64,000 nt of DNA from Bacillus sp. 103mf (GTDB lineage: Bacteria; Bacillota; Bacilli; Bacillales; Bacillaceae_G): positions 533,177-597,176 of the forward strand of contig NZ_FPAF01000002.1 of the NCBI RefSeq assembly GCF_900116295.1, written 5' to 3'. Under the pieces are notes generated by a model. The model ran no database searches, was not told where the DNA came from, and saw nothing but the letters and a program-made list of their open reading frames with translations. The translations under genes were made by a program, and so were the position numbers. Positions 1-64,000 of this stretch are shown here, in pieces (positions within the stretch are counted from its first letter, which is position 1; the number at the start of each line of letters is the position of its first letter).

Positions 1-1135
1 TCATAGCACGGAGCAATATACTGCTTGCGTAATCCGTGGTTAATTGTACAACGGAATGCCTCTCCTCATGGTAGGTTTCCAGTAATTTCGGATTCGCCTC
101 ATCATGTATAACAGCAGCTAATTTCCAAGCTAAATTGTGAGCATCCTGAACACCTGTGTTTGAACCGAATCCTCCCGTAGGCGGCATAAGATGAGCAGCA
201 TCACCAACTAAAAAAACACGATTATCTTGAAAACGGACTGCTGTACTCTCTGTCGCTTCCCAAGGTGAAATGCTTAATATTTTCACATTAAGATTTGATC
301 TCCCGATGGCTTTTCGAACAATTTTTTTGCAGCGCTCTTCAGAAAAATCTTCAGATGTTTCTCCTTTTAAAGGATTATAGGCAACATGATAAATCCACCG
401 ATCGCTATTATTAACTGGAAGAAGTGCACCTGAAACTTCAGGGTGTAAAATCATAGAGAAAATAAAGGCATCTCCTTGTATGAGATCGCTCAAATCCGCT
501 TCAAAGTAAATGTTTATATAATGACCTCCGATATTACCACGACCAGTAGTTGGAATACCTGCATGTTTACGTATAGAGCTTTTGGCCCCATCTGCTGCAA
601 TTAAATAATCACTGTGAATAATTTGTTCTTTTTTCGTTTCACAATCTCGTACAATAGCAGTTACTCCTATATTATCCTGCTTGTAAGAAACAAGTTCATG
701 ATGAAACCACAGCTTCCCTCCTAACCTCCGGGCCTCTTGCAGCAACATCGGTTCTAAATCAATTTGATAACACGATGTTCTCTTTGACGGGCTAATCTTT
801 TTAATGATTGCGGCCATACTTTCATCACTTTCGTACTGAGCTATTCTAGTCCTTTTTAACTCTTCAGGGTCTGCTTCAGCCATTGTATTTACAGTAATCC
901 TTCCACGGCAGTTCTCTAGTAACTTTCCAGCGGCGCGAATGTTTTTTTCTAAACCTAATTCTCGGAATAATTCCATCGTACGAAAAGTAATTCCCCCTGC
1001 CTTCGGATGAATCGCAGTCGTAGCATGCTTTTCAATAAGTAAATAATCAACTTTATGATGCGCAAGAAATAATGCAGAGGTTAGCCCTGTCAAACCGCCT
1101 CCAATAATTAAAACTGGAACATGATTAGATTTCAT
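1..1135 (-). CDS. FAD-dependent aromatic-type monooxygenase, C-terminus cut by window edge
   Basis: The frame stays open to the left edge, so about 378 codons of a usually ~500-residue protein are present. The N-terminus carries the dinucleotide-binding GGGLTG motif (residues 12-17) followed by an acidic end of the second strand (LLIEKH). An ADGAKS motif follows, and a GDAAHLMPPTGG motif near residue 310. All are typical of class A flavin hydroxylases (PheA/TfdB, Rdm/Pga-type), which hydroxylate aromatic or polyketide-like substrates with NAD(P)H and O2. The ATG at 1135 is preceded by AAAGGAG at good spacing. The substrate cannot be told from sequence. No partner gene is visible. Family call is firm, role unknown. 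Confidence 0.85.
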   Translation of the reverse strand, partial: MKSNHVPVLIIGGGLTGLTSALFLAHHKVDYLLIEKHATTAIHPKAGGITFRTMELFRELGLEKNIRAAGKLLENCRGRITVNTMAEADPEELKRTRIAQYESDESMAAIIKKISPSKRTSCYQIDLEPMLLQEARRLGGKLWFHHELVSYKQDNIGVTAIVRDCETKKEQIIHSDYLIAADGAKSSIRKHAGIPTTGRGNIGGHYINIYFEADLSDLIQGDAFIFSMILHPEVSGALLPVNNSDRWIYHVAYNPLKGETSEDFSEERCKKIVRKAIGRSNLNVKILSISPWEATESTAVRFQDNRVFLVGDAAHLMPPTGGFGSNTGVQDAHNLAWKLAAVIHDEANPKLLETYHEERHSVVQLTTDYASSILLRAM

Positions 1136-1316
1136 TTCTATGCTCCTTTCATATAGCACCTACATAAATTTCGCTGAGCTCAGTAGCCTAAATATAATAA
1201 GAAAATTATGAAAAATGTAGACTTATTTTTTATAATTATTTATCATATAGATAGAGTACGCCCCAAAATACATTAAGATATGTAGAACAAGAGTCCTTCA
1301 AATTGGATATTCAAGA

Positions 1317-1372
1317 AGAAAAGCTAAAATATTTTATTTTGATTAAAATAAGATATTTTAGCTTTTCTTTTT
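1317..1372. terminator. Bidirectional stem-loop between monooxygenase and yhaL
   Basis: Long, nearly perfect inverted repeat (AAAGCTAAAATATTTT... / ...AAAATATTTTAGC-like arms) ending in a T-run on the + strand and an A-rich start. It lies upstream of the monooxygenase and downstream of yhaL. Confidence 0.6.
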
Positions 1373-1410
1373 TATAAACCATTCAACTTTATTTCAAAGC
1401 ACCACAATGA

Positions 1411-1447
1411 AAAAAAGGATGGCAACCATTCGGCTACACATCCTCTT
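1411..1447 (-). terminator. Terminator after yhaL
   Basis: On the minus strand GAGGATG pairs with CATCC and is followed by seven T. It starts 10 bases past the yhaL stop. Confidence 0.7.
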
Positions 1448-1456
1448 TCATAAGTA

Positions 1457-1657
1457 TTAAAGCAAAACGGAATCCTCATCCTTATCGAGATGACGTCGCT
1501 CCCGTTCTTCTGCGAGGCGTTTCATATACACTTCGCCTTCTTTTTCAATAAACTCATTATCAATTTCTTGCTCTTTTTTGGACGTATATAAGACCATATA
1601 ACCGCTCACAACAATTCCAATAATAACAAGATAAATCCACCATGGTAAAGTTTCCAT
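1457..1657 (-). CDS. yhaL: YhaL-like small membrane protein (sporulation-associated family)
   Basis: A 66-residue protein with one N-terminal membrane segment (about residues 6-24, WWIYLVIIGIVVSGY) and a charged, coiled tail containing FIEKEGEVYMKRLAEERERR. This matches my recollection of B. subtilis YhaL, a small sporulation-associated protein encoded next to yhaM. The position supports the call: yhaM, yhaN and yhaO follow in the same order, separated here only by the inserted metalloprotease gene. The ATG at 1657 has AAGGAA in front of it. The tail is predicted to lie in the cytoplasm. Molecular function is unknown. Confidence 0.75.
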   Translation of the reverse strand: METLPWWIYLVIIGIVVSGYMVLYTSKKEQEIDNEFIEKEGEVYMKRLAEERERRHLDKDEDSVLL

Positions 1658-1753
1658 TCTAGTTCCTTCCTTTCATCAGACAAGCTTTGTTAGTTTCACT
1701 GTATGAAAGGAAGGGAGATTTTATGACTCTTTTATTTTGAAGAAACTTTCACC

Positions 1754-4141
1754 TTAGCGATGAATCCAAACTGCTCCTGCTGACTTATCATCAGCTTGAC
1801 CTACTACTTCAAATTTCAGTCCAAGATTTGGAACTTTTCGTCCTGCATCTGGAATTAAGTTGTTCATATATACTTTAGAGTCATCAAATTTAGCCACGCC
1901 TGGTAATCCTTTATAATCAAATACTCCGCGTGATGGCGAATTTATTTTCCACGCTGGTGTTTGATCAAACGAGAACGCAGCATCTGCAATTTGATAACGC
2001 GTACTACTTTTCACAGTCGGTTGACCATTTAATGTTCCTACGATCGCGTCTGGATGGGAATCTACTACTCCAAGGAATCCTTCGCCTGGATGGACACCAA
2101 CCCAGTTATCTGTAAAGCTTTGGTCTGCATACCATACAACAAGCCCTGTATTGTAAACTGGGCCGCGTCCGTATTGCAGTGCTTCATCAGAACCAGCATA
2201 GTTTCTCCACTCTAAATAGTAGTTATGTTTCTTATATTCAATTCCATTAGAAACAGTAAAGCCTTTTAATCCAAAGCTTGGTTGCCCCTCTGCATCATCA
2301 GAGAAAACAACTTTATTATCTGCCGTTAAAGTAGCATTATCAAGTGCAAATCCTCTGTAAGCTACAGCAACATCTGTTAAATATTCAAATTGTAGTTTTA
2401 CTTTCTTACCTTTGAATGGGCTTAAATCATAAGATTTATCAATCCACTTATCATTTGTTGTATCCACACCATTCTTGATGTCTTTGTCACCCATTCTATC
2501 AAGCTTTGTTTTCGTTCCATCTTCTGTAATCGCATATACATCAACGAAATCATACGCTGCTTCTAGTTCATAGAATGCTTTGTAATCAAATTTTGCAGTC
2601 GTTGTATTTGTTAAATCGAATAATGGCGTCTCTAATGTTGTATGGATGTCATTTCCTTTTGTACTATAATAAAATTCCTTTCCAAAACCAGGTTCAATGT
2701 TTTTCACTTCTTTATCAGGTAAGTTTACACGAATCATTCCTGGACGTTTTGACTTTGTAACACTTTGGTCTAAATATGTTGCCGATCCGATACCACGAAG
2801 TTTATCATAGTCTACGTCAACAATGTTTGCCCAGTTACCCTTCATATTTTTTTGGAAGAATTCTTTATTTTGCGGAGAGAAACTTGTCGGTTCTGTTCCA
2901 GCAATTCTTCCAGCCCAGCTGCCGCCGCTCATAATAGACCAAGCTTCAACTGGTTCACCTTGTCCAGAATACTTTGTATCGTACTCATCCGGTAAACCTA
3001 AGTCATGACCAAATTCATGAGCAAATACACCAACTGCACCATCTTCAGGCTCGATTGTGTAATCATATGCAGCCATCTTTCCGCCCCAGTTTGGAACAGA
3101 TGCTTTTGTTCCATCGATTGCATAAGGTTTTGCACCAAGTTTTGAACGGTGAGACCAAATTGCATCATCTTTCAATTTTCCGCCGCCAGCTTCTTGGCCA
3201 ACTCCAGCGTGAACAACCATTAAATGATCAATAATTCCATCAGGTTCATTTTTATTACCGTTACCGTTGTAATCATATTGATCAAATTGATCAAAATCAG
3301 CTAAATTCATTCCTTTTGCTACCGCTGCTTTTAACGCGTCTTTTACTAAATCACGTGGTCCTAGAGGTCCTTTATTATCATGACCAGTGCCAGCATCAGC
3401 GCCGTAATCTGCAGCTTTACCTGGAACAGTCAACCATTCCGTTACAGTACCATCGACTGTATAGCTGCCGCCAGATTGCTCTTCATAATATTGCTTAAAT
3501 GTTTTAATTTTCGTGTCATTGAATAACGTAAATGGCTCATCACCAAATAACATGTTTTGATAATGCTCACGATTAAAATCATTCGCAAACATATATCCTG
3601 GTTCTTGAGCAATATTGTTATGTTTAAAATCATTAAACTCTACAAGTAAAACAAGAACTTTATCTTTACGAACAGCACCGTTATACTGCGCTTGCTTAGC
3701 TGAAGACGTTGGCACTTTACCATTTAACTTTCCAGCATTAAATCCGGGTGCTTGTCCATTTGTTGCACCATTCTCAGTTTGATGCTGCTGCTCTTTCTCT
3801 TTCATTTTTGAATCTTTTACTTTTTTCATAAAGTCAGTAGCTTCTTGCGTAAGGCTGTCTTCTGGCGTTGTTTCCTTTCCAGGATTTTCGCCATTCTTCT
3901 TCTCTATATATTTTTCTACAGCCTTTGAAGTTTCTGCTTGTGATGCAGATGGATCAATAACCCCGCGTTGTTTCAACGCATTTGCCAAGCGTTCTTCCGG
4001 TATTAAATGCTCATCTATGAAGCTAGACGGCGCTGGTGATGATTCTGCATACGCAGCATGACCACCGAAAGCAAACATAGAACTAAGCATAGCCCCTGTT
4101 GCCAACACTGAAAAAGTTTGTAATTTTCTGTTCTTTTTCAA
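1754..4141 (-). CDS. InhA-type secreted zinc metalloprotease (M6, immune inhibitor A paralogue)
   Basis: 795 residues. A signal peptide (KKNRK, then a hydrophobic stretch, cut after AYA near residue 32) is followed by a propeptide starting with [15 protein letters not shown], which resembles the InhA family. The zinc site is H375-E376-F377-G378-H379, continuing DLGLPDEYD. Known relatives degrade host antimicrobial peptides and extracellular matrix and are secreted, often to the exosporium. The C-terminal half is the usual beta-rich InhA region. The start is TTG with a strong GGGAGGGA site. The sequence differs from InhA1 and InhA2 as I remember them, so it is probably the third paralogue. I left the symbol empty. 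It interrupts the yhaL-yhaM neighbourhood. I found no PlcR box upstream. Confidence 0.93.
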
Positions 4142-4330
4142 CGTAGTCCCTCCCTATTATGTATAAGTTACCGACTCTTTTTGTCGATATTTATATATTA
4201 TTATCGATTGGTGTAATTTTCAATATTTTTGTAATATATCGAAAATTGGATGCGGATTATTTTATCAGAATAATTTCTTCTGCAGTAAAACGGATTATTT
4301 TTTGTTCTATTTCACACTTCAATAATCAAA

Positions 4331-4364
4331 AAAAAGATTCTACCATAGCAGTAGAATCTTTTTT
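4331..4364. terminator. Terminator after yhaM (bidirectional shape)
   Basis: AAAAAGATTCTAC / GTAGAATCTTTTTT arms around a 7-base loop, directly past the yhaM stop on the minus strand. Confidence 0.85.
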
Positions 4365-4372
4365 CAATCTTT

Positions 4373-5554
<1,182 letters not shown>

Positions 5555-5570
5555 TTACATCGCTTTTCCC

Positions 5571-8399
5571 TTACTGCTTTAATCGCTGAATTTCATCTTC
5601 TGCAAAAAAAGATAAAAGATGCTTGTGACAAGTAAAGAAAATGACTTGCCGCTCTTTCGCTAATTCCTTCATAAGATGCACGGTTCGCTCTGTTCGCAGC
5701 ACGTCAAAATGGACGAAACTATCATCAATAATAAACGGATACTGCCCTTCAAACGTATGCGCGAGTGCAAACCGCAGCGATAAATAGAGCTGCTCCGCTG
5801 TCGCTTGGCTTAATTCATGACTATAAAAATGCAGTCCATCTTTTCGTTCTACAATAAACGGCTCTTCTGCATCTGGCGAAAAGACTTTTACATAGTTTCC
5901 GCCCGTTAAATATACAAAATACTCTTCTGCTTTTTGCAAAATACGCGGCAACTGCACTTCATGATAATACTTCTTCGTTTTACTTAATACCGCCTTTGCC
6001 GCCGCATACGCTGCCCACTTTTTCACTTGTTCACGCACTTTTGATTTTTTCAGTTCCCACTCATGCAGGACATCACCGTACGTACGGCCTTCTTCTAACT
6101 GTGCGATATCGTGGCGCAGAGCTGCAAGTGTATGCGTCAATTCTTTTTCCTCCCGCATTAGCCTATCTATTTGCTCCTGCTCTTTTTGTCGCTCCTCTTC
6201 ATATCCATCTAGACGATAACCGCTCTCTAGCGCTGACGTCATTAATCGCCCTTCCAATACATCCATTTGCGGAATTAACCGATCAAGCTGCTGCTGCTTC
6301 TCTTCCATCTGCTCCGCTTGCTTTGCCGCCGTTAAAAAAGCCTCTTCATCAGGTGTTGCAGCAATGTCCCAAAGCTGCTGCCGTTCTTCCAATAGATGAT
6401 GAATCTGCTGTTCTACTCCAGCATACTCTTCTTCCCACGCTATAGCCTTTTCTGTCAGCTGCTTTTTCTGCAATTGTTTTTCCTTTTCTTTCTGCACATC
6501 TTTACTTAAACCATACAAAAATAACGACGGTGTATCCACGCTTCTTTCTGTAACAACCGTTAGCTTCATTAGTTTATGTTCAAATTGAGAAATCATGTCT
6601 CCCTGTAATTCTTTTCGTTCTTGCTGCTTCGCTAATTCGCGGTACAATTGCTGCATCTTTTCTATTCGTTCAAACGCCGGCAAGATGTGAGCATATGTAA
6701 AATGATGTGGCAGTGCGTACGTCTCTTTATACAATTTCACTTGCTCATTCACACCAAACAAATCACGTTCCCACTCATCATATTCAGAAAGAACACGTTC
6801 ATACCCGCGCTCAATTTGCCTTAACTTAAATTCCTCACGCTCCAATAGCTTCCGCACTTCATCGTCTTTCTCAAGGCGATACCTGATTTCAAGCGCTTCA
6901 TCGCTTTCCTGTTCATCCGCTCCCTTACTATACATTACATAAAAAACAACAAGACCAATTAACAAAAAGACCCCTGCAAACAATAACTTACGATTATCCA
7001 TGAAAACACCGGCAAGCAGTAGCAAAACATCCATAACGAACAATGCCATTGCCGTTTTATTCATCTGTACCGCACTGCGATTTCGTTTCTGCCGGGACGC
7101 TGCACTTTGCACTTTTGGCAAATATCTTTCCCGCTCCTGGACCGGTAATGTTTGCGACTGCAGCTTTTTCACTGCTTCTTCCTGTTCCTCTAACTGCTCC
7201 TGCGCTGTTTTAAACCGTTCATCTAACTGCCCTTTACGCTTTTCTAACTCTTTTGCTTGCTGCACCATTTGCGTAATCGTTTCCTTCATAGCTAAGCTCG
7301 TCTGAAAAGAAAGAACGTCCTCACGTGCAAATGCTGCGCCGATTTGCTGCTGCAAATCTTGTATTTCTTCTTCTATATGTAAAATACGCCCTGTCAAATC
7401 CCGCACTTCTTGCAGCGCTGCTTCATAAGACATATGCTGCAAACGAAGTTCTTCTACGTACATATCTTGCTGAAGCAACTCCTCATTTACTTGCAACGCG
7501 TCTATTTCAGACTTTGCACTATCTAATTTCTTTTGCAGCGCCTCTCCTTGCAATTGAAGCGGTTCAAGCCGTGCTTTTATCCCTTCATAACGCCGCAAAC
7601 CATCAACTGGAAACGCAAGTCCTGCATGTTGCTGTAAAAATCGTTCACACGCACGCTTTTCTAAAAAGAGCGGCTGCAACGCTTCTAGCACTTCATAATC
7701 TTGCTTTCGTTTCCCCGCTTCTTGCTGCTCGGTACGAATAATAGAAAGGCGCTCTTCCATACTCTTTTTCTTTCCGACAAGCTCTTCATACGCCGCAATT
7801 TTCCCTTGCCAATCTGCAAGCTGATCTTGCAGATTTTTTAACTCCTGCAACGCTACATTAATTTCCGGCTTGCGGCCATTTGGCTTAAAGCGCTGCTCCA
7901 TTTCCTTCTCAAGCATTTTTTCCAGGCGTAACAACCCATCGCTGCCAACTGCACTTGCGGAAAATAAGTAGTTACCAATATCCCCTTCGCCGATATTGTG
8001 AATGTTTTGCAACCCATGCATGTCAAAGGAAAACACAGAATCAAACAACTGCTCATTCATTCCCTTTAACAGCAGCTTTAAAACTTCCTCACCGCCTGTT
8101 TTTCCATCTGCAAAATAAACTGTCACTTCCCCGGCCGCCGTTTTCGGAAGACGCTCAATTTTTAATCGACCGTACTCCCTAGTAGAAACCGTAATCGCAC
8201 CGCCGTATTTCCCGCCTTCCTTCGGCTCATAGCGGCGCTGCCCCCTTGTTGGAAAACCAAATAAAATGCTCTTCATAAACGAACGAATCGTCGACTTCCC
8301 CGCCTCGTTTTCCCCGTACAATACGGTAAGCATAGAAAGGTTCAGCCGGACATTTTCTAATTTTCCATATCCGTAAATATGAAGTTTCTCAACTCTCAT
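5571..8399 (-). CDS. yhaN: YhaN, SbcC-like coiled-coil ATPase
   Basis: 942 residues. Walker A is GENEAGKST (residues 29-37). Long coiled coils fill most of the middle. Two adjacent hydrophobic segments at about 447-490 are typical of YhaN. The C-terminal half-domain has SQATAEQLYLSLRFALA followed by Walker B (FIIDDSFVHFD, near residue 887). This is the split-ABC head architecture of the SbcC/Rad50 group, and the partner nuclease YhaO is encoded immediately upstream with a 4-base ATGA overlap, so the two are translationally coupled. The complex is expected to process DNA ends. The membrane segments suggest work at the membrane. The exact substrate is not known from sequence. Confidence 0.92.
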   Translation of the reverse strand: MRVEKLHIYGYGKLENVRLNLSMLTVLYGENEAGKSTIRSFMKSILFGFPTRGQRRYEPKEGGKYGGAITVSTREYGRLKIERLPKTAAGEVTVYFADGKTGGEEVLKLLLKGMNEQLFDSVFSFDMHGLQNIHNIGEGDIGNYLFSASAVGSDGLLRLEKMLEKEMEQRFKPNGRKPEINVALQELKNLQDQLADWQGKIAAYEELVGKKKSMEERLSIIRTEQQEAGKRKQDYEVLEALQPLFLEKRACERFLQQHAGLAFPVDGLRRYEGIKARLEPLQLQGEALQKKLDSAKSEIDALQVNEELLQQDMYVEELRLQHMSYEAALQEVRDLTGRILHIEEEIQDLQQQIGAAFAREDVLSFQTSLAMKETITQMVQQAKELEKRKGQLDERFKTAQEQLEEQEEAVKKLQSQTLPVQERERYLPKVQSAASRQKRNRSAVQMNKTAMALFVMDVLLLLAGVFMDNRKLLFAGVFLLIGLVVFYVMYSKGADEQESDEALEIRYRLEKDDEVRKLLEREEFKLRQIERGYERVLSEYDEWERDLFGVNEQVKLYKETYALPHHFTYAHILPAFERIEKMQQLYRELAKQQERKELQGDMISQFEHKLMKLTVVTERSVDTPSLFLYGLSKDVQKEKEKQLQKKQLTEKAIAWEEEYAGVEQQIHHLLEERQQLWDIAATPDEEAFLTAAKQAEQMEEKQQQLDRLIPQMDVLEGRLMTSALESGYRLDGYEEERQKEQEQIDRLMREEKELTHTLAALRHDIAQLEEGRTYGDVLHEWELKKSKVREQVKKWAAYAAAKAVLSKTKKYYHEVQLPRILQKAEEYFVYLTGGNYVKVFSPDAEEPFIVERKDGLHFYSHELSQATAEQLYLSLRFALAHTFEGQYPFIIDDSFVHFDVLRTERTVHLMKELAKERQVIFFTCHKHLLSFFAEDEIQRLKQ

Positions 8400-9637
8400 C
8401 CCTTACTCCTTTCTTGTTCTAATAATTGCTCTAAAATAATATTCTCGGCGCCCTTTTGAATCTCTTTCTTTTCTTCTTCAGAAAACGAATGGAGCACCTT
8501 CCTTGCAACAGGTGAAGTCCAAATTGTTCGCAGCACCTCATCCATACTCGAGAACGATTCAAGCTCCTGCAGCACATTCCCAATAAAATGATTCTCTTTC
8601 TTCAACTTCTCAATTTCCGCAAACGAAATCGTTTCATTCTTCCATTTCACAACATGTACAAAATTACTGCGCTCCTCGCCAGATGAGACAATATGAAGAA
8701 TTTCTTCTACGCGCTTCTCATCACGCAAATAAGAAGCAAGCGGTCCTTGTCCTGTAAACGTCATCGTCACAAGCAAACCTTCCTCTTCTCTTCGCATACC
8801 GTTCATGCTCTCCGTACACGTATGAATAAGATCATCGACCGTTTCTAACACATCAATAGGAATAGAAACCTCACCCCAAACAACATCATTCGTACGGAAA
8901 AATGTCAGTTCTGTCCCTTGCTGAGACAAGGAAACAACATACGCACCTTTCTCTCCTGTTTCCTTTCGGTGCCGCCCTTGAATATTGCCAGGGTACACAA
9001 TGCATGGTTCTTCTGCTAACACTTCACGTTTATGTATATGACCAAGCGCCCAGTAATCAAACTCTTTCTCCTTCAGTTCACGAATTTGAAACGGCGCATA
9101 CCGATTATGATCCGCATCTCCTTCCACACTTCCGTGAAGCATGCCGATATGAAACGGTGCACCTGTCATCTTTTTATATTGCTCTGTCATATTATCCGTC
9201 ACAGCTTGCTGCTGATAACTAAATCCGTAAATGGAGACAAGGAGCTCCCCGTTTTTATAAAATGATTTTTCTTCTATATAAGGCTCTGTGAAAATATGTA
9301 CATTACTTGGAAACTCAATTGCCGCCCAGCTTCCGCCTAAATGATCATGATTGCCGTGAATCACATACACCGGAATATCATACTGCGCCAGACGCTTCAT
9401 TTGCTCACGAACAAACACCTGCGCTCGCAAACTTCTCGTCTCTGCATCATATAAATCACCCGCAAGCAAAACAAAATCAACCTGCTCTTGAATCGCTTTA
9501 TCCATGATGCGCGCAAACGAACGAAACGTACTTTCCTTCATTCTTTTCCATATAAAAGCCGGTACATTCAGTTCCATCCCTTTAAACGGACTATCCAAAT
9601 GTAAATCTGCCGCATGAATAAACTTTACTTTTTTCAC
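8396..9637 (-). CDS. yhaO: YhaO, SbcD-like metallophosphoesterase
   Basis: 413 residues with the calcineurin-type nuclease motifs in order: D11 and H13 (HAADLHLD), D61 in LLAGDLYD, N96-H97-D98 in HGNHDH, and later ALGHIHKRE. It is predicted to be the Mre11/SbcD-like nuclease partner of YhaN, which follows with a 4-base overlap. I set the start at the GTG at 9637 (VKKVKFIHAADL), which has AAAGGACG nine bases upstream and begins right at the family's N-terminus. An in-frame ATG further upstream gives a 15-residue extension with no clear ribosome site. Confidence 0.92.
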   Translation of the reverse strand: MKKVKFIHAADLHLDSPFKGMELNVPAFIWKRMKESTFRSFARIMDKAIQEQVDFVLLAGDLYDAETRSLRAQVFVREQMKRLAQYDIPVYVIHGNHDHLGGSWAAIEFPSNVHIFTEPYIEEKSFYKNGELLVSIYGFSYQQQAVTDNMTEQYKKMTGAPFHIGMLHGSVEGDADHNRYAPFQIRELKEKEFDYWALGHIHKREVLAEEPCIVYPGNIQGRHRKETGEKGAYVVSLSQQGTELTFFRTNDVVWGEVSIPIDVLETVDDLIHTCTESMNGMRREEEGLLVTMTFTGQGPLASYLRDEKRVEEILHIVSSGEERSNFVHVVKWKNETISFAEIEKLKKENHFIGNVLQELESFSSMDEVLRTIWTSPVARKVLHSFSEEEKKEIQKGAENIILEQLLEQERSKG

Positions 9638-9739
9638 AACGTAACGTCCTTTCTCCGTCATACTCTGCCCAATCAAGTCCATACTGGCTTTGATCTTCCT
9701 CGTTTCTCTTTGAATCTTGAAACGGGAAACTTACTGCCT

Positions 9740-10012
9740 AAATGCATTTTGATTTTTCAATATCTAAGTCACTGCTATGCAGAAAAAAAAGAGCCTACAC
9801 TCGCTTTTTCTCTTTGTTTTAACTTCGCATGTAGCAAAAAAGTCACTGACCGCTTCTATACACGGCCAGATGCTCTCGCCTACCTAAAAAAATAGTTTTT
9901 GTTGTTTTTTCACTCATTCACAGTCCACTAATAGGTAAAGTTTCACTTTATTTTAACACTTTTTTTCGAATTGGGGATGCGCCCGAAACGGCTAGATACT
10001 CTCGTCCTTATT
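9740..10012. repeat. R1 family copy b plus an adjoining fragment
   Basis: 9740-9912 follows the R1 consensus (GCATTTTGATTTTTCAA... CGGCCAGATGCTCTCGCC). A short second fragment with CGGCTAGATACTCTCGTCC lies at about 9978-10010. The two could be one decayed element or a nested pair. This explains the ~400-bp gap upstream of yhaO. Confidence 0.65.
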
Positions 10013-10022
10013 AAAACAACAA

Positions 10023-10060
10023 AAATAAGCCAGATGTAAAAAAACATCCAGCTTATCTTT
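10023..10060 (-). terminator. Terminator after the first TPR gene
   Basis: On the minus strand GATAAGCTGGATGT and ACATCTGGCTTAT pair, followed by T-rich sequence. The second TPR gene has a near-identical terminator at 14076-14110, which marks the duplicated unit. Confidence 0.8.
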
Positions 10061-10089
10061 ATCATTCGTTACGTTGTCCTGCTTATACT

Positions 10090-11844
10090 TTAGTCTTTTT
10101 TACCTTTCGCTTCCACACCTTGTGTTTCCAACTTATTCAGTAATTCATGATACCTTTGCATTTCTTGCTCACTATTATCCCAGGTTTCTCCGTAAATATG
10201 ATTAATTTCCTTCCCTACAAATTCTAATATAAAAGTGCTATCATCACTTTTCACCGATAAGTATGTATTTGTTCCTTCTTCATAATTTCTATCAAGATGT
10301 GAATTTTTTAATTTCTCTACACTTGGTTGTCCTGCCTTTTCCATAACAATTGGTACATACTGATCTGCTACAATTTGGCGAAGCGAATTCTCGCTAAAGT
10401 CACTTATTTTTAATGAATGGAATATGAGTGTAACCATAGGCACATTTAATTTCGTTTGATCTATTTTAAGTACGTTATGTGCAGACTCAGTAATACTCTT
10501 TTTCTCTTCTAGGCTTATATTTGGCATCGGATTTTTATCCTCTTTATGATAAAGGTTAAATACTTGCACAGCACGGAAAACGAGAGTAAGAGACAGCGTA
10601 ATGATTAAATAAATTTGCCATCTGTTATACCGCGGAGATTCAATATTGGAATACGATTGAATTTCCTTATGCTCTTTCGATGATAACTGCGGTTGTGTGG
10701 CTGCAGCTACTTCTTCAGTTGGCTGTTTCTCAAACACAGCTCCAGTGCTCCAAAAACTTGCTAATTGTGATTCAACTTCTTCTTGTGATAATTTCGGCGT
10801 TGAAACTACCGCAGGTTCTACTTTATCAAGTGTACGTGCCATTTTAGAAATTTCTTGCTTTCTTGTAAATTGATTTTTACGTAGATTTTCTTTCGCATCA
10901 AATGATGTTCCTAAACCAACTTCTTTATAAATTTTCTTTTTAATTCTAGAAGAAATAAAATACATAACAAGAATTGCAATATAAACACTCCCTGCATACC
11001 AACCAGTTGCATATACAGGCAAAATGAGCCAACCTAACAAACTTAACAAGCATAAACAATAAAATATTTTTGGATTCTTGGAACGTACAAACCTAAATAA
11101 CGAACAAAACTTCACAAAAGCTTGACCTACAACATGTGAAAAGCCTGCGGTAAACGCACAAAACTTATTTTTTGTCCCAATCATACTCTTATAAAGCTCA
11201 TATACTCCTTTATTATTTGGGTCTAGCCGCATCGCGACTTCCGCTAACATCCTTGCTTTTTTAAAATTCCCCTTATGTTTTGCTATATTTGCAAATAAAA
11301 CGAGATTGAACGTATTTTCTGGATTTAACTCTAAGGCACGCTTTTCGGCTTTTAATGCCTCCTCTTTTCGTTTAGGGAAGGATGCATAAAGAACATACGC
11401 GTACCTTCCTACATATATTTCATTTTCAGGATCCAACTCCATCGCTTTCTCGAAATAAACAAGTGAATCCTTAACGCTTTCACGACATCTAAAAACTTCG
11501 CCCATATAGAAGTAATACTGACCATCTTCAGGATAATTTTTTATACCGATTTCCGCTAGTTCTTCTATTCTTTCAAGATTTTGTTGATCACTGAAAATAT
11601 CTAATCCCACTGAAAGAACTTGCTCATTTAAATGATCGAGTTTAAGCGCCTCCTCCAAGTACTTATTTGCATTATCTTTGTCATCAAACCCATAAAAATA
11701 AACATAACTTAAACAAAGGTATCCAGAAGCATCTTCTGGATCTTCCTCTATAAGTATTTCAGCCTCTTCCATTGCCCGTTCAGCATCGCCAATCTTCACC
11801 AAATGCTGAGTTCTTCTAAGGTTATCCTCCATCACTTGACTCAT
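10090..11844 (-). CDS. TPR-repeat membrane protein (copy 1)
   Basis: 584 residues. The N-terminal ~215 residues are tetratricopeptide-like helical repeats (for example YFYMGEVFRCRESVKDSLVYFEKAMELDPENE), a protein-binding scaffold. A hydrophobic hairpin at about 255-300 and a third membrane segment near 410-428 (IYLIITLSLTLVF) follow, with a C-terminal soluble domain. It starts 15 bases after the AAA ATPase gene, so the two form an operon and probably a complex. A paralogue lies at 14110-15900. No enzymatic motif is seen. The function is unknown, but an ATPase with a membrane-anchored adaptor is the most economical reading. Confidence 0.8.
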   Translation of the reverse strand: MSQVMEDNLRRTQHLVKIGDAERAMEEAEILIEEDPEDASGYLCLSYVYFYGFDDKDNANKYLEEALKLDHLNEQVLSVGLDIFSDQQNLERIEELAEIGIKNYPEDGQYYFYMGEVFRCRESVKDSLVYFEKAMELDPENEIYVGRYAYVLYASFPKRKEEALKAEKRALELNPENTFNLVLFANIAKHKGNFKKARMLAEVAMRLDPNNKGVYELYKSMIGTKNKFCAFTAGFSHVVGQAFVKFCSLFRFVRSKNPKIFYCLCLLSLLGWLILPVYATGWYAGSVYIAILVMYFISSRIKKKIYKEVGLGTSFDAKENLRKNQFTRKQEISKMARTLDKVEPAVVSTPKLSQEEVESQLASFWSTGAVFEKQPTEEVAAATQPQLSSKEHKEIQSYSNIESPRYNRWQIYLIITLSLTLVFRAVQVFNLYHKEDKNPMPNISLEEKKSITESAHNVLKIDQTKLNVPMVTLIFHSLKISDFSENSLRQIVADQYVPIVMEKAGQPSVEKLKNSHLDRNYEEGTNTYLSVKSDDSTFILEFVGKEINHIYGETWDNSEQEMQRYHELLNKLETQGVEAKGKKD

Positions 11845-11859
11845 CCCTGCCCTTATTTT

Positions 11860-12795
11860 CTATTTCAACCTATGCTCTTCCATATAATCGAGCACTTTAT
11901 CAAAATCTTTATTTACATCACTAAATGTTGCATAGTTTTTCGCTGTTGAAAACCAATCTAAAGTTGTTGGCTGACGTTTCTTCATTGCTTCTAACAAATC
12001 TTCGTTGGAAAGCGGCTGCAGTTGCCCTGTTTCAAATGAACGTTGAATTGCTTGATTAATCGCATCCTCAACTAAAAACGTTAAATCAGCGCCTGAAAAA
12101 TGTTCCGCATACTTTGCGACAATATCAAGCTGTAAATCTGTTCGAGGCTTATCTTTTGTCTTTAAGTCTAGTATTGTCAGACGTTCTTCATAGCTCGGCG
12201 GTGCCACAAAAACAAGTGAATTAAAACGTCCCGGACGGCGGAGTGCCGGATCAATATACCACGGTGTATTCGTCGCTCCAATAATATAGACACCTTCATT
12301 AAAAGAATTCATTCCATCCAGTTCTACTAGCAGTTGATTCACTAATGTACGTTGATGATGGGCGCCCATTTTCTGTCTATTCCCGCCAAATGCATCTAAC
12401 TCATCTATAAACAAAATACAAGGCTTTGTTTTCCGCGCTTCTTCAAAAACCTCATGTAAATTTTTCTCAGCTTCACCTGACCACATAGATAGGATAGCTT
12501 GTAGCTCCAAATGAATAAAATTCGCATTAATTTCCCCAGCTACTGCACGCGCTAAAAACGTCTTCCCACAGCCAGGAGGACCATAAAACAGCAAACTCCC
12601 CCCCGTTTTCTTACCAAATGCTTGAAAATATTCAGGATTCTTAATTGGCATGATGAAATCCATATTAATTTGCTTCTTAATATCTTCCATCCCGCCAACA
12701 TCTGCAAAACTCGTTTTACTTTCCTCTACTTCTACCATTCTATTTTGCTCTCTATCAAAAGAGATTACTTTAATTTTGTCATAATATTTCTCCAC
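11860..12795 (-). CDS. Classical AAA ATPase (FtsH/Cdc48-type module)
   Basis: 311 residues from the GTG at 12795. The first GTG at 12804 touches the AAGAGG site, whereas the second sits nine bases from it. Walker A is GPPGCGKT (72-79), Walker B LFIDELDA (128-135), sensor-1 N176 (IGATNT) and the paired arginines of PALRRPGRF at 186-187. These define a classical AAA module. No protease or membrane domain is attached. Directly downstream is the TPR membrane protein, its likely partner. A second ATPase copy near 15911-15985 has been deleted down to a stub. The substrate is unknown; protein remodelling is inferred from family. Confidence 0.88.
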   Translation of the reverse strand: MEKYYDKIKVISFDREQNRMVEVEESKTSFADVGGMEDIKKQINMDFIMPIKNPEYFQAFGKKTGGSLLFYGPPGCGKTFLARAVAGEINANFIHLELQAILSMWSGEAEKNLHEVFEEARKTKPCILFIDELDAFGGNRQKMGAHHQRTLVNQLLVELDGMNSFNEGVYIIGATNTPWYIDPALRRPGRFNSLVFVAPPSYEERLTILDLKTKDKPRTDLQLDIVAKYAEHFSGADLTFLVEDAINQAIQRSFETGQLQPLSNEDLLEAMKKRQPTTLDWFSTAKNYATFSDVNKDFDKVLDYMEEHRLK

Positions 12796-12811
12796 TTCAT
12801 TCACCCTCTTT

Positions 12812-13094
12812 TTTATTTATCCCGCTATTCGTGGACAGTAATACTCCCACCTCAAGATTCTGAGAAAGCATTGTCCAGCTCTAACGGCTAGAGTCTCCGG
12901 TCGTTTCGCCCCCTCGGACGAGGCAAAAAGCGCCTCTCTGTCAGAGGCGTGGGCGTCCTGCGATTCTGGACGAGCCGCTTCCGCTTTTCTAAAGAAGTTA
13001 GGTGGGAGATAAACTGCCCGTAAAAGCCCGATTGGTTCAACTAATAATCAGTGGGGGATGAAGAAAACCCCCACTGATTAAAGTTTCACTTTAT
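12812..13094. repeat. bcr1-type repeat with GC-rich insertion
   Basis: The outer parts match the bcr1 pattern (CCCGCTATTCGTGGACAGTAATACTCCCACCTCAA ... GGGAGATAAACTGCCCGTAAAAGCCCG ... AAAGTTTCACTTTAT in short pieces) and TTTAT occurs at both ends. From about 12868 to 13005 a GC-rich stem-forming block (CGCCCCCTCGGACGAGGC, GCCGCTTCCGCTTTTCT) is inserted. The copy at 56255-56487 carries the same insert in the other orientation. Confidence 0.8.
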
Positions 13095-13336
13095 GTATAA
13101 TATGAAACTTCTAACGATTGGACGATGTCAAGGAGAATCGCCCCCTTATCTTCCCAACTACCCGATACATGCTTTTTATATAGCTATTACAATTGGGCGG
13201 GTATTCCCGATAGCAAAAAATAACTGCAACTCAAAAAATATAAATCTTTAATCAACAAAAATTATCATAACAAACAAGATGCTTTCACGTTGTAGTATTT
13301 TGTCGAATAAAACAAAAGAAGCTTCGTTTTAAAATG

Positions 13337-13382
13337 TATCCTATAGAATAGACACTTAAAAAAAAGTCTGTTCTATAGGATA
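13337..13382. repeat. 17-bp inverted repeat upstream of transposase remnant
   Basis: TATCCTATAGAATAGAC and GTCTGTTCTATAGGATA, one G-T mismatch, 12-base loop rich in A. It could be the promoter-region hairpin of the transposase fragment that follows, or a terminator of lost DNA. Confidence 0.6.
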
Positions 13383-13427
13383 TTTCTTGTATAATAAGAA
13401 AAAAATTAGAATCGGAGAAATTTCAAA

Positions 13428-13589
13428 ATGACGAAAAAATTATTTACAGAAAAAGAAGTTCAAGCTCTATCAAGGAATCCATGCGTAAAATCTGTGAGTG
13501 AGAAAGGAATTACTTATACGGACGAATTTAAACGTATTTTTATTGAAGAAAATGAAAAAGGAAAATTACCTCGAGACATATTGCAGTAG
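13428..13589 (+). pseudogene. HTH N-terminus of an IS transposase, truncated
   Basis: A 53-codon frame starting MTKKLFTEKEVQALSRNP and containing GITYTDEFKRIFIEENEKGKLPR. This resembles the N-terminal helix-turn-helix part of IS3-group transposases common in this genus. It ends in a TAG right after PRDILQ, where a full protein would continue for a hundred or more residues. No second frame or clear IS end follows. I read it as a decayed insertion sequence. Confidence 0.65.
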
Positions 13590-13712
13590 GCGTTGATTTT
13601 TTTACAAATCCAACTGCCATACCAAGACCTGATCCTTTGTGAATAATTCCAACATGATAGGCGGATAAATTCATGAACTAAAGGAGAACTCAATCAGTGA
13701 AATCTTGCAAAA

Positions 13713-13736
13713 AAACTTCCACTATGGAAGTTTCAC
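13713..13736. terminator. Short stem-loop after small membrane protein gene
   Basis: ACTTCCA CTA TGGAAGT with an A-rich flank, 20 bases past the stop of the gene at 13756. Weak by size. Confidence 0.4.
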
Positions 13737-13755
13737 TTTTGCATTCATATAACTT

Positions 13756-13926
13756 CTAACTATTCTTCTTTGATTTTCTTACTTCTTTATCCAACCAAAT
13801 AAACGTCACAGTTAATATAACACCCACAGCTGTAAATAGAATGCCAGGTACCAATAACCATAAATTCCCTCTACTCCACCAAATTAAATCTATTCCTAAA
13901 ATTAAACATATGATCCCTATTATCAT
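13756..13926 (-). CDS. Small hydrophobic protein, two membrane segments
   Basis: A 56-codon frame beginning MIIGIICLILGIDLIWW, with a second hydrophobic stretch (LLVPGILFTAVGVILTVTFIW) and a charged end (DKEVRKSKKNS). The stop is TAG. A GGGG/GAG-type ribosome site lies about 12 bases upstream of the ATG, which is not ideal. Hydrophobic periodicity and a clean frame argue for a real membrane protein of unknown role. I do not recognise a family. Confidence 0.5.
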   Translation of the reverse strand: MIIGIICLILGIDLIWWSRGNLWLLVPGILFTAVGVILTVTFIWLDKEVRKSKKNS

Positions 13927-14075
13927 CTAATCTCATTACCCCTTTTTCATGAAAATTTTTCTCTGTTTGTAAAGACATTCCTTTAGAATTATACCTTTTT
14001 ACGTCCAAACTGTTAAACATAAAGTGAAAGTTCTATCTTATAACTTCAGAAAGAATGTACCCCATACCTAAGCCA

Positions 14076-14110
14076 AAATAAGCCAGATGCTTTTAGCATC
14101 TGGCTTATTT
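14076..14110 (-). terminator. Terminator of the second TPR gene
   Basis: Perfect 15-base stem AAATAAGCCAGATGC / GCATCTGGCTTATTT with loop TTTTA, touching the stop codon. Confidence 0.85.
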
Positions 14111-15900
14111 TACTTTTGCTGCATACTTTGCACTATAAAGTTATGAAGTAATTCATTATATGTTTTTATTTCTTGCTCACTATTATCCCAATTTTCGCCG
14201 TAAATACGATTAATTTTTCCCTCTAACATTTCTATGATAAAAGTACTATCATCACTTTTCATTAATAAGTATGCCTTTGTCCCTTCTTTATATACTCTAG
14301 CAAGATGTTCAGATCTTAATTTCTGTATACTTGGTTGTCCTACCTTTTCCATCATAACAGGCACATAATTATCCGTTACAAATTGCCGAAGCGAGTTCTC
14401 ACTAAAGTCACTTGTTTCTAATGAACATAATGCTGACGAAATCTTACCAATTAGGTCCAGTTCTTCTTCTTTCGGTATTTTATCCTTAGATATAATGAAA
14501 CTCTTCCTCTGTTCTTCGTTAATATTCGGCTCCGCATTTTTATTCTTTTTATGATAAGAGGTATAACTCTTCTTCTGTTCTTCGCCAATATTCGGCTCCA
14601 TATTTTTATCCTCTTTATGATAAGGGTTATATACATTCCCAACACGCAAAACGAGAGTAAGAGACAGTATAATTAACAAACAAATATACCACTTGTTGTA
14701 TCGTGGGTATTCAATATTTGAATACGATTGAATTTCCTTATGTTCTTCCGATGATAACTGCGGCTGCATAGCTACTTCTTCAGTTGGTTGTTTTTCAGAC
14801 ATAGCTTCTTTACTTGTTAGCTGTGACTCAATTTCTTCTGGTGATAACTCCTTTGTTGCAATTGTCGTAGGTTCTACTTTCTCAACTGTATGTGCCATTT
14901 TAGACGTTTCTTGCTCTTTTGTAATTTGATTTCTGCGTAGATTATCTTTCGCATCAAACGATGTTCCTAAACCAACTTCTTTGTAGATCTTCTGTTGGAT
15001 GTTAGAAGAGATAAAATACATCACAAGAAATACAATATAAACGCTACCTGCATACCAACCTATTAAATATATAGGCAGAATCCCCCAACCAAATGAACTT
15101 AAAAAGTATAAAAAATAATATATGTTTTTATTCTTGAAATATACAAACGTAAATAACGAGCAGAATTTTGAGATAGGTAGACCTAAAACATGTGCAACCC
15201 TTGCGGTGAAATCACAAAACTTATTTTTTGTCCCAACCGTCTTCTTATAAATCGTATATGCGTCTTTATTATTTGGATCTAGCCGCACCGCGACTTCCGC
15301 TAACATCCTTGCTTTTTTAAAATTCCCCTTATACGTCGCTGCAACTGCGAACAAAACAAGATTAGTCGTATTTTCTGGATCTAGATCCAAAGCACGCTGT
15401 TCTGCCTGTAATGCCTCCTCTTGCCGTTTAGGGAAAGAGGTAAAAAGAATATACGCATAATTTCCTACATAAATTTCATTTTCAGGATCGAGCTCCATCG
15501 CTTTCTCGAAATACACGAGTGAATTCTTAACGGGTTCAAAACATCTAACAGCTTCACCCATATAGAAATAACACTTTCCATTTTCAGGGTAATTTTTCAT
15601 TCCAATCTCTGCGAGTTCTCTTACTCTCTTATAATTATTTTGACCATAGAAAATCTCTAATCCTACTGAGAGCACTTGCTCATTTAAATAATCCAGTTTG
15701 AGCGCCTCTTCTAAATACTTACTTGCATTATCATTATCGCCAAATCCATAAAAATAGACATAACTTAAACAAAGGTACCCTGAAGCGTCTTCTGGGTCTT
15801 CCTTTATAAGCATTTCGGCTTCTTTCATTGCCCGATCAGCATCGCCAGCCTTCAGCAAATACTGAATTCTTCTAAGATTATCTTCCATCACCTGACTCAT
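14110..15900 (-). CDS. TPR-repeat membrane protein (copy 2)
   Basis: 596 residues, closely parallel to the protein at 10090-11844: same N-terminus (MSQVMEDNLRR), same TPR region, hydrophobic hairpin and C-terminal membrane segment. The C-terminal linker is longer and contains a short internal duplication (NMEPNIGEEQKKSYTSYHKK / KNAEPNINEEQRKSF). Its ATPase partner gene is missing; only a stub remains directly upstream, so this copy must work with the other ATPase, alone, or not at all. The frame is intact, which suggests it is still selected or that the loss is recent. Confidence 0.8.
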   Translation of the reverse strand: MSQVMEDNLRRIQYLLKAGDADRAMKEAEMLIKEDPEDASGYLCLSYVYFYGFGDNDNASKYLEEALKLDYLNEQVLSVGLEIFYGQNNYKRVRELAEIGMKNYPENGKCYFYMGEAVRCFEPVKNSLVYFEKAMELDPENEIYVGNYAYILFTSFPKRQEEALQAEQRALDLDPENTTNLVLFAVAATYKGNFKKARMLAEVAVRLDPNNKDAYTIYKKTVGTKNKFCDFTARVAHVLGLPISKFCSLFTFVYFKNKNIYYFLYFLSSFGWGILPIYLIGWYAGSVYIVFLVMYFISSNIQQKIYKEVGLGTSFDAKDNLRRNQITKEQETSKMAHTVEKVEPTTIATKELSPEEIESQLTSKEAMSEKQPTEEVAMQPQLSSEEHKEIQSYSNIEYPRYNKWYICLLIILSLTLVLRVGNVYNPYHKEDKNMEPNIGEEQKKSYTSYHKKNKNAEPNINEEQRKSFIISKDKIPKEEELDLIGKISSALCSLETSDFSENSLRQFVTDNYVPVMMEKVGQPSIQKLRSEHLARVYKEGTKAYLLMKSDDSTFIIEMLEGKINRIYGENWDNSEQEIKTYNELLHNFIVQSMQQK

Positions 15901-15910
15901 CCCTACCCTT

Positions 15911-15985
15911 ACTTTCCTCTACTTCTACCAATCTCTTTTGTTCTCTATCAAAAGAGATTACCTTAATTTTGTCATGATATTTCTC
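15911..15985 (-). pseudogene. Stub of a deleted second AAA ATPase gene
   Basis: The minus strand encodes EKYHDKIKVISFDREQKRLV followed by EVEESK, nearly identical to residues 2-27 of the intact ATPase at 11860-12795. It then joins directly to the leader of the TPR gene (GTAAGGGTAGGGATGAGTCA, compare AATAAGGGCAGGGATGAGTCA in copy 1). About 860 bp of ATPase sequence is therefore missing, and the start codon is lost as well. Confidence 0.85.
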
Positions 15986-16147
15986 CTTTTTCGTAAACAC
16001 ATGCTTTCATAATTCCATATTTCTCTAATTATGCAAAAATATCATAACAAATAAAACACTTTTAATTTGTCATATTTCGTCGAAAAAAGTTAAAAAAGGG
16101 CATTCCCACATCGCTATCGAGTTAAGAAATTTATTGTTCCCCAAAAC

Positions 16148-16176
16148 GAAAACACCGACTCGAATGAATCGGTTTT
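16148..16176 (-). terminator. Possible terminator after SLH fragment
   Basis: Minus-strand AAAACCGATTC...GAGTCGGTGTTTTCGTTTT, just after the fragment's stop. It overlaps a CCCCAAAACGAAAA repeat end. Confidence 0.5.
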
Positions 16177-16182
16177 AACTAG

Positions 16183-16373
16183 TTAGTTTACTTGAAGCGG
16201 CCTTGAAGATACCGGAATAGCTCTATATAAGGACGCAGTCAACTGTTCACGTGTTACAGTACCATCTGGATTAAAATTGTTATCACCTATGCCATTAGTT
16301 ATGCCATTACTAAATGAAATTTTTACCTCTCCATTTCCCCAGTGACCTTGCGCATCATTAAATAATCCATCTT
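16183..16373 (-). pseudogene. SLH-domain fragment
   Basis: One open stretch ending TAA encodes LFNDAQGHWGNGEVKISFSN followed by GITNGIGDNNFNPDGTVTRE and QLTASLYRA. This follows the S-layer homology pattern (hydrophobic, HW, GI..G, F.PDG.VTR.Q). SLH domains anchor proteins to pyruvylated cell-wall polymer. There is no start codon and an in-frame stop lies just upstream, so only one C-terminal domain of a surface protein is left. Confidence 0.75.
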
Positions 16374-16469
16374 ACTTATTACAAATAATGTCACATATTT
16401 CTTTTGCATAATTGCCCATTTTGTGACACAATAGTTATAACATTCTGATTATTTTTGGAGGGAATTTTC

Positions 16470-16655
16470 ATGGGCATATACACACTAACAGTTTTCGAAA
16501 AAGACGGTTCCAAAGTACTAGATGAATCATTTGAGGCTACGACAGAAGCAGAAGCAAAATCAAAAGGTGAAACCCTTTTACGAGACAAACAATTGTATGA
16601 ACACACGCACCGCTGCACATCTTCAAGCGGAAAGCTTGTCTTATTCCAGCGCTAA
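16470..16655 (+). CDS. yhzD: YhzD-like small protein
   Basis: A 61-residue protein (MGIYTLTVFEKDGSKVLDES ... TSSSGKLVLFQR) that I recognise as the YhzD family of Bacillus, small cytosolic proteins of unknown function. I chose the ATG at 16470 because TTGGAGGG precedes it. A GTG/ATG further upstream would include the ribosome site in the coding region. The stop is followed at once by a terminator. A conserved AATEAEAKSKGE segment suggests a helix after the beta hairpin. The gene is single and convergent with the next one. Confidence 0.75.
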   Translation: MGIYTLTVFEKDGSKVLDESFEATTEAEAKSKGETLLRDKQLYEHTHRCTSSSGKLVLFQR

Positions 16656-16684
16656 AAAAAGAAGCGTTACACCGCTTCTTTTTC
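16656..16684. terminator. Bidirectional terminator
   Basis: AAAAAGAAGCG TTACA CGCTTCTTTTT between the convergent genes at 16470 and 16683. Confidence 0.9.
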
Positions 16685-17042
16685 ACACTATATCTTCTTC
16701 ACACCACAGAAACACAACTTCTACAATTCGATTGCCAAATCGAACACGCTTATTCCACATACCTGTTTGAATAAGGCGCTTTAACTCATCCTTCATGTTA
16801 TCCGTCCACTGCTGAATACTTTCTTTCCGATTGTACGGATAAATACTTGGAAACTCTTCATGTAAGAGACGCAAGCTTTCCGCATCTAGATGAAAATGAA
16901 AAAAATAATTTGCAGTCAGAGAAGGATCCTGCAATTGTAAAAACGGATGGTCAATTTGCTTCTTATTACGATAAAACGTAAAAATATTGACCTTGCCACT
17001 CGTAATCTGATCAATTTGAATTTCGTGTTTTTCAATAATCAC
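16683..17042 (-). CDS. Conserved hypothetical protein
   Basis: 119 residues from the GTG at 17042, which lies ten bases after GAGGTGG. The protein is soluble and mixed alpha/beta: VIIEKHEIQIDQITSGKVNI, then FFHFHLDAESLRLLHEEFPS, then NRIVEVVFLWCEEDIV. I do not recognise a domain. No signal peptide or membrane segment. It converges with the YhzD-like gene and diverges from the DUF2639 gene at 17181. A small cytosolic protein is all that can be said. Confidence 0.75.
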   Translation of the reverse strand: MIIEKHEIQIDQITSGKVNIFTFYRNKKQIDHPFLQLQDPSLTANYFFHFHLDAESLRLLHEEFPSIYPYNRKESIQQWTDNMKDELKRLIQTGMWNKRVRFGNRIVEVVFLWCEEDIV

Positions 17043-17180
17043 GCTGTTCAATCCACCTCAATATATACTACTTCTAGTATATATGTCTTTGACAAAGAAG
17101 TTAACCTCTTTCCTATGGAAATTCATCATTTTACAAAAAATACAATCAGAATCACTCCAAACAAGAAAGGAAGCGATCAT

Positions 17181-17321
17181 ATGCATTTCGGCAGCAAAGG
17201 TTGGTACGTAAGTGAATTAAAAAAATTAGGTATCCGTACTTATGAAGGTAGAAAACTAGAGTCATATCGTACGCATATTTTGGCTAGTTTGCTTGAGAAG
17301 GCTAAGAGACAGTCGGCTTGA
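17181..17321 (+). CDS. DUF2639 small protein (copy 1)
   Basis: A 46-residue protein beginning MHFGSKGWYVSELKKLGIR, then TYEGRKLESYRTHILASLL. This is the DUF2639/YflJ-type pattern (GSKGWYV..L...GI.....KLE.Y). AAGGAAGCG precedes the ATG. A second member lies at 17921. The function is unknown. The high conservation between the two copies (GWYV, ELKKLGI, YEGRKLESYR) shows both are maintained. Confidence 0.8.
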   Translation: MHFGSKGWYVSELKKLGIRTYEGRKLESYRTHILASLLEKAKRQSA

Positions 17322-17330
17322 TGGAGGAAT

Positions 17331-17359
17331 GCTCCTTCTTATACGGGAGGAGCTTTTTT
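17331..17359 (+). terminator. Terminator after DUF2639 copy 1
   Basis: GCTCCT / AGGAGC stem followed by TTTTTT. A second hairpin, GGCA...ACTT/AAGT...TGCC with TTTTT, follows at 17377-17405. Confidence 0.8.
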
Positions 17360-17456
17360 GAAATTAACAAATAGCTTGGCATCACTTGTATAAGTAGTGC
17401 CTTTTTCTTCTTTCATTAACAGAATCTTAAATAGTACAGGCTCTACAATCCGCTAC

Positions 17457-17783
17457 TTAATTATCACTTACCTCAATCAAGAAAATTCTCTCCCCGAACC
17501 CACCGCGCTTTTCAGCTTTTTCTTTGCGGACTTTTTCCACATCTTCGAGCGTTACGCCTTCATGCTATGCTAGTGCGTTGATAAGCTCCAGTAAATCCGC
17601 TAGTTCCTCTACTTTATGCTCCTGTGTTTCCGCTTCTACATATTCCGTTAATTCTTCTCCTGTTTTCTTACACATTTCTTCTATATATTCTTTTTCATCT
17701 AACATTCTTGTTGTGCATGTCTTTCCTGTCTTTTCAATAATTTCTGGGATACGATCACGTACTAGTTTGTTGTAGATTGGCAT
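17457..17783 (-). pseudogene. MazG/PRA-PH-like nucleotide pyrophosphohydrolase with in-frame amber codon
   Basis: The frame starts MPIYNKLVRDRIPEIIEKTG and contains the metal-binding pattern EELTEYVEAE...KVEELADLLELINALA, typical of small MazG-like NTP pyrophosphohydrolases. Codon 73 is TAG. The same frame then continues for 35 more codons (HEGVTLEDVEKVRKEKAEKR then GGFGERIFLIEVSDN) to a TAA at 17457. The downstream sequence looks fully coding, so one C-to-T change of a CAG codon would explain it. The catalytic helices lie before the stop, so a shortened product may still fold. Start site is good (GAGGACTTGCGATG). Confidence 0.85.
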
Positions 17784-17920
17784 CGCAAGTCCTCCGCTAT
17801 TTTGAATTTAATTCTATTATTATAGCATGCAGAAAAATCCACACTTTCCATAAGTAAAACAAGCTTTCCTTTTCCTACTCAAGCATATACTGTTAAAAAT
17901 CTAAAAGGAGAAGATTCATC

Positions 17921-18058
17921 ATGTATTACGGAACAAAAGGCTGGTACGTGTATGAGTTGAAAAAGCTTGGAATTAATTATTATGAGGGGCGAAAATTAGA
18001 AAGTTACCGGGCGCATGTTTTAAGGAGTTTGTTATTGACAAAGCAGAAAGAGAACTAA
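17921..18058 (+). CDS. DUF2639 small protein (copy 2)
   Basis: 45 residues, MYYGTKGWYVYELKKLGINY then YEGRKLESYRAHVLRSLLL. Clear paralogue of the 46-residue protein at 17181, with AAAAGGAG upstream of the ATG. A terminator follows within 20 bases, so it is a single-gene unit. The function is unknown. Confidence 0.8.
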   Translation: MYYGTKGWYVYELKKLGINYYEGRKLESYRAHVLRSLLLTKQKEN

Positions 18059-18078
18059 ACTTTCTGCTCCACTCTTAT

Positions 18079-18108
18079 AAAAAAACCTTAAAAAATTAAG
18101 GTTTTTTT
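18079..18108. terminator. Terminator after DUF2639 copy 2
   Basis: AAAAAACCTTA AAAAAT TAAGGTTTTTTT. Confidence 0.85.
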
Positions 18109-18212
18109 ATATAGAATCAGCATTTTCCTTTTATTGTCTAGACAGGATAAAATTGAAATGTTATATTACAATTTCGTAATTATTATCAAAATAAAAAAAG
18201 GAGGAACCTTAT

Positions 18213-18569
18213 ATGCAATGGTATTTAAACGTACTTAAAAACTATGTAGGATTTCAAGGAAGAGCTCGTCGTAAAGAATACTGGATGTTTTCCCTTATTA
18301 ACTTCATTATCTTCTTTATATTTTCAATACTTGGGGCAATAGCAGACATATTTAGCATTCTATTTGGACTTTATACTCTAGCAATCCTATTACCATCCTT
18401 AGCTGTTGGTTTCCGCAGACTACATGACACCGGAAAAAGCGGATGGTGGCTATTGCTGAGCTTTATTCCTCTCATCGGTGGTATCGTTCTCCTTGTATTC
18501 TGTTGCCAGGATAGTCAAGAAGGCGATAACAAGTATGGCCCAAATCCTAAGGCTGACGAAAGCTATTAA
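18213..18569 (+). CDS. DUF805 membrane protein (copy 1)
   Basis: 118 residues. The N-terminus MQWYLNVLKNYVGFQGRARR-KEYW is the hallmark of DUF805 inner-membrane proteins, followed by three to four hydrophobic segments and RRLHDTGKSGWWLL, the other signature of the family. The tail is hydrophilic (DSQEGDNKYGPNP). AAAGGAGG lies at good spacing. A paralogue on the opposite strand is at 23589-23948. The role of DUF805 is unknown. Confidence 0.9.
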   Translation: MQWYLNVLKNYVGFQGRARRKEYWMFSLINFIIFFIFSILGAIADIFSILFGLYTLAILLPSLAVGFRRLHDTGKSGWWLLLSFIPLIGGIVLLVFCCQDSQEGDNKYGPNPKADESY

Positions 18570-18596
18570 TATTGTTCTTACTACATAAGTAGATAA

Positions 18597-18629
18597 ATAA
18601 CCCGTGAAGACTTTCTTCATGGGTTATTT
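18597..18629 (+). terminator. Terminator after DUF805 copy 1
   Basis: AATAACCC(G)TGAAGA / TCTTCATGGGTTATTT. Confidence 0.85.
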
Positions 18630-18644
18630 ATCTATGTATTTATT

Positions 18645-18833
18645 TATATATCCTTTTGAATTTTTTGACATATAAGTCTTTTCTATGCAGAACACAACAT
18701 GACCGCTACTTGCTTTCTTCTTTTGTTTTCAACCTTACATGTGGTAGGAAAAGGCTCTAATCGCTTCTATGTACGGCTAGATGCTCTCGTCCTCCCTTAA
18801 AAAGAAAGTGGTTTTTTACATCGTATTTATATA
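18645..18833. repeat. R1 family copy c
   Basis: About 189 bp with the R1 order of blocks: TTTTGACATATAAGTC, a TATGCAGAACA block, ACATGTGGTAGGAAAAGG, CGGCTAGATGCTCTCGTCC, and ...TTTATATAATG at the end. Fills the gap between DUF805 and the TetR fragment. Confidence 0.7.
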
Positions 18834-18857
18834 ATGCTGTTCACCATACTAATTGAA

Positions 18858-19076
18858 CTAGACGTCTACGCTCATATTTAAGAATTGAACAAGCTGATCA
18901 TTTAAATAACTTGTACTATAAGAAAAATCATTTTGATACCACTCAATAATGATGCCAATAATCGCATTTGCTTGATAGGAACAATAGAGTGAATGATTAA
19001 CTCCTTCTTTAAGAAAAGCTTCTTTATCTTGAAGTAACAAATGCTTTATTTCCTCAAACAATAAATAATAGTACAT
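18858..19076 (-). pseudogene. C-terminal fragment of a TetR-family regulator
   Basis: 72 codons (MYYYLLFEEIKHLLLQDKEA ... AIIGIIIEWYQNDFSYSTSY). The pattern of a hydrophobic helix, IGIIIEWYQNDF and a final NDQLVQFLN matches the C-terminal ligand-binding/dimer domain of TetR-type repressors. The N-terminal DNA-binding helix-turn-helix is absent, and the start region has no good ribosome site. I treat it as a remnant, though a short dimerisation peptide cannot be excluded. Confidence 0.6.
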
Positions 19077-19323
19077 GAATGGAAGAAAAACTTAATGTAT
19101 TTTTATACTGTTATGATTTTTAACGAATGGTAAAAACCGTATCCCTTATTTAGGGTACGGTTCACCGCAGCTCATGTAAATGAGATTTTTTCCTTAGACG
19201 AATTGCTTTTTTACGATTCAAGCCTATTTCATTCATTTTCTATTAGAAATTCGTCTATACCGCCATTAAATTCATATTATATATGATAAACAATATTTGA
19301 TTTTTAAAAAAGGAGGCAGTTAA

Positions 19324-21009
19324 GTGTCTTTAAAAAAATTTGCAGATGCATTACCCATTCCTCCTGTCTTAAAGCCAAAAGGTAACTATGATGGAATCCC
19401 ATTCTATGAGGTAACGATGAGGCAAGTCAAACAAAAATTACATCGTGATTTGCCGCCAACTACCGTCTGGGGGTACAACAGTATGTACCCTGGCCCTACA
19501 TTCGAAGTAGAAAGAAATCACCCTATTTTTGTAAAATGGAAAAATAAATTGCCCTTTGAACACCTGCTGCCTGTCGACCAAACTGTTCATGGTGCGGAAT
19601 CAAACCAACCTTCTGTTAGGACGGTTGTCCATTTACATGGCGGTCGGGTTCGTCCAGAAAGTGACGGATATCCTGATGCATGGTTCACAAGAGATTTTAA
19701 AAATGTTGGGACGAAATTCGTGACTGAAGTCTACTATTATCCAAACTGTCAACGCCCTACAACACTTTGGTATCATGATCACGCCATTGGAATCACCCGT
19801 TTGAACGTTTATGCAGGTCTTGCAGGCTTCTATCTTCTCAGAGATGAAGAAGAGAAAAAGTTGAATCTTCCTAGTGGAAAATTTGAAATTCCGTTGGTCA
19901 TTCAAGATCGCTCGTTCTATGCCAATGGTGAACTATTTTATCCATCCCAACCAGGAAATATGCCGCCCCCAGCCCCGCAGCCACCTCCACCAATCGACCC
20001 TGCATTACCAAATCCGTCAGTTGTTCCGGAATTTTTCGGTAACACAATTTTAGTCAACGGAAAAGTATGGCCTTATCTTGAGGTTGAACCGCGAAAATAC
20101 CGGTTCCGCATCCTAAATGGCTCCAATTCTCGTTTTTATCGTATGCAGCTGAGCTCTGGGCAAAATTTTGTCCAAATTGGTACGGATGGAGGACTTTTAG
20201 AAAAACCAGTCCTAGTATCCGAACTCATCCTTGCCCCTGCGGAACGCGCCGATGTCATTGTCGATTTTTCAAACCATAATGGTGAGAATATTATTTTAAC
20301 AAATGACGCACCAACCCCGTTCCCTGACGGCGAAAGTCCTTCTGGAGATCTGAAGCAGATTATGCAATTTCGCGTCAAACAAACATGCTACAAACCTGAC
20401 AAAAGTAAAATTCCTGAAAAGTTGAGTTGCTTGGAACAACTTAATCCCCAGGATGCTGTAATGACACGCAAAAACACTTTACTTGAAGCTACCGATAAAT
20501 TTGGACGCCCTATGCCATTATTAAACAATCTGGAATGGAATCAGCCCATTACAGAAAGCCCATATAATGGAACCATAGAGATTTGGGAGCTGTACAATAC
20601 GACACCAGACACTCACCCGATTCACTTGCACCTTGTCAATTTTCAAATTTTGAATCGTGCTGTATTTACCGGCGATCCAACTGGATTTAACCTTAAAGTC
20701 GGGCCACCAATACCACCCGATCCAAACGAGAGAGGATGGAAAGATACTGTTCGCGCCAATCCCGGGGAAGTTACTCGAATTATTGCACGTTTTGGTCCAT
20801 TTACAGGAACCTACCCGTGGCACTGCCACATTCTTGAACACGAAGATTACGACATGATGAGACCATACGAGGTGCTAGCTAACCCTAGCTTTAACCCACG
20901 CGAACAAAATCCAGAACAATGCAGCGATAACTCCTTTTCTCAATGTTTTGACTGTCACAAACGCCGTAAAGATAAATGCAGTAAAAAAAGAAGATGCGAT
21001 GATGATTGA
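19324..21009 (+). CDS. cotA: CotA-type multicopper oxidase (spore coat laccase/bilirubin oxidase)
   Basis: 561 residues with all four copper-binding motifs: HLHGG (H103, H105), WYHDH (H151, H153), HPIHLH (431-436) and HCHILEHEDYDM (H500, C501, H502, H506, M511). C501 to M511 has the ten-residue spacing of the CotA type-1 site. CotA sits in the outer spore coat, oxidises phenolics and bilirubin with O2, and makes brown pigment. Two features are unusual: a proline-rich loop (PPPAPQPPPP, near 219) and a Cys/Lys/Arg-rich tail after about residue 530. The start is GTG after AAAAAGGAGG. The gene stands alone with its own terminator. Confidence 0.93.
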   Translation: MSLKKFADALPIPPVLKPKGNYDGIPFYEVTMRQVKQKLHRDLPPTTVWGYNSMYPGPTFEVERNHPIFVKWKNKLPFEHLLPVDQTVHGAESNQPSVRTVVHLHGGRVRPESDGYPDAWFTRDFKNVGTKFVTEVYYYPNCQRPTTLWYHDHAIGITRLNVYAGLAGFYLLRDEEEKKLNLPSGKFEIPLVIQDRSFYANGELFYPSQPGNMPPPAPQPPPPIDPALPNPSVVPEFFGNTILVNGKVWPYLEVEPRKYRFRILNGSNSRFYRMQLSSGQNFVQIGTDGGLLEKPVLVSELILAPAERADVIVDFSNHNGENIILTNDAPTPFPDGESPSGDLKQIMQFRVKQTCYKPDKSKIPEKLSCLEQLNPQDAVMTRKNTLLEATDKFGRPMPLLNNLEWNQPITESPYNGTIEIWELYNTTPDTHPIHLHLVNFQILNRAVFTGDPTGFNLKVGPPIPPDPNERGWKDTVRANPGEVTRIIARFGPFTGTYPWHCHILEHEDYDMMRPYEVLANPSFNPREQNPEQCSDNSFSQCFDCHKRRKDKCSKKRRCDDD

Positions 21010-21063
21010 ATTCAATATTCAAGTTTAGTTATACATTTTTTAGCAACATTCAAATCCTAACAT

Positions 21064-21110
21064 AAAAAAGAAGAGAAATAATGATTTCTTGATTTCTCTT
21101 CTCCTTTTCA
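21064..21110 (+). terminator. Terminator after cotA
   Basis: AGAAGAGAAAT / ATTTCTCTTCT stem followed by CCTTTTC. Confidence 0.8.
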
Positions 21111-21215
21111 TTCAGTAAATTTTAATGTTGATATTTAGATAAATCTAAGGGAAACCTGAACTATAAAGGTTTCCCATTCTTTGTTGAAGTATGAATCCGT
21201 AGCACTATACTATTT

Positions 21216-21719
21216 TTAAAGTGGCGGATTTTCCACGCCTAAATGAATCCAATCTTCTTTTGGTGGACCATAAACTCCAAATGGTTTGATTCCTGCTTGA
21301 CGCATAAGAACTGTAATTTGTCCACGATGATGAACAATGTGCTTAATTAGCCCCATTAAGATTGTAGCGTTTGATTCCTGTCTTCCAAATGCTTCTTGTA
21401 TTTGCTTTAGGGATTCACCTGTCCATTGTTCTTCAATAACTTTGGCCGCATCGAGACTTATATCTTTAAAGGTTTCAGCAATTTCCTTCGCTGAGGTTGG
21501 TACACTTTCTGCATTTTCTACTCCATCTATCTTCAATCCGAAATGAGCTAAATACTCCGGAATACTTGTTGTCAAATGCCACGCAATCCTCCCCAATGTA
21601 CGACCTTCTAGATACACTTGTTGTTTTAAGGATTCATCTGTCAAACCATCCAAAACTTTTTGAGTTAGTAATGCTTCCCTATTCCATTCCTTAATGAAGT
21701 CTGAAATTGTTACATACAT
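21216..21719 (-). CDS. DinB-family protein
   Basis: 167 residues from the ATG at 21719, with GGAGGG upstream. An in-frame codon at 21764 adds 15 residues without a ribosome site. The DinB/YfiT-type four-helix bundle is indicated by the metal-binding histidines in GRIAWHLTTSIPEYLAHFG and KHIVHHRGQITVLMRQAG. Such proteins are putative metal-dependent enzymes, some being thiol (bacillithiol) transferases, and many are uncharacterised. It stands alone. The biochemical role here is unknown. Confidence 0.88.
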   Translation of the reverse strand: MYVTISDFIKEWNREALLTQKVLDGLTDESLKQQVYLEGRTLGRIAWHLTTSIPEYLAHFGLKIDGVENAESVPTSAKEIAETFKDISLDAAKVIEEQWTGESLKQIQEAFGRQESNATILMGLIKHIVHHRGQITVLMRQAGIKPFGVYGPPKEDWIHLGVENPPL

Positions 21720-21992
21720 AAATAATCCCTCCACAATCAAATTTTTTCTCGAAATACAGTACAAAACATTCGTTTCTGTATCTCAATTTCCCTTCTTGAA
21801 TTGGAACTACTCATTGATAGACTTGTTCTTTTTTGTATGTATAAAGATTCATATTGCATCACTTTTCCATTTATTATACATTGGGTAAAAAGTAATTTTC
21901 AAAAATAACTTAACAGAAGGAAGCATTATACATAAACACTAGTTTTTCATTTCAATATAAATGCCAATGCCTTTCAAGGGAGCGAGAAAACA

Positions 21993-22991
21993 ATGAAACT
22001 TAGCAAATTACAAAAAGGAGATTTAATTGGAATTTATTCTCCTTCATCACCAGCAACTTATACAGCACCGAAAAGATTTTATCGAGCCAAAAAATTTTTA
22101 GAGGACAAAGGTTTTTATATAATAGAAGGAAATTTAACTGGAAAACACGATAACTACCGGTCTGGAAATATTAAAGAACGGGCCGAAGAATTCAATGAGT
22201 TAATAAGAAATCCGAACATCAAATGTATCATGTCAACCATTGGTGGGATGAATTCTAATTCAATATTGCCTTATATTGATTATGACGCATTTATAAAAGA
22301 CCCGAAAATCATGATAGGTTATTCTGATGTTACTGCAATATTACTTGGGATATACGCCAAAACTGGAATAACTACATTTTATGGACCTGCATTAATCCCT
22401 TCATTTGGTGAATTTGAACCATTTGTCAACTTTACATACGAATATTTTAGTGAAATGCTAGAAGAGAAACAGAAGCTCCCATATACTATTAAAAAGCCGC
22501 CTTGTTGGACGGATGAGTTTATCAATTGGGAAGAAAAAACGAAGGAAAAACAACGTATAAAAAATGATTGGATCTGTGTAAATGCAGGAAAGACAACAGG
22601 AAGGGTAATTGGAGGAAATTTAGACACTTTAACTGGCATTTGGGGTAGCGAATACATGCCAGAAATAAAAGATGGAGATATCCTTTTTATCGAAGATACA
22701 ACAAAAGATGCTGCTACTATTGAAAGAAGTTTTTCATTACTAAAACTCAATGGAGTATTTAATAAAATTTCTGGTTTAATCCTTGGAAAGCATGAGCAAT
22801 TTAACGATAGTGGTACAAATAAAAAGCCTTATGAGATTCTATTAGAAGTTTTAGATGGCATTAACATACCGTTTATTGCAGATTTTGATTGCTGCCACAC
22901 CCACCCGATGTTAACCATTCCAATTGGTATGAAAATAGAGATGGATGCAACAAATAAAACAGTACGAATTCTTGAAGATTGGATACGTTAA
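21993..22991 (+). CDS. S66-family peptidase, MccF/LD-carboxypeptidase-like
   Basis: 332 residues. The nucleophile is S111 in IGYSDVTAIL, the acid is E234 in DILFIEDTTKDA, and the likely catalytic histidine is H302 in CCHTHPMLTIPIG. This Ser-Glu-His arrangement defines S66. The family includes peptidoglycan LD-carboxypeptidases and MccF-type immunity peptidases that cleave microcin C-like nucleotide peptides. Lack of a signal peptide and the GLILGKHEQFND region fit the cytosolic MccF branch better. The start has a GGGAGCG site. A very long terminator follows. Confidence 0.9.
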   Translation: MKLSKLQKGDLIGIYSPSSPATYTAPKRFYRAKKFLEDKGFYIIEGNLTGKHDNYRSGNIKERAEEFNELIRNPNIKCIMSTIGGMNSNSILPYIDYDAFIKDPKIMIGYSDVTAILLGIYAKTGITTFYGPALIPSFGEFEPFVNFTYEYFSEMLEEKQKLPYTIKKPPCWTDEFINWEEKTKEKQRIKNDWICVNAGKTTGRVIGGNLDTLTGIWGSEYMPEIKDGDILFIEDTTKDAATIERSFSLLKLNGVFNKISGLILGKHEQFNDSGTNKKPYEILLEVLDGINIPFIADFDCCHTHPMLTIPIGMKIEMDATNKTVRILEDWIR

Positions 22992-22997
22992 ATCTAT

Positions 22998-23051
22998 TAA
23001 AAGGAAAAAGAAGACAATCATCTATAGATGATTGTCTTCTTTTTCCTTTTG
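22998..23051. terminator. Very stable bidirectional terminator
   Basis: 24-base perfect stem (AAAAGGAAAAAGAAGACAAT... ) with loop TATA and flanking T-run. Confidence 0.9.
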
Positions 23052-23103
23052 TATATCAATAAAGATTGGACTTAAAAACTAGTAAACACCATTACAATAA
23101 AGA

Positions 23104-23457
23104 TTATACAAAACTTAAACAAACTAATATCAATGGAATAATCAATGCAAATAAAAGAAAAATCCCTCGTTTTTTTCTCTTTTTTGAAATGGCATCATCT
23201 GTTTTTTTCTCATATGTCCCACTTACATATAATGCGATTACCAAGAATAGAAAACCTAGTAATATTGGATACATCATTTTCCACACCATAGGTAGATAGT
23301 CCTTACTCATATCAAGACTTGGATCATCCCAAAATAATGCAAGTATTACTGCATAGAAACAAGACAATGTAATTCCAATACTATGTATAACAAATATTAT
23401 GATTGAAAATATCTTTATAAAAATATCTTTCAAAGATTCTCTAATCACTTTTTCCAC
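23104..23457 (-). CDS. Hypothetical three-segment membrane protein
   Basis: 117 residues from the GTG at 23457, chosen because GGAGGAGAAAGTT lies immediately upstream. An earlier ATG at 23487 would put the ribosome site inside the gene. Three hydrophobic segments are seen: IFSIIIFVIHSIGITLSCFY, MMYPILLGFLFLVIALYV and GIFLLFALIIPLILVCLSF. The last two are separated by a charged loop (SGTYEKKTDDAISKKRKKR). No family recognised. Confidence 0.75.
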   Translation of the reverse strand: MEKVIRESLKDIFIKIFSIIIFVIHSIGITLSCFYAVILALFWDDPSLDMSKDYLPMVWKMMYPILLGFLFLVIALYVSGTYEKKTDDAISKKRKKRGIFLLFALIIPLILVCLSFV

Positions 23458-23588
23458 AACTTTCTCCTCCAAATAATATTTTTTCATCCTATTCTAAAAA
23501 GAATAATTTAATTTGAAGAATTTAGATAACGATTAATTTTCCATTCATATACTGTGCATGTGCACGCTACCACATGTAGTAAAAAATA

Positions 23589-23948
23589 TTAACACTTGCC
23601 ATCAAACTTAGGATTTGGGCCGTATTTATTATCGTCTTCTTGACTATTCTGACAAAAGAATATAAGGAGAACAATACGGCCAATGATAGGAATAAAGCTT
23701 AGCAGTTGTAACCATCCTGTTTTTCCAGTATCATGTAGTCTGCGAGCCCTAACAGCAAGCATTGGCAATGTCATTGCGATCACATACATCCCAGCAATTG
23801 ACAAAAATGTTTTTGACACTACTTCTCCAAGGAATGCAAGTACACAGAATACTATTACATGAATAAGGAAAAACATCCAATATTCTTTACGACGAGCCCT
23901 CCCTCGAAATCCTACATAGTTCTTAAGTACTTTTAAATACCATTGCAC
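23589..23948 (-). CDS. DUF805 membrane protein (copy 2)
   Basis: 119 residues from the GTG at 23948 (VQWYLKVLKNYVGFRGRARR-KEYW), with AAAGGAGAG upstream. Aligning the start with the copy at 18213 supports this choice over the upstream ATG. The RRLHDTGKTGWLQLL signature and the hydrophilic end NSQEDDNKYGPNPK are conserved. The two copies sit 5 kb apart in opposite orientation. The function is unknown. Confidence 0.88.
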   Translation of the reverse strand: MQWYLKVLKNYVGFRGRARRKEYWMFFLIHVIVFCVLAFLGEVVSKTFLSIAGMYVIAMTLPMLAVRARRLHDTGKTGWLQLLSFIPIIGRIVLLIFFCQNSQEDDNKYGPNPKFDGKC

Positions 23949-24216
23949 GCAAGATCTCTCCTTTCTTATTTTAATAACTATAGTAAAATAGTAAAAAATG
24001 GATTGCAATTCAAAATATAACATTTCCATTTCATACTGTCTAGATAATATAAATGAAAAGCATTTGATTAAAAACTATTTCTGTATAATCGCTTTTCAAT
24101 AGACACTTTATTAACGAAAAAAACAGATGGAATTGAAACTCTTAACACACTATAATTAGGCGAAGCCATTTCTAATAGAATAAAAACCTTCATTATTACA
24201 GAAAGAAGTGATTACA

Positions 24217-24468
24217 TTGATTAAATTTGTCCAATTTATATTTGGTAAACCTTGCAAAAAAGGTAACACGTTCCAAACTAAATTTTCACGCTTTGTTTAT
24301 TGGAATGCTATTGTGCTCTACTTTTTTGCGGTGATATTTTTGGGAGTATGTTCACTTTTTAATACAGTATTTCTTCCATCCCTAATAGGATCTTTGTTTT
24401 TTCCGTTGATATTTAGATTGGTTTATTATATGAATCTAAAAATGAATGGGCTCGAAGAAAAAGATTAG
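24217..24468 (+). CDS. Small membrane protein
   Basis: 83 residues from the TTG at 24217, which sits eight bases after the AGAAG of AGAAGTGAT. A GTG at 24208 overlaps the ribosome site. Two hydrophobic segments (IVLYFFAVIFLGVCSLF and SLIGSLFFPLIFRLVYYM) follow a basic N-terminus (GKPCKKGNTFQTKFSR). No family recognised. Confidence 0.6.
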   Translation: MIKFVQFIFGKPCKKGNTFQTKFSRFVYWNAIVLYFFAVIFLGVCSLFNTVFLPSLIGSLFFPLIFRLVYYMNLKMNGLEEKD

Positions 24469-24497
24469 ATATAAAAGGGACTACTACAGATAAGATT

Positions 24498-24640
24498 ATA
24501 TATAAATCCATTTTAATTTTTCTACATACAAGTCACCGCTATGCAGAACATAACATGACCGCTTCTATGCACGGCCAGATCCTCTCGTCTTCCCTAAAAG
24601 GAAAGGGATTTTTATGTCGTTTTTTAACTTGTATATATTA
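24498..24640. repeat. R1 family copy d
   Basis: About 143 bp: TATATAAATCCATTTTAATT ... CACGGCCAGATCCTCTCGTC ... CTTGTATATATTA. Shorter than copies a and c because the central block is missing. Confidence 0.75.
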
Positions 24641-24650
24641 CAAGGAAAAT

Positions 24651-24701
24651 TAATAAAAAAGAAACAATCTCCTGTTATAAGCGATTGTTTCTTTTTTATT
24701 A
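24651..24701. terminator. Terminator of the PapR-like gene
   Basis: TAATAAAAAAGAAACAATC / GATTGTTTCTTTTTTATTA, overlapping the stop codon on the minus strand. Confidence 0.85.
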
Positions 24702-24839
24702 ATACTCAAATGGCAAGATAGACATTAAATCGCCTTCTTCAGTGTCCTCTTTAGGATTCATTGCAACTTCGTTACGTTCAAAAGACATACACGTTAGCAT
24801 CGCTAATGCTACTAAACTCCCCACAAAAACTTTTTGCAT
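24699..24839 (-). CDS. PapR-like signalling-peptide precursor (orphan)
   Basis: A 46-residue frame too short for usual gene finders: MQKVFVGSLVALAMLTCMSF, an acidic middle, and the end GDLMSILPFEY. PapR, the peptide that activates PlcR, has the same plan: about 48 residues, a KKLLIGSLLTLAMA-like signal segment, acidic linker, and a C-terminal pheromone such as ...LPFEF. The ATG follows GGGGGGAATAGT. A perfect PlcR box lies 50 bases upstream. No plcR or other RNPP-type receptor gene is adjacent, unlike plcR-papR. It could be a second PapR sensed by PlcR or a paralogue, or an antagonist. I have not verified secretion or activity. Confidence 0.8.
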   Translation of the reverse strand: MQKVFVGSLVALAMLTCMSFERNEVAMNPKEDTEEGDLMSILPFEY

Positions 24840-24859
24840 ACTATTCCCCCCACATTTTT

Positions 24860-24907
24860 AATATAGCACGAAGTAATATTTGTATCATATGCAATATTGC
24901 ATATGAT
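24860..24907 (-). promoter_or_regulatory. PlcR box and -10 element upstream of the PapR-like gene
   Basis: TATGCAATATTGCATA at 24888-24903 fits the PlcR consensus TATGNAWWWWTNCATA at every position, and the symmetry extends to a 24-base perfect palindrome (24884-24907). On the minus strand a TATATT -10 hexamer lies at 24865-24860, between the box and the start codon. Confidence 0.85.
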
Positions 24908-24997
24908 TTCGTATTTTCAGATAAAAACAATTGTGTTACAATAAATTTTCCATCAAACCGTCTTAGTGGTTAGTACTCACTAGCCCCTGAGAAAAAC

Positions 24998-25027
24998 AGC
25001 CCATTGTCTAAACAAATGGGCTTTTTC
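24998..25027 (+). terminator. Stand-alone + strand terminator
   Basis: AGCCCATT GTCTAAACA AATGGGCT then TTTTTC. No + strand gene ends nearby. It may end a short transcript starting near 24930-24960, or be a relic. Confidence 0.6.
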
Positions 25028-25112
25028 ATATGCAGCCTAGAAAGATAATGGTAGTTTTTCAACAAACAAATGAAAATCATCTTGCATCGAAAAGTTCATA
25101 AAAAACGCTATC

Positions 25113-25153
25113 CTTTTTATACATTTCTACAAAAAGAATAGCGCTTTTTTCAT
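25113..25153. terminator. Terminator after MFS gene
   Basis: AAAAAACGCTATCCTTTTT / AAAAAGAATAGCGCTTTTTT. Confidence 0.85.
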
Positions 25154-25163
25154 AAATTAAAAA

Positions 25164-26294
25164 TTATTTTAGTGACTTTTTTACCAACAAAATAAAAATG
25201 AACAGACTAATAAATCCAGATACAGCACAAACAATAAATAGCATTTGATATCCCATGAGCTGTGAAACAAATCCTAGAAGAATAGACCCCAAACCAATCC
25301 CTAAATCAAAAGCAGTAAAAAATGTAGCGTTTGCTACACCTCTTTTCTCTGGTGGAGCTAATCGTATAGTTACTATTTGAAGAGCAGGTTGCGCTGCTCC
25401 AAATCCAATTCCATACAAAATAGCTGTAATAACTAGTCCAACAAGCCCTTTTGTCATTGCTAGGACTAATAGTGCGACTATCAGTGTACAAAGTGCAGGA
25501 ACAATAATGACCCCTTCTCCATGTTTATCGGATATCTTCCCTGCAAGTGGTCTAATTACTGTAAGTGTGACAGCATAAACTAAGAAAAAAGTACCAACAT
25601 TAACTTGAATTTTTGCCGCAAACAGTGGTAAAAATGTTGTAATGCCACCAAAAGTAAGGGATAGAAAAAATGTAACAATAGCGATTGGTAAAACGGTTTT
25701 TTCAAAAAATGATATTGGTTTTTTTGCTGCACTTTGAACTGCTGGAATTTTTGTACCAAATGCGAGTATGAATGAAATAAGTGCTAATGCTGTGCATAGA
25801 AGAAATAGATAATGAAATGAAAATGATTTTGCTACCCAAAGACCTAATATTGGTCCTAAAGCCATGCCTAAAGTCATTGCCAGTCCATACCATCCCATGC
25901 CTTCTCCGCGACGAGATGGTGGAATCACATCAGTCACAGCCGTTCCGATCGAAGTTGTAGCAATTGCCCAGCTAATTCCATGAAGGATACGTAATACCAC
26001 TAAAAATATAACGCCTGTTACCCAATCGTAAAAATACATTGTAATTGCAAAAAATAGTAGTCCGCTTATTATAAATACGCGCCTGCCATATCGATCCATT
26101 AATCCGCCAACAATAGGACGTAAAATGACTGCCGATATTGTAAACACTCCAATAATAAATCCAACTTGAGATTCACTCCCACCTAATTGTTTAATAAACA
26201 TCGGTAGTGTTGGCATGAGTAAATAAAAACCACTAAATAGTAATAATGCTGTAATTGTCAGCATTATATAGTTCTTTGTCCATAATCGTTCCAT
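25164..26294 (-). CDS. MFS drug/solute exporter
   Basis: 376 residues with about twelve hydrophobic segments. The loop 2-3 signature reads GGLMDRYGRRV and there is a motif-C-like stretch (GLAMTLGMALGPILGLW), indicating an antiporter of the DHA1 drug:H+ group. I start at the ATG at 26294 (MERLWTKNYIML), since the upstream 15 codons have no ribosome site and are hydrophilic. Substrate is unknown. It lies next to the azoreductase gene, but a terminator separates them. Confidence 0.88.
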   Translation of the reverse strand: MERLWTKNYIMLTITALLLFSGFYLLMPTLPMFIKQLGGSESQVGFIIGVFTISAVILRPIVGGLMDRYGRRVFIISGLLFFAITMYFYDWVTGVIFLVVLRILHGISWAIATTSIGTAVTDVIPPSRRGEGMGWYGLAMTLGMALGPILGLWVAKSFSFHYLFLLCTALALISFILAFGTKIPAVQSAAKKPISFFEKTVLPIAIVTFFLSLTFGGITTFLPLFAAKIQVNVGTFFLVYAVTLTVIRPLAGKISDKHGEGVIIVPALCTLIVALLVLAMTKGLVGLVITAILYGIGFGAAQPALQIVTIRLAPPEKRGVANATFFTAFDLGIGLGSILLGFVSQLMGYQMLFIVCAVSGFISLFIFILLVKKSLK

Positions 26295-26347
26295 TATAAT
26301 GTAATCCTGCTTTCTATCGTTTATGTTCTTACCACCCAAAAGTAGAA

Positions 26348-26390
26348 TAAAAAAGCAGTACCACCGCTATAAAAGTGTTGGTACTGCCAT
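26348..26390 (-). terminator. Terminator after azoreductase gene
   Basis: Minus strand GGCAGTACCA / TGGTACTGC followed by TTTTTT. Confidence 0.85.
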
Positions 26391-26414
26391 ATTGAGTGAC
26401 AAGGGTTTTGTTAA

Positions 26415-27041
26415 TTAGAACGTACTTGCTACTTTAACAGCCGTTTCAAGCCCTGTAGCAATAATTTCTTCTGCTTTATCAGGGAATTGGCTGTGGCCTT
26501 CAATCACTACTTTCTCCATATCTTTTACACCGAAGAAGTTCATCATACTTGCTACATATTTAACAGCCATTTCCATTTCAGCTTTTGTTCCTTTAGAATA
26601 TACACCGCCACTTGCGTTTAATAGTGCAATTTTCTTATCCCCGATAAGACCTACCGGACCTTCTGGCGTATATTTAAATGTTTTGCCCGCGCGGTTTAAG
26701 TAATCAATATATGTGTGTAGTACAGCTGGGATTGTTAAGTTCCATAACGGGAAACCAAATACAACTTTATCAGCTGCAAGGAATTGATCTAAATATTTAT
26801 CAGCCACAGCCACAGCTTTTGCTTCTTCTGCTGTTAAATCAAGTCCTCTACTAACCTTAAATGTACCGTTAATCATATCTACTCCTACATATGGCAATTC
26901 TTCATTGTATAAATCAAGCTCTACCACTGTATCGTTTGGATGTGATTCTTTATAGCTTGCTAAAAAAGCCTCATATAATTTCACACTAACCGCCTGATCT
27001 GCTGGACGATTGTTTGCTTTTACAAATAAAACTGTTGTCAT
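26415..27041 (-). CDS. azoR: FMN-dependent NADH-azoreductase (quinone reductase)
   Basis: 208 residues, the standard AzoR size. The flavodoxin-like fold is indicated by VLFVKANNRPADQAVSVKLY at the N-terminus, the FPLWNLTIPAVLHTYIDYL loop and LLNASGGVYS. AzoR enzymes reduce azo dyes and quinones by two electrons with NADH and protect against thiol-reactive quinones. GGAGGAAAAG precedes the ATG. The promoter upstream lies between two MarR-type palindromes, and a marR gene with identical palindromes is 1.4 kb away, so repression by that MarR protein and release by quinones or electrophiles is the likely control. Confidence 0.95.
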   Translation of the reverse strand: MTTVLFVKANNRPADQAVSVKLYEAFLASYKESHPNDTVVELDLYNEELPYVGVDMINGTFKVSRGLDLTAEEAKAVAVADKYLDQFLAADKVVFGFPLWNLTIPAVLHTYIDYLNRAGKTFKYTPEGPVGLIGDKKIALLNASGGVYSKGTKAEMEMAVKYVASMMNFFGVKDMEKVVIEGHSQFPDKAEEIIATGLETAVKVASTF

Positions 27042-27128
27042 TCTCTTTTCCTCCTGTTACTCACTCTTACGTTGTTCTATATTTACACATTAAAAATGGG
27101 TATCCCATTTCTTTTATAATAAAAACAA

Positions 27129-27151
27129 CATAGTCAACCAAATTGACTATG
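27129..27151. promoter_or_regulatory. MarR-type operator A1
   Basis: Perfect palindrome CATAGTCAA-5-TTGACTATG, overlapping the region just after the azoR -10 element. Confidence 0.8.
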
Positions 27152-27157
27152 TTGTGC

Positions 27158-27186
27158 ATAGTACAATAAAATTCAAATAAAGTCAA
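27158..27186 (-). promoter_or_regulatory. azoR promoter embedded in operators
   Basis: On the minus strand TTGACT (27186-27181), 17-base spacer, TACTAT (27163-27158). The -35 hexamer is part of operator A2, so bound repressor would block RNA polymerase. Confidence 0.75.
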
Positions 27187-27203
27187 CTTAATTGACTTTA
27201 TTT
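27175..27203. promoter_or_regulatory. MarR-type operator A2
   Basis: Perfect palindrome AAATAAAGTCAA-5-TTGACTTTATTT, followed by AAGGAGG and a stub ATGATGTAA where the marR gene would start in the ancestral layout. The DNA to 27390 shows only broken frames. Confidence 0.8.
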
Positions 27204-27390
27204 AAGGAGGTTTTATAAATGATGTAACGAGTTGTTCCATTGCCATATTCTCTAATACTTGCTCCATTGTTTCTTGTGCTTGGACTAAAACAATTTGTAT
27301 ATTTGCTCTTATAGGACGGCTTTTCATGGAAATGAAACAACTTTTCCTCTTCTACAACATCCACCGCTCAGTACACGTCTAATAAAGTAT

Positions 27391-27975
27391 CTACACTGTT
27401 TTTTTAAAACTATACTCCATTTCTCCGGCTAGTGCTTCAGGAGTATCACCAGTTTCTCTGAAATCATGTGTATAAATTTGTTCAAACGGCCCAAAATTTA
27501 CTTGCTTATAAAATTCAAAACAAGGAAATCCATCATGTGTACCTTGAATATCGACAGTACCATCTTTTTTGACATGTACTGTTAATAGGTAGTCAACGGG
27601 AGGTGCATATACATTTAATGGGTTGCTAGCACTTGCACCCATTTGAAACTTGACGTCATCAGACCCCCATACAATATCAGTACACAAAATACCTTCTGTA
27701 CTCGCTTTTCCTGTTCTTTTATTAACGGAACCATCTGAAGTTGTGACTCTTTCTGTTGTTATGCCAGTATTCGCATATGTGAAAATTTCTTTTTTGTAAA
27801 AATCTACAACTACTTCTTGTTCCACTCTGGAACGCATAGCGTTTACAGCATAAGGTGTAAATTCACGTGAATCACCTTCGAATTGAATTACGTTTCCTGT
27901 TTGAATATCCTTCCTAGGTTCAGTCCAAGACATTGGAATAAATACACTTGCTCTAATTTTAACGATATTAGTCAT
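27391..27975 (-). CDS. DUF3238 family protein
   Basis: 194 residues from the ATG at 27975 (MTNIVKIRASVFIPMSWTEP), with GAGGTG upstream. A longer frame to 28068 would run through the duplicated region without a ribosome site. The pattern IRASVFIPMSW, FEGDSREFTPYAVNAMRSRVE and FYKQVNFGPFEQIYTHDFRE matches DUF3238, known mainly from Bacillus and of unknown function. A C-terminal fragment of a second copy lies at 28189-28335. The gene may be read from the leftward promoter at operator B, which would place it under the same MarR control. Confidence 0.8.
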   Translation of the reverse strand: MTNIVKIRASVFIPMSWTEPRKDIQTGNVIQFEGDSREFTPYAVNAMRSRVEQEVVVDFYKKEIFTYANTGITTERVTTSDGSVNKRTGKASTEGILCTDIVWGSDDVKFQMGASASNPLNVYAPPVDYLLTVHVKKDGTVDIQGTHDGFPCFEFYKQVNFGPFEQIYTHDFRETGDTPEALAGEMEYSFKKTV

Positions 27976-28130
27976 GAGACACACCTCTGTAATTCTAATT
28001 TTATTTTGGGTAATACATAACATTGAACCACCCCGCAAAACAGGTGGCAATTTCTTTCGCATAATCAATTGCTGTTCCTTTACTATTTGCTGCTTCTTGT
28101 TTAAATAGCGATACTTTTTTGATTCATATT

Positions 28131-28183
28131 TATCCCGCTATTCTTAGGCAGTAAGACCCCCACTGATGGAAGTTTCACTTTAT
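28131..28183. repeat. Internally deleted bcr1-type element
   Basis: TTTATCCCGCTATTCTTAGG, then CAGTAAGACCCCCACTGATG, then GAAGTTTCACTTTAT: both bcr1 ends joined with most of the middle missing, TTTAT at each end. Confidence 0.7.
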
Positions 28184-28188
28184 ATCTA

Positions 28189-28335
28189 TATTGTCGTTTT
28201 AAAACTGTATTCCATTTCTCCAGCTAGCGCTTCTGGAGTGTCACCAGTTTCTCTGAAATCATGTGTATATATGAATTCAAATGGACCAAAATCTGTTTGT
28301 TTATAAAATTCATAGAAAGGGAACCCATCATAATT
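28189..28335 (-). pseudogene. C-terminal fragment of a second DUF3238 gene
   Basis: The minus strand encodes YDGFPFYEFYKQTDFGPFEF then IYTHDFRETGDTPEALAGEM and EYSFKTTI, then TAG. It is almost identical to the last 48 residues of the DUF3238 protein next door. The N-terminal part is gone, and a short bcr1 element sits just after the stop. Confidence 0.88.
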
Positions 28336-28378
28336 TATTCATTTTTATTTCGGTGAATCCTATTTCTTTCATCATCAC

Positions 28379-28405
28379 AATATAGTCAACTTGATTGACT
28401 ATATT
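28379..28405. promoter_or_regulatory. MarR-type operator B1
   Basis: Perfect palindrome AATATAGTCAA-5-TTGACTATATT. A leftward promoter (TTGACT, 17 bases, TACTAT) lies between B1 and B2 as in the azoR region. Confidence 0.8.
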
Positions 28406-28427
28406 GTGTATAGTACAATGGACTTCA

Positions 28428-28454
28428 AATAAAGTCAACTTAATTGACTTTATT
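28428..28454. promoter_or_regulatory. MarR-type operator B2
   Basis: AATAAAGTCAA-5-TTGACTTTATT, identical in core to A2 and directly followed by the marR ribosome site AAGGAGG. Confidence 0.8.
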
Positions 28455-28470
28455 CAAGGAGGTTTTAAGT

Positions 28471-28944
28471 ATGAATCATCAAGTATTTAGTAAATTGGAT
28501 CTTACATCACTTTTGTCATTATCCTTTAGTACTTTGATTGATGAACTAAATGACAGAATGAGTGAATTAGGGTTTGGAGATATTAGACCTGCACATGGTT
28601 TTATGTTTAAACGTATCACCCCTAATGGAGCGACAGGTATAGAACTAGCTGAATACTTAGGAATTACAAAGCAAGCTGTGAGTAAAATGGTGGATCATCT
28701 TGAGAAAAGTGGTTATGTAATGCGTCAAACTCATCCCACTGATAAGAGAGGAAAAATTATTGTTTTGACCGAACGAGGTTGGTTAGCGGTGAAAACAAAA
28801 GATGAGATACTAACTGAGATTGAAGGGCGCTGGATTGAAAAGATCGGTGCTGAACGAATGCAAATGCTCAAAGAAGATTTAACAAAATTAGTTTATGAAG
28901 CAAATGAAGGGAAATTATCATCGAGGGTAAAACCTGTCTGGTAA
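28471..28944 (+). CDS. MarR-family transcriptional regulator
   Basis: 157 residues from the ATG at 28471, ten bases past AAGGAGG. A winged helix-turn-helix is clear: TGIELAEYLGITKQAVSKMVDHLEKSGYVMRQTHPTDKRGKIIVLT in pieces (recognition helix TKQAVSKMVDHL, wing DKRGKII). Such repressors bind as dimers to palindromes and are released by phenolics or oxidants. It probably represses itself, azoR and the DUF3238 gene through the TAGTCAA-N5-TTGACTA sites. The nearest known logic is MhqR/YusO-type control of azoreductases, though the operator sequence differs from MhqR's as I recall it. Confidence 0.92.
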   Translation: MNHQVFSKLDLTSLLSLSFSTLIDELNDRMSELGFGDIRPAHGFMFKRITPNGATGIELAEYLGITKQAVSKMVDHLEKSGYVMRQTHPTDKRGKIIVLTERGWLAVKTKDEILTEIEGRWIEKIGAERMQMLKEDLTKLVYEANEGKLSSRVKPVW

Positions 28945-28975
28945 ATAAAGCGTTTATGAAAGAAAAAAATAATCC

Positions 28976-29000
28976 CCCAAAACGAAAATTTCGTTTTGGG
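28976..29000. repeat. CCCAAAACGAAA palindrome (R3 family fragment)
   Basis: CCCAAAACGAAA / TTTCGTTTTGGG, followed by AATTTGATGGCGATGGCG. Similar ends occur near 16110, 58860, 59220 and 61270-61545. Confidence 0.5.
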
Positions 29001-29056
29001 CCACAACCAATTTTTAATTTGATGGCGATGGCGTAAATTTTGTACACTAAGCAAAT

Positions 29057-29112
29057 AAAAAAGAAAAGCTGATTTCCTCTAAACTAAGGAAGATCAGCTT
29101 TTCTTTTTTTCT
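29057..29112. terminator. Bidirectional terminator between marR and vmlR
   Basis: AAAAGAAAAGCTGAT / ATCAGCTTTTCTTTTTTT stem with an inner CTTCC/GGAAG pair. Confidence 0.85.
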
Positions 29113-29147
29113 GAGCAGCTAATACATTCTTATACAAATATTTTCAA

Positions 29148-30776
29148 TTAAAGCTCCTTTATTTGCTTTGTAAGTTCTTTGAATCTTTTATCAAGTTCCA
29201 TGTATTCTTCATCTTTAAGAGTTAAAAAGCTGAGTTTTCCTAAAACTTCTTGTCTCTCTGTTTCAAGCTTTAAACGTAATTCAGCGAGGCTATCTCTTTT
29301 TTGAGATGGTTCCTTCAATTGCTTTTGGATGCTATTGTTTGAAAACACGAGTCTGCTGTTAGCTGTTTTTTCAAGGAAGTACCGATCATGCGAAACAATA
29401 AGCAACGTACCATTATATTGCGCTAATGTATTTTCAAGCTGTTCGCGTGAAGGTAAGTCAAGATGATTTGTCGGTTCATCTAAAATAAGTACATCTTTTT
29501 CATCTAAAATGTACGCCATGAGCTTACACTTTACACGCTCACCCATACTCATGTGCTTGATCGGCTCTTTCCATTGAGAAGATGTAAAGCCTAAATGCTT
29601 CATTACATTTTGTACTTTTCCTCTTTCTTCAAAAGTCTCTTTATAAAATAATTGTTCTGGTGTTTTTTCAAGTGGTAAATCAAATACTTCTTGTGTTAAA
29701 TAACCAATGTTTGCAGATGGTGAAATCCATACTTCTCCTTCAACTGTTTCCTGTCCCATAATCATCTTCAATAATGTTGTTTTCCCGCAACCATTAGGAC
29801 CAACTATTGCAATTTTTTCACCATGTTGAATTGTAAAATTAGCTTTCTCAAATAATGTTCTTCCCTTAAAACATTTTTTTAATTGTTTCACTTCTAAAAA
29901 ACGCTTTCCTACCTTTTTATTTGCTTGAATGGAAAACTCTACAGTTGGGTCTGGCTTAACACGCTCTATTTTCGTTTTTTCAAGCTCTTTTTCCAGACGT
30001 TTTTGTTTTGACTTAACTTGCGCATCCGTTCGCTTTGCCTTAACACGATAGTATTCTTTAAATCCCTCTTTTTTTGTTGACTGTGCATGTGCTTTTTGCG
30101 ACCATGATGTTAATTCTTTTATTTGTGATTCTATACGCTCAATGTTTTTTTGTTGCTTTTCATATTCGCGTTGCTGAGTGAGCCTTTTTTGTTCTCGAGC
30201 TTTCATATAACTCGTATAATTCCCTTTATGCTCAATTAGTTTTCTATCTTCTATCGACCAAATCTTCGTTGCAACAGCATCTAAGAAATAACGATCATGT
30301 GATACGACAATGATTGTTCCACTATAGTTTTTTATCTGTTCAATAAGAAGTTCTGTACTATTTTCATCTAAATGATTTGTCGGTTCATCTAGCATTAAAA
30401 GAGTTGGATTTTGCGCAAATCCTTTCGCAAGTCGGATTTTAAGTTTTTCTCCACCACTTAACGTATGAAAATCGTTTGTTGGTACGCTCCACTTTGCAAG
30501 AAGTTCCGCTTCTACTGTTGTTACTTCCTTAGATGTAAATGCCTCTTTCTCTTGTTCAACATATGCCATCGTTACGTTCGTTTGTTGCCATTCTAGTTGT
30601 CCTTTTGTTGGTGCTATTTTTCCATTTATCAACTGTAACAAGGTGGATTTTCCAGCACCATTCTTTCCAATTACTCCGATGATGTCTCCCTGTTTCACTG
30701 TAGCATTCATTTGTTCTAACAAAGTATTTTCCATGATTTCTACATAAACATCTTTTAGTTTTAAAAGTTCCTTCAT
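29148..30776 (-). CDS. vmlR: VmlR-type ABC-F ribosome protection protein
   Basis: 542 residues, two ABC modules and no membrane segment. Walker A motifs are GKNGAGKST and GPNGCGKTT, signatures LSGGEK and MSMGERVK, and both Walker B motifs read LDEPTNHLD. The linker between modules (YEKQQKNIERIESQIKELTS, SQKAHAQSTKKEGFKEYYR) and the C-terminal extension closely resemble B. subtilis VmlR, which binds stalled ribosomes and removes lincosamides, streptogramin A and pleuromutilins. I start at the ATG at 30776, nine bases after AAAGGG. Control is probably by transcription attenuation in the leader. Confidence 0.92.
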   Translation of the reverse strand: MKELLKLKDVYVEIMENTLLEQMNATVKQGDIIGVIGKNGAGKSTLLQLINGKIAPTKGQLEWQQTNVTMAYVEQEKEAFTSKEVTTVEAELLAKWSVPTNDFHTLSGGEKLKIRLAKGFAQNPTLLMLDEPTNHLDENSTELLIEQIKNYSGTIIVVSHDRYFLDAVATKIWSIEDRKLIEHKGNYTSYMKAREQKRLTQQREYEKQQKNIERIESQIKELTSWSQKAHAQSTKKEGFKEYYRVKAKRTDAQVKSKQKRLEKELEKTKIERVKPDPTVEFSIQANKKVGKRFLEVKQLKKCFKGRTLFEKANFTIQHGEKIAIVGPNGCGKTTLLKMIMGQETVEGEVWISPSANIGYLTQEVFDLPLEKTPEQLFYKETFEERGKVQNVMKHLGFTSSQWKEPIKHMSMGERVKCKLMAYILDEKDVLILDEPTNHLDLPSREQLENTLAQYNGTLLIVSHDRYFLEKTANSRLVFSNNSIQKQLKEPSQKRDSLAELRLKLETERQEVLGKLSFLTLKDEEYMELDKRFKELTKQIKEL

Positions 30777-30803
30777 ACTATCCATCCCTTTCTATAAAAG
30801 GAG

Positions 30804-31019
30804 AACAAAAAATCCTCCCAATTATATTTGGCAGGATTAGTCGTTATATGATTTATACCCAAATAAGCTATTGTACGAAATAGCAATACGTTCTTATAGA
30901 AAATGGGCAGACTAATCCTATTTTTTATAAATTGAAATATCCAATTTCAACATTTAAAAATAAGATTAGTTAATCATCGTCCACCCATCATCCTTTCTGG
31001 CATTAATATCCATATTGTA
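30804..31019 (-). promoter_or_regulatory. Attenuator-type leader of vmlR
   Basis: On the minus strand an extended -10 promoter (TGATACAAT, at about 31022-31014) is followed by a ~230-base leader. AGGATTAGTC (30919-30910 as GACTAATCCT on +) can pair with GACTAATCCT (30842-30833), forming an antiterminator. The same second arm pairs with TTGGGAGGATT to make a terminator followed by TTTTTT (hairpin 30837-30811). The two folds exclude each other. A tiny frame (ATG ATT AAC TAA, 30977-30966) might be a sensing leader peptide. Confidence 0.75.
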
Positions 31020-31024
31020 TCATA

Positions 31025-31365
31025 GTGATACTGTATTCGTAAACGAGATGATTTGATTCAGCAACAGTCACCAATAACATAGAATTTATTTGTGATGAAT
31101 TAAAACAGGGAGATTTATATGTATATTGATATTTTATTTCTCAACTCTTTTTAAAAGGTTTCTTCGTTAGTTTGTGGAAGAATTTACAATATCAAGTTTT
31201 TGATAGTATATAAAAATAATCCGAGTTTAATAAAATTTATTTCGGATTAACATAAATAACCTATTAAAAAAATAAAACAAAGGAATCTCTTAATTATATA
31301 AAATGTACGCGATATCACCAAAACAATATAATTAAATTCAAAAACAACAGTAAGGAGATGTTTGT
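31025..31365. other. AT-rich intergenic stretch
   Basis: No coding frame or strong hairpin seen. It holds the upstream region of the amidase-like gene, with AAGGAGATG just before its start. A promoter must lie here but none stands out. Confidence 0.4.
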
Positions 31366-32022
31366 ATGAAATTTAAGAAAAAAATTATGTGCACAACATT
31401 ATTTTTTGGCATTTTGGTCACTCAAAATACACTAGACAATACAATTGCTTTAGCATCAACAATAGATAACTATCAAAAAAACCAAGATGAATTAGTGACT
31501 AATAATTTAGCAGAAAATCAACAACTTAATATAAAAAATGCATTAGATTATGCGAAGAACTGGTGGAATAAGAGGAATCCTGAGTATGCAAAATGGGATC
31601 CAAACGATTGTATGAATTATGTCTCTCAAATTCTAAAAGCTGGTGGAATAAAAGAAACACTTCCATCAACTATACCACCTTCAGGAATTGATACAAATAA
31701 AAATTACTGGTACAGCAAAAAACAAGGATATAATATTTTCACTGAATCTAGTACATGGATAAACGTCGAAGACTTTTATACTTTTTGGAGTAAAACTCAA
31801 AAAGTAATTACACCAGATAAATTAAATATTATGAGAGATATTGAAGTTGGAGATGTTATACAACTTCAAAAAAAATCAGGCGGAAGTTACTATCATGCAA
31901 TGTTTGTAGTAAAAAAGGATGCAGAAACTGTTTATTTAACAGGACATACTAACGATAGAGAAGCTTTAGATATTAGAAATATACAAGGAGATAATTTTCG
32001 AGTAATTAAATTTTCTAGTTAA
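31366..32022 (+). CDS. Secreted amidase-domain protein
   Basis: 218 residues. The N-terminus KFKKKIMCTTLFFGILVTQN is a Sec signal segment, with likely cleavage near ALAS (about residue 31). The mature part contains YAKNWWNKRNPEYAKWDPND-CMNYVSQ, with a candidate catalytic Cys at the start of a helix, and GGSYYHAMFVVKK with a His. This is the putative amidase domain (PF12671 type) found in many Bacillus extracytoplasmic proteins. It may cut peptide bonds in the cell wall. AAGGAGATG precedes the ATG. The lysozyme gene downstream suggests a wall-lysis theme. Confidence 0.78.
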   Translation: MKFKKKIMCTTLFFGILVTQNTLDNTIALASTIDNYQKNQDELVTNNLAENQQLNIKNALDYAKNWWNKRNPEYAKWDPNDCMNYVSQILKAGGIKETLPSTIPPSGIDTNKNYWYSKKQGYNIFTESSTWINVEDFYTFWSKTQKVITPDKLNIMRDIEVGDVIQLQKKSGGSYYHAMFVVKKDAETVYLTGHTNDREALDIRNIQGDNFRVIKFSS

Positions 32023-32072
32023 GAATCACCATCTTTACAGTAAAAAACCAATTAATATGTAGATCTAGAAAA

Positions 32073-32106
32073 CAAGAAAAGACATCCTTTTGGATGTCTT
32101 TTCTTA
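32073..32106. terminator. Terminator after amidase-like gene
   Basis: AAGAAAAGACATCC / GGATGTCTTTTCTT. Confidence 0.9.
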
Positions 32107-32251
32107 TTTAACATTAACATAAACACACTTATCACAAATAGTAGAAATGGTATAAATCTCTTTAAACATTCATTAACAATTTAAAAGATTTAGAATATAA
32201 AGTAGTATAATACCTCAAAATATTAAATAAACAGTTTAGGAGTGTTATATT

Positions 32252-33274
32252 ATGTCTTTTGGAATTGATGTCAGTCACCATGAAGGGACAATTGATTGGA
32301 ATCAAGTAAAGAATGATCCTAACCAAGTAAACTTTATGATTACAAAAGTAACAGAGGGTTCTGAGCAAGGTACCAATTATGTAGATCCAACCTTTCAATA
32401 CAACATCAATGGCGCTAATAATGTTGGCATCCTGACAGGGGCTTACCACTTTTTTCGAGCAATTTCTGTTAATGATGCGAAACAAGAGGCTGCTTTCTTC
32501 ATTAAAAATTTACAGAGCGTAACATTAACTGCCCCTGTATTTGTCGATGTAGAAGTCAATGATAGAAATTTAGATCCGGATACATTAACAGATGCTGTGA
32601 ATGCATTTTTAACAGAATTAAAAAATGCAGGATATACTAGTACCGGAGTTTATAGCAATTTATATTTCTTCCAGAATAGTCTAAACCCTTCTCGTTTACA
32701 AAATACTTTATTGTGGGTCGCACGTTATAATACAAGGGGTCCAGGAATGGATTGTGATATTTGGCAATACACAGATACCGGAAGTGTACAAGGCATTAAC
32801 GGGAATGTCGATTGTAATATAGCCTATGTAGATTTGAATATTAATAACAATAATAATGGACCTAACAGCTCCTTTATAGGAGTTGCTACAATCGCAGGTG
32901 ATAATGTGAATGTAAGAGATCAACCTTCTACAAGCGGCAATGTCATTGGGACATTACATCGTAATGAGTCTTATAAAGTATTTTACGAACAAAATGGATG
33001 GTTAAACTTAGGGGGAAATGAATTTATTTATTATGATCCTAGTTATATTTGTTATTGCAACTATATAGGTGTTGCTACGATTACAGGTGATAATGTGAAT
33101 GTAAGAGATCAACCTTCTACAAGCGGCAATGTGATTCGAACATTACATCATAATGAATCCTATAAAGTATATTACGAACAAAATGGATGGTTAAATTTAG
33201 GAGGAAACCAATTTATTTACTATGACTCTAGTTATATAAATTATGAATTACTTTCTTCATGTTCCGATTGTTAA
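32252..33274 (+). CDS. GH25 lysozyme with two SH3-type wall-binding domains
   Basis: 340 residues. The glycoside hydrolase 25 domain covers about 1-200: FGIDVSHHEGTIDW with D6, and FVDVEV with D99 and E101 as the catalytic acids. Two bacterial SH3 domains follow (about 208-268 and 274-333) and are near-identical repeats (GVATIAGDNVNVRDQPSTSG). The enzyme cuts the beta-1,4 bond between MurNAc and GlcNAc. There is no signal peptide and no holin gene beside it, so it resembles a phage endolysin captured alone or a protein released by lysis. The last residues are Cys-rich (SSCSDC). AGGAGTG precedes the ATG. Confidence 0.92.
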   Translation: MSFGIDVSHHEGTIDWNQVKNDPNQVNFMITKVTEGSEQGTNYVDPTFQYNINGANNVGILTGAYHFFRAISVNDAKQEAAFFIKNLQSVTLTAPVFVDVEVNDRNLDPDTLTDAVNAFLTELKNAGYTSTGVYSNLYFFQNSLNPSRLQNTLLWVARYNTRGPGMDCDIWQYTDTGSVQGINGNVDCNIAYVDLNINNNNNGPNSSFIGVATIAGDNVNVRDQPSTSGNVIGTLHRNESYKVFYEQNGWLNLGGNEFIYYDPSYICYCNYIGVATITGDNVNVRDQPSTSGNVIRTLHHNESYKVYYEQNGWLNLGGNQFIYYDSSYINYELLSSCSDC

Positions 33275-33304
33275 AAAGCGGACAAACTCTATATAGTATA
33301 CGAT

Positions 33305-33342
33305 TAGGGCAGCCGAGATATGTGTATCTCTCCGCTGCCCTT
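33305..33342 (+). terminator. Terminator after lysozyme gene
   Basis: AGGGCAGC and GCTGCCCT arms with an inner GAGATA/TATCTC pair, then TTACTTTTCTTTC. Confidence 0.85.
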
Positions 33343-33394
33343 ACTTTTCTTTCTATTAATAGCATCCCGATAGAACTTCTAGTATCGATACAAA

Positions 33395-33520
33395 TTTGTC
33401 TAAACTTTATGGCAATGAGCTGAGCCCCATACTCGCTGCTTAATTGTTTTACAGGTTGTCCCAAACAATATAACTCAACCATCATTTAAACTCTTCATTA
33501 AATTTCTTGTTTGTCCTACG
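33395..33520 (-). pseudogene. IS3/IS150-type OrfA transposase remnant
   Basis: On the minus strand GGAGGAAGTG is followed by RRTNKKFNEEFK, a stop, then in a shifted frame MVELYCLGQPVKQLSSEYG. The two pieces align with the start of IS3-group OrfA proteins (RR.YKKFT.EFK..MVELY..G..V.QL..EYG). The rest is lost. No terminal repeats found. Confidence 0.75.
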
Positions 33521-33606
33521 AGCACTTCCTCCTTGAAATCCATTGTAAGTACTTAACTAAGTCGTGTCTATATGACTATATTAACTCCACTAAATTATTG
33601 AAACTC

Positions 33607-34314
33607 TTAATAACTCGTTAGTTGAGACTTAACTTTTCCATCTACCTCTTCTAGCTTTTTCTTTGATTCTAATCTCCCTTTTACTACTAATCTTGTTTCC
33701 CCTTTACTGTCATAACAACTTATCAATGTTACTTCATTTAACCCATTCTTATCATCCATTACATGTGTTTCCTTTGGAGAAATAACATCTTTTGAAGTTG
33801 TTTTATACGTATATACATACTCCTTATCTGTTAAATATATTAAATCTCCTTTACGCATATTTCTTGTAGGTGTAAATAATAACTCTTTATTTCTCATACT
33901 ATGACTACCAAGTACATAGTTTCCTACACCCATCGTCATATTCGGTTTTAAAGTACCTGCACCTAGCATCATTGTCTCATAATTTGTACCGTATAAAATA
34001 GGGAGTTTAATATGTACATTCGGAATGTAAATCAACCCGATAATCATGTTTTTATCTAATTTACCTTTTACAGAATTAAAATCAAACTCGTCTACACTTT
34101 GTACACTATCGTAATCAAAAGCATTTACCTTTTTACTTGAATTGTATACGTTCTCTTTTATCCCATTTGTAGTTATTTTGTTATAGTTTTCTTCATACGA
34201 TTTTTCTAGTTGTTTCGGGATTACATAATAATTAAAAAGAGGTTGGTACACAATCAAACCAATCCCAGTTACAAAGGTTAATCCGATTAACACATATAAG
34301 AATTTATTTCTCAT
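33607..34314 (-). CDS. Class A-like sortase
   Basis: 235 residues. One N-terminal membrane segment (FLYVLIGLTFVTGIGLIVYQ) is followed by the sortase beta barrel with H138 (VLGSHSMR), C200 (TLISCYD) and R208 (ETRLVV). Sortases cut a C-terminal sorting motif and attach the protein to peptidoglycan. The TLISC form and size fit class A rather than B. AGGAGGTTTAAT precedes the ATG. The gene directly upstream (34437-35660) encodes a surface protein with a C-terminal anchor but an aberrant motif, so this may be a dedicated sortase. Confidence 0.9.
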   Translation of the reverse strand: MRNKFLYVLIGLTFVTGIGLIVYQPLFNYYVIPKQLEKSYEENYNKITTNGIKENVYNSSKKVNAFDYDSVQSVDEFDFNSVKGKLDKNMIIGLIYIPNVHIKLPILYGTNYETMMLGAGTLKPNMTMGVGNYVLGSHSMRNKELLFTPTRNMRKGDLIYLTDKEYVYTYKTTSKDVISPKETHVMDDKNGLNEVTLISCYDSKGETRLVVKGRLESKKKLEEVDGKVKSQLTSY

Positions 34315-34388
34315 ATTAAACCTCCTAGTCTCCTATTAAAATATACTAAACATTTTAATATCTGCTGTTCTAAATATGGTTCAACTGT

Positions 34389-34432
34389 AATAAAGAAACC
34401 TTCATACTTATGCATGAAGGTTTCTTTATTAC
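34389..34432. terminator. Terminator after the surface protein gene
   Basis: TAATAAAGAAACCTTCAT / ATGAAGGTTTCTTTATTA, between surface protein and sortase genes, so the sortase probably has its own promoter or depends on read-through. Confidence 0.85.
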
Positions 34433-34436
34433 CATA

Positions 34437-35660
34437 TTAAGAATTCTTCCTACGTCTTACAATAAAGAATGAAAATAATGCTCCTAATACTAACAATGTA
34501 CCAATTAGAGTAACTGTTGAATTATTAGTTTGATTCATCTTAGGAATTTCTTTTTGCGGTTGCTTAGGTTCTTCTTTAGTTGGTTCCCCTTTAGTTGGTT
34601 CTTCCTTAGAAGGTTCCTCTTTAGTTGATTCCTCTTTGGTTGGTTCTTCTTTAGTTGATTCTTCTTTAGTTGGTTCCTCTTTAGTTGGTTCCTCTTTGGT
34701 TGGTTCTTCTTTAGTTGATTCTTCTTTAGTAGGCATTACCGTTACAACATTAGAATCTTCCGAAGGGTTATCGTTTAATCGAATATTTGCTTTGCTACTT
34801 ATCATTTCAATAGGTGCGTTTTCGTTAATCTTGGATGTAACTACAACTTTAATCTCTTTACCTTTGATCACTTCTAATTGCTCACGAGTTAATTTTAATG
34901 TTACCAACTGTTTATTAACATTAGCTTTTAATTCTGATTCTTTTCCATCAACAAGTACTTTTGTACCTACAATTGTTAAATTGTTATCTAATGTATCAGA
35001 AAGAGTTAAAGACTCATATCCCTTTAAGTTTTCTGATACTACTGTTTTTAAATTGTAATTAAACTCTTTACCTTTTGCAATTTCTAAATGGTCTTTACCC
35101 TCAACATCTTTTGTTACTTTAGGAGTTACAGGTACAAAAACCTTAAACAATACATCATTAGCAAAAGCTAAATTTTCTCCTGTGTCTGACTGTAATGTTG
35201 CACTTAGGGTTACTGTATGACCGTTAGGTGCATCGTCATGAAAATTAAACTTGACAGGAATCGTTACTTTAGTATCATTAGGTACTTTTGATAGTGAAAT
35301 AACCGCTACCCTTTTACCATTTTCTACAAAACCTTTTACGTCACTAATATAACCTTGATGTTTTGGAATCTCAATAAGATAAGCCCTAGCATCCTGTAAC
35401 TCTAATCTAACTTTGTAGTCTAAAGCAACACCGGTATTAGGGTCTCCTTTAGTTGCTACGTTTATATTATAAGTAACTTGTTCACCTCTTTTGAACTCTA
35501 CTTTTGGAGTTCCATCTGGGTTCTTAATTACATACTCTTGATTAATCTTAGAACCATTTACAGTATCGTTCCCAGCACCTAAAGTTACCATTGGTTGCAT
35601 AAACGTGGTTAACGAGATAAGAAATACTACAAATAGTGACAATAACTTCTTCTGTTTCAA
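34437..35660 (-). CDS. Surface protein with isopeptide-type domains, STKEEP repeats and atypical sorting signal
   Basis: 407 residues. A signal peptide (to about residue 29) is followed by beta-rich domains; VVSENLKGYESLTLSDTLDN resembles the D2-type fimbrial isopeptide domain. Residues about 310-365 are roughly ten 5-residue repeats of KEEPT/KEEST (DNA 34564-34736), a wall-spanning stalk. The end has a hydrophobic segment (382-401) and RRRKNS tail, the normal sortase layout. However, where LPxTG is expected, the sequence reads IPKMNQTNN (372-380). The start is TTG after AAGGGG. It is likely a wall-anchored adhesin or pilin-like protein. Confidence 0.85.
   Translation of the reverse strand: MKQKKLLSLFVVFLISLTTFMQPMVTLGAGNDTVNGSKINQEYVIKNPDGTPKVEFKRGEQVTYNINVATKGDPNTGVALDYKVRLELQDARAYLIEIPKHQGYISDVKGFVENGKRVAVISLSKVPNDTKVTIPVKFNFHDDAPNGHTVTLSATLQSDTGENLAFANDVLFKVFVPVTPKVTKDVEGKDHLEIAKGKEFNYNLKTVVSENLKGYESLTLSDTLDNNLTIVGTKVLVDGKESELKANVNKQLVTLKLTREQLEVIKGKEIKVVVTSKINENAPIEMISSKANIRLNDNPSEDSNVVTVMPTKEESTKEEPTKEEPTKEEPTKEESTKEEPTKEESTKEEPSKEEPTKGEPTKEEPKQPQKEIPKMNQTNNSTVTLIGTLLVLGALFSFFIVRRRKNS
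34564..34736 (-). repeat. 15-bp coding tandem repeat
   Basis: Imperfect 15-base units (forms of TCTTTAGTTGGTTCC) encode EEPTK/EESTK. Length is likely to vary between strains. Confidence 0.85.
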
Positions 35661-35799
35661 TACGACAACCCCTTTTACTTATTGGAAAAACTTTTACGTT
35701 TTATAAAGACGAAGGCGCTTTCAAACCTTATTAAATGAAACTACGCATATAAGTTTTTATTCCCCCTTCTTGCCTAACATACAGTTAACACTAGGTTTT

Positions 35800-35864
35800 A
35801 AATAGTTACTCTATGTAACTATTTCAATACTCTAACTTTATTAAAACACTGAAATAGTTACATA
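35800..35864. promoter_or_regulatory. Three copies of AAATAGTTAC upstream of the surface protein gene
   Basis: AAATAGTTAC (35800-35809), its inverse GTAACTATTT (35815-35824) and a third copy AAATAGTTAC (35852-35861). The second and third form a 15-base perfect inverted repeat (TATGTAACTATTTCA). They lie 140-200 bases upstream of the surface protein start and look like regulator sites. Confidence 0.5.
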
Positions 35865-35883
35865 ATTTTATTATCTAATGTAC

Positions 35884-36003
35884 CTACGATACGCTATCTC
35901 CAAAAGTAGCGTAGGAAACAAGACCAAATACAACAAGCCGAGAAAATAGACATCCAAAGATTCCTCCGATTAAGCCAGTTACAAATTCTGCGGTACGCTT
36001 CAA
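35884..36003 (-). pseudogene. DUF4064-type membrane protein fragment
   Basis: A TTG-started 39-codon frame encodes KRTAEFVTGLIGGIFGCLFS then RLVVFGLVSYATFGD. The opening KRT.E.V.GLIGGI.G is typical of DUF4064 membrane proteins of Bacillus, which are usually over 100 residues. AAAAGGATT precedes it. I read it as a truncated gene. Confidence 0.55.
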
Positions 36004-36087
36004 TATTCAAGTTAATCCTTTTTTACCTATATTAACCATATTTTTCATAATAGCAAAATATTGTAAATTAATCTATTAAAATATTTA

Positions 36088-36276
36088 TTGCCAATGATTT
36101 TCAATATAAAACATGTATCATTTATGCTACACTTCGTTTCTAACCATACTGATCTGTACATTCTCTTATTCTATGTATGCTATATTTCTATTCTTCTTTC
36201 CGCCATTATCATTCCCAACGTAATCATCTATCTAAATCAAAAGAAACATGAAGAAGATGAGCCCTATTTACTATAG
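36088..36276 (+). CDS. Possible small membrane protein
   Basis: 62 codons with a strong hydrophobic segment (LYILLFYVCYISILLSAIII) and a charged end (NQKKHEEDEPYLL). The coding end overlaps the first arm of a perfect terminator hairpin. No clear ribosome site is found before either ATG, so the call is weak. Confidence 0.35.
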   Translation: MPMIFNIKHVSFMLHFVSNHTDLYILLFYVCYISILLSAIIIPNVIIYLNQKKHEEDEPYLL

Positions 36277-36297
36277 AACTCATCTTCTTCATGTTTC
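36243..36297. terminator. Terminator, 19-base perfect stem
   Basis: GAAACATGAAGAAGATGAG and its complement around a 17-base loop. Confidence 0.75.
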
Positions 36298-36562
36298 ATA
36301 TACTGGCTATTCAATTCATAAATAGCATTTACGATTCAGATTCCTTTTATCCTTCATTTAACTCCGCAAAAATCCACCTTCTGAGTTAATGCTGAAAATT
36401 AGATTTATAACTACCAAAATCCCTGCCCTATTCTAAACTACTAAAATAGCCAGATCTTCATTCCCTCCCCTTCAAGAAATACAACCTTATGATTCCATTT
36501 TTCTCATACTTTTCCTCATTATAATGGTATAGTAAGATAGATGAAAAAGAGAGGAGATTATT

Positions 36563-38266
36563 ATGGCAACGATTGGAATTGATCTAGGAACAACGAATAG
36601 TTTAGTAGCCTATTGGTCGGATAACGGCGCAGCTCTTATCCCGAATGCACTTGGCGAATATCTTACACCATCGGTCGTCAGCGTTGAAGAGAGCGGTGAA
36701 ATTTTAGTCGGACACATTGCTAAAGAGCGACTTATTACCCATCCGCACGTTACAGCATCAACGTTTAAACGATTTATGGGGACAGAGAAAAAATACCAAT
36801 TAGATACATACAATTTTTCTTCAGAAGAGCTCTCATCTTTTATCATTCAATCTTTAAAACAAGATGCAGAAGCTTATTTAAATGAATCGGTTACAGGTGC
36901 TGTTATTAGCGTTCCAGCTTATTTCAACGATGCTCAGCGCAAGGCTACGAAACTGGCTGCTGAAATTGCTGGATTAAAAGTTGAACGGCTTATTAGTGAA
37001 CCAACGGCAGCTGCCATCGCTTACGGACTGTACCAGGAAGCGGCAGAAACAAAATTTCTTGTATTTGATTTAGGCGGCGGTACATTCGACGTGTCCATTT
37101 TGGAATTATTTGAAGGAGTGATGGATGTTAAATCAATTGCCGGCGATAATTACCTCGGAGGCGAAGACTTCACAAAAAGCCTAATGACCTTTTTCTTAGA
37201 GTCACACCAACTCGATTCTGATTCACTTGATTCAAAAACCTTATCGTTAATTTATACACAAGCAGAACGTTGTAAGCTCACATTATGTGATAAGCCTACA
37301 GCGGGTATGAAAGTCGCTATCAATAATAAAACATACGAAACTCATATCAATAGAAGCGAATTTGAAAAATTGGTAACCCCGCTTCTCTTACGCCTTCGCT
37401 ATCCTATTGAACGCGCACTTCGTGATGCGTCGCTAAATCCTAATGATTTAGATGCTGTCATTCTAATTGGCGGTGCGACAAGAATGCCGCTTATCAGATC
37501 CGTCATTTCTAAAATGTTCGGACGTATGCCTTATGCGAATATTAATCCTGATGAAACGGTTGCTTTAGGCGCTGCGATTCAGGTTGCTTTAAAAGAACGG
37601 AACAAAGCGTTAGAAGAAGTCATCTTAACTGATGTTTGTCCATATACGTTAGGAACAAACGTTGTTCAAGAACTTAGAGACGGTACAAAAGAGTCCGGAT
37701 ATTTCTTCCCTATTATCGAGAGAAATACACCGATTCCTGTAAGCAGAGTTGAACGACTTTATACCGTCAATGATAGACAGCAATCTCTACTTGTTGATGT
37801 TTATCAGGGAGAACATCGTCTAGTAAAAAACAACTTAAAACTTGGTGAACTCAAAATCAAAATCCCCCCCGCTCCTGCTGGGAAGGAGTCTGTTGACGTA
37901 CGTTATACATACGATATTAATGGTATTCTCGAAGTCGAAGTGATAAGTACAACAACTGGAGAGAAAAAAAGAGCCGTTATTCAACAAAATGCCGGAAACC
38001 TTACGGAAAAAGAGATCGAAGCCAGACTTTTGGAATTGAAAGAAATTAAAATTCATCCCCGAGACCGGTCCGAAAACCGATTACTGCTCGCAAAAGGTGA
38101 ACGGCTCTATGAAGAGTTACTCGGTGACGAACGCCAAAAAGTCGCTACCTTGTTACAACAATTTGAAAGTGTGCTCACAACGCAAGATGATAAAAAAGTG
38201 AAAGAAGCTGCTCGTGTATTAAAAGAGCATTTAGAGAATATAGAAAGGTGGATCAGTCATTCATGA
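36563..38266 (+). CDS. hscC: HscC-type Hsp70 chaperone
   Basis: 567 residues. The N-terminal ATPase has GIDLGTTNSLVAYW, the phosphate-2 motif LVFDLGGGTFDVSIL and the adenosine motif VILIGGATRMPLI. The substrate-binding domain is present, but the C-terminal lid is shorter than in DnaK. The length fits HscC (about 556 in E. coli) rather than DnaK (about 610). HscC is a specialised Hsp70 with its own J-protein partners. The next gene encodes a J-domain protein with a 4-base ATGA overlap, and a DUF1266 gene follows, the same trio as in enterobacteria. GAGGAG precedes the ATG. Confidence 0.93.
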   Translation: MATIGIDLGTTNSLVAYWSDNGAALIPNALGEYLTPSVVSVEESGEILVGHIAKERLITHPHVTASTFKRFMGTEKKYQLDTYNFSSEELSSFIIQSLKQDAEAYLNESVTGAVISVPAYFNDAQRKATKLAAEIAGLKVERLISEPTAAAIAYGLYQEAAETKFLVFDLGGGTFDVSILELFEGVMDVKSIAGDNYLGGEDFTKSLMTFFLESHQLDSDSLDSKTLSLIYTQAERCKLTLCDKPTAGMKVAINNKTYETHINRSEFEKLVTPLLLRLRYPIERALRDASLNPNDLDAVILIGGATRMPLIRSVISKMFGRMPYANINPDETVALGAAIQVALKERNKALEEVILTDVCPYTLGTNVVQELRDGTKESGYFFPIIERNTPIPVSRVERLYTVNDRQQSLLVDVYQGEHRLVKNNLKLGELKIKIPPAPAGKESVDVRYTYDINGILEVEVISTTTGEKKRAVIQQNAGNLTEKEIEARLLELKEIKIHPRDRSENRLLLAKGERLYEELLGDERQKVATLLQQFESVLTTQDDKKVKEAARVLKEHLENIERWISHS

Positions 38267-39561
38267 GCATTTGGGAAACACTAGAAATTGAGCCTACCGA
38301 CAATATTCCAGCTATTAAAAAGGCTTATGCAAAACTTCTAAAGATTTATCATCCCGAAGACGATCCTGAAGGATACCAGCGACTGAGAGAAGCATTTGAT
38401 AAAGCGATAAAAAATGCAAAACAAATGCAGAGCACACCTCCCTCTCAACTAGAAAAAACGGATGAAAACGAAGAGAACTCCTATATCAATCCTGCATTTC
38501 CTACATGGATTGATGGGAACACTGAACTTGCTGCGACTCTCGTTTCAGAGCATCCTGTTCACGTATTTATGGAAAAAATCGAGACGCTGTATGACGATTT
38601 CTTTGCACGGATTGAACCAAAAAATTGGGAAAACTTATTAAGTTCCGATGTGATCTGGAACGTAGAACATGCTGCAGCAATTCAAGATAGATTAATAGAT
38701 TTTTTAGAATATCATTACCATTTCCCACGCTCAACTTGGGAACTTCTCGACAATGTATTCCACTTTAGTGAACAAGAAGAGGAGTTAGAGTTTGAATATA
38801 GTGAAGAAACGGTACAATTTCTTCTAGAGAGAATTAACGGTGCAAAGGAAATGCGTTATGATATTTTCAAGAAAAGTGATGATCTAGATTTTGAAGCGTA
38901 TTTACATTTACGTGAAGAAGTCCAGCACACACTTATGAATAATAACTTAGAAGCAGCAAAAAGTGCACTCGATTTTGCATACGATCTTTATCAAGAAGAC
39001 CCAGAGCTTTTACGCATGCAGGGCATTTATTATTTGCGCATCAAAAATAAAGAACGTGCGTTACAATCATTCAATGACATACTTGTCATTTGCCCGGATG
39101 ACCCAGATGGTTTACTTTATCGGGCCCAGATTTACTATGACCGTGGGCAGTTTGCAGATGCTATCAAGGACTGTGAGCATCTACTTTCGATTCAGCCGGA
39201 GCATATGGACGCACAGTTCTTATTAGTGAAGTATTCGTTCGAATCAGGTGATACAGAAACTGTAGCCACTAGGGCGTTGGATGTGGTAAAGCGTTATCCG
39301 GAACGCTTAGAATTTCGTTCATACAGTATTCGAGCTCACACTGAAATTCCAGAGAAGAGACAGAAACAAGAAATAAATATGAAGTTTATTATCGGCTATG
39401 CGCTATACTTTTTATTTCTATTTATTAGCCGTACCTGGGTTTATTTGATCTTTATGATTCTTATTGTTTTAACCCCATTACCATCTAAATATGCATTACT
39501 TCTCCTACTCCCACTTATTTGGGAAGCATGGAAATTCGTTAGGCTTAAAACATTAGCATAA
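38263..39561 (+). CDS. J-domain/TPR membrane co-chaperone (DjlB/DjlC-like)
   Basis: 432 residues from the ATG at 38263, which overlaps the upstream stop. The J-domain occupies about 1-65 (SIWETLEIEPTDNIPAIKKA, then YHPEDDPEGYQRLREAFDKA). The usual HPD tripeptide reads HPE, as I recall for DjlB/C-type partners of HscC. TPR-like helices follow (about 225-340: ALDFAYDLYQEDPELLRMQG, YRAQIYYDRGQFADAIKDCE), and two membrane segments close the protein (about 375-425). It presumably presents membrane-associated clients to the upstream Hsp70. Confidence 0.88.
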   Translation: MSIWETLEIEPTDNIPAIKKAYAKLLKIYHPEDDPEGYQRLREAFDKAIKNAKQMQSTPPSQLEKTDENEENSYINPAFPTWIDGNTELAATLVSEHPVHVFMEKIETLYDDFFARIEPKNWENLLSSDVIWNVEHAAAIQDRLIDFLEYHYHFPRSTWELLDNVFHFSEQEEELEFEYSEETVQFLLERINGAKEMRYDIFKKSDDLDFEAYLHLREEVQHTLMNNNLEAAKSALDFAYDLYQEDPELLRMQGIYYLRIKNKERALQSFNDILVICPDDPDGLLYRAQIYYDRGQFADAIKDCEHLLSIQPEHMDAQFLLVKYSFESGDTETVATRALDVVKRYPERLEFRSYSIRAHTEIPEKRQKQEINMKFIIGYALYFLFLFISRTWVYLIFMILIVLTPLPSKYALLLLLPLIWEAWKFVRLKTLA

Positions 39562-39573
39562 GGAGGAGACAGA

Positions 39574-40254
39574 ATGCCTGTTTTATATAAAAGAAAACGA
39601 GAGAAACAGCTCGAACTATATTTCCGCTGTCTGTCTTCCGTTTGTTTAAATTGTGTTTATCTTACAAACTATTTTACCCGATATGAATTCACCCTTATCA
39701 GAGACCGCTTTATTGGGAAACGTTTTTTGAAGAACGTGTTATGGACATGGAAGATCGAAAATTCGACGGAGTTAAAAGAGAAAATCATTTGGTTTTTAGA
39801 AGAAGGAACACGGCAGGAATTTAATCGTATACGCCATCAATTGACTCCTCTTTCCGAGGCAGCGCGAAAGCAATTATCGAAAGACCATCCTGACTATGAA
39901 AAACTTTATATTGCTAATTACGGATTACATATTTTGACGGATTCCGGAATTGCAGCGTTTGATTATGCATGGTGTATCTGTTTATGTCGGGTCGGTAGAA
40001 GACTCGGTTATTTATCAAAACAGGAAGCAAAGAACTTTATGATACAGGCTGCACGACTTTCACAACATTCTTATTCAGATTGGCACGAGTATTTTAACGC
40101 CTTTCGTATCGGCAGCCACTTTAACGCAAATGATATAGAATTCATAAATAAAGATAAGTATAGTATTAATTACGTATCGCACTTGTTTAATTATAAAAAA
40201 ACTCTATTGAGTGCTGTTCCATGGGAAAATAATCTACTTAAAGATTTAAGTTAA
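39574..40254 (+). CDS. DUF1266 protein of the chaperone operon
   Basis: 226 residues. The C-terminal half has the DUF1266 look: AFDYAWCICLCRVGRRLGYLSKQEA in pieces, AARLSQHSYSDWHEYFNAFRIG. In E. coli DUF1266 proteins YbeR and YbeU lie beside djlB, djlC and hscC. Finding the same trio here in a Gram-positive supports a functional link. GGAGGAG is well placed and the gap to the upstream gene is 12 bases, so it is in the same operon. A terminator follows. The function is unknown; I suggest a client or an accessory factor. Confidence 0.85.
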   Translation: MPVLYKRKREKQLELYFRCLSSVCLNCVYLTNYFTRYEFTLIRDRFIGKRFLKNVLWTWKIENSTELKEKIIWFLEEGTRQEFNRIRHQLTPLSEAARKQLSKDHPDYEKLYIANYGLHILTDSGIAAFDYAWCICLCRVGRRLGYLSKQEAKNFMIQAARLSQHSYSDWHEYFNAFRIGSHFNANDIEFINKDKYSINYVSHLFNYKKTLLSAVPWENNLLKDLS

Positions 40255-40277
40255 ATCATACTATGATTCTTAACCAA

Positions 40278-40324
40278 TTTGATAAAAAGTCCTGGGAACT
40301 ATGATTTCCAGGACTTTTTTATCA
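40278..40324. terminator. Terminator of the chaperone operon
   Basis: AAAAAGTCCTGG / CCAGGACTTTTTT. Confidence 0.9.
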
Positions 40325-40404
40325 ATGATTTTCATCCGTATATCTTTAATCAAAATTTCCAGTTTTTCTCGTTTCATTATGAATGCATTTCGCTACTTCT
40401 AGCT

Positions 40405-41823
40405 TTAATTTAAATTAAAAATACGATTTTTTATAGAATCGATTTCATTTGCAGTCAACATTTGAGAAATATAAATGACAGGTGCCCCTGTATCTGATAA
40501 TTGACAATTACTAATAATAAAATCATATTTAATATTATAATTTGGTATCCTATCTATATTTACATTTTCCCCTAAGCTTTGTTTTAACTTCCTATAAATA
40601 AGATTTTTTTCAACGGTTGTCCCAGAAAATACAAGTACAATGTTTATTTCGTTACAAATTGAGTTAAGAATCGCTGTTGCATGAGAGGCAATATATTTTA
40701 TTTCATCTTTCGTAAATTTTTTCTCATTATATGTTTCATTCCAATTAGAAATTAAGGAGAGATTTTCCTTATAATTTCGCAATAATACACTATCTAAAGA
40801 ATTTATTGGATCAAAAACATGACGAATTGAAAAATGAAGTTCTCTTAAAATACACACCATATAAAAATACGGAATTACTTCAGCTTTCAATTTTCCCTTC
40901 AATTCATTCGGTAATTGATTGTATATTAAAAGGGTAGTAATAAGATTAATGAATTTTTTATAAACCTCCTGATCACATTCACTTACATATTCAAGCATTG
41001 CCTTTCCCTGTGAACTTGTACTTATTAATCCGAAAAATAAAAATAAATGCAGTGCATCTTTTTCGTATTTTGGAAATTTGATCTTATAATAATTCTCAAT
41101 TTCTATAATCATTTCATTAAGACAAGTTGCTTGCTTACGGCTGTATATAGGCTTGAATTTTATTTCTTTCGTTACACAATGTTTATTATAAAATCGATTT
41201 ATAAAAACAAAAACAATACTGCGTAACAATAAGATATCCATGTGAACTTCGTTACGATAGAGAATAGATAAAAGTTTTTTTCTTAACTCAATAGGTAATA
41301 CAGATTGATCTGAAAATTGTTGTGTAAAGTAAAAGAAACAAATATAGTAATATCTTATATTCATTTCATCTCCTTCTAGTTGAAGATTTCTGAATTTAAT
41401 ATTTAACCTACTTTCATTTAAAATTCTATTATAATCTTTTAAATGGTTTCTCAAAGTTAACTTATTCATATATAAAATTTGTGACCATTTTTCTAATGTG
41501 TAATACTTATTATGAAATATTTCTAACATAACTTTATAAAGTACACTTTCTGTCAAATAAGAATGAATCACAGGTAATACAGACTCTTCCACCGGTTTAT
41601 TTAAAGTGTATCCTCTCGTTTTAACACTAATAATTTCCCAATTCCCTGGCAATTTCTTTCTTAATTGAGAAATATCATTCATGATTGTTCGTGTCGAACA
41701 CTGTAGCTGATCTGCAAAATTTTGAGAAGATACTAATTTTGGTTCACGATTTAAAGCCTCCAGTATAAAAATTTGTCGTTTTATTGCTTTATCATCTATT
41801 AAACTATAAATAAAATTACGCAT
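40405..41823 (-). CDS. Mga/AtxA-like transcriptional regulator
   Basis: 472 residues from the ATG at 41823, with GGAAGGTAAC upstream. Longer frames run into an R1 repeat. The N-terminal winged-helix regions (RQIFILEALNREPKLVSSQN-FADQLQCSTRTIMNDISQL and a second HTH near residue 90-145, WSQILYMNKLTLRNHLKDY) are followed by PRD-like helical domains and a C-terminal EIIB-like fold (VLVFSGTTVEKNL). AtxA and AcpA of B. anthracis share this size and order, and activity there responds to phosphorylation of PRD histidines and CO2. The target genes here are unknown. The Cys/Asn-rich low-GC coding is like its neighbours. Confidence 0.85.
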   Translation of the reverse strand: MRNFIYSLIDDKAIKRQIFILEALNREPKLVSSQNFADQLQCSTRTIMNDISQLRKKLPGNWEIISVKTRGYTLNKPVEESVLPVIHSYLTESVLYKVMLEIFHNKYYTLEKWSQILYMNKLTLRNHLKDYNRILNESRLNIKFRNLQLEGDEMNIRYYYICFFYFTQQFSDQSVLPIELRKKLLSILYRNEVHMDILLLRSIVFVFINRFYNKHCVTKEIKFKPIYSRKQATCLNEMIIEIENYYKIKFPKYEKDALHLFLFFGLISTSSQGKAMLEYVSECDQEVYKKFINLITTLLIYNQLPNELKGKLKAEVIPYFYMVCILRELHFSIRHVFDPINSLDSVLLRNYKENLSLISNWNETYNEKKFTKDEIKYIASHATAILNSICNEINIVLVFSGTTVEKNLIYRKLKQSLGENVNIDRIPNYNIKYDFIISNCQLSDTGAPVIYISQMLTANEIDSIKNRIFNLN

Positions 41824-41864
41824 TAATCTGTTACCTTCCCTCAAAACTATCAAGACTTTAAAGC

Positions 41865-41983
41865 TATATAAATACAAATTGAAAAACGACGTCAAAATCC
41901 CTTTCTTTTTAGGAGAGGACGAAAGCATCTAGCCTTGCATAGCAGAGACCTATATGTCGAAAAATTAAAATGGATTTATATAA
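41865..41983. repeat. R1 family copy e (short form)
   Basis: TATATAAATACAAATTGAAA ... GGACGAAAGCATCTAGCC ... TATATGTCGAAAAATTAAAA-TGGATTTATATA. Inverted termini. Confidence 0.8.
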
Positions 41984-42089
41984 TCGGAATTCTATATATA
42001 TTACTATTGTTTATTGTTAATTAAAGATAGATATTAGAATTTATTATAAACTATTGATAATTTTACCATAATAATAGAATGACCTCTAA

Positions 42090-42203
42090 TATATATAAGT
42101 TAAAAAACAACATAAAAACCCCTTTCTTTTAAGAAGGGACGAGAGAATCTGGCCTTGCATAGCAACAACTTATATGTCAAAAACTTAAAATGAATTTATA
42201 TAG
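42090..42203. repeat. R1 family copy f (short form)
   Basis: ATATATAAGTTAAAAAACAA ... GGGACGAGAGAATCTGGCC ... TATATGTCAAAAACTTAAAA-TGAATTTATATA. Same order and orientation as copy e, 105 bases downstream. Confidence 0.8.
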
Positions 42204-42464
42204 TTTAATTCCATGCTTCTCATTATCTCTATTAGTAATTTTGATAACCTTTTGTACACTTTCGAGTACCATTGAGAATCTATCGTAAAAAAATACGCAC
42301 TATAAAAACCGTACCCACAAATAGAGTCTTGAAAACGCTCTTTTTTTTCAGTTATTAAAGGAAAAAATATTAATTTTAAATACTCTATAAAGTGATATCC
42401 TTATATTACAAAAGTTATTTGGCCAACTTTTGTATTCGTAATGTCATAACCTGTATAATTAAAG

Positions 42465-42541
42465 TGTTTGATTAGAAAACCGTCAATTCTATCAAACAAC
42501 GTAAAAAGCCATGTTACTCTATTAAGTATCGTGGCTTTTTG
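42465..42541 (+). ncRNA. Candidate small RNA with own promoter and terminator
   Basis: A sigma-A-like promoter (TTGTAT 42430-42435, 18 bases, TATAAT 42454-42459) is followed by a stem-loop (GTTTGAT-T-AGAA / TTCT-ATCAAAC, 42466-42497) and a terminator (AAAAGCCATG...CGTGGCTTTTT, 42504-42540). No open frame lies between. It is not an R1 copy. The expected transcript is about 77 nt. Confidence 0.5.
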
Positions 42542-42550
42542 TGTTGAACC

Positions 42551-42810
42551 TATATAAATATAAATTAAAAAATCCTCTTTTTTTTACGCGGGCGAGAGTA
42601 TCTGGCCATGCATAGAAGCGCTTTTTGCCTCGGCGGAAGACGCGAAGCCACCGACTGTTCTAGCAGTTGGAGCTGGATCATAAAGAAAAGCGGAGCCGAC
42701 TGTTTAGGCCCTCATGTCTAAGAACCTTCTTGTGTGGAAGGTTCTTAGACATGAGGGCCTAGGAGGCAGAGCTAGACGAAGATGTTGAAAAATGAAAATG
42801 GATATATATT
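42551..42810. repeat. R1 family copy g with nested GC-rich and hairpin insertions
   Basis: R1 ends (TATATAAATATAAATTAAAA ... AAAATGGATATATAT) enclose a GC-rich block (AAGCGCTTTTTGCCTCGGCG) related to the insert in two bcr1 copies, then AGAAAAGCGGAGCCGACTG, then a long hairpin (42703-42763). Confidence 0.7.
42703..42763. repeat. 25-bp perfect hairpin
   Basis: Arms TAGGCCCTCATGTCTAAGAA-CCTTC and complement at 42705-42729 and 42737-42761, loop TTGTGTG. No T-run follows, so it is not a usual terminator. Confidence 0.85.
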
Positions 42811-42863
42811 GTTTGTTCACTTGCTGCAATTCATCCACAATGAAGGTTTACTCATTCATAATA

Positions 42864-42912
42864 AAAAACGCGATCAATTTCTAATAATCAATTAGGAATT
42901 GATCGCGTTTTT
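42864..42912. terminator. Terminator after AmiS/UreI gene
   Basis: AAAAACGCGATCAATT / AATTGATCGCGTTTTT. Confidence 0.9.
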
Positions 42913-42939
42913 CTAAATAAATAGGTTAGTAAATTAACT

Positions 42940-43590
42940 TCACTTGGTTTTTCCACACTTTTCAATGGTGTGCGTATCTATGTTTTTATGAACAGCATTT
43001 ACATTTCCTTTCAACTTAAACGTACAAACACAGAAATATATAATCGAAAGAATAGATATACATATCCATAAATTATATACATAAGAAGTTTCCCATACAC
43101 CTATAAGGGAAAGAAGAGCAGGACAAGTTAGTGTAACCCATGACTGTACAAAGGCTATTTTTCCAACATAATGATTGATGCTCTTTTTCTGTACATTAGA
43201 AATAAAAAATAAGAACCATAGAAATGCCCACATGAACCAAGTTAACGCATTAACGATATCATGAAAATGTATAATAGCTACAATCATGTAGAATAGTGCA
43301 ATAATCGCTACCCAAAGAGAAAACCAGCCTAATCCATCACCCTTCAATCCTGCAATGAAAGTAACTCCTACATATAAATAAGTTAAACCAAATAAAAAAG
43401 TAGCTGCATATAAATAAACTGTCCAATTACTTTGATCAGATACTACAATTAAATAGAAAGGAATAATAATTTGCAGTACACCTACAAATAAATTAAAAAC
43501 ACCTGCACTCTTTTCGTCTGCTTTTCCTAGCATCACAAGGCTATTTAAAAAGAGCGCTGCACCAGAAATCAATAATCCTACATTACCCAT
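42940..43590 (-). CDS. AmiS/UreI-family channel or transporter
   Basis: 216 residues from the ATG at 43590 (MGNVGLLISGAALFLNSLVM). Six to seven hydrophobic segments, with YLYAATFLFGLTYLYVG and WFMWAFLWFLFFISN, match the AmiS/UreI family of short-chain amide or urea channels. No urease or amidase genes are near. The C-terminal tail is longer and hydrophilic (NVNAVHKNIDTHTIEKCGKT). The start ATG overlaps the stop of a 13-codon leader frame, and a cre-like site lies upstream, so catabolite repression and translational coupling are possible. Confidence 0.82.
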   Translation of the reverse strand: MGNVGLLISGAALFLNSLVMLGKADEKSAGVFNLFVGVLQIIIPFYLIVVSDQSNWTVYLYAATFLFGLTYLYVGVTFIAGLKGDGLGWFSLWVAIIALFYMIVAIIHFHDIVNALTWFMWAFLWFLFFISNVQKKSINHYVGKIAFVQSWVTLTCPALLSLIGVWETSYVYNLWICISILSIIYFCVCTFKLKGNVNAVHKNIDTHTIEKCGKTK

Positions 43591-43624
43591 ATATATTCTT
43601 GTGAAAAACAAAACTGTTTTTCAC
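43583..43624 (-). CDS. Leader peptide frame overlapping the AmiS/UreI start
   Basis: GAGGAGGT lies six bases before a GTG that opens MKNSFVFHKNIYG, ending in a TAA that overlaps the channel gene's ATG. The first 24 bases form a perfect hairpin (GTGAAAAAC / GTTTTTCAC). The channel ATG itself has no good ribosome site, so re-initiation after the leader may be how it is translated. No experiment supports this. Confidence 0.45.
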   Translation of the reverse strand: MKNSFVFHKNIYG

Positions 43625-43775
43625 AACGATACCTCCTCACATCATACATTCATTTTTTCATAGTTTTAACAATAAAAAGCAACTCCCCTTCTCCAATAAC
43701 ATGTGACAGAGGAACTGCTTGTATTTAGAAAAATTTACAACAGGCCATACATTTGAAATGCATATGCTTTTTCAA

Positions 43776-43789
43776 TTAAGCGCTTTCAA
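43776..43789 (-). promoter_or_regulatory. cre-like site (CcpA)
   Basis: On the minus strand TTGAAAGCGCTTAA, close to the cre consensus TGAAANCGNTTNCA. It lies 150-200 bases upstream of the AmiS/UreI gene. Confidence 0.55.
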
Positions 43790-44033
43790 AAAAGTATGCA
43801 TTAAATTATGAAAACGATATCAATATAGTAACAGCATTTAGTGCAAAAGTAAATAATATAAAAAATCCATAAAGTGAAACTTTATATTTATTATTCTATG
43901 CTCTAAAAGTTGCATTACATCTTAATATAGTCATAGAATTAGTCTGTAGTCGAAAATAGATAAAGAGCGGGTAAACTGAAGAAAAAAGAAAAAGCTAAAA
44001 AAATTTGAAAAGGAAAATGGAGAGATGAATTAA

Positions 44034-46274
44034 ATGTTAAAGATAATCAAACATTTAAAACCATTTGTTACCTCAATCATTGCAGTTATATGTCTTTTAT
44101 CCATACAAGCAGTATGTGACCTATCACTGCCAGACTACATGTCTAACATTGTGAATGTCGGTATTCAACAAAAAGGTGTAGAAAACGCAGTACCTAAGGT
44201 TATTCGTAAAAGTGAGATGGATAAACTCAAGCTCTTTATGAATGAAAATGAAAAGAAAAAAGTAGCTGACAACTATGTACTTTTAGATAAGAACAATCTT
44301 TCTAAAAGTGAGTTAAAAAATGACTTAAAAGATTATCCGCAGCTTGATAAAGAACCGCTTTATAAGCTACATACAAAGGATACAAATACAATTAACGAAC
44401 TTAACGATATCTTTGGAAAGCCAATGTTAATTACACAAGGAATTGAAAAAGGCGGTGCCTCCGCTTTCCCTCCGTCAGGTGATAACAAAACACCGATGAA
44501 GCTCCCGGCAAATACAGATCCTTTCGCAGTGATTGCGAAACTACCTCAAGATAAAATTGATGCAATGAAAGAAAAGGCAAATGAAAAGTTTAAAAAGATG
44601 CCAGGCAGCATGGTAACACAGTCAGCTGTTACATTTATTGAGAATGAGTATAAAACGATCGGTATCAAGACAGATAAGCTTCAATCCAATTATATTCTTA
44701 CTTCTGGCGGGAAAATGCTCCTTTTATCCTTAGTGAGTATGGCAGCTACCGTTATTGTAAGTTTACTTGCTGCAAAAGTAGCTGCCGGACTCGGCAGAGA
44801 TCTTAGAAAGAAAGTATTTCGGAAGGTTACAAGTTTTTCGAATGCGGAGTTTGATAAGTTTTCCACTGCATCTTTAATCACAAGAAGTACAAATGATATT
44901 CAGCAAGTACAAACGCTTATGGTTATGCTGCTTCGAATTGTAGTCTATGCACCGATTTTAGGTATTGGCGGCATAATTAAGGTACTTACTACAGACCTTT
45001 CAATGGGATGGATTATCGCAGTTGCGGTAATTGCAATTTTAAGCTTAGTCATTGGTTTATTTAGCATCGCAATCCCTAAGTTTAAGAGTATACAAAAGTT
45101 AGTAGATAAAATTAACTTAATCACTCGTGAATCTTTAACAGGTATGCTCGTTATTCGTGCTTTTAATAATCAAAAGCATGAAGAAAAGAAATTTGAAAAA
45201 GGAAATCAAGATTTAACAAGAACAAATTTATTTGTAAGCCGTTTAATGACATTTATGATGCCGATGATGATGTTTATCATGAATGCCGTTACTGTACTTA
45301 TTATTTGGGTTGGATCACACCAAGTGGATATGGGACATATGCAAGTTGGTGATATGATGGCATTTATGCAATATACAATGCAAATCATCATGGCCTTCTT
45401 AATGATTTCTATGGTATCCATTATGGTACCACGTGCTTCTGTATCCGCGCAGCGCATTGCAGAAGTTCTAGATACTGACGTTACCATTCGTGACGCAGCG
45501 GAGCCAAAAACATTCGCTTCAGACAAGAAAGGCTACGTTGAATTTAAAAATGTTAGCTTTAGATATCCAGATGCAGAAGAAGATGTGCTTTCCAATATCA
45601 CCTTTACTGCAAAACCTGGAGAAACGACAGCTTTCATCGGAAGTACAGGTAGCGGGAAATCGACACTTATCAACTTAATTCCACGCTTTTACGATGTAAC
45701 AAGCGGCGAAATATTAATAGATGGTACTGACATTAAAGAAGTAGCTCAGAAGGAGTTAAGAGAGAAAATTGGTTATGTACCGCAAAAGGGAGTTCTATTC
45801 TCAGGTACGATCGAAAGTAATTTAAAATACGGTAAGAAAGAAGCTGCTGAAAAAGAACTAGTAAAAGCCGCTGAAATTGCTCAAGCGATGGAGTTTATTA
45901 ACGCGAAACCTGAAAGCTTCCAAACAGAGATATCACAAGGTGGTACGAATGTTTCCGGTGGTCAAAAACAAAGGCTTTCTATTGCGCGTGCTCTTACTAA
46001 GAAATCAGAAATCTTCATTTTTGATGATAGTTTCTCAGCTCTTGACTTTAAGACAGACGCGCTACTACGCAGGGCTTTAAACAATGAGATTGCAGGAAGT
46101 ACTGTTTTAATTGTTGCCCAAAGAATCAGTACAATTATGAATGCAGATAAGATCATCGTACTTGATGAAGGAAAAATAGTAGGAACTGGTACTCATGAGG
46201 AGCTTATGGAGAACTGTGAGGTTTATAAGCAAATTGCTTTATCACAACTTTCAAGAGAGGAGTTGTCATCATGA
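44034..46274 (+). CDS. ABC exporter half with extracytoplasmic insertion and degenerate Walker B
   Basis: 746 residues. A membrane domain is followed by an ATPase (Walker A GSTGSGKST, signature VSGGQKQRLS). Between the first two membrane segments lies a ~170-residue hydrophilic insert (about 45-215), longer than in most ABC exporters. Walker B reads IFIFDDSFSALD, with Asp in place of the catalytic Glu, so this half holds the degenerate site. The partner gene overlaps by 4 bases (ATGA) and has a normal site. Together they resemble the BmrCD/LmrCD class of heterodimeric drug exporters. The ribosome site is GGAGAG. Confidence 0.92.
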   Translation: MLKIIKHLKPFVTSIIAVICLLSIQAVCDLSLPDYMSNIVNVGIQQKGVENAVPKVIRKSEMDKLKLFMNENEKKKVADNYVLLDKNNLSKSELKNDLKDYPQLDKEPLYKLHTKDTNTINELNDIFGKPMLITQGIEKGGASAFPPSGDNKTPMKLPANTDPFAVIAKLPQDKIDAMKEKANEKFKKMPGSMVTQSAVTFIENEYKTIGIKTDKLQSNYILTSGGKMLLLSLVSMAATVIVSLLAAKVAAGLGRDLRKKVFRKVTSFSNAEFDKFSTASLITRSTNDIQQVQTLMVMLLRIVVYAPILGIGGIIKVLTTDLSMGWIIAVAVIAILSLVIGLFSIAIPKFKSIQKLVDKINLITRESLTGMLVIRAFNNQKHEEKKFEKGNQDLTRTNLFVSRLMTFMMPMMMFIMNAVTVLIIWVGSHQVDMGHMQVGDMMAFMQYTMQIIMAFLMISMVSIMVPRASVSAQRIAEVLDTDVTIRDAAEPKTFASDKKGYVEFKNVSFRYPDAEEDVLSNITFTAKPGETTAFIGSTGSGKSTLINLIPRFYDVTSGEILIDGTDIKEVAQKELREKIGYVPQKGVLFSGTIESNLKYGKKEAAEKELVKAAEIAQAMEFINAKPESFQTEISQGGTNVSGGQKQRLSIARALTKKSEIFIFDDSFSALDFKTDALLRRALNNEIAGSTVLIVAQRISTIMNADKIIVLDEGKIVGTGTHEELMENCEVYKQIALSQLSREELSS

Positions 46275-48136
46275 GCGAGCGAAAAGTAGAAACAGGAAGA
46301 CAAGGTGGTCATGGCGGCGGCCATATGGGCGGCGGCATGCAAAAGATTGAGAAGGCGAAAAACTTCAAAGGAACGATGAATAAGTTACTTCAATACTTAA
46401 AGCCATATAAGTTATCAATTATGGTCGTCATCATTTTCGCAATCGGTAGTGCCGCCTTTACAATCGTTGGTCCAAAAATTTTAGGGAAAGCCACAACAAA
46501 GCTTTTCGAAGGACTCGTAGACAAAGTAACGGGAGTTCCTGGTGCTGCAATTGACTTTGGCTATATCAGAAACATTGTCCTGTTACTCCTTGGATTATAT
46601 ATAGCGAGCACTGTGTTTGCTATTATACAAGGATATATCATTTCAGGAGTAGCCCAAAAAGTATCGTATAACTTCAGAAAAGAAATTGATGAAAAAATCA
46701 ACCGGATGCCGCTCAAATACTTTGATAAAACAACGCACGGAGAAGTATTATCGAGAATTACAAATGACGTAGATACTGTAAGCCAAACTTTAAACCAAAG
46801 TATGTCGCAAATCATAACATCCGTTATTACAATCATCGGTGTATTCATCATGATGTTATCAATAAGTTGGCAAATGACATTAGTGGCGCTCTTAATATTG
46901 CCAGTATCCATGATGCTCATCATGGGAGTCGTAAAGAGATCCCAAAAATACTTCAAATCCCAGCAAGAGTATTTAGGACACGTGAACGGTCAAGTCGAAG
47001 AAATTTATAGTGGTCACAATATCGTAAAAGCCTTTAACAAAGAAGAAGAAGAAGTGAAAAAATTCGAAGAGGTTAACGATACCCTTTACACTTCGGCATG
47101 GAAGTCTCAATTTTTATCTGGAATGATGATGCCAATTATGATGTTTATCGGTAATATCGGTTACGTCGCTGTATCTATTTTAGGAGGATGGCTTGCGGTA
47201 AAGAGAACCATTGCAGTTGGAGATATTTTAGCCTTTGTTCAATACGTTAGAAATTTTACGCAACCAATCGCTCAAGTAGCTCAAATCGCGAACGTACTTC
47301 AATCAACCGCAGCAGCTGCAGAGAGAGTTTTTGAATTTTTAGAAGAAGAAGAGGAAGCACCAGAATCAGAAAATCCAGTGAAGCTGCAAGAAGTAAACGG
47401 AGAAGTAACCTTCAAAGATGTTCAATTTGGCTACAATCCAGATAAAATCATCATAAACAATTTCTCAGCTCACATTAAACCTGGTCAAAAAGTAGCAATT
47501 GTCGGGCCAACCGGAGCAGGGAAAACAACGATTGTAAAATTATTAATGCGTTTCTATGACATAAACAGCGGTGCCATCTGCATAGACGGTCACGACATAA
47601 AAGACTTCACCCGCGAAGACCTGCGCAGCATGTTCGGCATGGTACTCCAAGACACATGGCTATTTAACGGTTCAATCATGGAAAATATCCGTTACGGTAG
47701 ACTGGACGCAACCGACGAAGAAGTAATCGAAGCAGCGAAAGCAGCTCATGCTCATAGCTTCGTCAAAACCTTACCAAATAGATACAACATGGAATTAAAT
47801 GAAGAAGCAAGCAACGTATCCCAAGGACAAAAGCAACTACTAACAATTGCCCGCGCCCTTCTAGCGGATCCGAAAATACTCATACTCGACGAAGCAACAA
47901 GCTCAATTGATACTCGTACAGAAGTGCTTATCCAAAAAGCGATGGAAAACCTCATGGAAGGCCGAACAAGCTTTATCATTGCTCATAGATTATCAACAAT
48001 ACGCGATGCAGATTTAATTCTTGTTATGAAAGACGGGGATATTGTAGAACAAGGTAATCATGAAGAGTTATTGAAAGCTGATGGTTTTTATGCTTCGCTT
48101 TATAATAGTCAGTTTGAGAATGCGGATGCTTCGTGA
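46271..48136 (+). CDS. ABC exporter half with canonical ATPase site
   Basis: 621 residues. The N-terminus is Gly/His/Met-rich (GGHGGGHMGGGMQK), and could bind metal. Six membrane segments are followed by Walker A GPTGAGKTT, signature VSQGQKQLL and Walker B ILILDEATSSID with intact Glu. It pairs with the upstream half through a 4-base gene overlap. Known relatives export drugs and lipids, driven mainly by the one intact site. The substrate is unknown. No regulator gene is adjacent. Confidence 0.93.
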   Translation: MSERKVETGRQGGHGGGHMGGGMQKIEKAKNFKGTMNKLLQYLKPYKLSIMVVIIFAIGSAAFTIVGPKILGKATTKLFEGLVDKVTGVPGAAIDFGYIRNIVLLLLGLYIASTVFAIIQGYIISGVAQKVSYNFRKEIDEKINRMPLKYFDKTTHGEVLSRITNDVDTVSQTLNQSMSQIITSVITIIGVFIMMLSISWQMTLVALLILPVSMMLIMGVVKRSQKYFKSQQEYLGHVNGQVEEIYSGHNIVKAFNKEEEEVKKFEEVNDTLYTSAWKSQFLSGMMMPIMMFIGNIGYVAVSILGGWLAVKRTIAVGDILAFVQYVRNFTQPIAQVAQIANVLQSTAAAAERVFEFLEEEEEAPESENPVKLQEVNGEVTFKDVQFGYNPDKIIINNFSAHIKPGQKVAIVGPTGAGKTTIVKLLMRFYDINSGAICIDGHDIKDFTREDLRSMFGMVLQDTWLFNGSIMENIRYGRLDATDEEVIEAAKAAHAHSFVKTLPNRYNMELNEEASNVSQGQKQLLTIARALLADPKILILDEATSSIDTRTEVLIQKAMENLMEGRTSFIIAHRLSTIRDADLILVMKDGDIVEQGNHEELLKADGFYASLYNSQFENADAS

Positions 48137-48142
48137 GATAAA

Positions 48143-48203
48143 ATAAAAGAAGCTTTCCCAAAAGGTCGTTAAATAACGATTTTTTGGAGAAAGCTTCTTT
48201 TGT
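48143..48203. terminator. Terminator after the ABC operon
   Basis: AAAAGAAGCTTTC / GAAAGCTTCTTTTG arms with an inner CCAAAA/TTTTGG pair. Confidence 0.85.
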
Positions 48204-48252
48204 ATGAATAAGTTGCACTGTCATCAGAAATATGAAACAAACAATATTTCTT

Positions 48253-48978
48253 CTAGATAGCTGTTTTTTCCTCTATAACTGTATCTCTATTCGCTAAATT
48301 CAAGTAGAAATGCGATATTGTTGTCATGTAATATGGATAGATCCAAAGATACCCAATACTAAGTGTAAAATACCCCAAAATAAACCATCCGATAAAACTT
48401 AAAGATAGTATGAATAAATCTAACTTATGTCCTTTCATCATTTCTTGACTCTTTTTAAGCGCTTCACTTGCCGTATATTCTGGATGATCTAACATGATAT
48501 AGTAAGCCATAGAATAAGAGAAACATTTTATAATACCTGGAATAATTAATAATAAACTCCATAAAAATACGTATACACCCATTAATAACGCTAGCTTCAT
48601 CGATCTAAATGCATTCTTTTTTCGGAATCCTTCAAATAAATCATCAATTGTAGTAGATTCTTTTTTCGCTAAACGCAATGTAACATTACAATACCCATAA
48701 TATATAATGCCTAGTACAGCTATAAAAGCAAAGCATGCAATAACAAAAGTAAATGCATAAATTAAAAAGATTACCACACTTAACGTTTCTTCTCCTGTAA
48801 TTGAAGCATTAGACCCTATTATTGCAGCCATCAATAAAATACTCAATAGAAAAATTGGAAGTCCTATAATAAGCATACCAATACCTGAAATGAGGTTATA
48901 CAGAAGCGATGCCCCTACTCCCAAACCCCATCTACCTTTTAATGAAGATAAGGCCGCTCTTTTTAAATCACTAATCAT
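48253..48978 (-). CDS. DUF975 membrane protein
   Basis: 241 residues from the ATG at 48978, preceded by GGGAGGGTGGG. The longer upstream frame is hydrophobic and AT-rich without a ribosome site. The DUF975 pattern is clear: MISDLKRAALSSLKGRWG, LLIIPGIIKCFSYSMAYYIM, then DHPEYTASEALKKSQEMMKG and HKLDLFILSLSFIGW. Five to six membrane segments. DUF975 proteins are widespread in Firmicutes and uncharacterised. It stands alone and converges with the ABC operon. Confidence 0.88.
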   Translation of the reverse strand: MISDLKRAALSSLKGRWGLGVGASLLYNLISGIGMLIIGLPIFLLSILLMAAIIGSNASITGEETLSVVIFLIYAFTFVIACFAFIAVLGIIYYGYCNVTLRLAKKESTTIDDLFEGFRKKNAFRSMKLALLMGVYVFLWSLLLIIPGIIKCFSYSMAYYIMLDHPEYTASEALKKSQEMMKGHKLDLFILSLSFIGWFILGYFTLSIGYLWIYPYYMTTISHFYLNLANRDTVIEEKTAI

Positions 48979-49146
48979 TTTAATCCCACCCTCCCATTTA
49001 TTTGTTACCCCTTGTATGAATAACAATATTACATATAGAATAATAACATTTTTTAACAAGATTAACATTATATATATATTTATTAATATAAAAACTTTAA
49101 AAACGAACCCACCCCAAGCTAAAAATCCAAAATACACCTCCATATG

Positions 49147-49176
49147 AATAAAGGACTAGGTTCATTACAAACCCAG
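49147..49176 (-). terminator. Terminator after lipoprotein gene
   Basis: Minus strand GGACTGGGTT / AACCTAGTCC then TTTATTC. Confidence 0.7.
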
Positions 49177-49208
49177 TCCCTCACACGAATTGTTCTTACT
49201 GTTTTATT

Positions 49209-50174
49209 TTACTGTTGTTTTACATATCTAGTTGTAGCTTTTGAATTCTCATTAAATAATTGCAAATGCTTTGTGTCATAGTTTTGTACTTTGTAATCTA
49301 TGTCTTTATGAACAACTTCTGCTACTACTCCATTTGCCATTTGCTTTGAGATATGTAGTTTTAACATCATATTAGACTTATCGTACTCCCATGTACCTTC
49401 GATATAGTTTGTTTTATTTGGATAATCGCCTGCGGTATATACCTCAAATGTCTTAGGGCTTCCACCTTTTAGGATGAATAACGGTTTGAATCCATCATCA
49501 CGGTTTACACCCCAGTTGGCAATTAACTCTGTACCATCTAGTACGTTCTTTTGAACCGCATCATAGTCTACCCCTGAACCACTACTTGTATCCTTTAGGT
49601 CTTGAGATGATACCCCTCCACCTTTGGACTTTGTTATTTCGTTTTTCATTTCTTTGTAGACTGCAACCCAGTACTTGTCACCCTCTTTGATAATCTTCTC
49701 AGCCTGTTCAATAATTTCCTTGTCTGTTCTCTTATCATTTGAGTTTGACTTATCTCTTGTATGAGCGTCTTTTACCAATGCAAATGCTTTCTTATACTTT
49801 ACGATTGCTTTCTCAATATCTTTTTGGTCGTCTACATATTTATTAGGTGGGTCAATTGCTTCAAACTTAGCAATTACTTTGTTTACTTCATCTATACTAT
49901 CTAAGATGTCTTGATTCGTTTTCTTACCGTCAAAGGCTTCCTTTACCGTATTACTAAACGTTGAGAATGCTTTATCAAACTCATTACCTAAGTCTACTAA
50001 ATATTGAGGATAGTCTTCTGCTAAGACTCTTACTTTCTTAACATCAGATTTTGTTTCTTTAGCTTCTGCTTTAGACTCAACTTTATCTTTTGGTTTGTCT
50101 GTTGATGCACCTGTTCCGCAACCACCTAATAACATCAATGGAATTGCAAAACATAGTAGTTTATTTACTTTCAT
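49209..50174 (-). CDS. Lipoprotein, DUF3994-like
   Basis: 321 residues. The lipobox LLGGC places the lipid-modified Cys at 19. A charged linker (STDKPKDKVESKAEAKETKS) and a helical domain (about 50-185) precede a C-terminal beta domain (LIANWGVNRDDGFKPLFILK, YIEGTWEYDKSNMMLKLHIS), which I think is DUF3994, a domain of Bacillus lipoproteins. GCAGGGGTATCC precedes the ATG. It probably sits on the outer face of the membrane. The role is unknown. It lies next to the immunity-like array, but no link is shown. Confidence 0.8.
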   Translation of the reverse strand: MKVNKLLCFAIPLMLLGGCGTGASTDKPKDKVESKAEAKETKSDVKKVRVLAEDYPQYLVDLGNEFDKAFSTFSNTVKEAFDGKKTNQDILDSIDEVNKVIAKFEAIDPPNKYVDDQKDIEKAIVKYKKAFALVKDAHTRDKSNSNDKRTDKEIIEQAEKIIKEGDKYWVAVYKEMKNEITKSKGGGVSSQDLKDTSSGSGVDYDAVQKNVLDGTELIANWGVNRDDGFKPLFILKGGSPKTFEVYTAGDYPNKTNYIEGTWEYDKSNMMLKLHISKQMANGVVAEVVHKDIDYKVQNYDTKHLQLFNENSKATTRYVKQQ

Positions 50175-50465
50175 GGATACCCCTGCCTTTTCTGTTTTTA
50201 TTTTTCCTTCCCTTCCTCTTTATGGTAGCATCCACCTTATTCATCGTCAAAACCCTCTTGCATACTTTCTGATATCCCCTCTTTATCCCCTAATGAACTT
50301 GGACACTTAATAAGAGGACATTTATTATGCAAAAAAGAAGCAACCTGACAAAATAAAGAGCAATTCTATGAAACAATAAGTTAAGGATAGTATGTGTCTG
50401 AGATCAGGGAATGAATCCGCTTTCATAATAAAATAGTTAACAAATATAGAGTTCATACTTGTTAA

Positions 50466-50600
50466 CTATATAAATGCCAATTAAAAATCCCTTCCCTTTT
50501 AGGGAGGACGAGAGCATCTGGCCGTGCATAGAAGCGGTTAGGATCTTTTCCTGCCACATGCGAAGTAAAAACAGAAAGGGCAAACGAGTGTCTGCTACTT
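50466..50600. repeat. R1 family copy h
   Basis: TATATAAATGCCAATTAAAA, GGACGAGAGCATCTGGCC, GTGCATAGAAGCGGTTAGG, then CCTGCCACATGCGAAG and GGCAAACGAGTG. The far end is missing or cut by the next gene's terminator region. Confidence 0.75.
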
Positions 50601-50604
50601 TTTA

Positions 50605-51009
50605 TTAACCATACAATTTTTCTAACTCAACTAAACCCTTTTTGTGATTTGATAAACCAACTGTGAAACTGTTCAGTTTCATTTCTAGTATCCCTTTGTC
50701 CTCTTTTAACTTTAAAGTGATATTGGATTTAAGGATACCCCTCTTTACACTTACTTTCTCTACTTTATCTAAATCTAAGTGAGTAATATTTTCAGTGACA
50801 TTACCAGTTGCAGGACTTAACTCTATTAGTAAGATTCTCTTATTTGTGAACCCTACAAGGTAATGTTTATTTAAGCCAAGTGCACCCAAACCAAAAGCTA
50901 AGCATTGAAAGGTAGATGCCATTTTCATAACATAGAAGTAATGAACATAAGTCTCACCTTCTACCATTAGTTTATCGAATACTTTGTCTGCATTTGTATT
51001 AGTTAACAT
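50605..51009 (-). CDS. Bacterial PH-domain (YokE-like) protein
   Basis: 134 residues. HYLVGFTNKRILLIELSPAT, then DLDKVEKVSVKRGILKSNIT and LKLKEDKGILEMKLNS follow the bacterial PH pattern of YokE-like proteins (.. TNKRI......, beta strands, final helix SNHKKGLVELEKLYG). AAAAAGGGG lies before the ATG. No signal peptide. The function of this group is unclear. Position beside the small-protein array is noted but not explained. Confidence 0.7.
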   Translation of the reverse strand: MLTNTNADKVFDKLMVEGETYVHYFYVMKMASTFQCLAFGLGALGLNKHYLVGFTNKRILLIELSPATGNVTENITHLDLDKVEKVSVKRGILKSNITLKLKEDKGILEMKLNSFTVGLSNHKKGLVELEKLYG

Positions 51010-51265
51010 ATTCCATTCCCCTTTTTTATATTAAAATAATGATTATTTTAACCTTAAATTTCTAAACTAACCATAATTAAGCACCATATCCACCTTACAT
51101 TTTACAAATTTACATGTCAATTTAAACATGCAAAAAAGCACTCATTGCCTATAGAAGACAAACAAGTACTTTAAGTTCATGTGTTTTTAAATAGTATTCT
51201 GAAAAGGCTAAGTCTATGGTACTTCTTTCAAAACGACAAACGATTTCTAATACAATCTATCAATT

Positions 51266-51574
51266 TCAAATAATAAATGCAATTTGATTTGGTAAATCAA
51301 TATTTTTTAAGTTTGCCATTCCACCACACTCTTCAACTTGCTTATATACTTTAAACATACATTTATAAAATAATGGGAAGTGTTTTTTAGGCATATCATC
51401 AAGTAAAACATAACCTTCTTCAATCGTTAACTTATCTTTCAAAACCTTAAAACGCCATCTTTCGTACAGTTCTGGAAATTGATCACACATATCAATACTA
51501 GGACCAAAACTATAAATTGCATATTCGCTATTGTCTAGTTCTTTTGTTATTATAATCGTTGGATATCTTCCCAT
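51266..51574 (-). CDS. Small acidic protein, family c (array unit 2)
   Basis: 102 residues, MGRYPTIIITKELDNSEYAI followed by YSFGPSIDMCDQFPELYERW. It is a clear paralogue of 52831-53139 (MGRYP, YSFGP, VLLDDMP, C..KVY, GGM.N). AAGGAGT precedes the ATG. Both families share a plan with the 85-residue proteins: an acidic E-D/N-x-E-x-V/I-x-Y start, a mid CxK/R motif and a C-terminal aromatic/proline segment, so all six array genes look like one superfamily. No signal or membrane segment. An immunity role is inferred from the array, not from fold. Confidence 0.75.
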   Translation of the reverse strand: MGRYPTIIITKELDNSEYAIYSFGPSIDMCDQFPELYERWRFKVLKDKLTIEEGYVLLDDMPKKHFPLFYKCMFKVYKQVEECGGMANLKNIDLPNQIAFII

Positions 51575-51686
51575 TTCAATTTACTCCTTAATTAAACGCT
51601 TTATCTAAAGAGATTTTAAAATGTGTATCAAGTGGACTCATGGACTCTGTATACAAAGGAGCCAACTTTTATATTTGTTCATTTCA

Positions 51687-51944
51687 TTATGCTTCATATG
51701 CCATGCTATCAGGAAATCCTTCATTCCTTTTCAGACATCGTACAATTCTAGTACATGCACAATCAAAATAATATTTTCTCATTGTTTCTGATTTCACTGG
51801 AGCTTGCTCTAAATCATAAAACATCCTTTCCTTTTTATTAAAATACATTTTTCCGACTTTATCGGGTGATTCAGAAGGATAGTATTGATAAACAACTATC
51901 TCTTCATCTTCAAATTCTTTAGTCATTGCTAAACATACCGCCAT
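51687..51944 (-). CDS. Small acidic protein, family b (array unit 2)
   Basis: 85 residues: MAVCLAMTKEFEDEEIVVYQ-YYPSESPDKVGKMYFNKKER and CACTRIVRCLKRNEGFPDSM. Paralogues at 52453, 53167 and 53902. GGAGGCC precedes the ATG. Directly upstream is a broken frame that resembles a toxin tip (52020-52262), giving the order toxin tip then small protein seen in orphan toxin-immunity cassettes. Confidence 0.75.
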   Translation of the reverse strand: MAVCLAMTKEFEDEEIVVYQYYPSESPDKVGKMYFNKKERMFYDLEQAPVKSETMRKYYFDCACTRIVRCLKRNEGFPDSMAYEA

Positions 51945-52019
51945 ATATAAAGGCCTCCTTATATGTCTTTCATATATTCCAATATTTTCAGCTATAGCTT
52001 TAATATCAAGTCGATTTTC

Positions 52020-52262
52020 TTATTTCTTCATATGTTTTATCAAATATCCCTCTCTACGAAAAAACTCATCTACAGAAATACTACCATTTCTTACACCGAA
52101 ATGAATATAAATTGAATAATCTACTTTTGAGACTTTTTTATGCCCCTACTGTTTTAGTGGTCATATTGAACCCTTTACCAACTGCTGTCAAACCGGCCAC
52201 CGCCATGGATCCAGATAAAAATTTGTCCCAATTAAACCATTCAAATCATGGAAGAGCAAAAC
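52020..52262 (-). pseudogene. Toxin-tip-like remnant 1
   Basis: Minus-strand frames encode DKFLSGSMAVAGLTAVGKGF-NMTTKTVG, then after a one-base shift in a GGGG run HKKVSKVDYSIYIHFGVRNG and SISVDEFFRREGYLIKHMKK with a TAA. The first block recurs in remnant 2 (DRFLAGGMAVVGKG), but the tails differ, as expected for modular toxin C-termini sharing a joint. Confidence 0.6.
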
Positions 52263-52452
52263 AAACAACCTAGTGGTTGAGCGTAAGATGTGCGGAAATA
52301 GGGATTAAAGAAGGAGATTATTGATGGCAATTCTAAACCACATAACGAAGTGAAAAAGGGCATATTGGTACACACACTACAACAATGTGCGAATAATGGG
52401 AGGAGGGAGGAACGCCGGCTCTTATGAATCAGCTTTTCATATATTTATTTGA

Positions 52453-52710
52453 TTATACTCCGTATGTCATTTCTTCCAAGAATTCTCCACCACCCTTGAT
52501 GCACTGCATTATTCTACTACATGCACAATAAAAGTAATGTTCGCTTGTTGCAACTGATTTTACCGGAACCGGATCTATTTCATGAAACATTTGCTCTTTT
52601 TTATGAAAGTACATTTTTCCAACTTTATCTGGATATTCTGACGGATAATACTGATATACAACTATTTCCTCATCTTCAAATTCTTTATTCATTGTGATAT
52701 GAATTGCCAT
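52453..52710 (-). CDS. Small acidic protein, family a (array unit 2)
   Basis: 85 residues, MAIHITMNKEFEDEEIVVYQ-YYPSEYPDKVGKMYFHKKEQ ... CACSRIMQCIKGGGEFLEEM-TYGV. It is very similar to the protein at 53902-54159 (same N-terminus, same EFLEEMTYGV end), its counterpart in unit 1. GGAGATAAATT precedes the ATG. It lies upstream of remnant 1 on the minus strand. The function is unknown. Confidence 0.75.
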   Translation of the reverse strand: MAIHITMNKEFEDEEIVVYQYYPSEYPDKVGKMYFHKKEQMFHEIDPVPVKSVATSEHYFYCACSRIMQCIKGGGEFLEEMTYGV

Positions 52711-52830
52711 AATTTATCTCCTTTATTTTTATTCTCCTAATCTACTTTCATAAGTAAATCAACTGAAGGTAGAAAATAACCCCAAGAGCCTACAATGATT
52801 CTTGAGTCTAGTAGCTTATATTTCTAAAAT

Positions 52831-53139
52831 TCACACGATAAACTCAAGGTATTCTGGAAAATCTATATTAGTCATATTTTCCATGCCACCATTTTCTTTT
52901 ACGTGAACATACACTTTATGCATACATTTACATAATAAGGAAATGTGTTTATCGGGCATATCATCCAGTAAAACAAATGCTTCGTCAGGAGTAGTTTCAT
53001 TCTTTAAAACTTTAAAACTCCATCTCCTATAAAGTTGTGGATATCTCTCACAAGAATGAATATCTGGACCAAAACTGTAAATTACATTTTCTTCATCCTC
53101 ATTCTCTTTGATTATTGCAATCAATGGATATCTTCCCAT
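52831..53139 (-). CDS. Small acidic protein, family c (array unit 1)
   Basis: 102 residues from the ATG at 53139 (MGRYPLIAIIKENEDEENVI), chosen because the length then equals its paralogue at 51266. A GTG at 53151 is too close to AGGAG. Conserved features are YSFGPDI, VLLDDMPDKH, CKCMHKVY and a DFPEYLEF end. It follows the 85-residue gene at 53167 with a gap of 27 bases, so b and c are co-transcribed in both units. Confidence 0.75.
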   Translation of the reverse strand: MGRYPLIAIIKENEDEENVIYSFGPDIHSCERYPQLYRRWSFKVLKNETTPDEAFVLLDDMPDKHISLLCKCMHKVYVHVKENGGMENMTNIDFPEYLEFIV

Positions 53140-53166
53140 TGTTCTAAACACTCCTAATTAAAAATT

Positions 53167-53424
53167 TTATGACTGTGAAAATAGAAATTCAGGAAATTCA
53201 TCTAAGTTTGATGCATTTCTGACATATTTTTGCACAGCACCAACAGCTTTAAGAAAATAGTAATTTGCACCTTCACCTTTAGCCGGTTCTAATTCTACAG
53301 ACTTTTTTGCTAGTTTATTAAATTGAATTTTCCCTGCTTTCTCTTCATCTTCACAAGGAAAAAAGCGATAAACAACTTCCTCTTTATTTTCATATTCTTT
53401 AAATAAATCTACACATACTCCCAT
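53167..53424 (-). CDS. Small acidic protein, family b (array unit 1)
   Basis: 85 residues from the ATG at 53424 (MGVCVDLFKEYENKEEVVYR-FFPCEDEEKAGKIQFNKL). AGAAAGGAAATT precedes it, and the length equals the other three 85-residue proteins. The frame is open further upstream through remnant 2, so the toxin-like tail could be read into it. It is the most divergent member of the family. Confidence 0.72.
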   Translation of the reverse strand: MGVCVDLFKEYENKEEVVYRFFPCEDEEKAGKIQFNKLAKKSVELEPAKGEGANYYFLKAVGAVQKYVRNASNLDEFPEFLFSQS

Positions 53425-53706
53425 ATTATTAATTTCCTTTCTAATTAATCTATTACGATATAAGTTCTCATCTGGAAAATGCCTAAGTCTTCTTTGCATC
53501 GTTTTTTTATGGGCAGTCATAGCATTAATTTTGAAACCCCCTTCAAATCGGGATTCAAAAATCTCATCATGCAATAAGTCTATACTAATTGGAGGATATT
53601 CACTTAAAACTCGAACATTTCCAAGCTAATGTCAGAGCATAATCAGAATTAAAATAACCTTTACCAACCACTGCCATTCCTCCAGCTAAAAACCTGTCCT
53701 AAATAG
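53425..53706 (-). pseudogene. Toxin-tip-like remnant 2
   Basis: Minus strand: DRFLAGGMAVVGKGYFNSDY-ALTLAWK, then in a shifted frame NVRVLSEYPPISIDLLHDEI, FESRFEGGFKINAMTAHKKT and a basic end running into the small protein. The opening block is shared with remnant 1, the rest is not. Flanking DNA (AAACAAACAACCTAGTG at about 52268 and 53728) is shared by both. Confidence 0.6.
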
Positions 53707-53901
53707 ACAATTCAAATCATAAAAGAACAAAACAAACAACCTAGTGATTTGGGGCAAGATGCGTAGAAATGTGGATTAGAGAAAGGTATTATTGATGACA
53801 ATTCTAAAGACAGAGGACATATTGGTACACATGCTACAACTTAAATGGTCGTGTATTTAAGTAATGAAGAAAACCGCTTTTTCATACACTCGTTTATTTG
53901 A

Positions 53902-54159
53902 CTATACTCCGTATGTCATTTCTTCTAAAAATTCCCCACCATTTCTAATGCATATTACTATTCTAGAACATGCACAATTAAAATAATGTTTTCTTGTTCC
54001 AACTGATTCTTCTGGAACAGGTTCTATGTCATAAAACATTTCTTCTTTCTTATGAAAATACATCTTTCCAACTTTTTCTGGAGATTCTGACGGATAATAC
54101 TGATATACAACGATTTCGTCATCTTCGAATTCTTTATTCATTGTGATATGAATTGCCAT
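53902..54159 (-). CDS. Small acidic protein, family a (array unit 1)
   Basis: 85 residues, MAIHITMNKEFEDDEIVVYQ-YYPSESPEKVGKMYFHKKEE ... CACSRIVICIRNGGEFLEEM-TYGV. It opens the array on the minus strand. AAAGGAGATAAACT lies before the ATG and is identical to that of the counterpart at 52453, which shows the duplicated unit includes regulatory DNA. No signal peptide. Likely cytosolic. Confidence 0.75.
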   Translation of the reverse strand: MAIHITMNKEFEDDEIVVYQYYPSESPEKVGKMYFHKKEEMFYDIEPVPEESVGTRKHYFNCACSRIVICIRNGGEFLEEMTYGV

Positions 54160-54245
54160 AGTTTATCTCCTTTATTTTTATTCTTTATCTATATCAGGCA
54201 TTTTTCAGGGACGACCTGATTTTATAGTTGTATTCATTAAAAGTT

Positions 54246-54563
54246 CTAAAGCAACTCAACCCCCACTTGTTTTGAAAACTTAATTTTTAATCTTTCATGA
54301 TTACTAACACTAATTATCATATCATTTTCAATCTTCTTAATGCTTGTAACATTCTTAAAATCTCCAGCAAATACTATAAAATCATCGTATGTTATACTTA
54401 CACTACATGTTTGTCCATAAACATCCATAGTTAAAATTAACTTAAAATTTTTATTATCCTTATAAGAATAAATGAATTCTCCTGCTTCTAAATGATCAGC
54501 TATACTAACTGGTTCACTCAAAAAAAGTTCCAATAGTTCATATTCATCATATTTAATAAACAC
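54246..54563 (-). CDS. Hypothetical protein next to the array
   Basis: 105 residues, MFIKYDEYELLELFLSEPVS then FKLILTMDVYGQTCSVSITY, beta-rich, ending KFSKQVGVELL. No family recognised. It resembles small immunity proteins in size and acidity but shows no similarity to the array genes. Codon use is as AT-rich as its neighbours. GGAAGTGAG lies upstream of the start. Confidence 0.65.
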   Translation of the reverse strand: MFIKYDEYELLELFLSEPVSIADHLEAGEFIYSYKDNKNFKLILTMDVYGQTCSVSITYDDFIVFAGDFKNVTSIKKIENDMIISVSNHERLKIKFSKQVGVELL

Positions 54564-54703
54564 TCTAACTCACTTCCTTGATCAGATTATTTTAGTATTA
54601 CTATAATATTCCCAAGCTCATTTACAACCGCCTTTACATCTCTTATTTCATGAATAAAGATCCCTGTTCTATTTCACCTGCACCCTATATTTCGTAAAAT
54701 AAA

Positions 54704-54741
54704 AAGCACTTGTACCCATATGAGACAATCAAGTGCTTTAA
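54704..54741 (-). terminator. Terminator on the minus strand
   Basis: AAAGCACTTG / CAAGTGCTTTTTATTTT, downstream of the remnant at 54797. Confidence 0.7.
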
Positions 54742-54796
54742 GCATGTAAGTTTTATATTGAAAGCATGAAAGTTTTTTGCTAAACACGATGCGTGT

Positions 54797-55001
54797 CTAA
54801 ATCTGGTACGCCTTTTCTTTCATTCTATAACGATCCAATTCATCATTACCCAGGTCTAACAAATTAATACATTCGACATAATAATGGTTGATTACATATC
54901 TATTCTCTTCTGATTTTAAAAGTTATTATTTTCGTAAGAATGTATTTAAATGAACGGAATCATCAAGTACTACAATTTCTAATTTTTGTTTATGAAATAT
55001 G
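54797..55001 (-). pseudogene. Broken gene of unknown family
   Basis: Minus-strand frame HKQKLEIVVLDDSVHLNTFL-RK ends in TAA; a shifted frame then encodes LLKSEENRYVINHYYVECIN and LLDLGNDELDRYRMKEKAYQ-I. The two join as one protein if a frameshift near 54920 is allowed. Its own terminator still follows. Confidence 0.5.
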
Positions 55002-55142
55002 AAGAGTCAATTTCGTAATCATTAAGATACCGACTCTTTCATAGCTATTCTTTTTGTAAATATTTTTTCACGATAAATTCAATTTTTTCTCTCATTTTTA
55101 AATTTTCATTGGTTGTTTTTTAATAATCCTACGCACATCTAT

Positions 55143-55166
55143 TTAACAATTATAATATATTGTTAA
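55143..55166. promoter_or_regulatory. Palindrome in the promoter of the six-cysteine genes
   Basis: TTAACAAT-8-ATTGTTAA around TATAAT, about 30 bases before the GTG start. It could be an operator over a promoter. Confidence 0.45.
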
Positions 55167-55193
55167 TGATTATACTATTAGGAGGGATATATA

Positions 55194-55394
55194 GTGGCAT
55201 GTATAAATAGAAGCTGTTTCAATATTTGTTTAGAGACAAAGCTTAATCCTAATGGTGGTGCAGAAATTACTGTAAGGTGTAATGATGATTGTTCATCTGA
55301 CTTTAATGTTATACCTTTTACAGCATGTTTTAATACCACTTTAAATAATGATTTTAGCTTTTCAACTGAATTAGCTGCCCTTATAAAGAGATAA
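55194..55394 (+). CDS. Small six-cysteine protein (copy 1)
   Basis: 66 residues from a GTG preceded by GGAGGGATATATA. Cysteines are at 3, 8, 12, 29, 33 and 45, and the middle contains PNGGAEITVRC. The paralogue at 55502 keeps the spacing C-x3-C-x16-C-x3-C, the MAC start and a CF.(T/I)TLN(N/D)D end. No signal peptide. I do not recognise the family. Stable small cysteine-rich proteins in this group are often spore-surface or secreted structural proteins, but this is inference only. Confidence 0.72.
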   Translation: MACINRSCFNICLETKLNPNGGAEITVRCNDDCSSDFNVIPFTACFNTTLNNDFSFSTELAALIKR

Positions 55395-55501
55395 ACTACT
55401 AAAATTTCTCTTTATTTGTATGAAACTGATTGATATGCCGTGCCTCTCATTCTACATGCTGAATATCTTTATATAGAAGTGTTAGAAAGGAGGCAAAAAC
55501 A

Positions 55502-55735
55502 ATGGCATGTACTGCAGATAATGTTTGTTTTGATGTATGTCTTGTAGTTACAATTACTCCTGGTGGTGGAACAACATCGTCTGTAAATTGTGACGGAACA
55601 TGTGGGACAGGCCCAAGTATAGTGATTAATCCAGACGGTTCAATTACTATCACATTACCATTGGTAGCATGTTTCTCAATCACATTAAATGATGATTTAA
55701 GTGTTGTATCTTCATTAACAAGTCTTTCATTTTAA
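55502..55735 (+). CDS. Small six-cysteine protein (copy 2)
   Basis: 77 residues, ATG after GAAAGGAGG. Cysteines at 3, 9, 13, 30, 34 and 57. It differs from copy 1 by an extra ~11-residue segment (GPSIVINPDGSITITLPL), beta-strand-like with Thr/Ile alternation, which could promote stacking into fibres. A strong terminator follows. The two genes may share a transcript, as the gap is 107 bases with no hairpin between. The function is unknown. Confidence 0.75.
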   Translation: MACTADNVCFDVCLVVTITPGGGTTSSVNCDGTCGTGPSIVINPDGSITITLPLVACFSITLNDDLSVVSSLTSLSF

Positions 55736-55773
55736 ACTTCTAAAGCTTGATATTAACTCTATGATGTTGAAGT

Positions 55774-55809
55774 AGAAAAAGATACTCATCTGAGTGTCTT
55801 TTTCTTTTT
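55774..55809 (+). terminator. Terminator after the six-cysteine genes
   Basis: AGAAAAAGATACTCA / TGAGTGTCTTTTTCTTTTT. Confidence 0.9.
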
Positions 55810-55989
55810 GTATCAATAATGAATATAAATAACTCAAAACATGTGAATAGAGTTATAACCTTCTATACATGTACATATTTTTGAGGGAAAATTGTTACAT
55901 ACATAAAGTTTTTGAGTTTAAAGGAACAGGGAAAACAATTGTTAGGAATATAAAATAACATGTTATTGTTATATCTTGTCAAAACAAAT

Positions 55990-56026
55990 GAAGGAGAGAG
56001 CATAGTCGCTCTCTCCTTCATTTTCC
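55990..56026 (+). terminator. Stand-alone terminator
   Basis: GAAGGAGAGAGC / GCTCTCTCCTTC then ATTTTCC. Upstream only a 29-codon frame (55869-55958) without a ribosome site is seen. Confidence 0.7.
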
Positions 56027-56254
56027 TACTTAAAAAAAGCAAATTATAGGATATCTTTGTTTTTCCGAAGCATTTCTGCATACAAAGATACAATACATAA
56101 ATATCAGTTATATTACAGATATAAATCATATTTTGAAATAAAGTTTGATTAAAAGCGCCTCACAAGCCAATATTTTATGGTAAATAAAAAGAATCCATTT
56201 TATTCTCGATGAAAGCTATGTAATACTTTCTCGTTTAGCAAATGCTTGGAGTAA

Positions 56255-56487
56255 ATAAAGTGAAACTTCCGTCAGTGGGGTTTTCTTTATCCCCCACCTA
56301 TCTTCTTTAGAAAAGCGGAAGCGGCTCGCCCAGAAGCGCAGGACGTTGGAGCCCGCGACAGAGAGGCGCTTTTTGCCTCGTCCGAGGGGGGCGGCGAAAC
56401 GACCGGAGATTCTAGCCGCTAGAGCTGGACAATGCTTCTCTCTGAATCTTGAGGTGGGGGTCTTACTGCCCGTTAATGCGGGATAAA
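56255..56487. repeat. bcr1-type repeat with GC-rich insertion (inverted relative to 12812)
   Basis: ATAAAGTGAAACTTCCGTCA ... GTGGGGGTCTTACTGCCCG ... GGGATAAA, with ATAAA at both ends. The insert (about 56305-56440) starts GAAAAGCGGAAGCGGCTCG and contains GCCTCGTCCGAGGGGGGCGG and AGAGCTGGACAATGC, matching that of the 12812 copy. Confidence 0.8.
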
Positions 56488-56497
56488 CAATATATAA

Positions 56498-57487
56498 TTA
56501 CTTTTCAAGAAAATATTCTTTCATATAATCTTCAACACTATTACTTTTTTCCATATCTTCTGATGACATCCTACCTTCCCACTTCGTACCTTCTTTGTAG
56601 GTCAAGTTAATATTGAATTGTTTGTTATGTAGTTCTTCTTTCACCCAAGTGGCTACTTTGGTTAAATCCTCGATTAAATTTGGGTTGTTTTGATATTGCA
56701 ACATACCATCATTAAAATCTAAGGTTACATTATACTCTGGACAGTCCCCATTTTTTGTATATGAACAAGTGATTTCTTTGAATATAAATCTTTCATTTTG
56801 AATTTCTTTTATTTTGTCATGAACTTGTGTTTGAATTAAATACGTCCAGTAATCTCTTGATGCGTTTTTCATTGCTAGTAGCAGATCCTCTTTCGTTGGA
56901 TTTTTTTGTATTTTTGTATAATAAAATATAGTATGCTCACCTGTATTATCTTTTAGATTAAGCTCTGTTATTTTTTTATTATTCCTTTGAATGAGTTGTA
57001 ATAAAGCAAAGAAGCGATCTAATTCTGTCGATTCAAATTGACTATAATCGATTTTATTATTCATTTTTAAAGTTAGTAGCAAATTATTGTTTAGGTATTC
57101 TTCAATATGATCAGTTATATATTGAATAGTATTTTCCTCTTCAAATTCCGAGAATCCTAACTTTTCGATTTCTTTCAGCGTTGGCTTGAATTTCTTATAT
57201 GCTTCATATGCATTTTTACCATCTTTGTATTCATCACCTATTATTGTAGAATAAAATACACCATCTACTTCCACTCGGAATTGAATGTTTTTATTATCTT
57301 TTACTTGAACAGTATGATATACATGTCCCATATTCCCTGAATGTATTTCTTCCCAATCTGTTACAATAACATCAATCCCATATTTTTCTTTAAAGTATGT
57401 TTTTACCTCTTTTTCATTTTCATAGTTACAACCACTCAAAAATAAGAAACATACCACTAACAACATTACATTTTTCATTCTTTTCAT
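56498..57487 (-). CDS. Lipoprotein of unknown family
   Basis: 329 residues. The lipobox FLSGC gives a lipid-modified Cys at 20. The mature protein is charged, with no membrane segment: TYFKEKYGIDVIVTDWEEIH, and a region around 230-260 with two Cys (CSYTKNGDC). AGGGGTTAT precedes the ATG. It is anchored on the outer membrane face and resembles lysine-rich lipoproteins common in this group. I do not recognise a domain. A full bcr1-type element lies directly after the stop. Confidence 0.78.
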   Translation of the reverse strand: MKRMKNVMLLVVCFLFLSGCNYENEKEVKTYFKEKYGIDVIVTDWEEIHSGNMGHVYHTVQVKDNKNIQFRVEVDGVFYSTIIGDEYKDGKNAYEAYKKFKPTLKEIEKLGFSEFEEENTIQYITDHIEEYLNNNLLLTLKMNNKIDYSQFESTELDRFFALLQLIQRNNKKITELNLKDNTGEHTIFYYTKIQKNPTKEDLLLAMKNASRDYWTYLIQTQVHDKIKEIQNERFIFKEITCSYTKNGDCPEYNVTLDFNDGMLQYQNNPNLIEDLTKVATWVKEELHNKQFNINLTYKEGTKWEGRMSSEDMEKSNSVEDYMKEYFLEK

Positions 57488-57691
57488 ATAACCCCTTATA
57501 CTCCTTCCTTACGTAAGAAATGATTCCTGGTTGTGCAGCAAATTCAAAGCCATCTTTTCCCTAGTCCTATACTCTAACATACTGAAATCATTCAAGTTCC
57601 TGGCTTAATCATAAAACGCCCCATTTATTTTTCAAGATAATTCAAATTGTATTTCGTATTATAAATACCTATTTAGATTTAGTTACACAAT

Positions 57692-57739
57692 AAAAACCAG
57701 AAAATTCATCGAATTCTCTTTCGACAAAATCTGGTTTTT
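57692..57739. terminator. Terminator after EamA gene
   Basis: AAAAACCAGA / TCTGGTTTTT with an inner GAATTC-containing pairing. Confidence 0.8.
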
Positions 57740-57771
57740 CAATTAAAGCTACATACTTAATAGGCTAGATA

Positions 57772-58674
57772 TTACACTTTTGAACTTTTAACTGGAATAT
57801 TTAATTTCACTTTACGACTCGTTATATAGACTCCCATTAGTATAAAAGTTAATCCAATGATTAATCTCCAAGTTATATTTTCATTTAGAAGAATATATCC
57901 CCAGAAAATAGCTGATACCGGTACCAAATATGTAGATATGGAAGCAAAGTCTGGACTTCCTTTTTGGATCAAGTAAAAGTAAAGTAAATAAGCTATACCT
58001 GATCCAAATACACCTATTCCAATTAATGCTCCTATATGATGCCATGATATTTTAGTTAAAATTTGAATTGGTTCTTCTAAGAATAAGACTATAAAACCAC
58101 TACATATACTACCGACCAATAATGTACCTAAAGAAATTTGAAACATTGATATTTCTTTAAGATAACGTTTTGTTATGTGCGTTGCTAAGCCGTAGCAAAA
58201 CGTTGCTGTCAACATCGCGGCAAAATTTAATGAATTTACTGAAAAAAAATTAGATAGATGTACATCTGAGAGTATCAAAATACCTATAAATCCAATACAT
58301 AAACCTATAAGTTGGTTACGATTAGAACGTACACCGAATAATAAAACCCCTAAAATCATTGTCCATAATGGTTGGGTTGCGTTTAACACAGAAGCTAAGT
58401 TACTAGTCAATTTTTGCTCGCTAAAACAAATAAGTGTCCATGGAATTAAAGTATTTAGTATTCCTACAGCAAATAAAGGTATAAAAGGAATTTTTCCTTT
58501 AAAAGATTTTCGGAAAAATGGTATAAGTACAATAAGTGTTATAGCTCCAAAAGTTGCACGTAAAAATGCTACAACTAAAGGATTGAAATCTACAATTAAA
58601 ACCTTGAAAAAATAAAAAGATCCTCCCCAAATCAAGCTTAGTATAATGAGCGAAAAGTATAATTTACGAGACAT
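57772..58674 (-). CDS. EamA-family (DMT) transporter
   Basis: 300 residues with ten hydrophobic segments in two repeats of five. The N-terminal IWGGSFYFFKVLIVDFNPLV and FLRATFGAITLI, and the C-terminal LVPVSAIFWGYILLNENITW, are typical EamA/RhaT-like signatures. These exporters move amino acids, nucleosides or other metabolites. AGGAGAGAAATA precedes the ATG. The basic tail (TSRKVKLNIPVKSSK) faces the cytoplasm. Substrate unknown. Confidence 0.9.
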   Translation of the reverse strand: MSRKLYFSLIILSLIWGGSFYFFKVLIVDFNPLVVAFLRATFGAITLIVLIPFFRKSFKGKIPFIPLFAVGILNTLIPWTLICFSEQKLTSNLASVLNATQPLWTMILGVLLFGVRSNRNQLIGLCIGFIGILILSDVHLSNFFSVNSLNFAAMLTATFCYGLATHITKRYLKEISMFQISLGTLLVGSICSGFIVLFLEEPIQILTKISWHHIGALIGIGVFGSGIAYLLYFYLIQKGSPDFASISTYLVPVSAIFWGYILLNENITWRLIIGLTFILMGVYITSRKVKLNIPVKSSKV

Positions 58675-58764
58675 TATTTCTCTCCTCTATATTTTTTGAT
58701 ATTAATAGCTTTTTATCTATATACATTTAGATATATTTTACATAAAATACAATATAATACCAAG

Positions 58765-58800
58765 AAAAAGAACCGCCATTACTATATTGCGGTTCTTTTT
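58765..58800. terminator. Terminator-like hairpin upstream of EamA gene
   Basis: AAAAAGAACCGC / GCGGTTCTTTTT. Confidence 0.75.
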
Positions 58801-58914
58801 AATCGTCATGATTTTATATTACAACTATTTTTTTATTTGTTTAAAGGGTTCCATAATCATTGCCATCAAGTTAAGAAATTTAATGTTCACCAAAACAAAA
58901 AAGGAGATGAACCT

Positions 58915-59043
58915 CTATAAAATATAGTCTCTCTCTGAACAATGACGTTTAAGAGCCCACTTCATATCTTCAATTTGTTCTTTGCTACGGATAGGTTGGA
59001 CATCAATAAGATGTCGTTTTTTGTTTATGGATTTTAGACCTCT
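58915..59043 (-). pseudogene. Phage-type tyrosine integrase remnant
   Basis: One open stretch without a start codon: GLKSINKKRHLIDVQPIRSK then EQIEDMKWALKRHCSERDYI-L and a TAG. QPIRSKEQIE.MKW.LK..CSERDYIL is the N-terminal pattern of XerC-like integrases of Bacillus phages. All of the catalytic domain is missing. Confidence 0.7.
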
Positions 59044-59130
59044 TTATGTATAGTGTTTTGAATGTATACTTTTGTTGTTAATTTTGAGGATATCAGGGGA
59101 TTTGTTGTGAAGTCAATGATTAAAGGAGAT

Positions 59131-59260
59131 TCGAATGTAAACAAATAGTTGAAAGTTTACATTCGAGAAAAGTAAAAAAAGGGCCCTATTAATTTCGTAC
59201 TCTTCTTCATTTTAGGGTAATTTTGAATTTTTAAGTTGATGGGGATGTGGCGATCCCTTT
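59131..59260. repeat. Hairpin and R3-type repeat end
   Basis: A 12-base perfect stem (TCGAATGTAAAC / GTTTACATTCGA) at 59131-59166, followed by an AAGTTGATGGGGATGTGGCGA end at about 59236-59256 that belongs to the CCCCAAAACGAAA-type repeats. No gene in 59044-59379. Confidence 0.5.
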
Positions 59261-59379
59261 TATATAAAAAATCACTTTAACCTCTTGTAAGTAATCAATG
59301 GGTTAAATTGAGATACATTTAATTTGGCATTATAAACTGTCTTTTATTTCCAACACCTATATATTGTTGTAACAGAGTT

Positions 59380-60408
59380 TTATGTGAAATATTCTAATTT
59401 TGCATTGGGAAAGAACTTCTCCATATAAGAATAAAGATGATTTTTTATATCTTCTTCTTCTTCTTTTTGATAAATGTATTTTCCAATTCCGTATTTTCCC
59501 CATTTATATCTTCTTTTCTCTTCATCTAATTCCAATTTTGTCATTGGGTAATTTTTTTCAATCACTCTCTTAGCAGGCTTTGTAAAACGATGTTGAATAA
59601 ATTCAAACGTCATATCATCACGTGCATCAGAGGGTAATTCAGCATCAAGACGCTCAAACATCTGATAGTACCCATCTTGCCAACCTTCATGAAGATAAAT
59701 AGGAGCAACAATGAATCCGAGAGGATATCCTGCTCTTGCTACTTTTCCAGCTGCCTCAATCCTTTTAGCTAGGGGAGAAGTTCCTGGCTCAAAATTTTTA
59801 ATAACATAATCAGCGTTTACACTAAATCGAAATCTTGTTTTTCCGTTATGTTTTGCATCAAGTAAATGATCTACATGATGAAATTTTGTAACAAACCTCA
59901 ATTTTCCGTACTCGGATTCTCCGAAATGCTCAATTGCGCGTTTGAGAGTATGAGTCAAATGATCAATTCCCACAATATCGGATGTACAGGAGGCCTCAAA
60001 CCTTGTCAGTTCAGGTGCGCGTTCCTCTATATATTTGTCAGCAGCTTCTAGGATTTCGTCAACATTTACATAGGTACGAATATATGGTTTACTTCCCATC
60101 GTTGTTTGTAAATAACAATAATGACAATGGCCCATACAGCCTGTTGCAAACGGAATAGCATACTCTGCTGAAGGTTTTGAGGTATCAAATTTTAATGTTT
60201 TTCTAACGCCAACGACAAGGGTAGATTTTGCTACCCGATACTTTTGAAAATCGTTTTCTCCTGGGAGATCCCTCACCTGATTATGAGAAGTAGTATGCCG
60301 AATTTCAACATCCATCTTTGCAAATTTTTCATGAAGCTCTCTCCCTAATGGATAATCCAATGCTTTGGGTTCAAAGTATACAAGTTTAGGCATGAATGGA
60401 TTATTCAT
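59380..60408 (-). CDS. splB: Spore photoproduct lyase
   Basis: 342 residues. The radical-SAM cluster motif CMGHCHYC gives C91, C95 and C98, and the catalytic H-donor Cys is C141 (FEASCTSD), with the numbering as I recall it for B. subtilis SplB. The enzyme reverses the 5-thyminyl-5,6-dihydrothymine dimer formed in UV-irradiated spores, using SAM and an Fe4S4 cluster. The gene overlaps splA by 4 bases (ATGA), so they are co-translated. Expected to be made in the forespore. Confidence 0.97.
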   Translation of the reverse strand: MNNPFMPKLVYFEPKALDYPLGRELHEKFAKMDVEIRHTTSHNQVRDLPGENDFQKYRVAKSTLVVGVRKTLKFDTSKPSAEYAIPFATGCMGHCHYCYLQTTMGSKPYIRTYVNVDEILEAADKYIEERAPELTRFEASCTSDIVGIDHLTHTLKRAIEHFGESEYGKLRFVTKFHHVDHLLDAKHNGKTRFRFSVNADYVIKNFEPGTSPLAKRIEAAGKVARAGYPLGFIVAPIYLHEGWQDGYYQMFERLDAELPSDARDDMTFEFIQHRFTKPAKRVIEKNYPMTKLELDEEKRRYKWGKYGIGKYIYQKEEEEDIKNHLYSYMEKFFPNAKLEYFT

Positions 60409-60668
60409 TCTAGCACCTCCTCTGAAATATCCTCATAATAGTAGTTGTAAGCTTGGTTTGCCTCTTCTTCTGTAGAATAAACAGCCATTTCAGGTGAAAG
60501 TGGATAATAAGTTTCATAAAGAAACAATGCTAATTCATTAGGAGTATTAGGGTTATTTACAACAGCTGCGGCTTGTATATTTGCTACATCCTGAGTGTGG
60601 GGATTGCGATAAAAAACATAGACGATATCTCCAGCACGATAAGTTTTGCTTTCGTTAGACAATTCCAT
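60405..60668 (-). CDS. splA: SplA, regulator of spore photoproduct lyase
   Basis: 87 residues, KTYRAGDIVYVFYRNPHTQD ... AAAVVNNPNTPNELALFLYE. This is the SplA family, a TRAP-like small RNA-binding-type protein that holds down splB expression. AAGGTGATGGA precedes the ATG. A TGAATA hexamer about 50 bases upstream on the minus strand fits a sigma-G -35, though the -10 is poor. The overlap with splB makes a two-gene operon. Confidence 0.92.
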   Translation of the reverse strand: MELSNESKTYRAGDIVYVFYRNPHTQDVANIQAAAVVNNPNTPNELALFLYETYYPLSPEMAVYSTEEEANQAYNYYYEDISEEVLE

Positions 60669-61154
60669 TCCATCACCTTTTCTTTTTATAAAATTTACTG
60701 TATAAGGTTATTCATTAATAAAATTTTCCCTTTAGGGTTTAGAATTATGTCATCTTTATTATGGAAAAATTAAATGGAGTCAATTAAATTTGTAGAAGAT
60801 AATATTTTTAGGTAATTCATACTATTACTTCTTATGAGGGGTAATCACGGGGTTCTTGTTCTAGTCCGTCATAACATTCACAAAAAAATGGATTGTTGAT
60901 TGCCAAAAGCACTGATTTTTGTGACAAAAATTGATTTTTTCATGTATGTTACATATATGGAGAAATTTTTGCAACGCTTACCTATGACTTGATTTTTATA
61001 GCGATACAACATTGCATATATTATGTTGCAAATAAATTTTCGATAATCTCGCAATATTTGTAGCGAAATAAGAAAAAGATTTTTGCAACATTAGAAGAAA
61101 GATAGTCAAGAACTCGTTTTCCCTTTTATTGGAATTCACATGAAAGATTAGAGC

Positions 61155-61283
61155 ATCAGCCCTGTGACCATCCCTAATAAAAAACAAATTGAACATGCAC
61201 TATCTTTATTAGAAGATCATTCTTATAATAAAGTTGAAGAAATAACAAGTATTAGGGGTCACCTTACATATCCATCAACTTAA
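61155..61283 (+). pseudogene. Serine recombinase (resolvase) C-terminal fragment
   Basis: ISPVTIPNKKQIEHALSLLE then DHSYNKVEEITSIRG, then a stop. NKKQIE.ALSLLE..SY.EVEEIT.I resembles the C-terminal HTH of resolvase/invertase proteins. There is no start or catalytic domain. The frame runs into R3 repeat DNA after SIRG. Confidence 0.55.
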
Positions 61284-61545
61284 GAATTTTATAACACCCC
61301 AAAAACAAAAAAATTGTACATTTTCAACTGGAGATGGCAATTTTCTCGTTTTGGGGTATTTGCTTTTCTTAACTTAATGGGCGTGTGGCGATACTCCCCT
61401 ACCCATCAAGCTAAAATCTCATAATCCCCTCCATAACGAAAATTTTACCTTTTTACAGTTATTTATGAGATTTCGGCTCATTTTTTTCGTTTTGGGGAAC
61501 AGTTCATTTCTTAAGTTGATAAACATGCAGCAGCACCCCTTTTAT
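61268..61545. repeat. Two adjoining miniature elements with CCCCAAAACGAAA ends (R3 family)
   Basis: Element 1 (about 61268-61385) runs CATCAACTTAAGAATTTT ... CTCGTTTTGGGG ... TTAACTTAATGGGCGTGTGG. Element 2 (about 61400-61535) runs CCCATCAAGCTAAAATC ... TTCGTTTTGGGGAACAG ... CTTAAGTTGATAAACATG. Each has inverted termini built from CATCAA.TTAAGAA and CCCCAAAACGAAA. Confidence 0.65.
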
Positions 61546-61562
61546 GGTGCCTCTTTTTTTCA

Positions 61563-61616
61563 AAAATATACATATTGTGTAAAAAATAGACATTTTTTAC
61601 ACAATATGTATATTTT
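61563..61616. repeat. 25-bp perfect inverted repeat upstream of toxin-like gene
   Basis: AAAATATACATATTGTGTAA-AAAAT and its exact complement around AGAC. It ends 50 bases before the gene at 61668 and overlaps its likely promoter. Confidence 0.85.
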
Positions 61617-61667
61617 ATGTTATTATTATGAGGAGGGCGTAAAAAAATAAGAAAAGAGGTAATATAA

Positions 61668-62228
61668 TTGTTTAAAAGAATAATAACAGCTTTTATAACA
61701 CTTTCCTTATTAGTAACAACTGCATTCTCTCTCCAAGCATCCGCAGAAGAAAATACTACTAATGATATTGATCTTACACAAGAAGAAAAACAAGAAACAG
61801 AACAACTAGCTATTGAAATAGAAAAAGATTTGAAATTTTACTTTGAAGAAGTAGGAGAATTAACTGAATACGGTTATAAAATTACAAATCCGGCACTTTT
61901 TCAAGAGAAAATTTCAGCTAATGATCCAACTGCAATGAATATTGCTGAGATAATTGGATATAATCAATATAATAAATATGATAAAGAAATCCAAAGAAGT
62001 GCAGCATCTTTTGGTAAATGTGTTGCAAATAAATTTATTAATAGTTATGGAAGTATCGCTAGACAGTTCCTAACAGGAGCAATTTTTACTTATATCAAAT
62101 CTAAACAATATGATTTAGCTGCAAGATTAATAGCTAATACATTAATTAAAGCTGGTTTTAAAGTAAATGCTGCTGGTATAGCAGTTGAAGCAGCTACATA
62201 TGGATGGCAATGTAGAAACGAATGGTAA
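61668..62228 (+). CDS. Secreted toxin-like protein (SAR2788-like)
   Basis: 186 residues from a TTG after GAGGTAATATAA. A Sec signal (FKRIITAFITLSLLVTTAFS) ends at ASA (about residue 27). The mature part is acidic and helical up to about residue 110 and then turns hydrophobic: FGKCVANKFINSYGSIARQF, GAIFTYIKSKQYDLAARLIA and AAGIAVEAATYGWQCRNEW. A C..W-C pair of cysteines could form a disulphide. The second half resembles the pattern of SAR2788-type putative toxins and small membrane-active bacteriocins. A convergent gene at 62299 could encode immunity. Confidence 0.7.
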   Translation: MFKRIITAFITLSLLVTTAFSLQASAEENTTNDIDLTQEEKQETEQLAIEIEKDLKFYFEEVGELTEYGYKITNPALFQEKISANDPTAMNIAEIIGYNQYNKYDKEIQRSAASFGKCVANKFINSYGSIARQFLTGAIFTYIKSKQYDLAARLIANTLIKAGFKVNAAGIAVEAATYGWQCRNEW

Positions 62229-62255
62229 TATAGTAATCTCTATCAATGCCCTCTA

Positions 62256-62304
62256 AAATAATAAAAGATCAAGTTCAAATTTTGAACTTGATCTTTTATT
62301 ATTT
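62256..62304. terminator. Shared bidirectional terminator
   Basis: AATAATAAAAGATCAAGTTC / GAACTTGATCTTTTATTATT, nearly perfect, between the convergent genes. Confidence 0.9.
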
Positions 62305-62565
62305 GTTTTTCAAAATGTTATTAAGTTTTTTTTGATAATATTTTTGATAACTGTCTTTACTCATTTTTTTTATATTAAATCTACCAATCGTTTGTCTTAC
62401 TTTTAAATCATGTATTATAAGATAAGCATTCTTTTCATCTTTGTATAAATTTTTAAACCATTCATATTTCTTCAATTCATTTATATTCCTAACTATATCC
62501 TCTTCACTTGGTTTAAAAAAAGGCAAATATATAAAAAGATTAAGTGTATCTAATAAAAACCACAT
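62299..62565 (-). CDS. Small protein convergent to toxin-like gene (possible immunity protein)
   Basis: 88 residues, WFLLDTLNLFIYLPFFKPSE then EDIVRNINELKKYEWFKNLY, ending in basic KKLNNILKNK. The N-terminal 16 residues are hydrophobic, the rest highly charged and helical. AAGGAGTTG precedes the ATG. I recognise no family. The tail-to-tail placement with a secreted toxin-like gene and a shared terminator make an immunity role reasonable but unproven. Confidence 0.6.
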   Translation of the reverse strand: MWFLLDTLNLFIYLPFFKPSEEDIVRNINELKKYEWFKNLYKDEKNAYLIIHDLKVRQTIGRFNIKKMSKDSYQKYYQKKLNNILKNK

Positions 62566-62697
62566 ATTTATTTCAACTCCTTATAAATTTTTTTGAAAAT
62601 ACTTTCTTTAATATCACTCCATATCTATTAATCTATTCTACAAAAAGGAAAAAATTCCTATTAAATCCCTATTAAATTCCAAATTATATTTATTTAA

Positions 62698-62854
62698 ATA
62701 AAGTGAAACTTTAATCAGTGGGGGTTTTCTTCATCCCCCACTGATTATTAGTTGAATCAATCGGGCTTTTACGAGCAGTTTATCTCCCACCTTACTTCTT
62801 TGCTTTCGCTGAATTTTGAGGTGGGAGTATTACTGCCCGTTAATGCGGGATAAA
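62698..62854. repeat. Full bcr1-type repeat
   Basis: 157 bp: ATAAAGTGAAACTTTAATCA, then GTGGGGGTTTTCTTCATCCC, ... CAATCGGGCTTTTACGAGCA ... GGTGGGAGTATTACTGCCCG ... GGGATAAA. ATAAA flanks at both ends (TTTAT in the other orientation), as I recall for bcr1. Confidence 0.85.
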
Positions 62855-62943
62855 ATTTGGTTCAGATAGGCTTAATCATAGGATTACCCCAATTAGAGGA
62901 GTATGATATATTTGAAAAAACACCGATATACTTGCGACCAAGT

Positions 62944-62976
62944 AAAAAAGCGCCCTGTAAACAGGGCGCTGCACTT
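62944..62976 (-). terminator. Terminator after cytolysin gene
   Basis: Minus strand GCGCCCTG TTTA CAGGGCGC then TTTTTTAC. Confidence 0.92.
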
Positions 62977-62980
62977 TTAA

Positions 62981-64000
62981 TTAATGACTAATATTAGCAC
63001 TTGGATATAATGTTGTTCCTCCAATTGAAACTTTCATTTCATTTGTTAATGGAACATTTTGTTCATTGATAATTGTTCTCCACCATTCCCATGCAAGACC
63101 TGTACATTCTCTTGCTACGACTTTTACATTTTTTGAATTCGCTGGAAGTGGTATAACTGTATTGAAATGAGCAGTTCTGTCTCTGCCGTTTCCTTCCCAA
63201 GTTTTATGAGTTAGTACTTCTTTTCCATTTTGATCATATGAGAATTCATCCCAAGATACATCAAATTGAGCAACATATGCACCAGTATGATCAAGCGTCA
63301 TTTTCGCACTAGAATATTCTGTAGTTGTAGTCTCAATATAATCTGTATTGTTATGAACTGCAGCAGTTGCGTTATCTTTTAAGAAAGAGCTAGTATATGA
63401 AATTGGGTATGCTGGATTTTTAGAACTTAATTCTGCATTATCTTTAATGATATTGCGGATTTCATCAAAATCTTTTGTAACAACCTTGTTATGCTCTTTT
63501 GCATCTCCGCCTAATACTACAGCAGTAAAGGTACTGTCTTCAAAAATATCTTTGTACTGTCCACTCGCTTCAACGCCTTGACCCTTAATTAAAGCTTTAA
63601 AAGCAGTTTGTACATCTTTGCTCTTAGATGATGTTTCTAATTTCACATAAACTGTTCTACCATAAGCTACATTTGACACCATAACAGGCGGAGCCGTATT
63701 ACTTACCCCTTTACGAGTTAACTCATCAAACGTAACACTATTATCAAAAAGATCTGATGGATTGTTAGGTAGTTCTGCACTTACGGTATAAAAGATTTGC
63801 TTATATGCCGCAACCATCACTTTTTTCTCTCCATTTGCAATCGCATTAAAATCAATGTTCAGTGAATTATCAAGATATTTAGCGTTAACATTAAGAGCAC
63901 TTGCTATTTGAGATTTACTATACACCATAGATTCTGTATACTGCATTCTTGCAGGTAACGTATGTGTTTTTGAATACTTTTCATTCCAAGTAGATACTAA
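62981..64000 (-). CDS. clo: Cholesterol-dependent cytolysin (cereolysin O/anthrolysin O type), N-terminus cut
   Basis: The frame is open to the right edge and holds the C-terminal 339 residues of a ~510-residue toxin. The undecapeptide [11 protein letters not shown] (63109-63077) is the membrane-recognition loop of this family, and [11 protein letters not shown] carries the Thr-Leu cholesterol-binding pair. Domains 3 and 4 are therefore complete. The toxin is secreted, binds cholesterol, assembles into large rings and perforates host membranes. PlcR controls it in B. cereus; its promoter is outside the window. The gene is convergent with nothing and ends in a strong hairpin. Confidence 0.96.

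Follow-up and report, generated by a model that had tools for sequence, protein, structure and literature searches.

A PapR-like frame and its transcription signals

The whole stretch of DNA analysed here, from a soil Bacillus and 64 kb in length (the window), contains a minus-strand ATG frame of 46 codons whose product ends in GDLMSILPFEY (Table 1). In the hydropathy profile of this product, a lysine at position 3 is followed by mostly hydrophobic residues as far as residue 20 or so, a putative Sec-type signal. The C-terminus resembles that of PapR, the peptide by which such Bacillus sense their own crowding and whose signal normally switches a PlcR box on. A preliminary description of this DNA had reported the 46-residue frame and its C-terminus, both of which are present; the start it gave is incorrect, as the N-terminus reads MQKVFVGS.

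The frequency of PapR-type ends was assessed by counting frames of 30-100 codons that terminate in (L/I/V/M/F)P(F/Y)E(F/Y/H) followed by a stop, both in the window and in first-order random 64-kb sequences (n=200). One such frame occurs in the window, compared to none in the 200 random sequences. The strict form of the motif is found in 1 of 793 small window frames, which is the 46-codon frame. It is likewise found in 1 of 3545 small frames from two Bacillus arachidis plasmids (counted over overlapping stretches), which is the plasmid relative described below. With a looser form of the motif, each of these two sets of frames yields one further match, and both look unrelated.

Upstream of the frame, TATGCAATATTGCATA is the sole exact match in the window to the PlcR-box pattern TATGNANNNNTNCATA, and it also conforms to the stricter consensus ATGhAwwwwTdCAT derived from mutagenesis by Gohar et al. 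2008 (PMC2464732). Exact boxes are expected by chance at a mean of 0.20 per shuffle, with at least one in 20 of 100 shuffles. Near-boxes (1 mismatch) are not clearly enriched in the window (9 found, 4.86 expected), since 8 of 100 shuffles reach the count of 9. According to PMC2464732, boxes of the PlcR regulon lie 35-700 bp upstream of the gene, a range that includes the 48 nt separating the exact box from the ATG. The same source reports lacZ fusions in B. cereus in which 16 of 30 box-bearing promoters were not under PlcR control; hence a PlcR box alone is weak evidence, and no proof, of PlcR regulation.

As the preliminary description had stated, the box sits within a perfect 24-base palindrome, and the frame has its own -10 element, ribosome-binding site and terminator. 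Together with the T-rich stretch that follows it, the palindrome also matches a terminator-like pattern on the plus strand. The other perfect 24-bp palindrome of the window, GACAATCATCTATAGATGATTGTC at 23013-23036, is located directly downstream of an LD-carboxypeptidase gene. The sigma-70 promoter scan carries no weight alone, since it returned 3 sites in the window against 4.8 in shuffles, i.e. no enrichment. The hairpin that begins at the stop codon folds with -23 kcal/mol, compared to -3.6 in 200 shuffles (z -11); the terminator-pattern scan did not pick it up.

Table 1. Features of the PapR-like gene (window coordinates; strand given where assigned).
Feature	Position	Strand	Remarks
Hairpin and T run, intrinsic-terminator type	24649..24703	-	21-bp perfect arms, 13-nt loop, begins at stop codon
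PapR-like precursor, 46 aa	24699..24839	-	K3, hydrophobic at about residues 4-20, acidic middle, SILPFEY end
Predicted pheromone end, SILPFEY codons and stop	24699..24722	-	Core LPFEY is a group I PapR core
Ribosome-binding site GGGGGG	24846..24851	-	6 nt 5' of ATG
Extended -10 TGC-TATATT	24860..24868	-	Promoter scan; B. arachidis plasmid copy has TGC-CATATT
-35-like ATGATA	24883..24888	-	At 17 nt; shares last base of PlcR box
Perfect palindrome, 24 bp, around PlcR box	24884..24907		Inverted-repeat scan; one of two in window
Exact PlcR box TATGCAATATTGCATA	24888..24903		Pattern scan; 48 nt before ATG

The preliminary description had noted the absence of a receptor gene nearby, and none was detected in the 64 kb. 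No PlcR-like frame was found in the window by tblastn (best E 2.2 with a PlcR-like protein, 5.4 with PlcR residues 4-281), and Pfam revealed no RNPP family member in 26 of the 45 window ORFs of at least 120 aa. TPR-repeat matches occur in three window proteins (10090, 14110 and 38248), all of which are without a helix-turn-helix. Two similar-looking TPR proteins, 10090-11844 and 14110-15900 (-), are encoded on either side of an AAA ATPase gene. An Mga-type regulator (domains Mga, HTH_11 and HTH_Mga) is encoded at 40405-41928 (-).

A cassette of MarR, DUF3238, azoreductase and MFS genes occupies positions 25164-28944 and looks mobile. All or some of it also occurs, with protein identities reaching 93%, in Mesobacillus, Brevibacillus, Paenibacillus, Priestia and Clostridium. 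Membership of the peptide in this cassette was considered and discarded, as the peptide is found at 0 of 15 transporter loci. At 8 of these the transporter is joined by MarR and azoreductase frames (one azoreductase match being partial), and at 5 by DUF3238 as well. The best tblastn E for the peptide across the 15 loci, none of which is titled as a B. cereus-group species, was 0.56. A phage search with the peptide gave nothing at E <= 10, and no match was obtained in PHROGs or among solved structures. In viral contigs, 53 stretches fitted a pattern and none was confirmed by protein profile; none was confirmed by DNA pattern.

The encoded peptide and the PapR family

The Pfam PapR model PF05968 comprises 48 positions and has a curated cut-off of 27 bits. 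Both the window frame (19.3 bits, E 0.0015) and its plasmid relative (16.8 bits, E 0.0084) fall under this cut-off, while their alignments run end to end, with protein residues 1-46 placed on model positions 1-48. The PapR plan ascribed to the frame in the preliminary description is thus supported by the alignment but not by the score. The family search suggested there as a check did yield a match, yet a sub-threshold one. We term the frame PapR-like rather than PapR because of this score of 19.3 against 27 bits. An NCBIfam search with the window copy gave no match. Among 397 genomes from the order of Priestia taiwanensis, seven had a PF05968 match at E <= 0.01, all partial (lying within model positions 5-34) and none above the cut-off; a profile made from the two copies gave two partial matches in the same genomes, at positions 1-31 and 1-34.

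The C-terminal cores of the PapR groups are LPFE(F/Y) (group I), VP(F/Y)E(F/Y), MPFEF and LPFEH (PMC5007282). A test for the core (L/V/M)P(F/Y)E(F/Y/H) identifies LPFEY at the end of the window frame, a sequence reported as an active PapR core. The preliminary description had raised the possibility of a switch in specificity to an LPFEY pherotype. The notion of a new pherotype was discarded, as LPFE(F/Y) is already the group I core and B. cereus ATCC 14579 has KDLPFEY as its PapR7. Five published PapR7 peptides (ADLPFEF, SDMPFEF, NEVPFEF, SDLPFEH and KDLPFEY) possess Asp or Glu at position 2, an acidic position that is absent from SILPFEY, which has Ile. Judged from the sequence, the departure from known PapR is Ser-Ile in place of x-Asp/Glu, the core itself being ordinary group I. 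The two extra N-terminal residues of the heptapeptide are held to add specificity, and Pro4 and Glu6 of PapR7 are described as important for PlcR activation. Both Pro4 and Glu6 are retained in SILPFEY, and Tyr at position 7 is a natural group I residue.

We propose, with roughly even confidence for and against, that the locus is a stand-alone, PlcR-induced gene for a PapR-type pheromone, receptor-less and feeding back on PlcR. PlcR together with the main PapR would act on the box to switch on a monocistronic unit, and the 46-residue precursor would be exported via its N-terminal signal. Cutting near the C-terminus would release a peptide ending LPFEY that, following import by the oligopeptide permease, would add to PlcR activation, so that positive feedback would gain a second arm with no linkage to plcR. 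In this scheme we infer the presence of PlcR in the organism, as well as PlcR binding, export, cutting, import and PlcR activation.

A plasmid-borne relative and alternative readings

A tblastn search of 72,556 plasmid records returned a single match, on NZ_CP127373.1 from Bacillus arachidis YX15. It corresponds to a 46-aa frame annotated as hypothetical and is 67% identical to the window copy (E 2e-13). The plasmid copy used as query against the plasmids retrieved its own record only, and window DNA 22000-28000 gave no plasmid match. The copies are equal in frame length, 84% identical in nucleotide sequence and have DLMSILP(F/Y)EY in common, the plasmid copy ending PYEY. The box, unlike the -10 region, lies outside the homology between them, and no PlcR box within 1 mismatch is located directly upstream of the plasmid copy. 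The latter lies immediately downstream of a gene for a RICIN/Toxin_10 domain protein (L016:6624-7796). An exact PlcR box occurs ~554 bp before this RICIN/Toxin_10 gene, with a 41-aa frame at a shorter distance from it on the opposite side. A neighbouring receptor is absent here also.

NZ_CP127373 encodes a PlcR-like protein (L028:4287-5165; RNPP_C E 1.9e-30, PlcR E 1.6e-28), beside whose gene no PapR-like frame was seen. This gene adjoins AbrB-type genes and IS6 elements. The PlcR-like protein lends some appeal to a rather unlikely alternative, in which the peptide serves as ligand for a PlcR paralogue putatively encoded elsewhere (of the PlcRa/PlcRb/PlcRc type or a plasmid-borne PlcR-like protein), such that PlcR would control a signal for another regulator. 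The PYEY end of the plasmid copy resembles the proposed PapRa7 CSIPYEY, and three PlcR paralogues are described in B. cereus ATCC 14579 (PMC3519770), with a precedent for cross-talk in the statement of an editorial that PapR can activate PlcRa (PMC7376259). However, the window copy carries the canonical group I core LPFEY, and the plasmid copy and the PlcR-like gene are ~77 kb apart along the shorter arc of the plasmid.

The dN/dS ratio between the copies is 0.48-0.67 (three methods, 46 codons, no significance test), and the last 30 of 138 nt hold 1 of the 22 nucleotide differences (P 0.023, for a stretch picked after viewing the alignment). Such dN/dS values could reflect a decaying papR duplicate that has kept its promoter and has no function, as could the sub-threshold Pfam score, the Ile at heptapeptide position 2, the lack of a neighbouring plcR and the plasmid copy without a box directly before it. 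We consider decay improbable given an open frame of equal length and a conserved C-terminus in two copies that have diverged to 84% nucleotide identity, the box, -10, ribosome site and terminator retained by the window copy, and a window in which no plcR remnant was detected.

PlcR boxes appear to be in use in B. arachidis. Exact boxes number 11 on NZ_CP127373 and 2 on NZ_CP127374, with 0 matches to the reversed pattern. Two of the NZ_CP127373 boxes precede Spp-like peptides in which residues 12-13 are GG. On NZ_CP127374, a 16-mer identical to the window box is followed by five tandem Spp-like 26-aa peptides and then a cytolysin gene. The 11 versus 0 exact boxes and the Spp-like peptides behind boxes suggest by sequence that the boxes look live in this likely related organism. 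The gap between box and -10 is 22 nt at the window frame, 32-33 nt for Spp-like frames and 19 nt for a C39 peptidase gene; the remaining boxes in this comparison have no -10 candidate or different distances. A further exact box on NZ_CP127373 (173557-173572, L045:24157-24172) ends 18 bases before the start of a PAS-domain histidine kinase. Positions 62981-64000 (-) of the window encode the C-terminal portion of a thiol-activated cytolysin, with DNA 96% identical to the NZ_CP127374 gene, and window gene 56498-57487 (-), which belongs to no Pfam family, has an 81% DNA-identical relative on NZ_CP127373. Judging by these two matches, the window probably derives from B. arachidis or a close relative of it.

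Spp of B. cereus are small, PlcR-dependent peptides, 26 aa long and bearing a GG motif; a synthetic Spp fragment is antibacterial at high concentration (PMC1913518). By analogy the window product could be a secreted PlcR-regulon peptide with a non-signalling role, e.g. antibacterial. This is very unlikely for a peptide that has no double-glycine motif, is hydrophobic towards its N-terminus and ends in a core of the PapR type. Scarcely probable, finally, is a natural antagonist, which would bind PlcR but leave it inactive and thereby weaken the response: altered PapR7 peptides can inhibit PlcR (PMC6568020) and negative feedback would fit a PlcR-induced gene, but the inhibitory analogues in that source are changed at Pro4, Glu6 or Phe7, and an activator is likelier because the present peptide retains Pro4 and Glu6 and has at position 7 a Tyr that natural PapR can also carry.

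Proposed feedback on PlcR and comparison with known systems

In favour of a second pheromone that feeds back on PlcR we count the sole exact box, the end-to-end Pfam alignment, the LPFEY core with its Pro4 and Glu6, and the conserved C-terminus, in addition to the seemingly live boxes of B. arachidis and the 22-nt gap between box and -10. Counted against it are the Pfam score below the cut-off, the lack of an NCBIfam match, Ile at position 2, the plasmid copy without a box, the dN/dS of 0.48-0.67, the palindrome read as a plus-strand terminator and the 16 of 30 box promoters that are PlcR-independent.

More tentatively, the two copies may belong to a family of PapR-like pheromone genes without receptors that exists in the B. 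cereus group, partly chromosomal and under a PlcR box, partly plasmid-borne beside insecticidal-type genes. Such genes might boost or re-route the PlcR signal in portable form, and plasmids might carry the orphan signal and the orphan PlcR-like receptor as separate pieces of a split communication system.

PlcR-type signals have so far been described as receptor-peptide pairs, with the peptide sought beside the receptor. No description of a stand-alone papR-like gene was recognised in the portions of the literature searched. The sections consulted of the RRNPPA survey PMC9765709 report multiple propeptide genes for Rap only; for the PlcR subfamily, peptides were sought close to receptor genes, a design by which an unlinked signal gene would be missed. 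If the proposal is correct, the feedback loop would have to be drawn differently, to include a signal gene that belongs to the PlcR regulon but is not linked to the receptor. The gene furthermore offers a small, direct test of signal specificity, with SI versus xD preceding LPFEY.

Among known systems, PlcRa-PapRa resembles the present one in the PYEY end of the plasmid relative, as found in PapRa7 CSIPYEY, but PapRa is a 93-aa protein with an internal heptapeptide, encoded just upstream of plcRa (PMC3519770). Spp genes are comparable in that they too encode small peptides and are preceded by exact PlcR boxes; some are unlinked to other genes, and one Spp-like array, on NZ_CP127374, has the identical 16-mer. 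They differ in that their products are 26 aa long, contain a GG motif and lack a PapR core. The frame is set apart from PapR proper (PF05968) because it scores below the cut-off, has no plcR detected within the 64 kb and ends in SILPFEY, without an acidic second residue. It nonetheless shares with PapR a similar length (46 aa, the model having 48 positions), a putative N-terminal hydrophobic signal, the LPFEY core and an upstream PlcR box.
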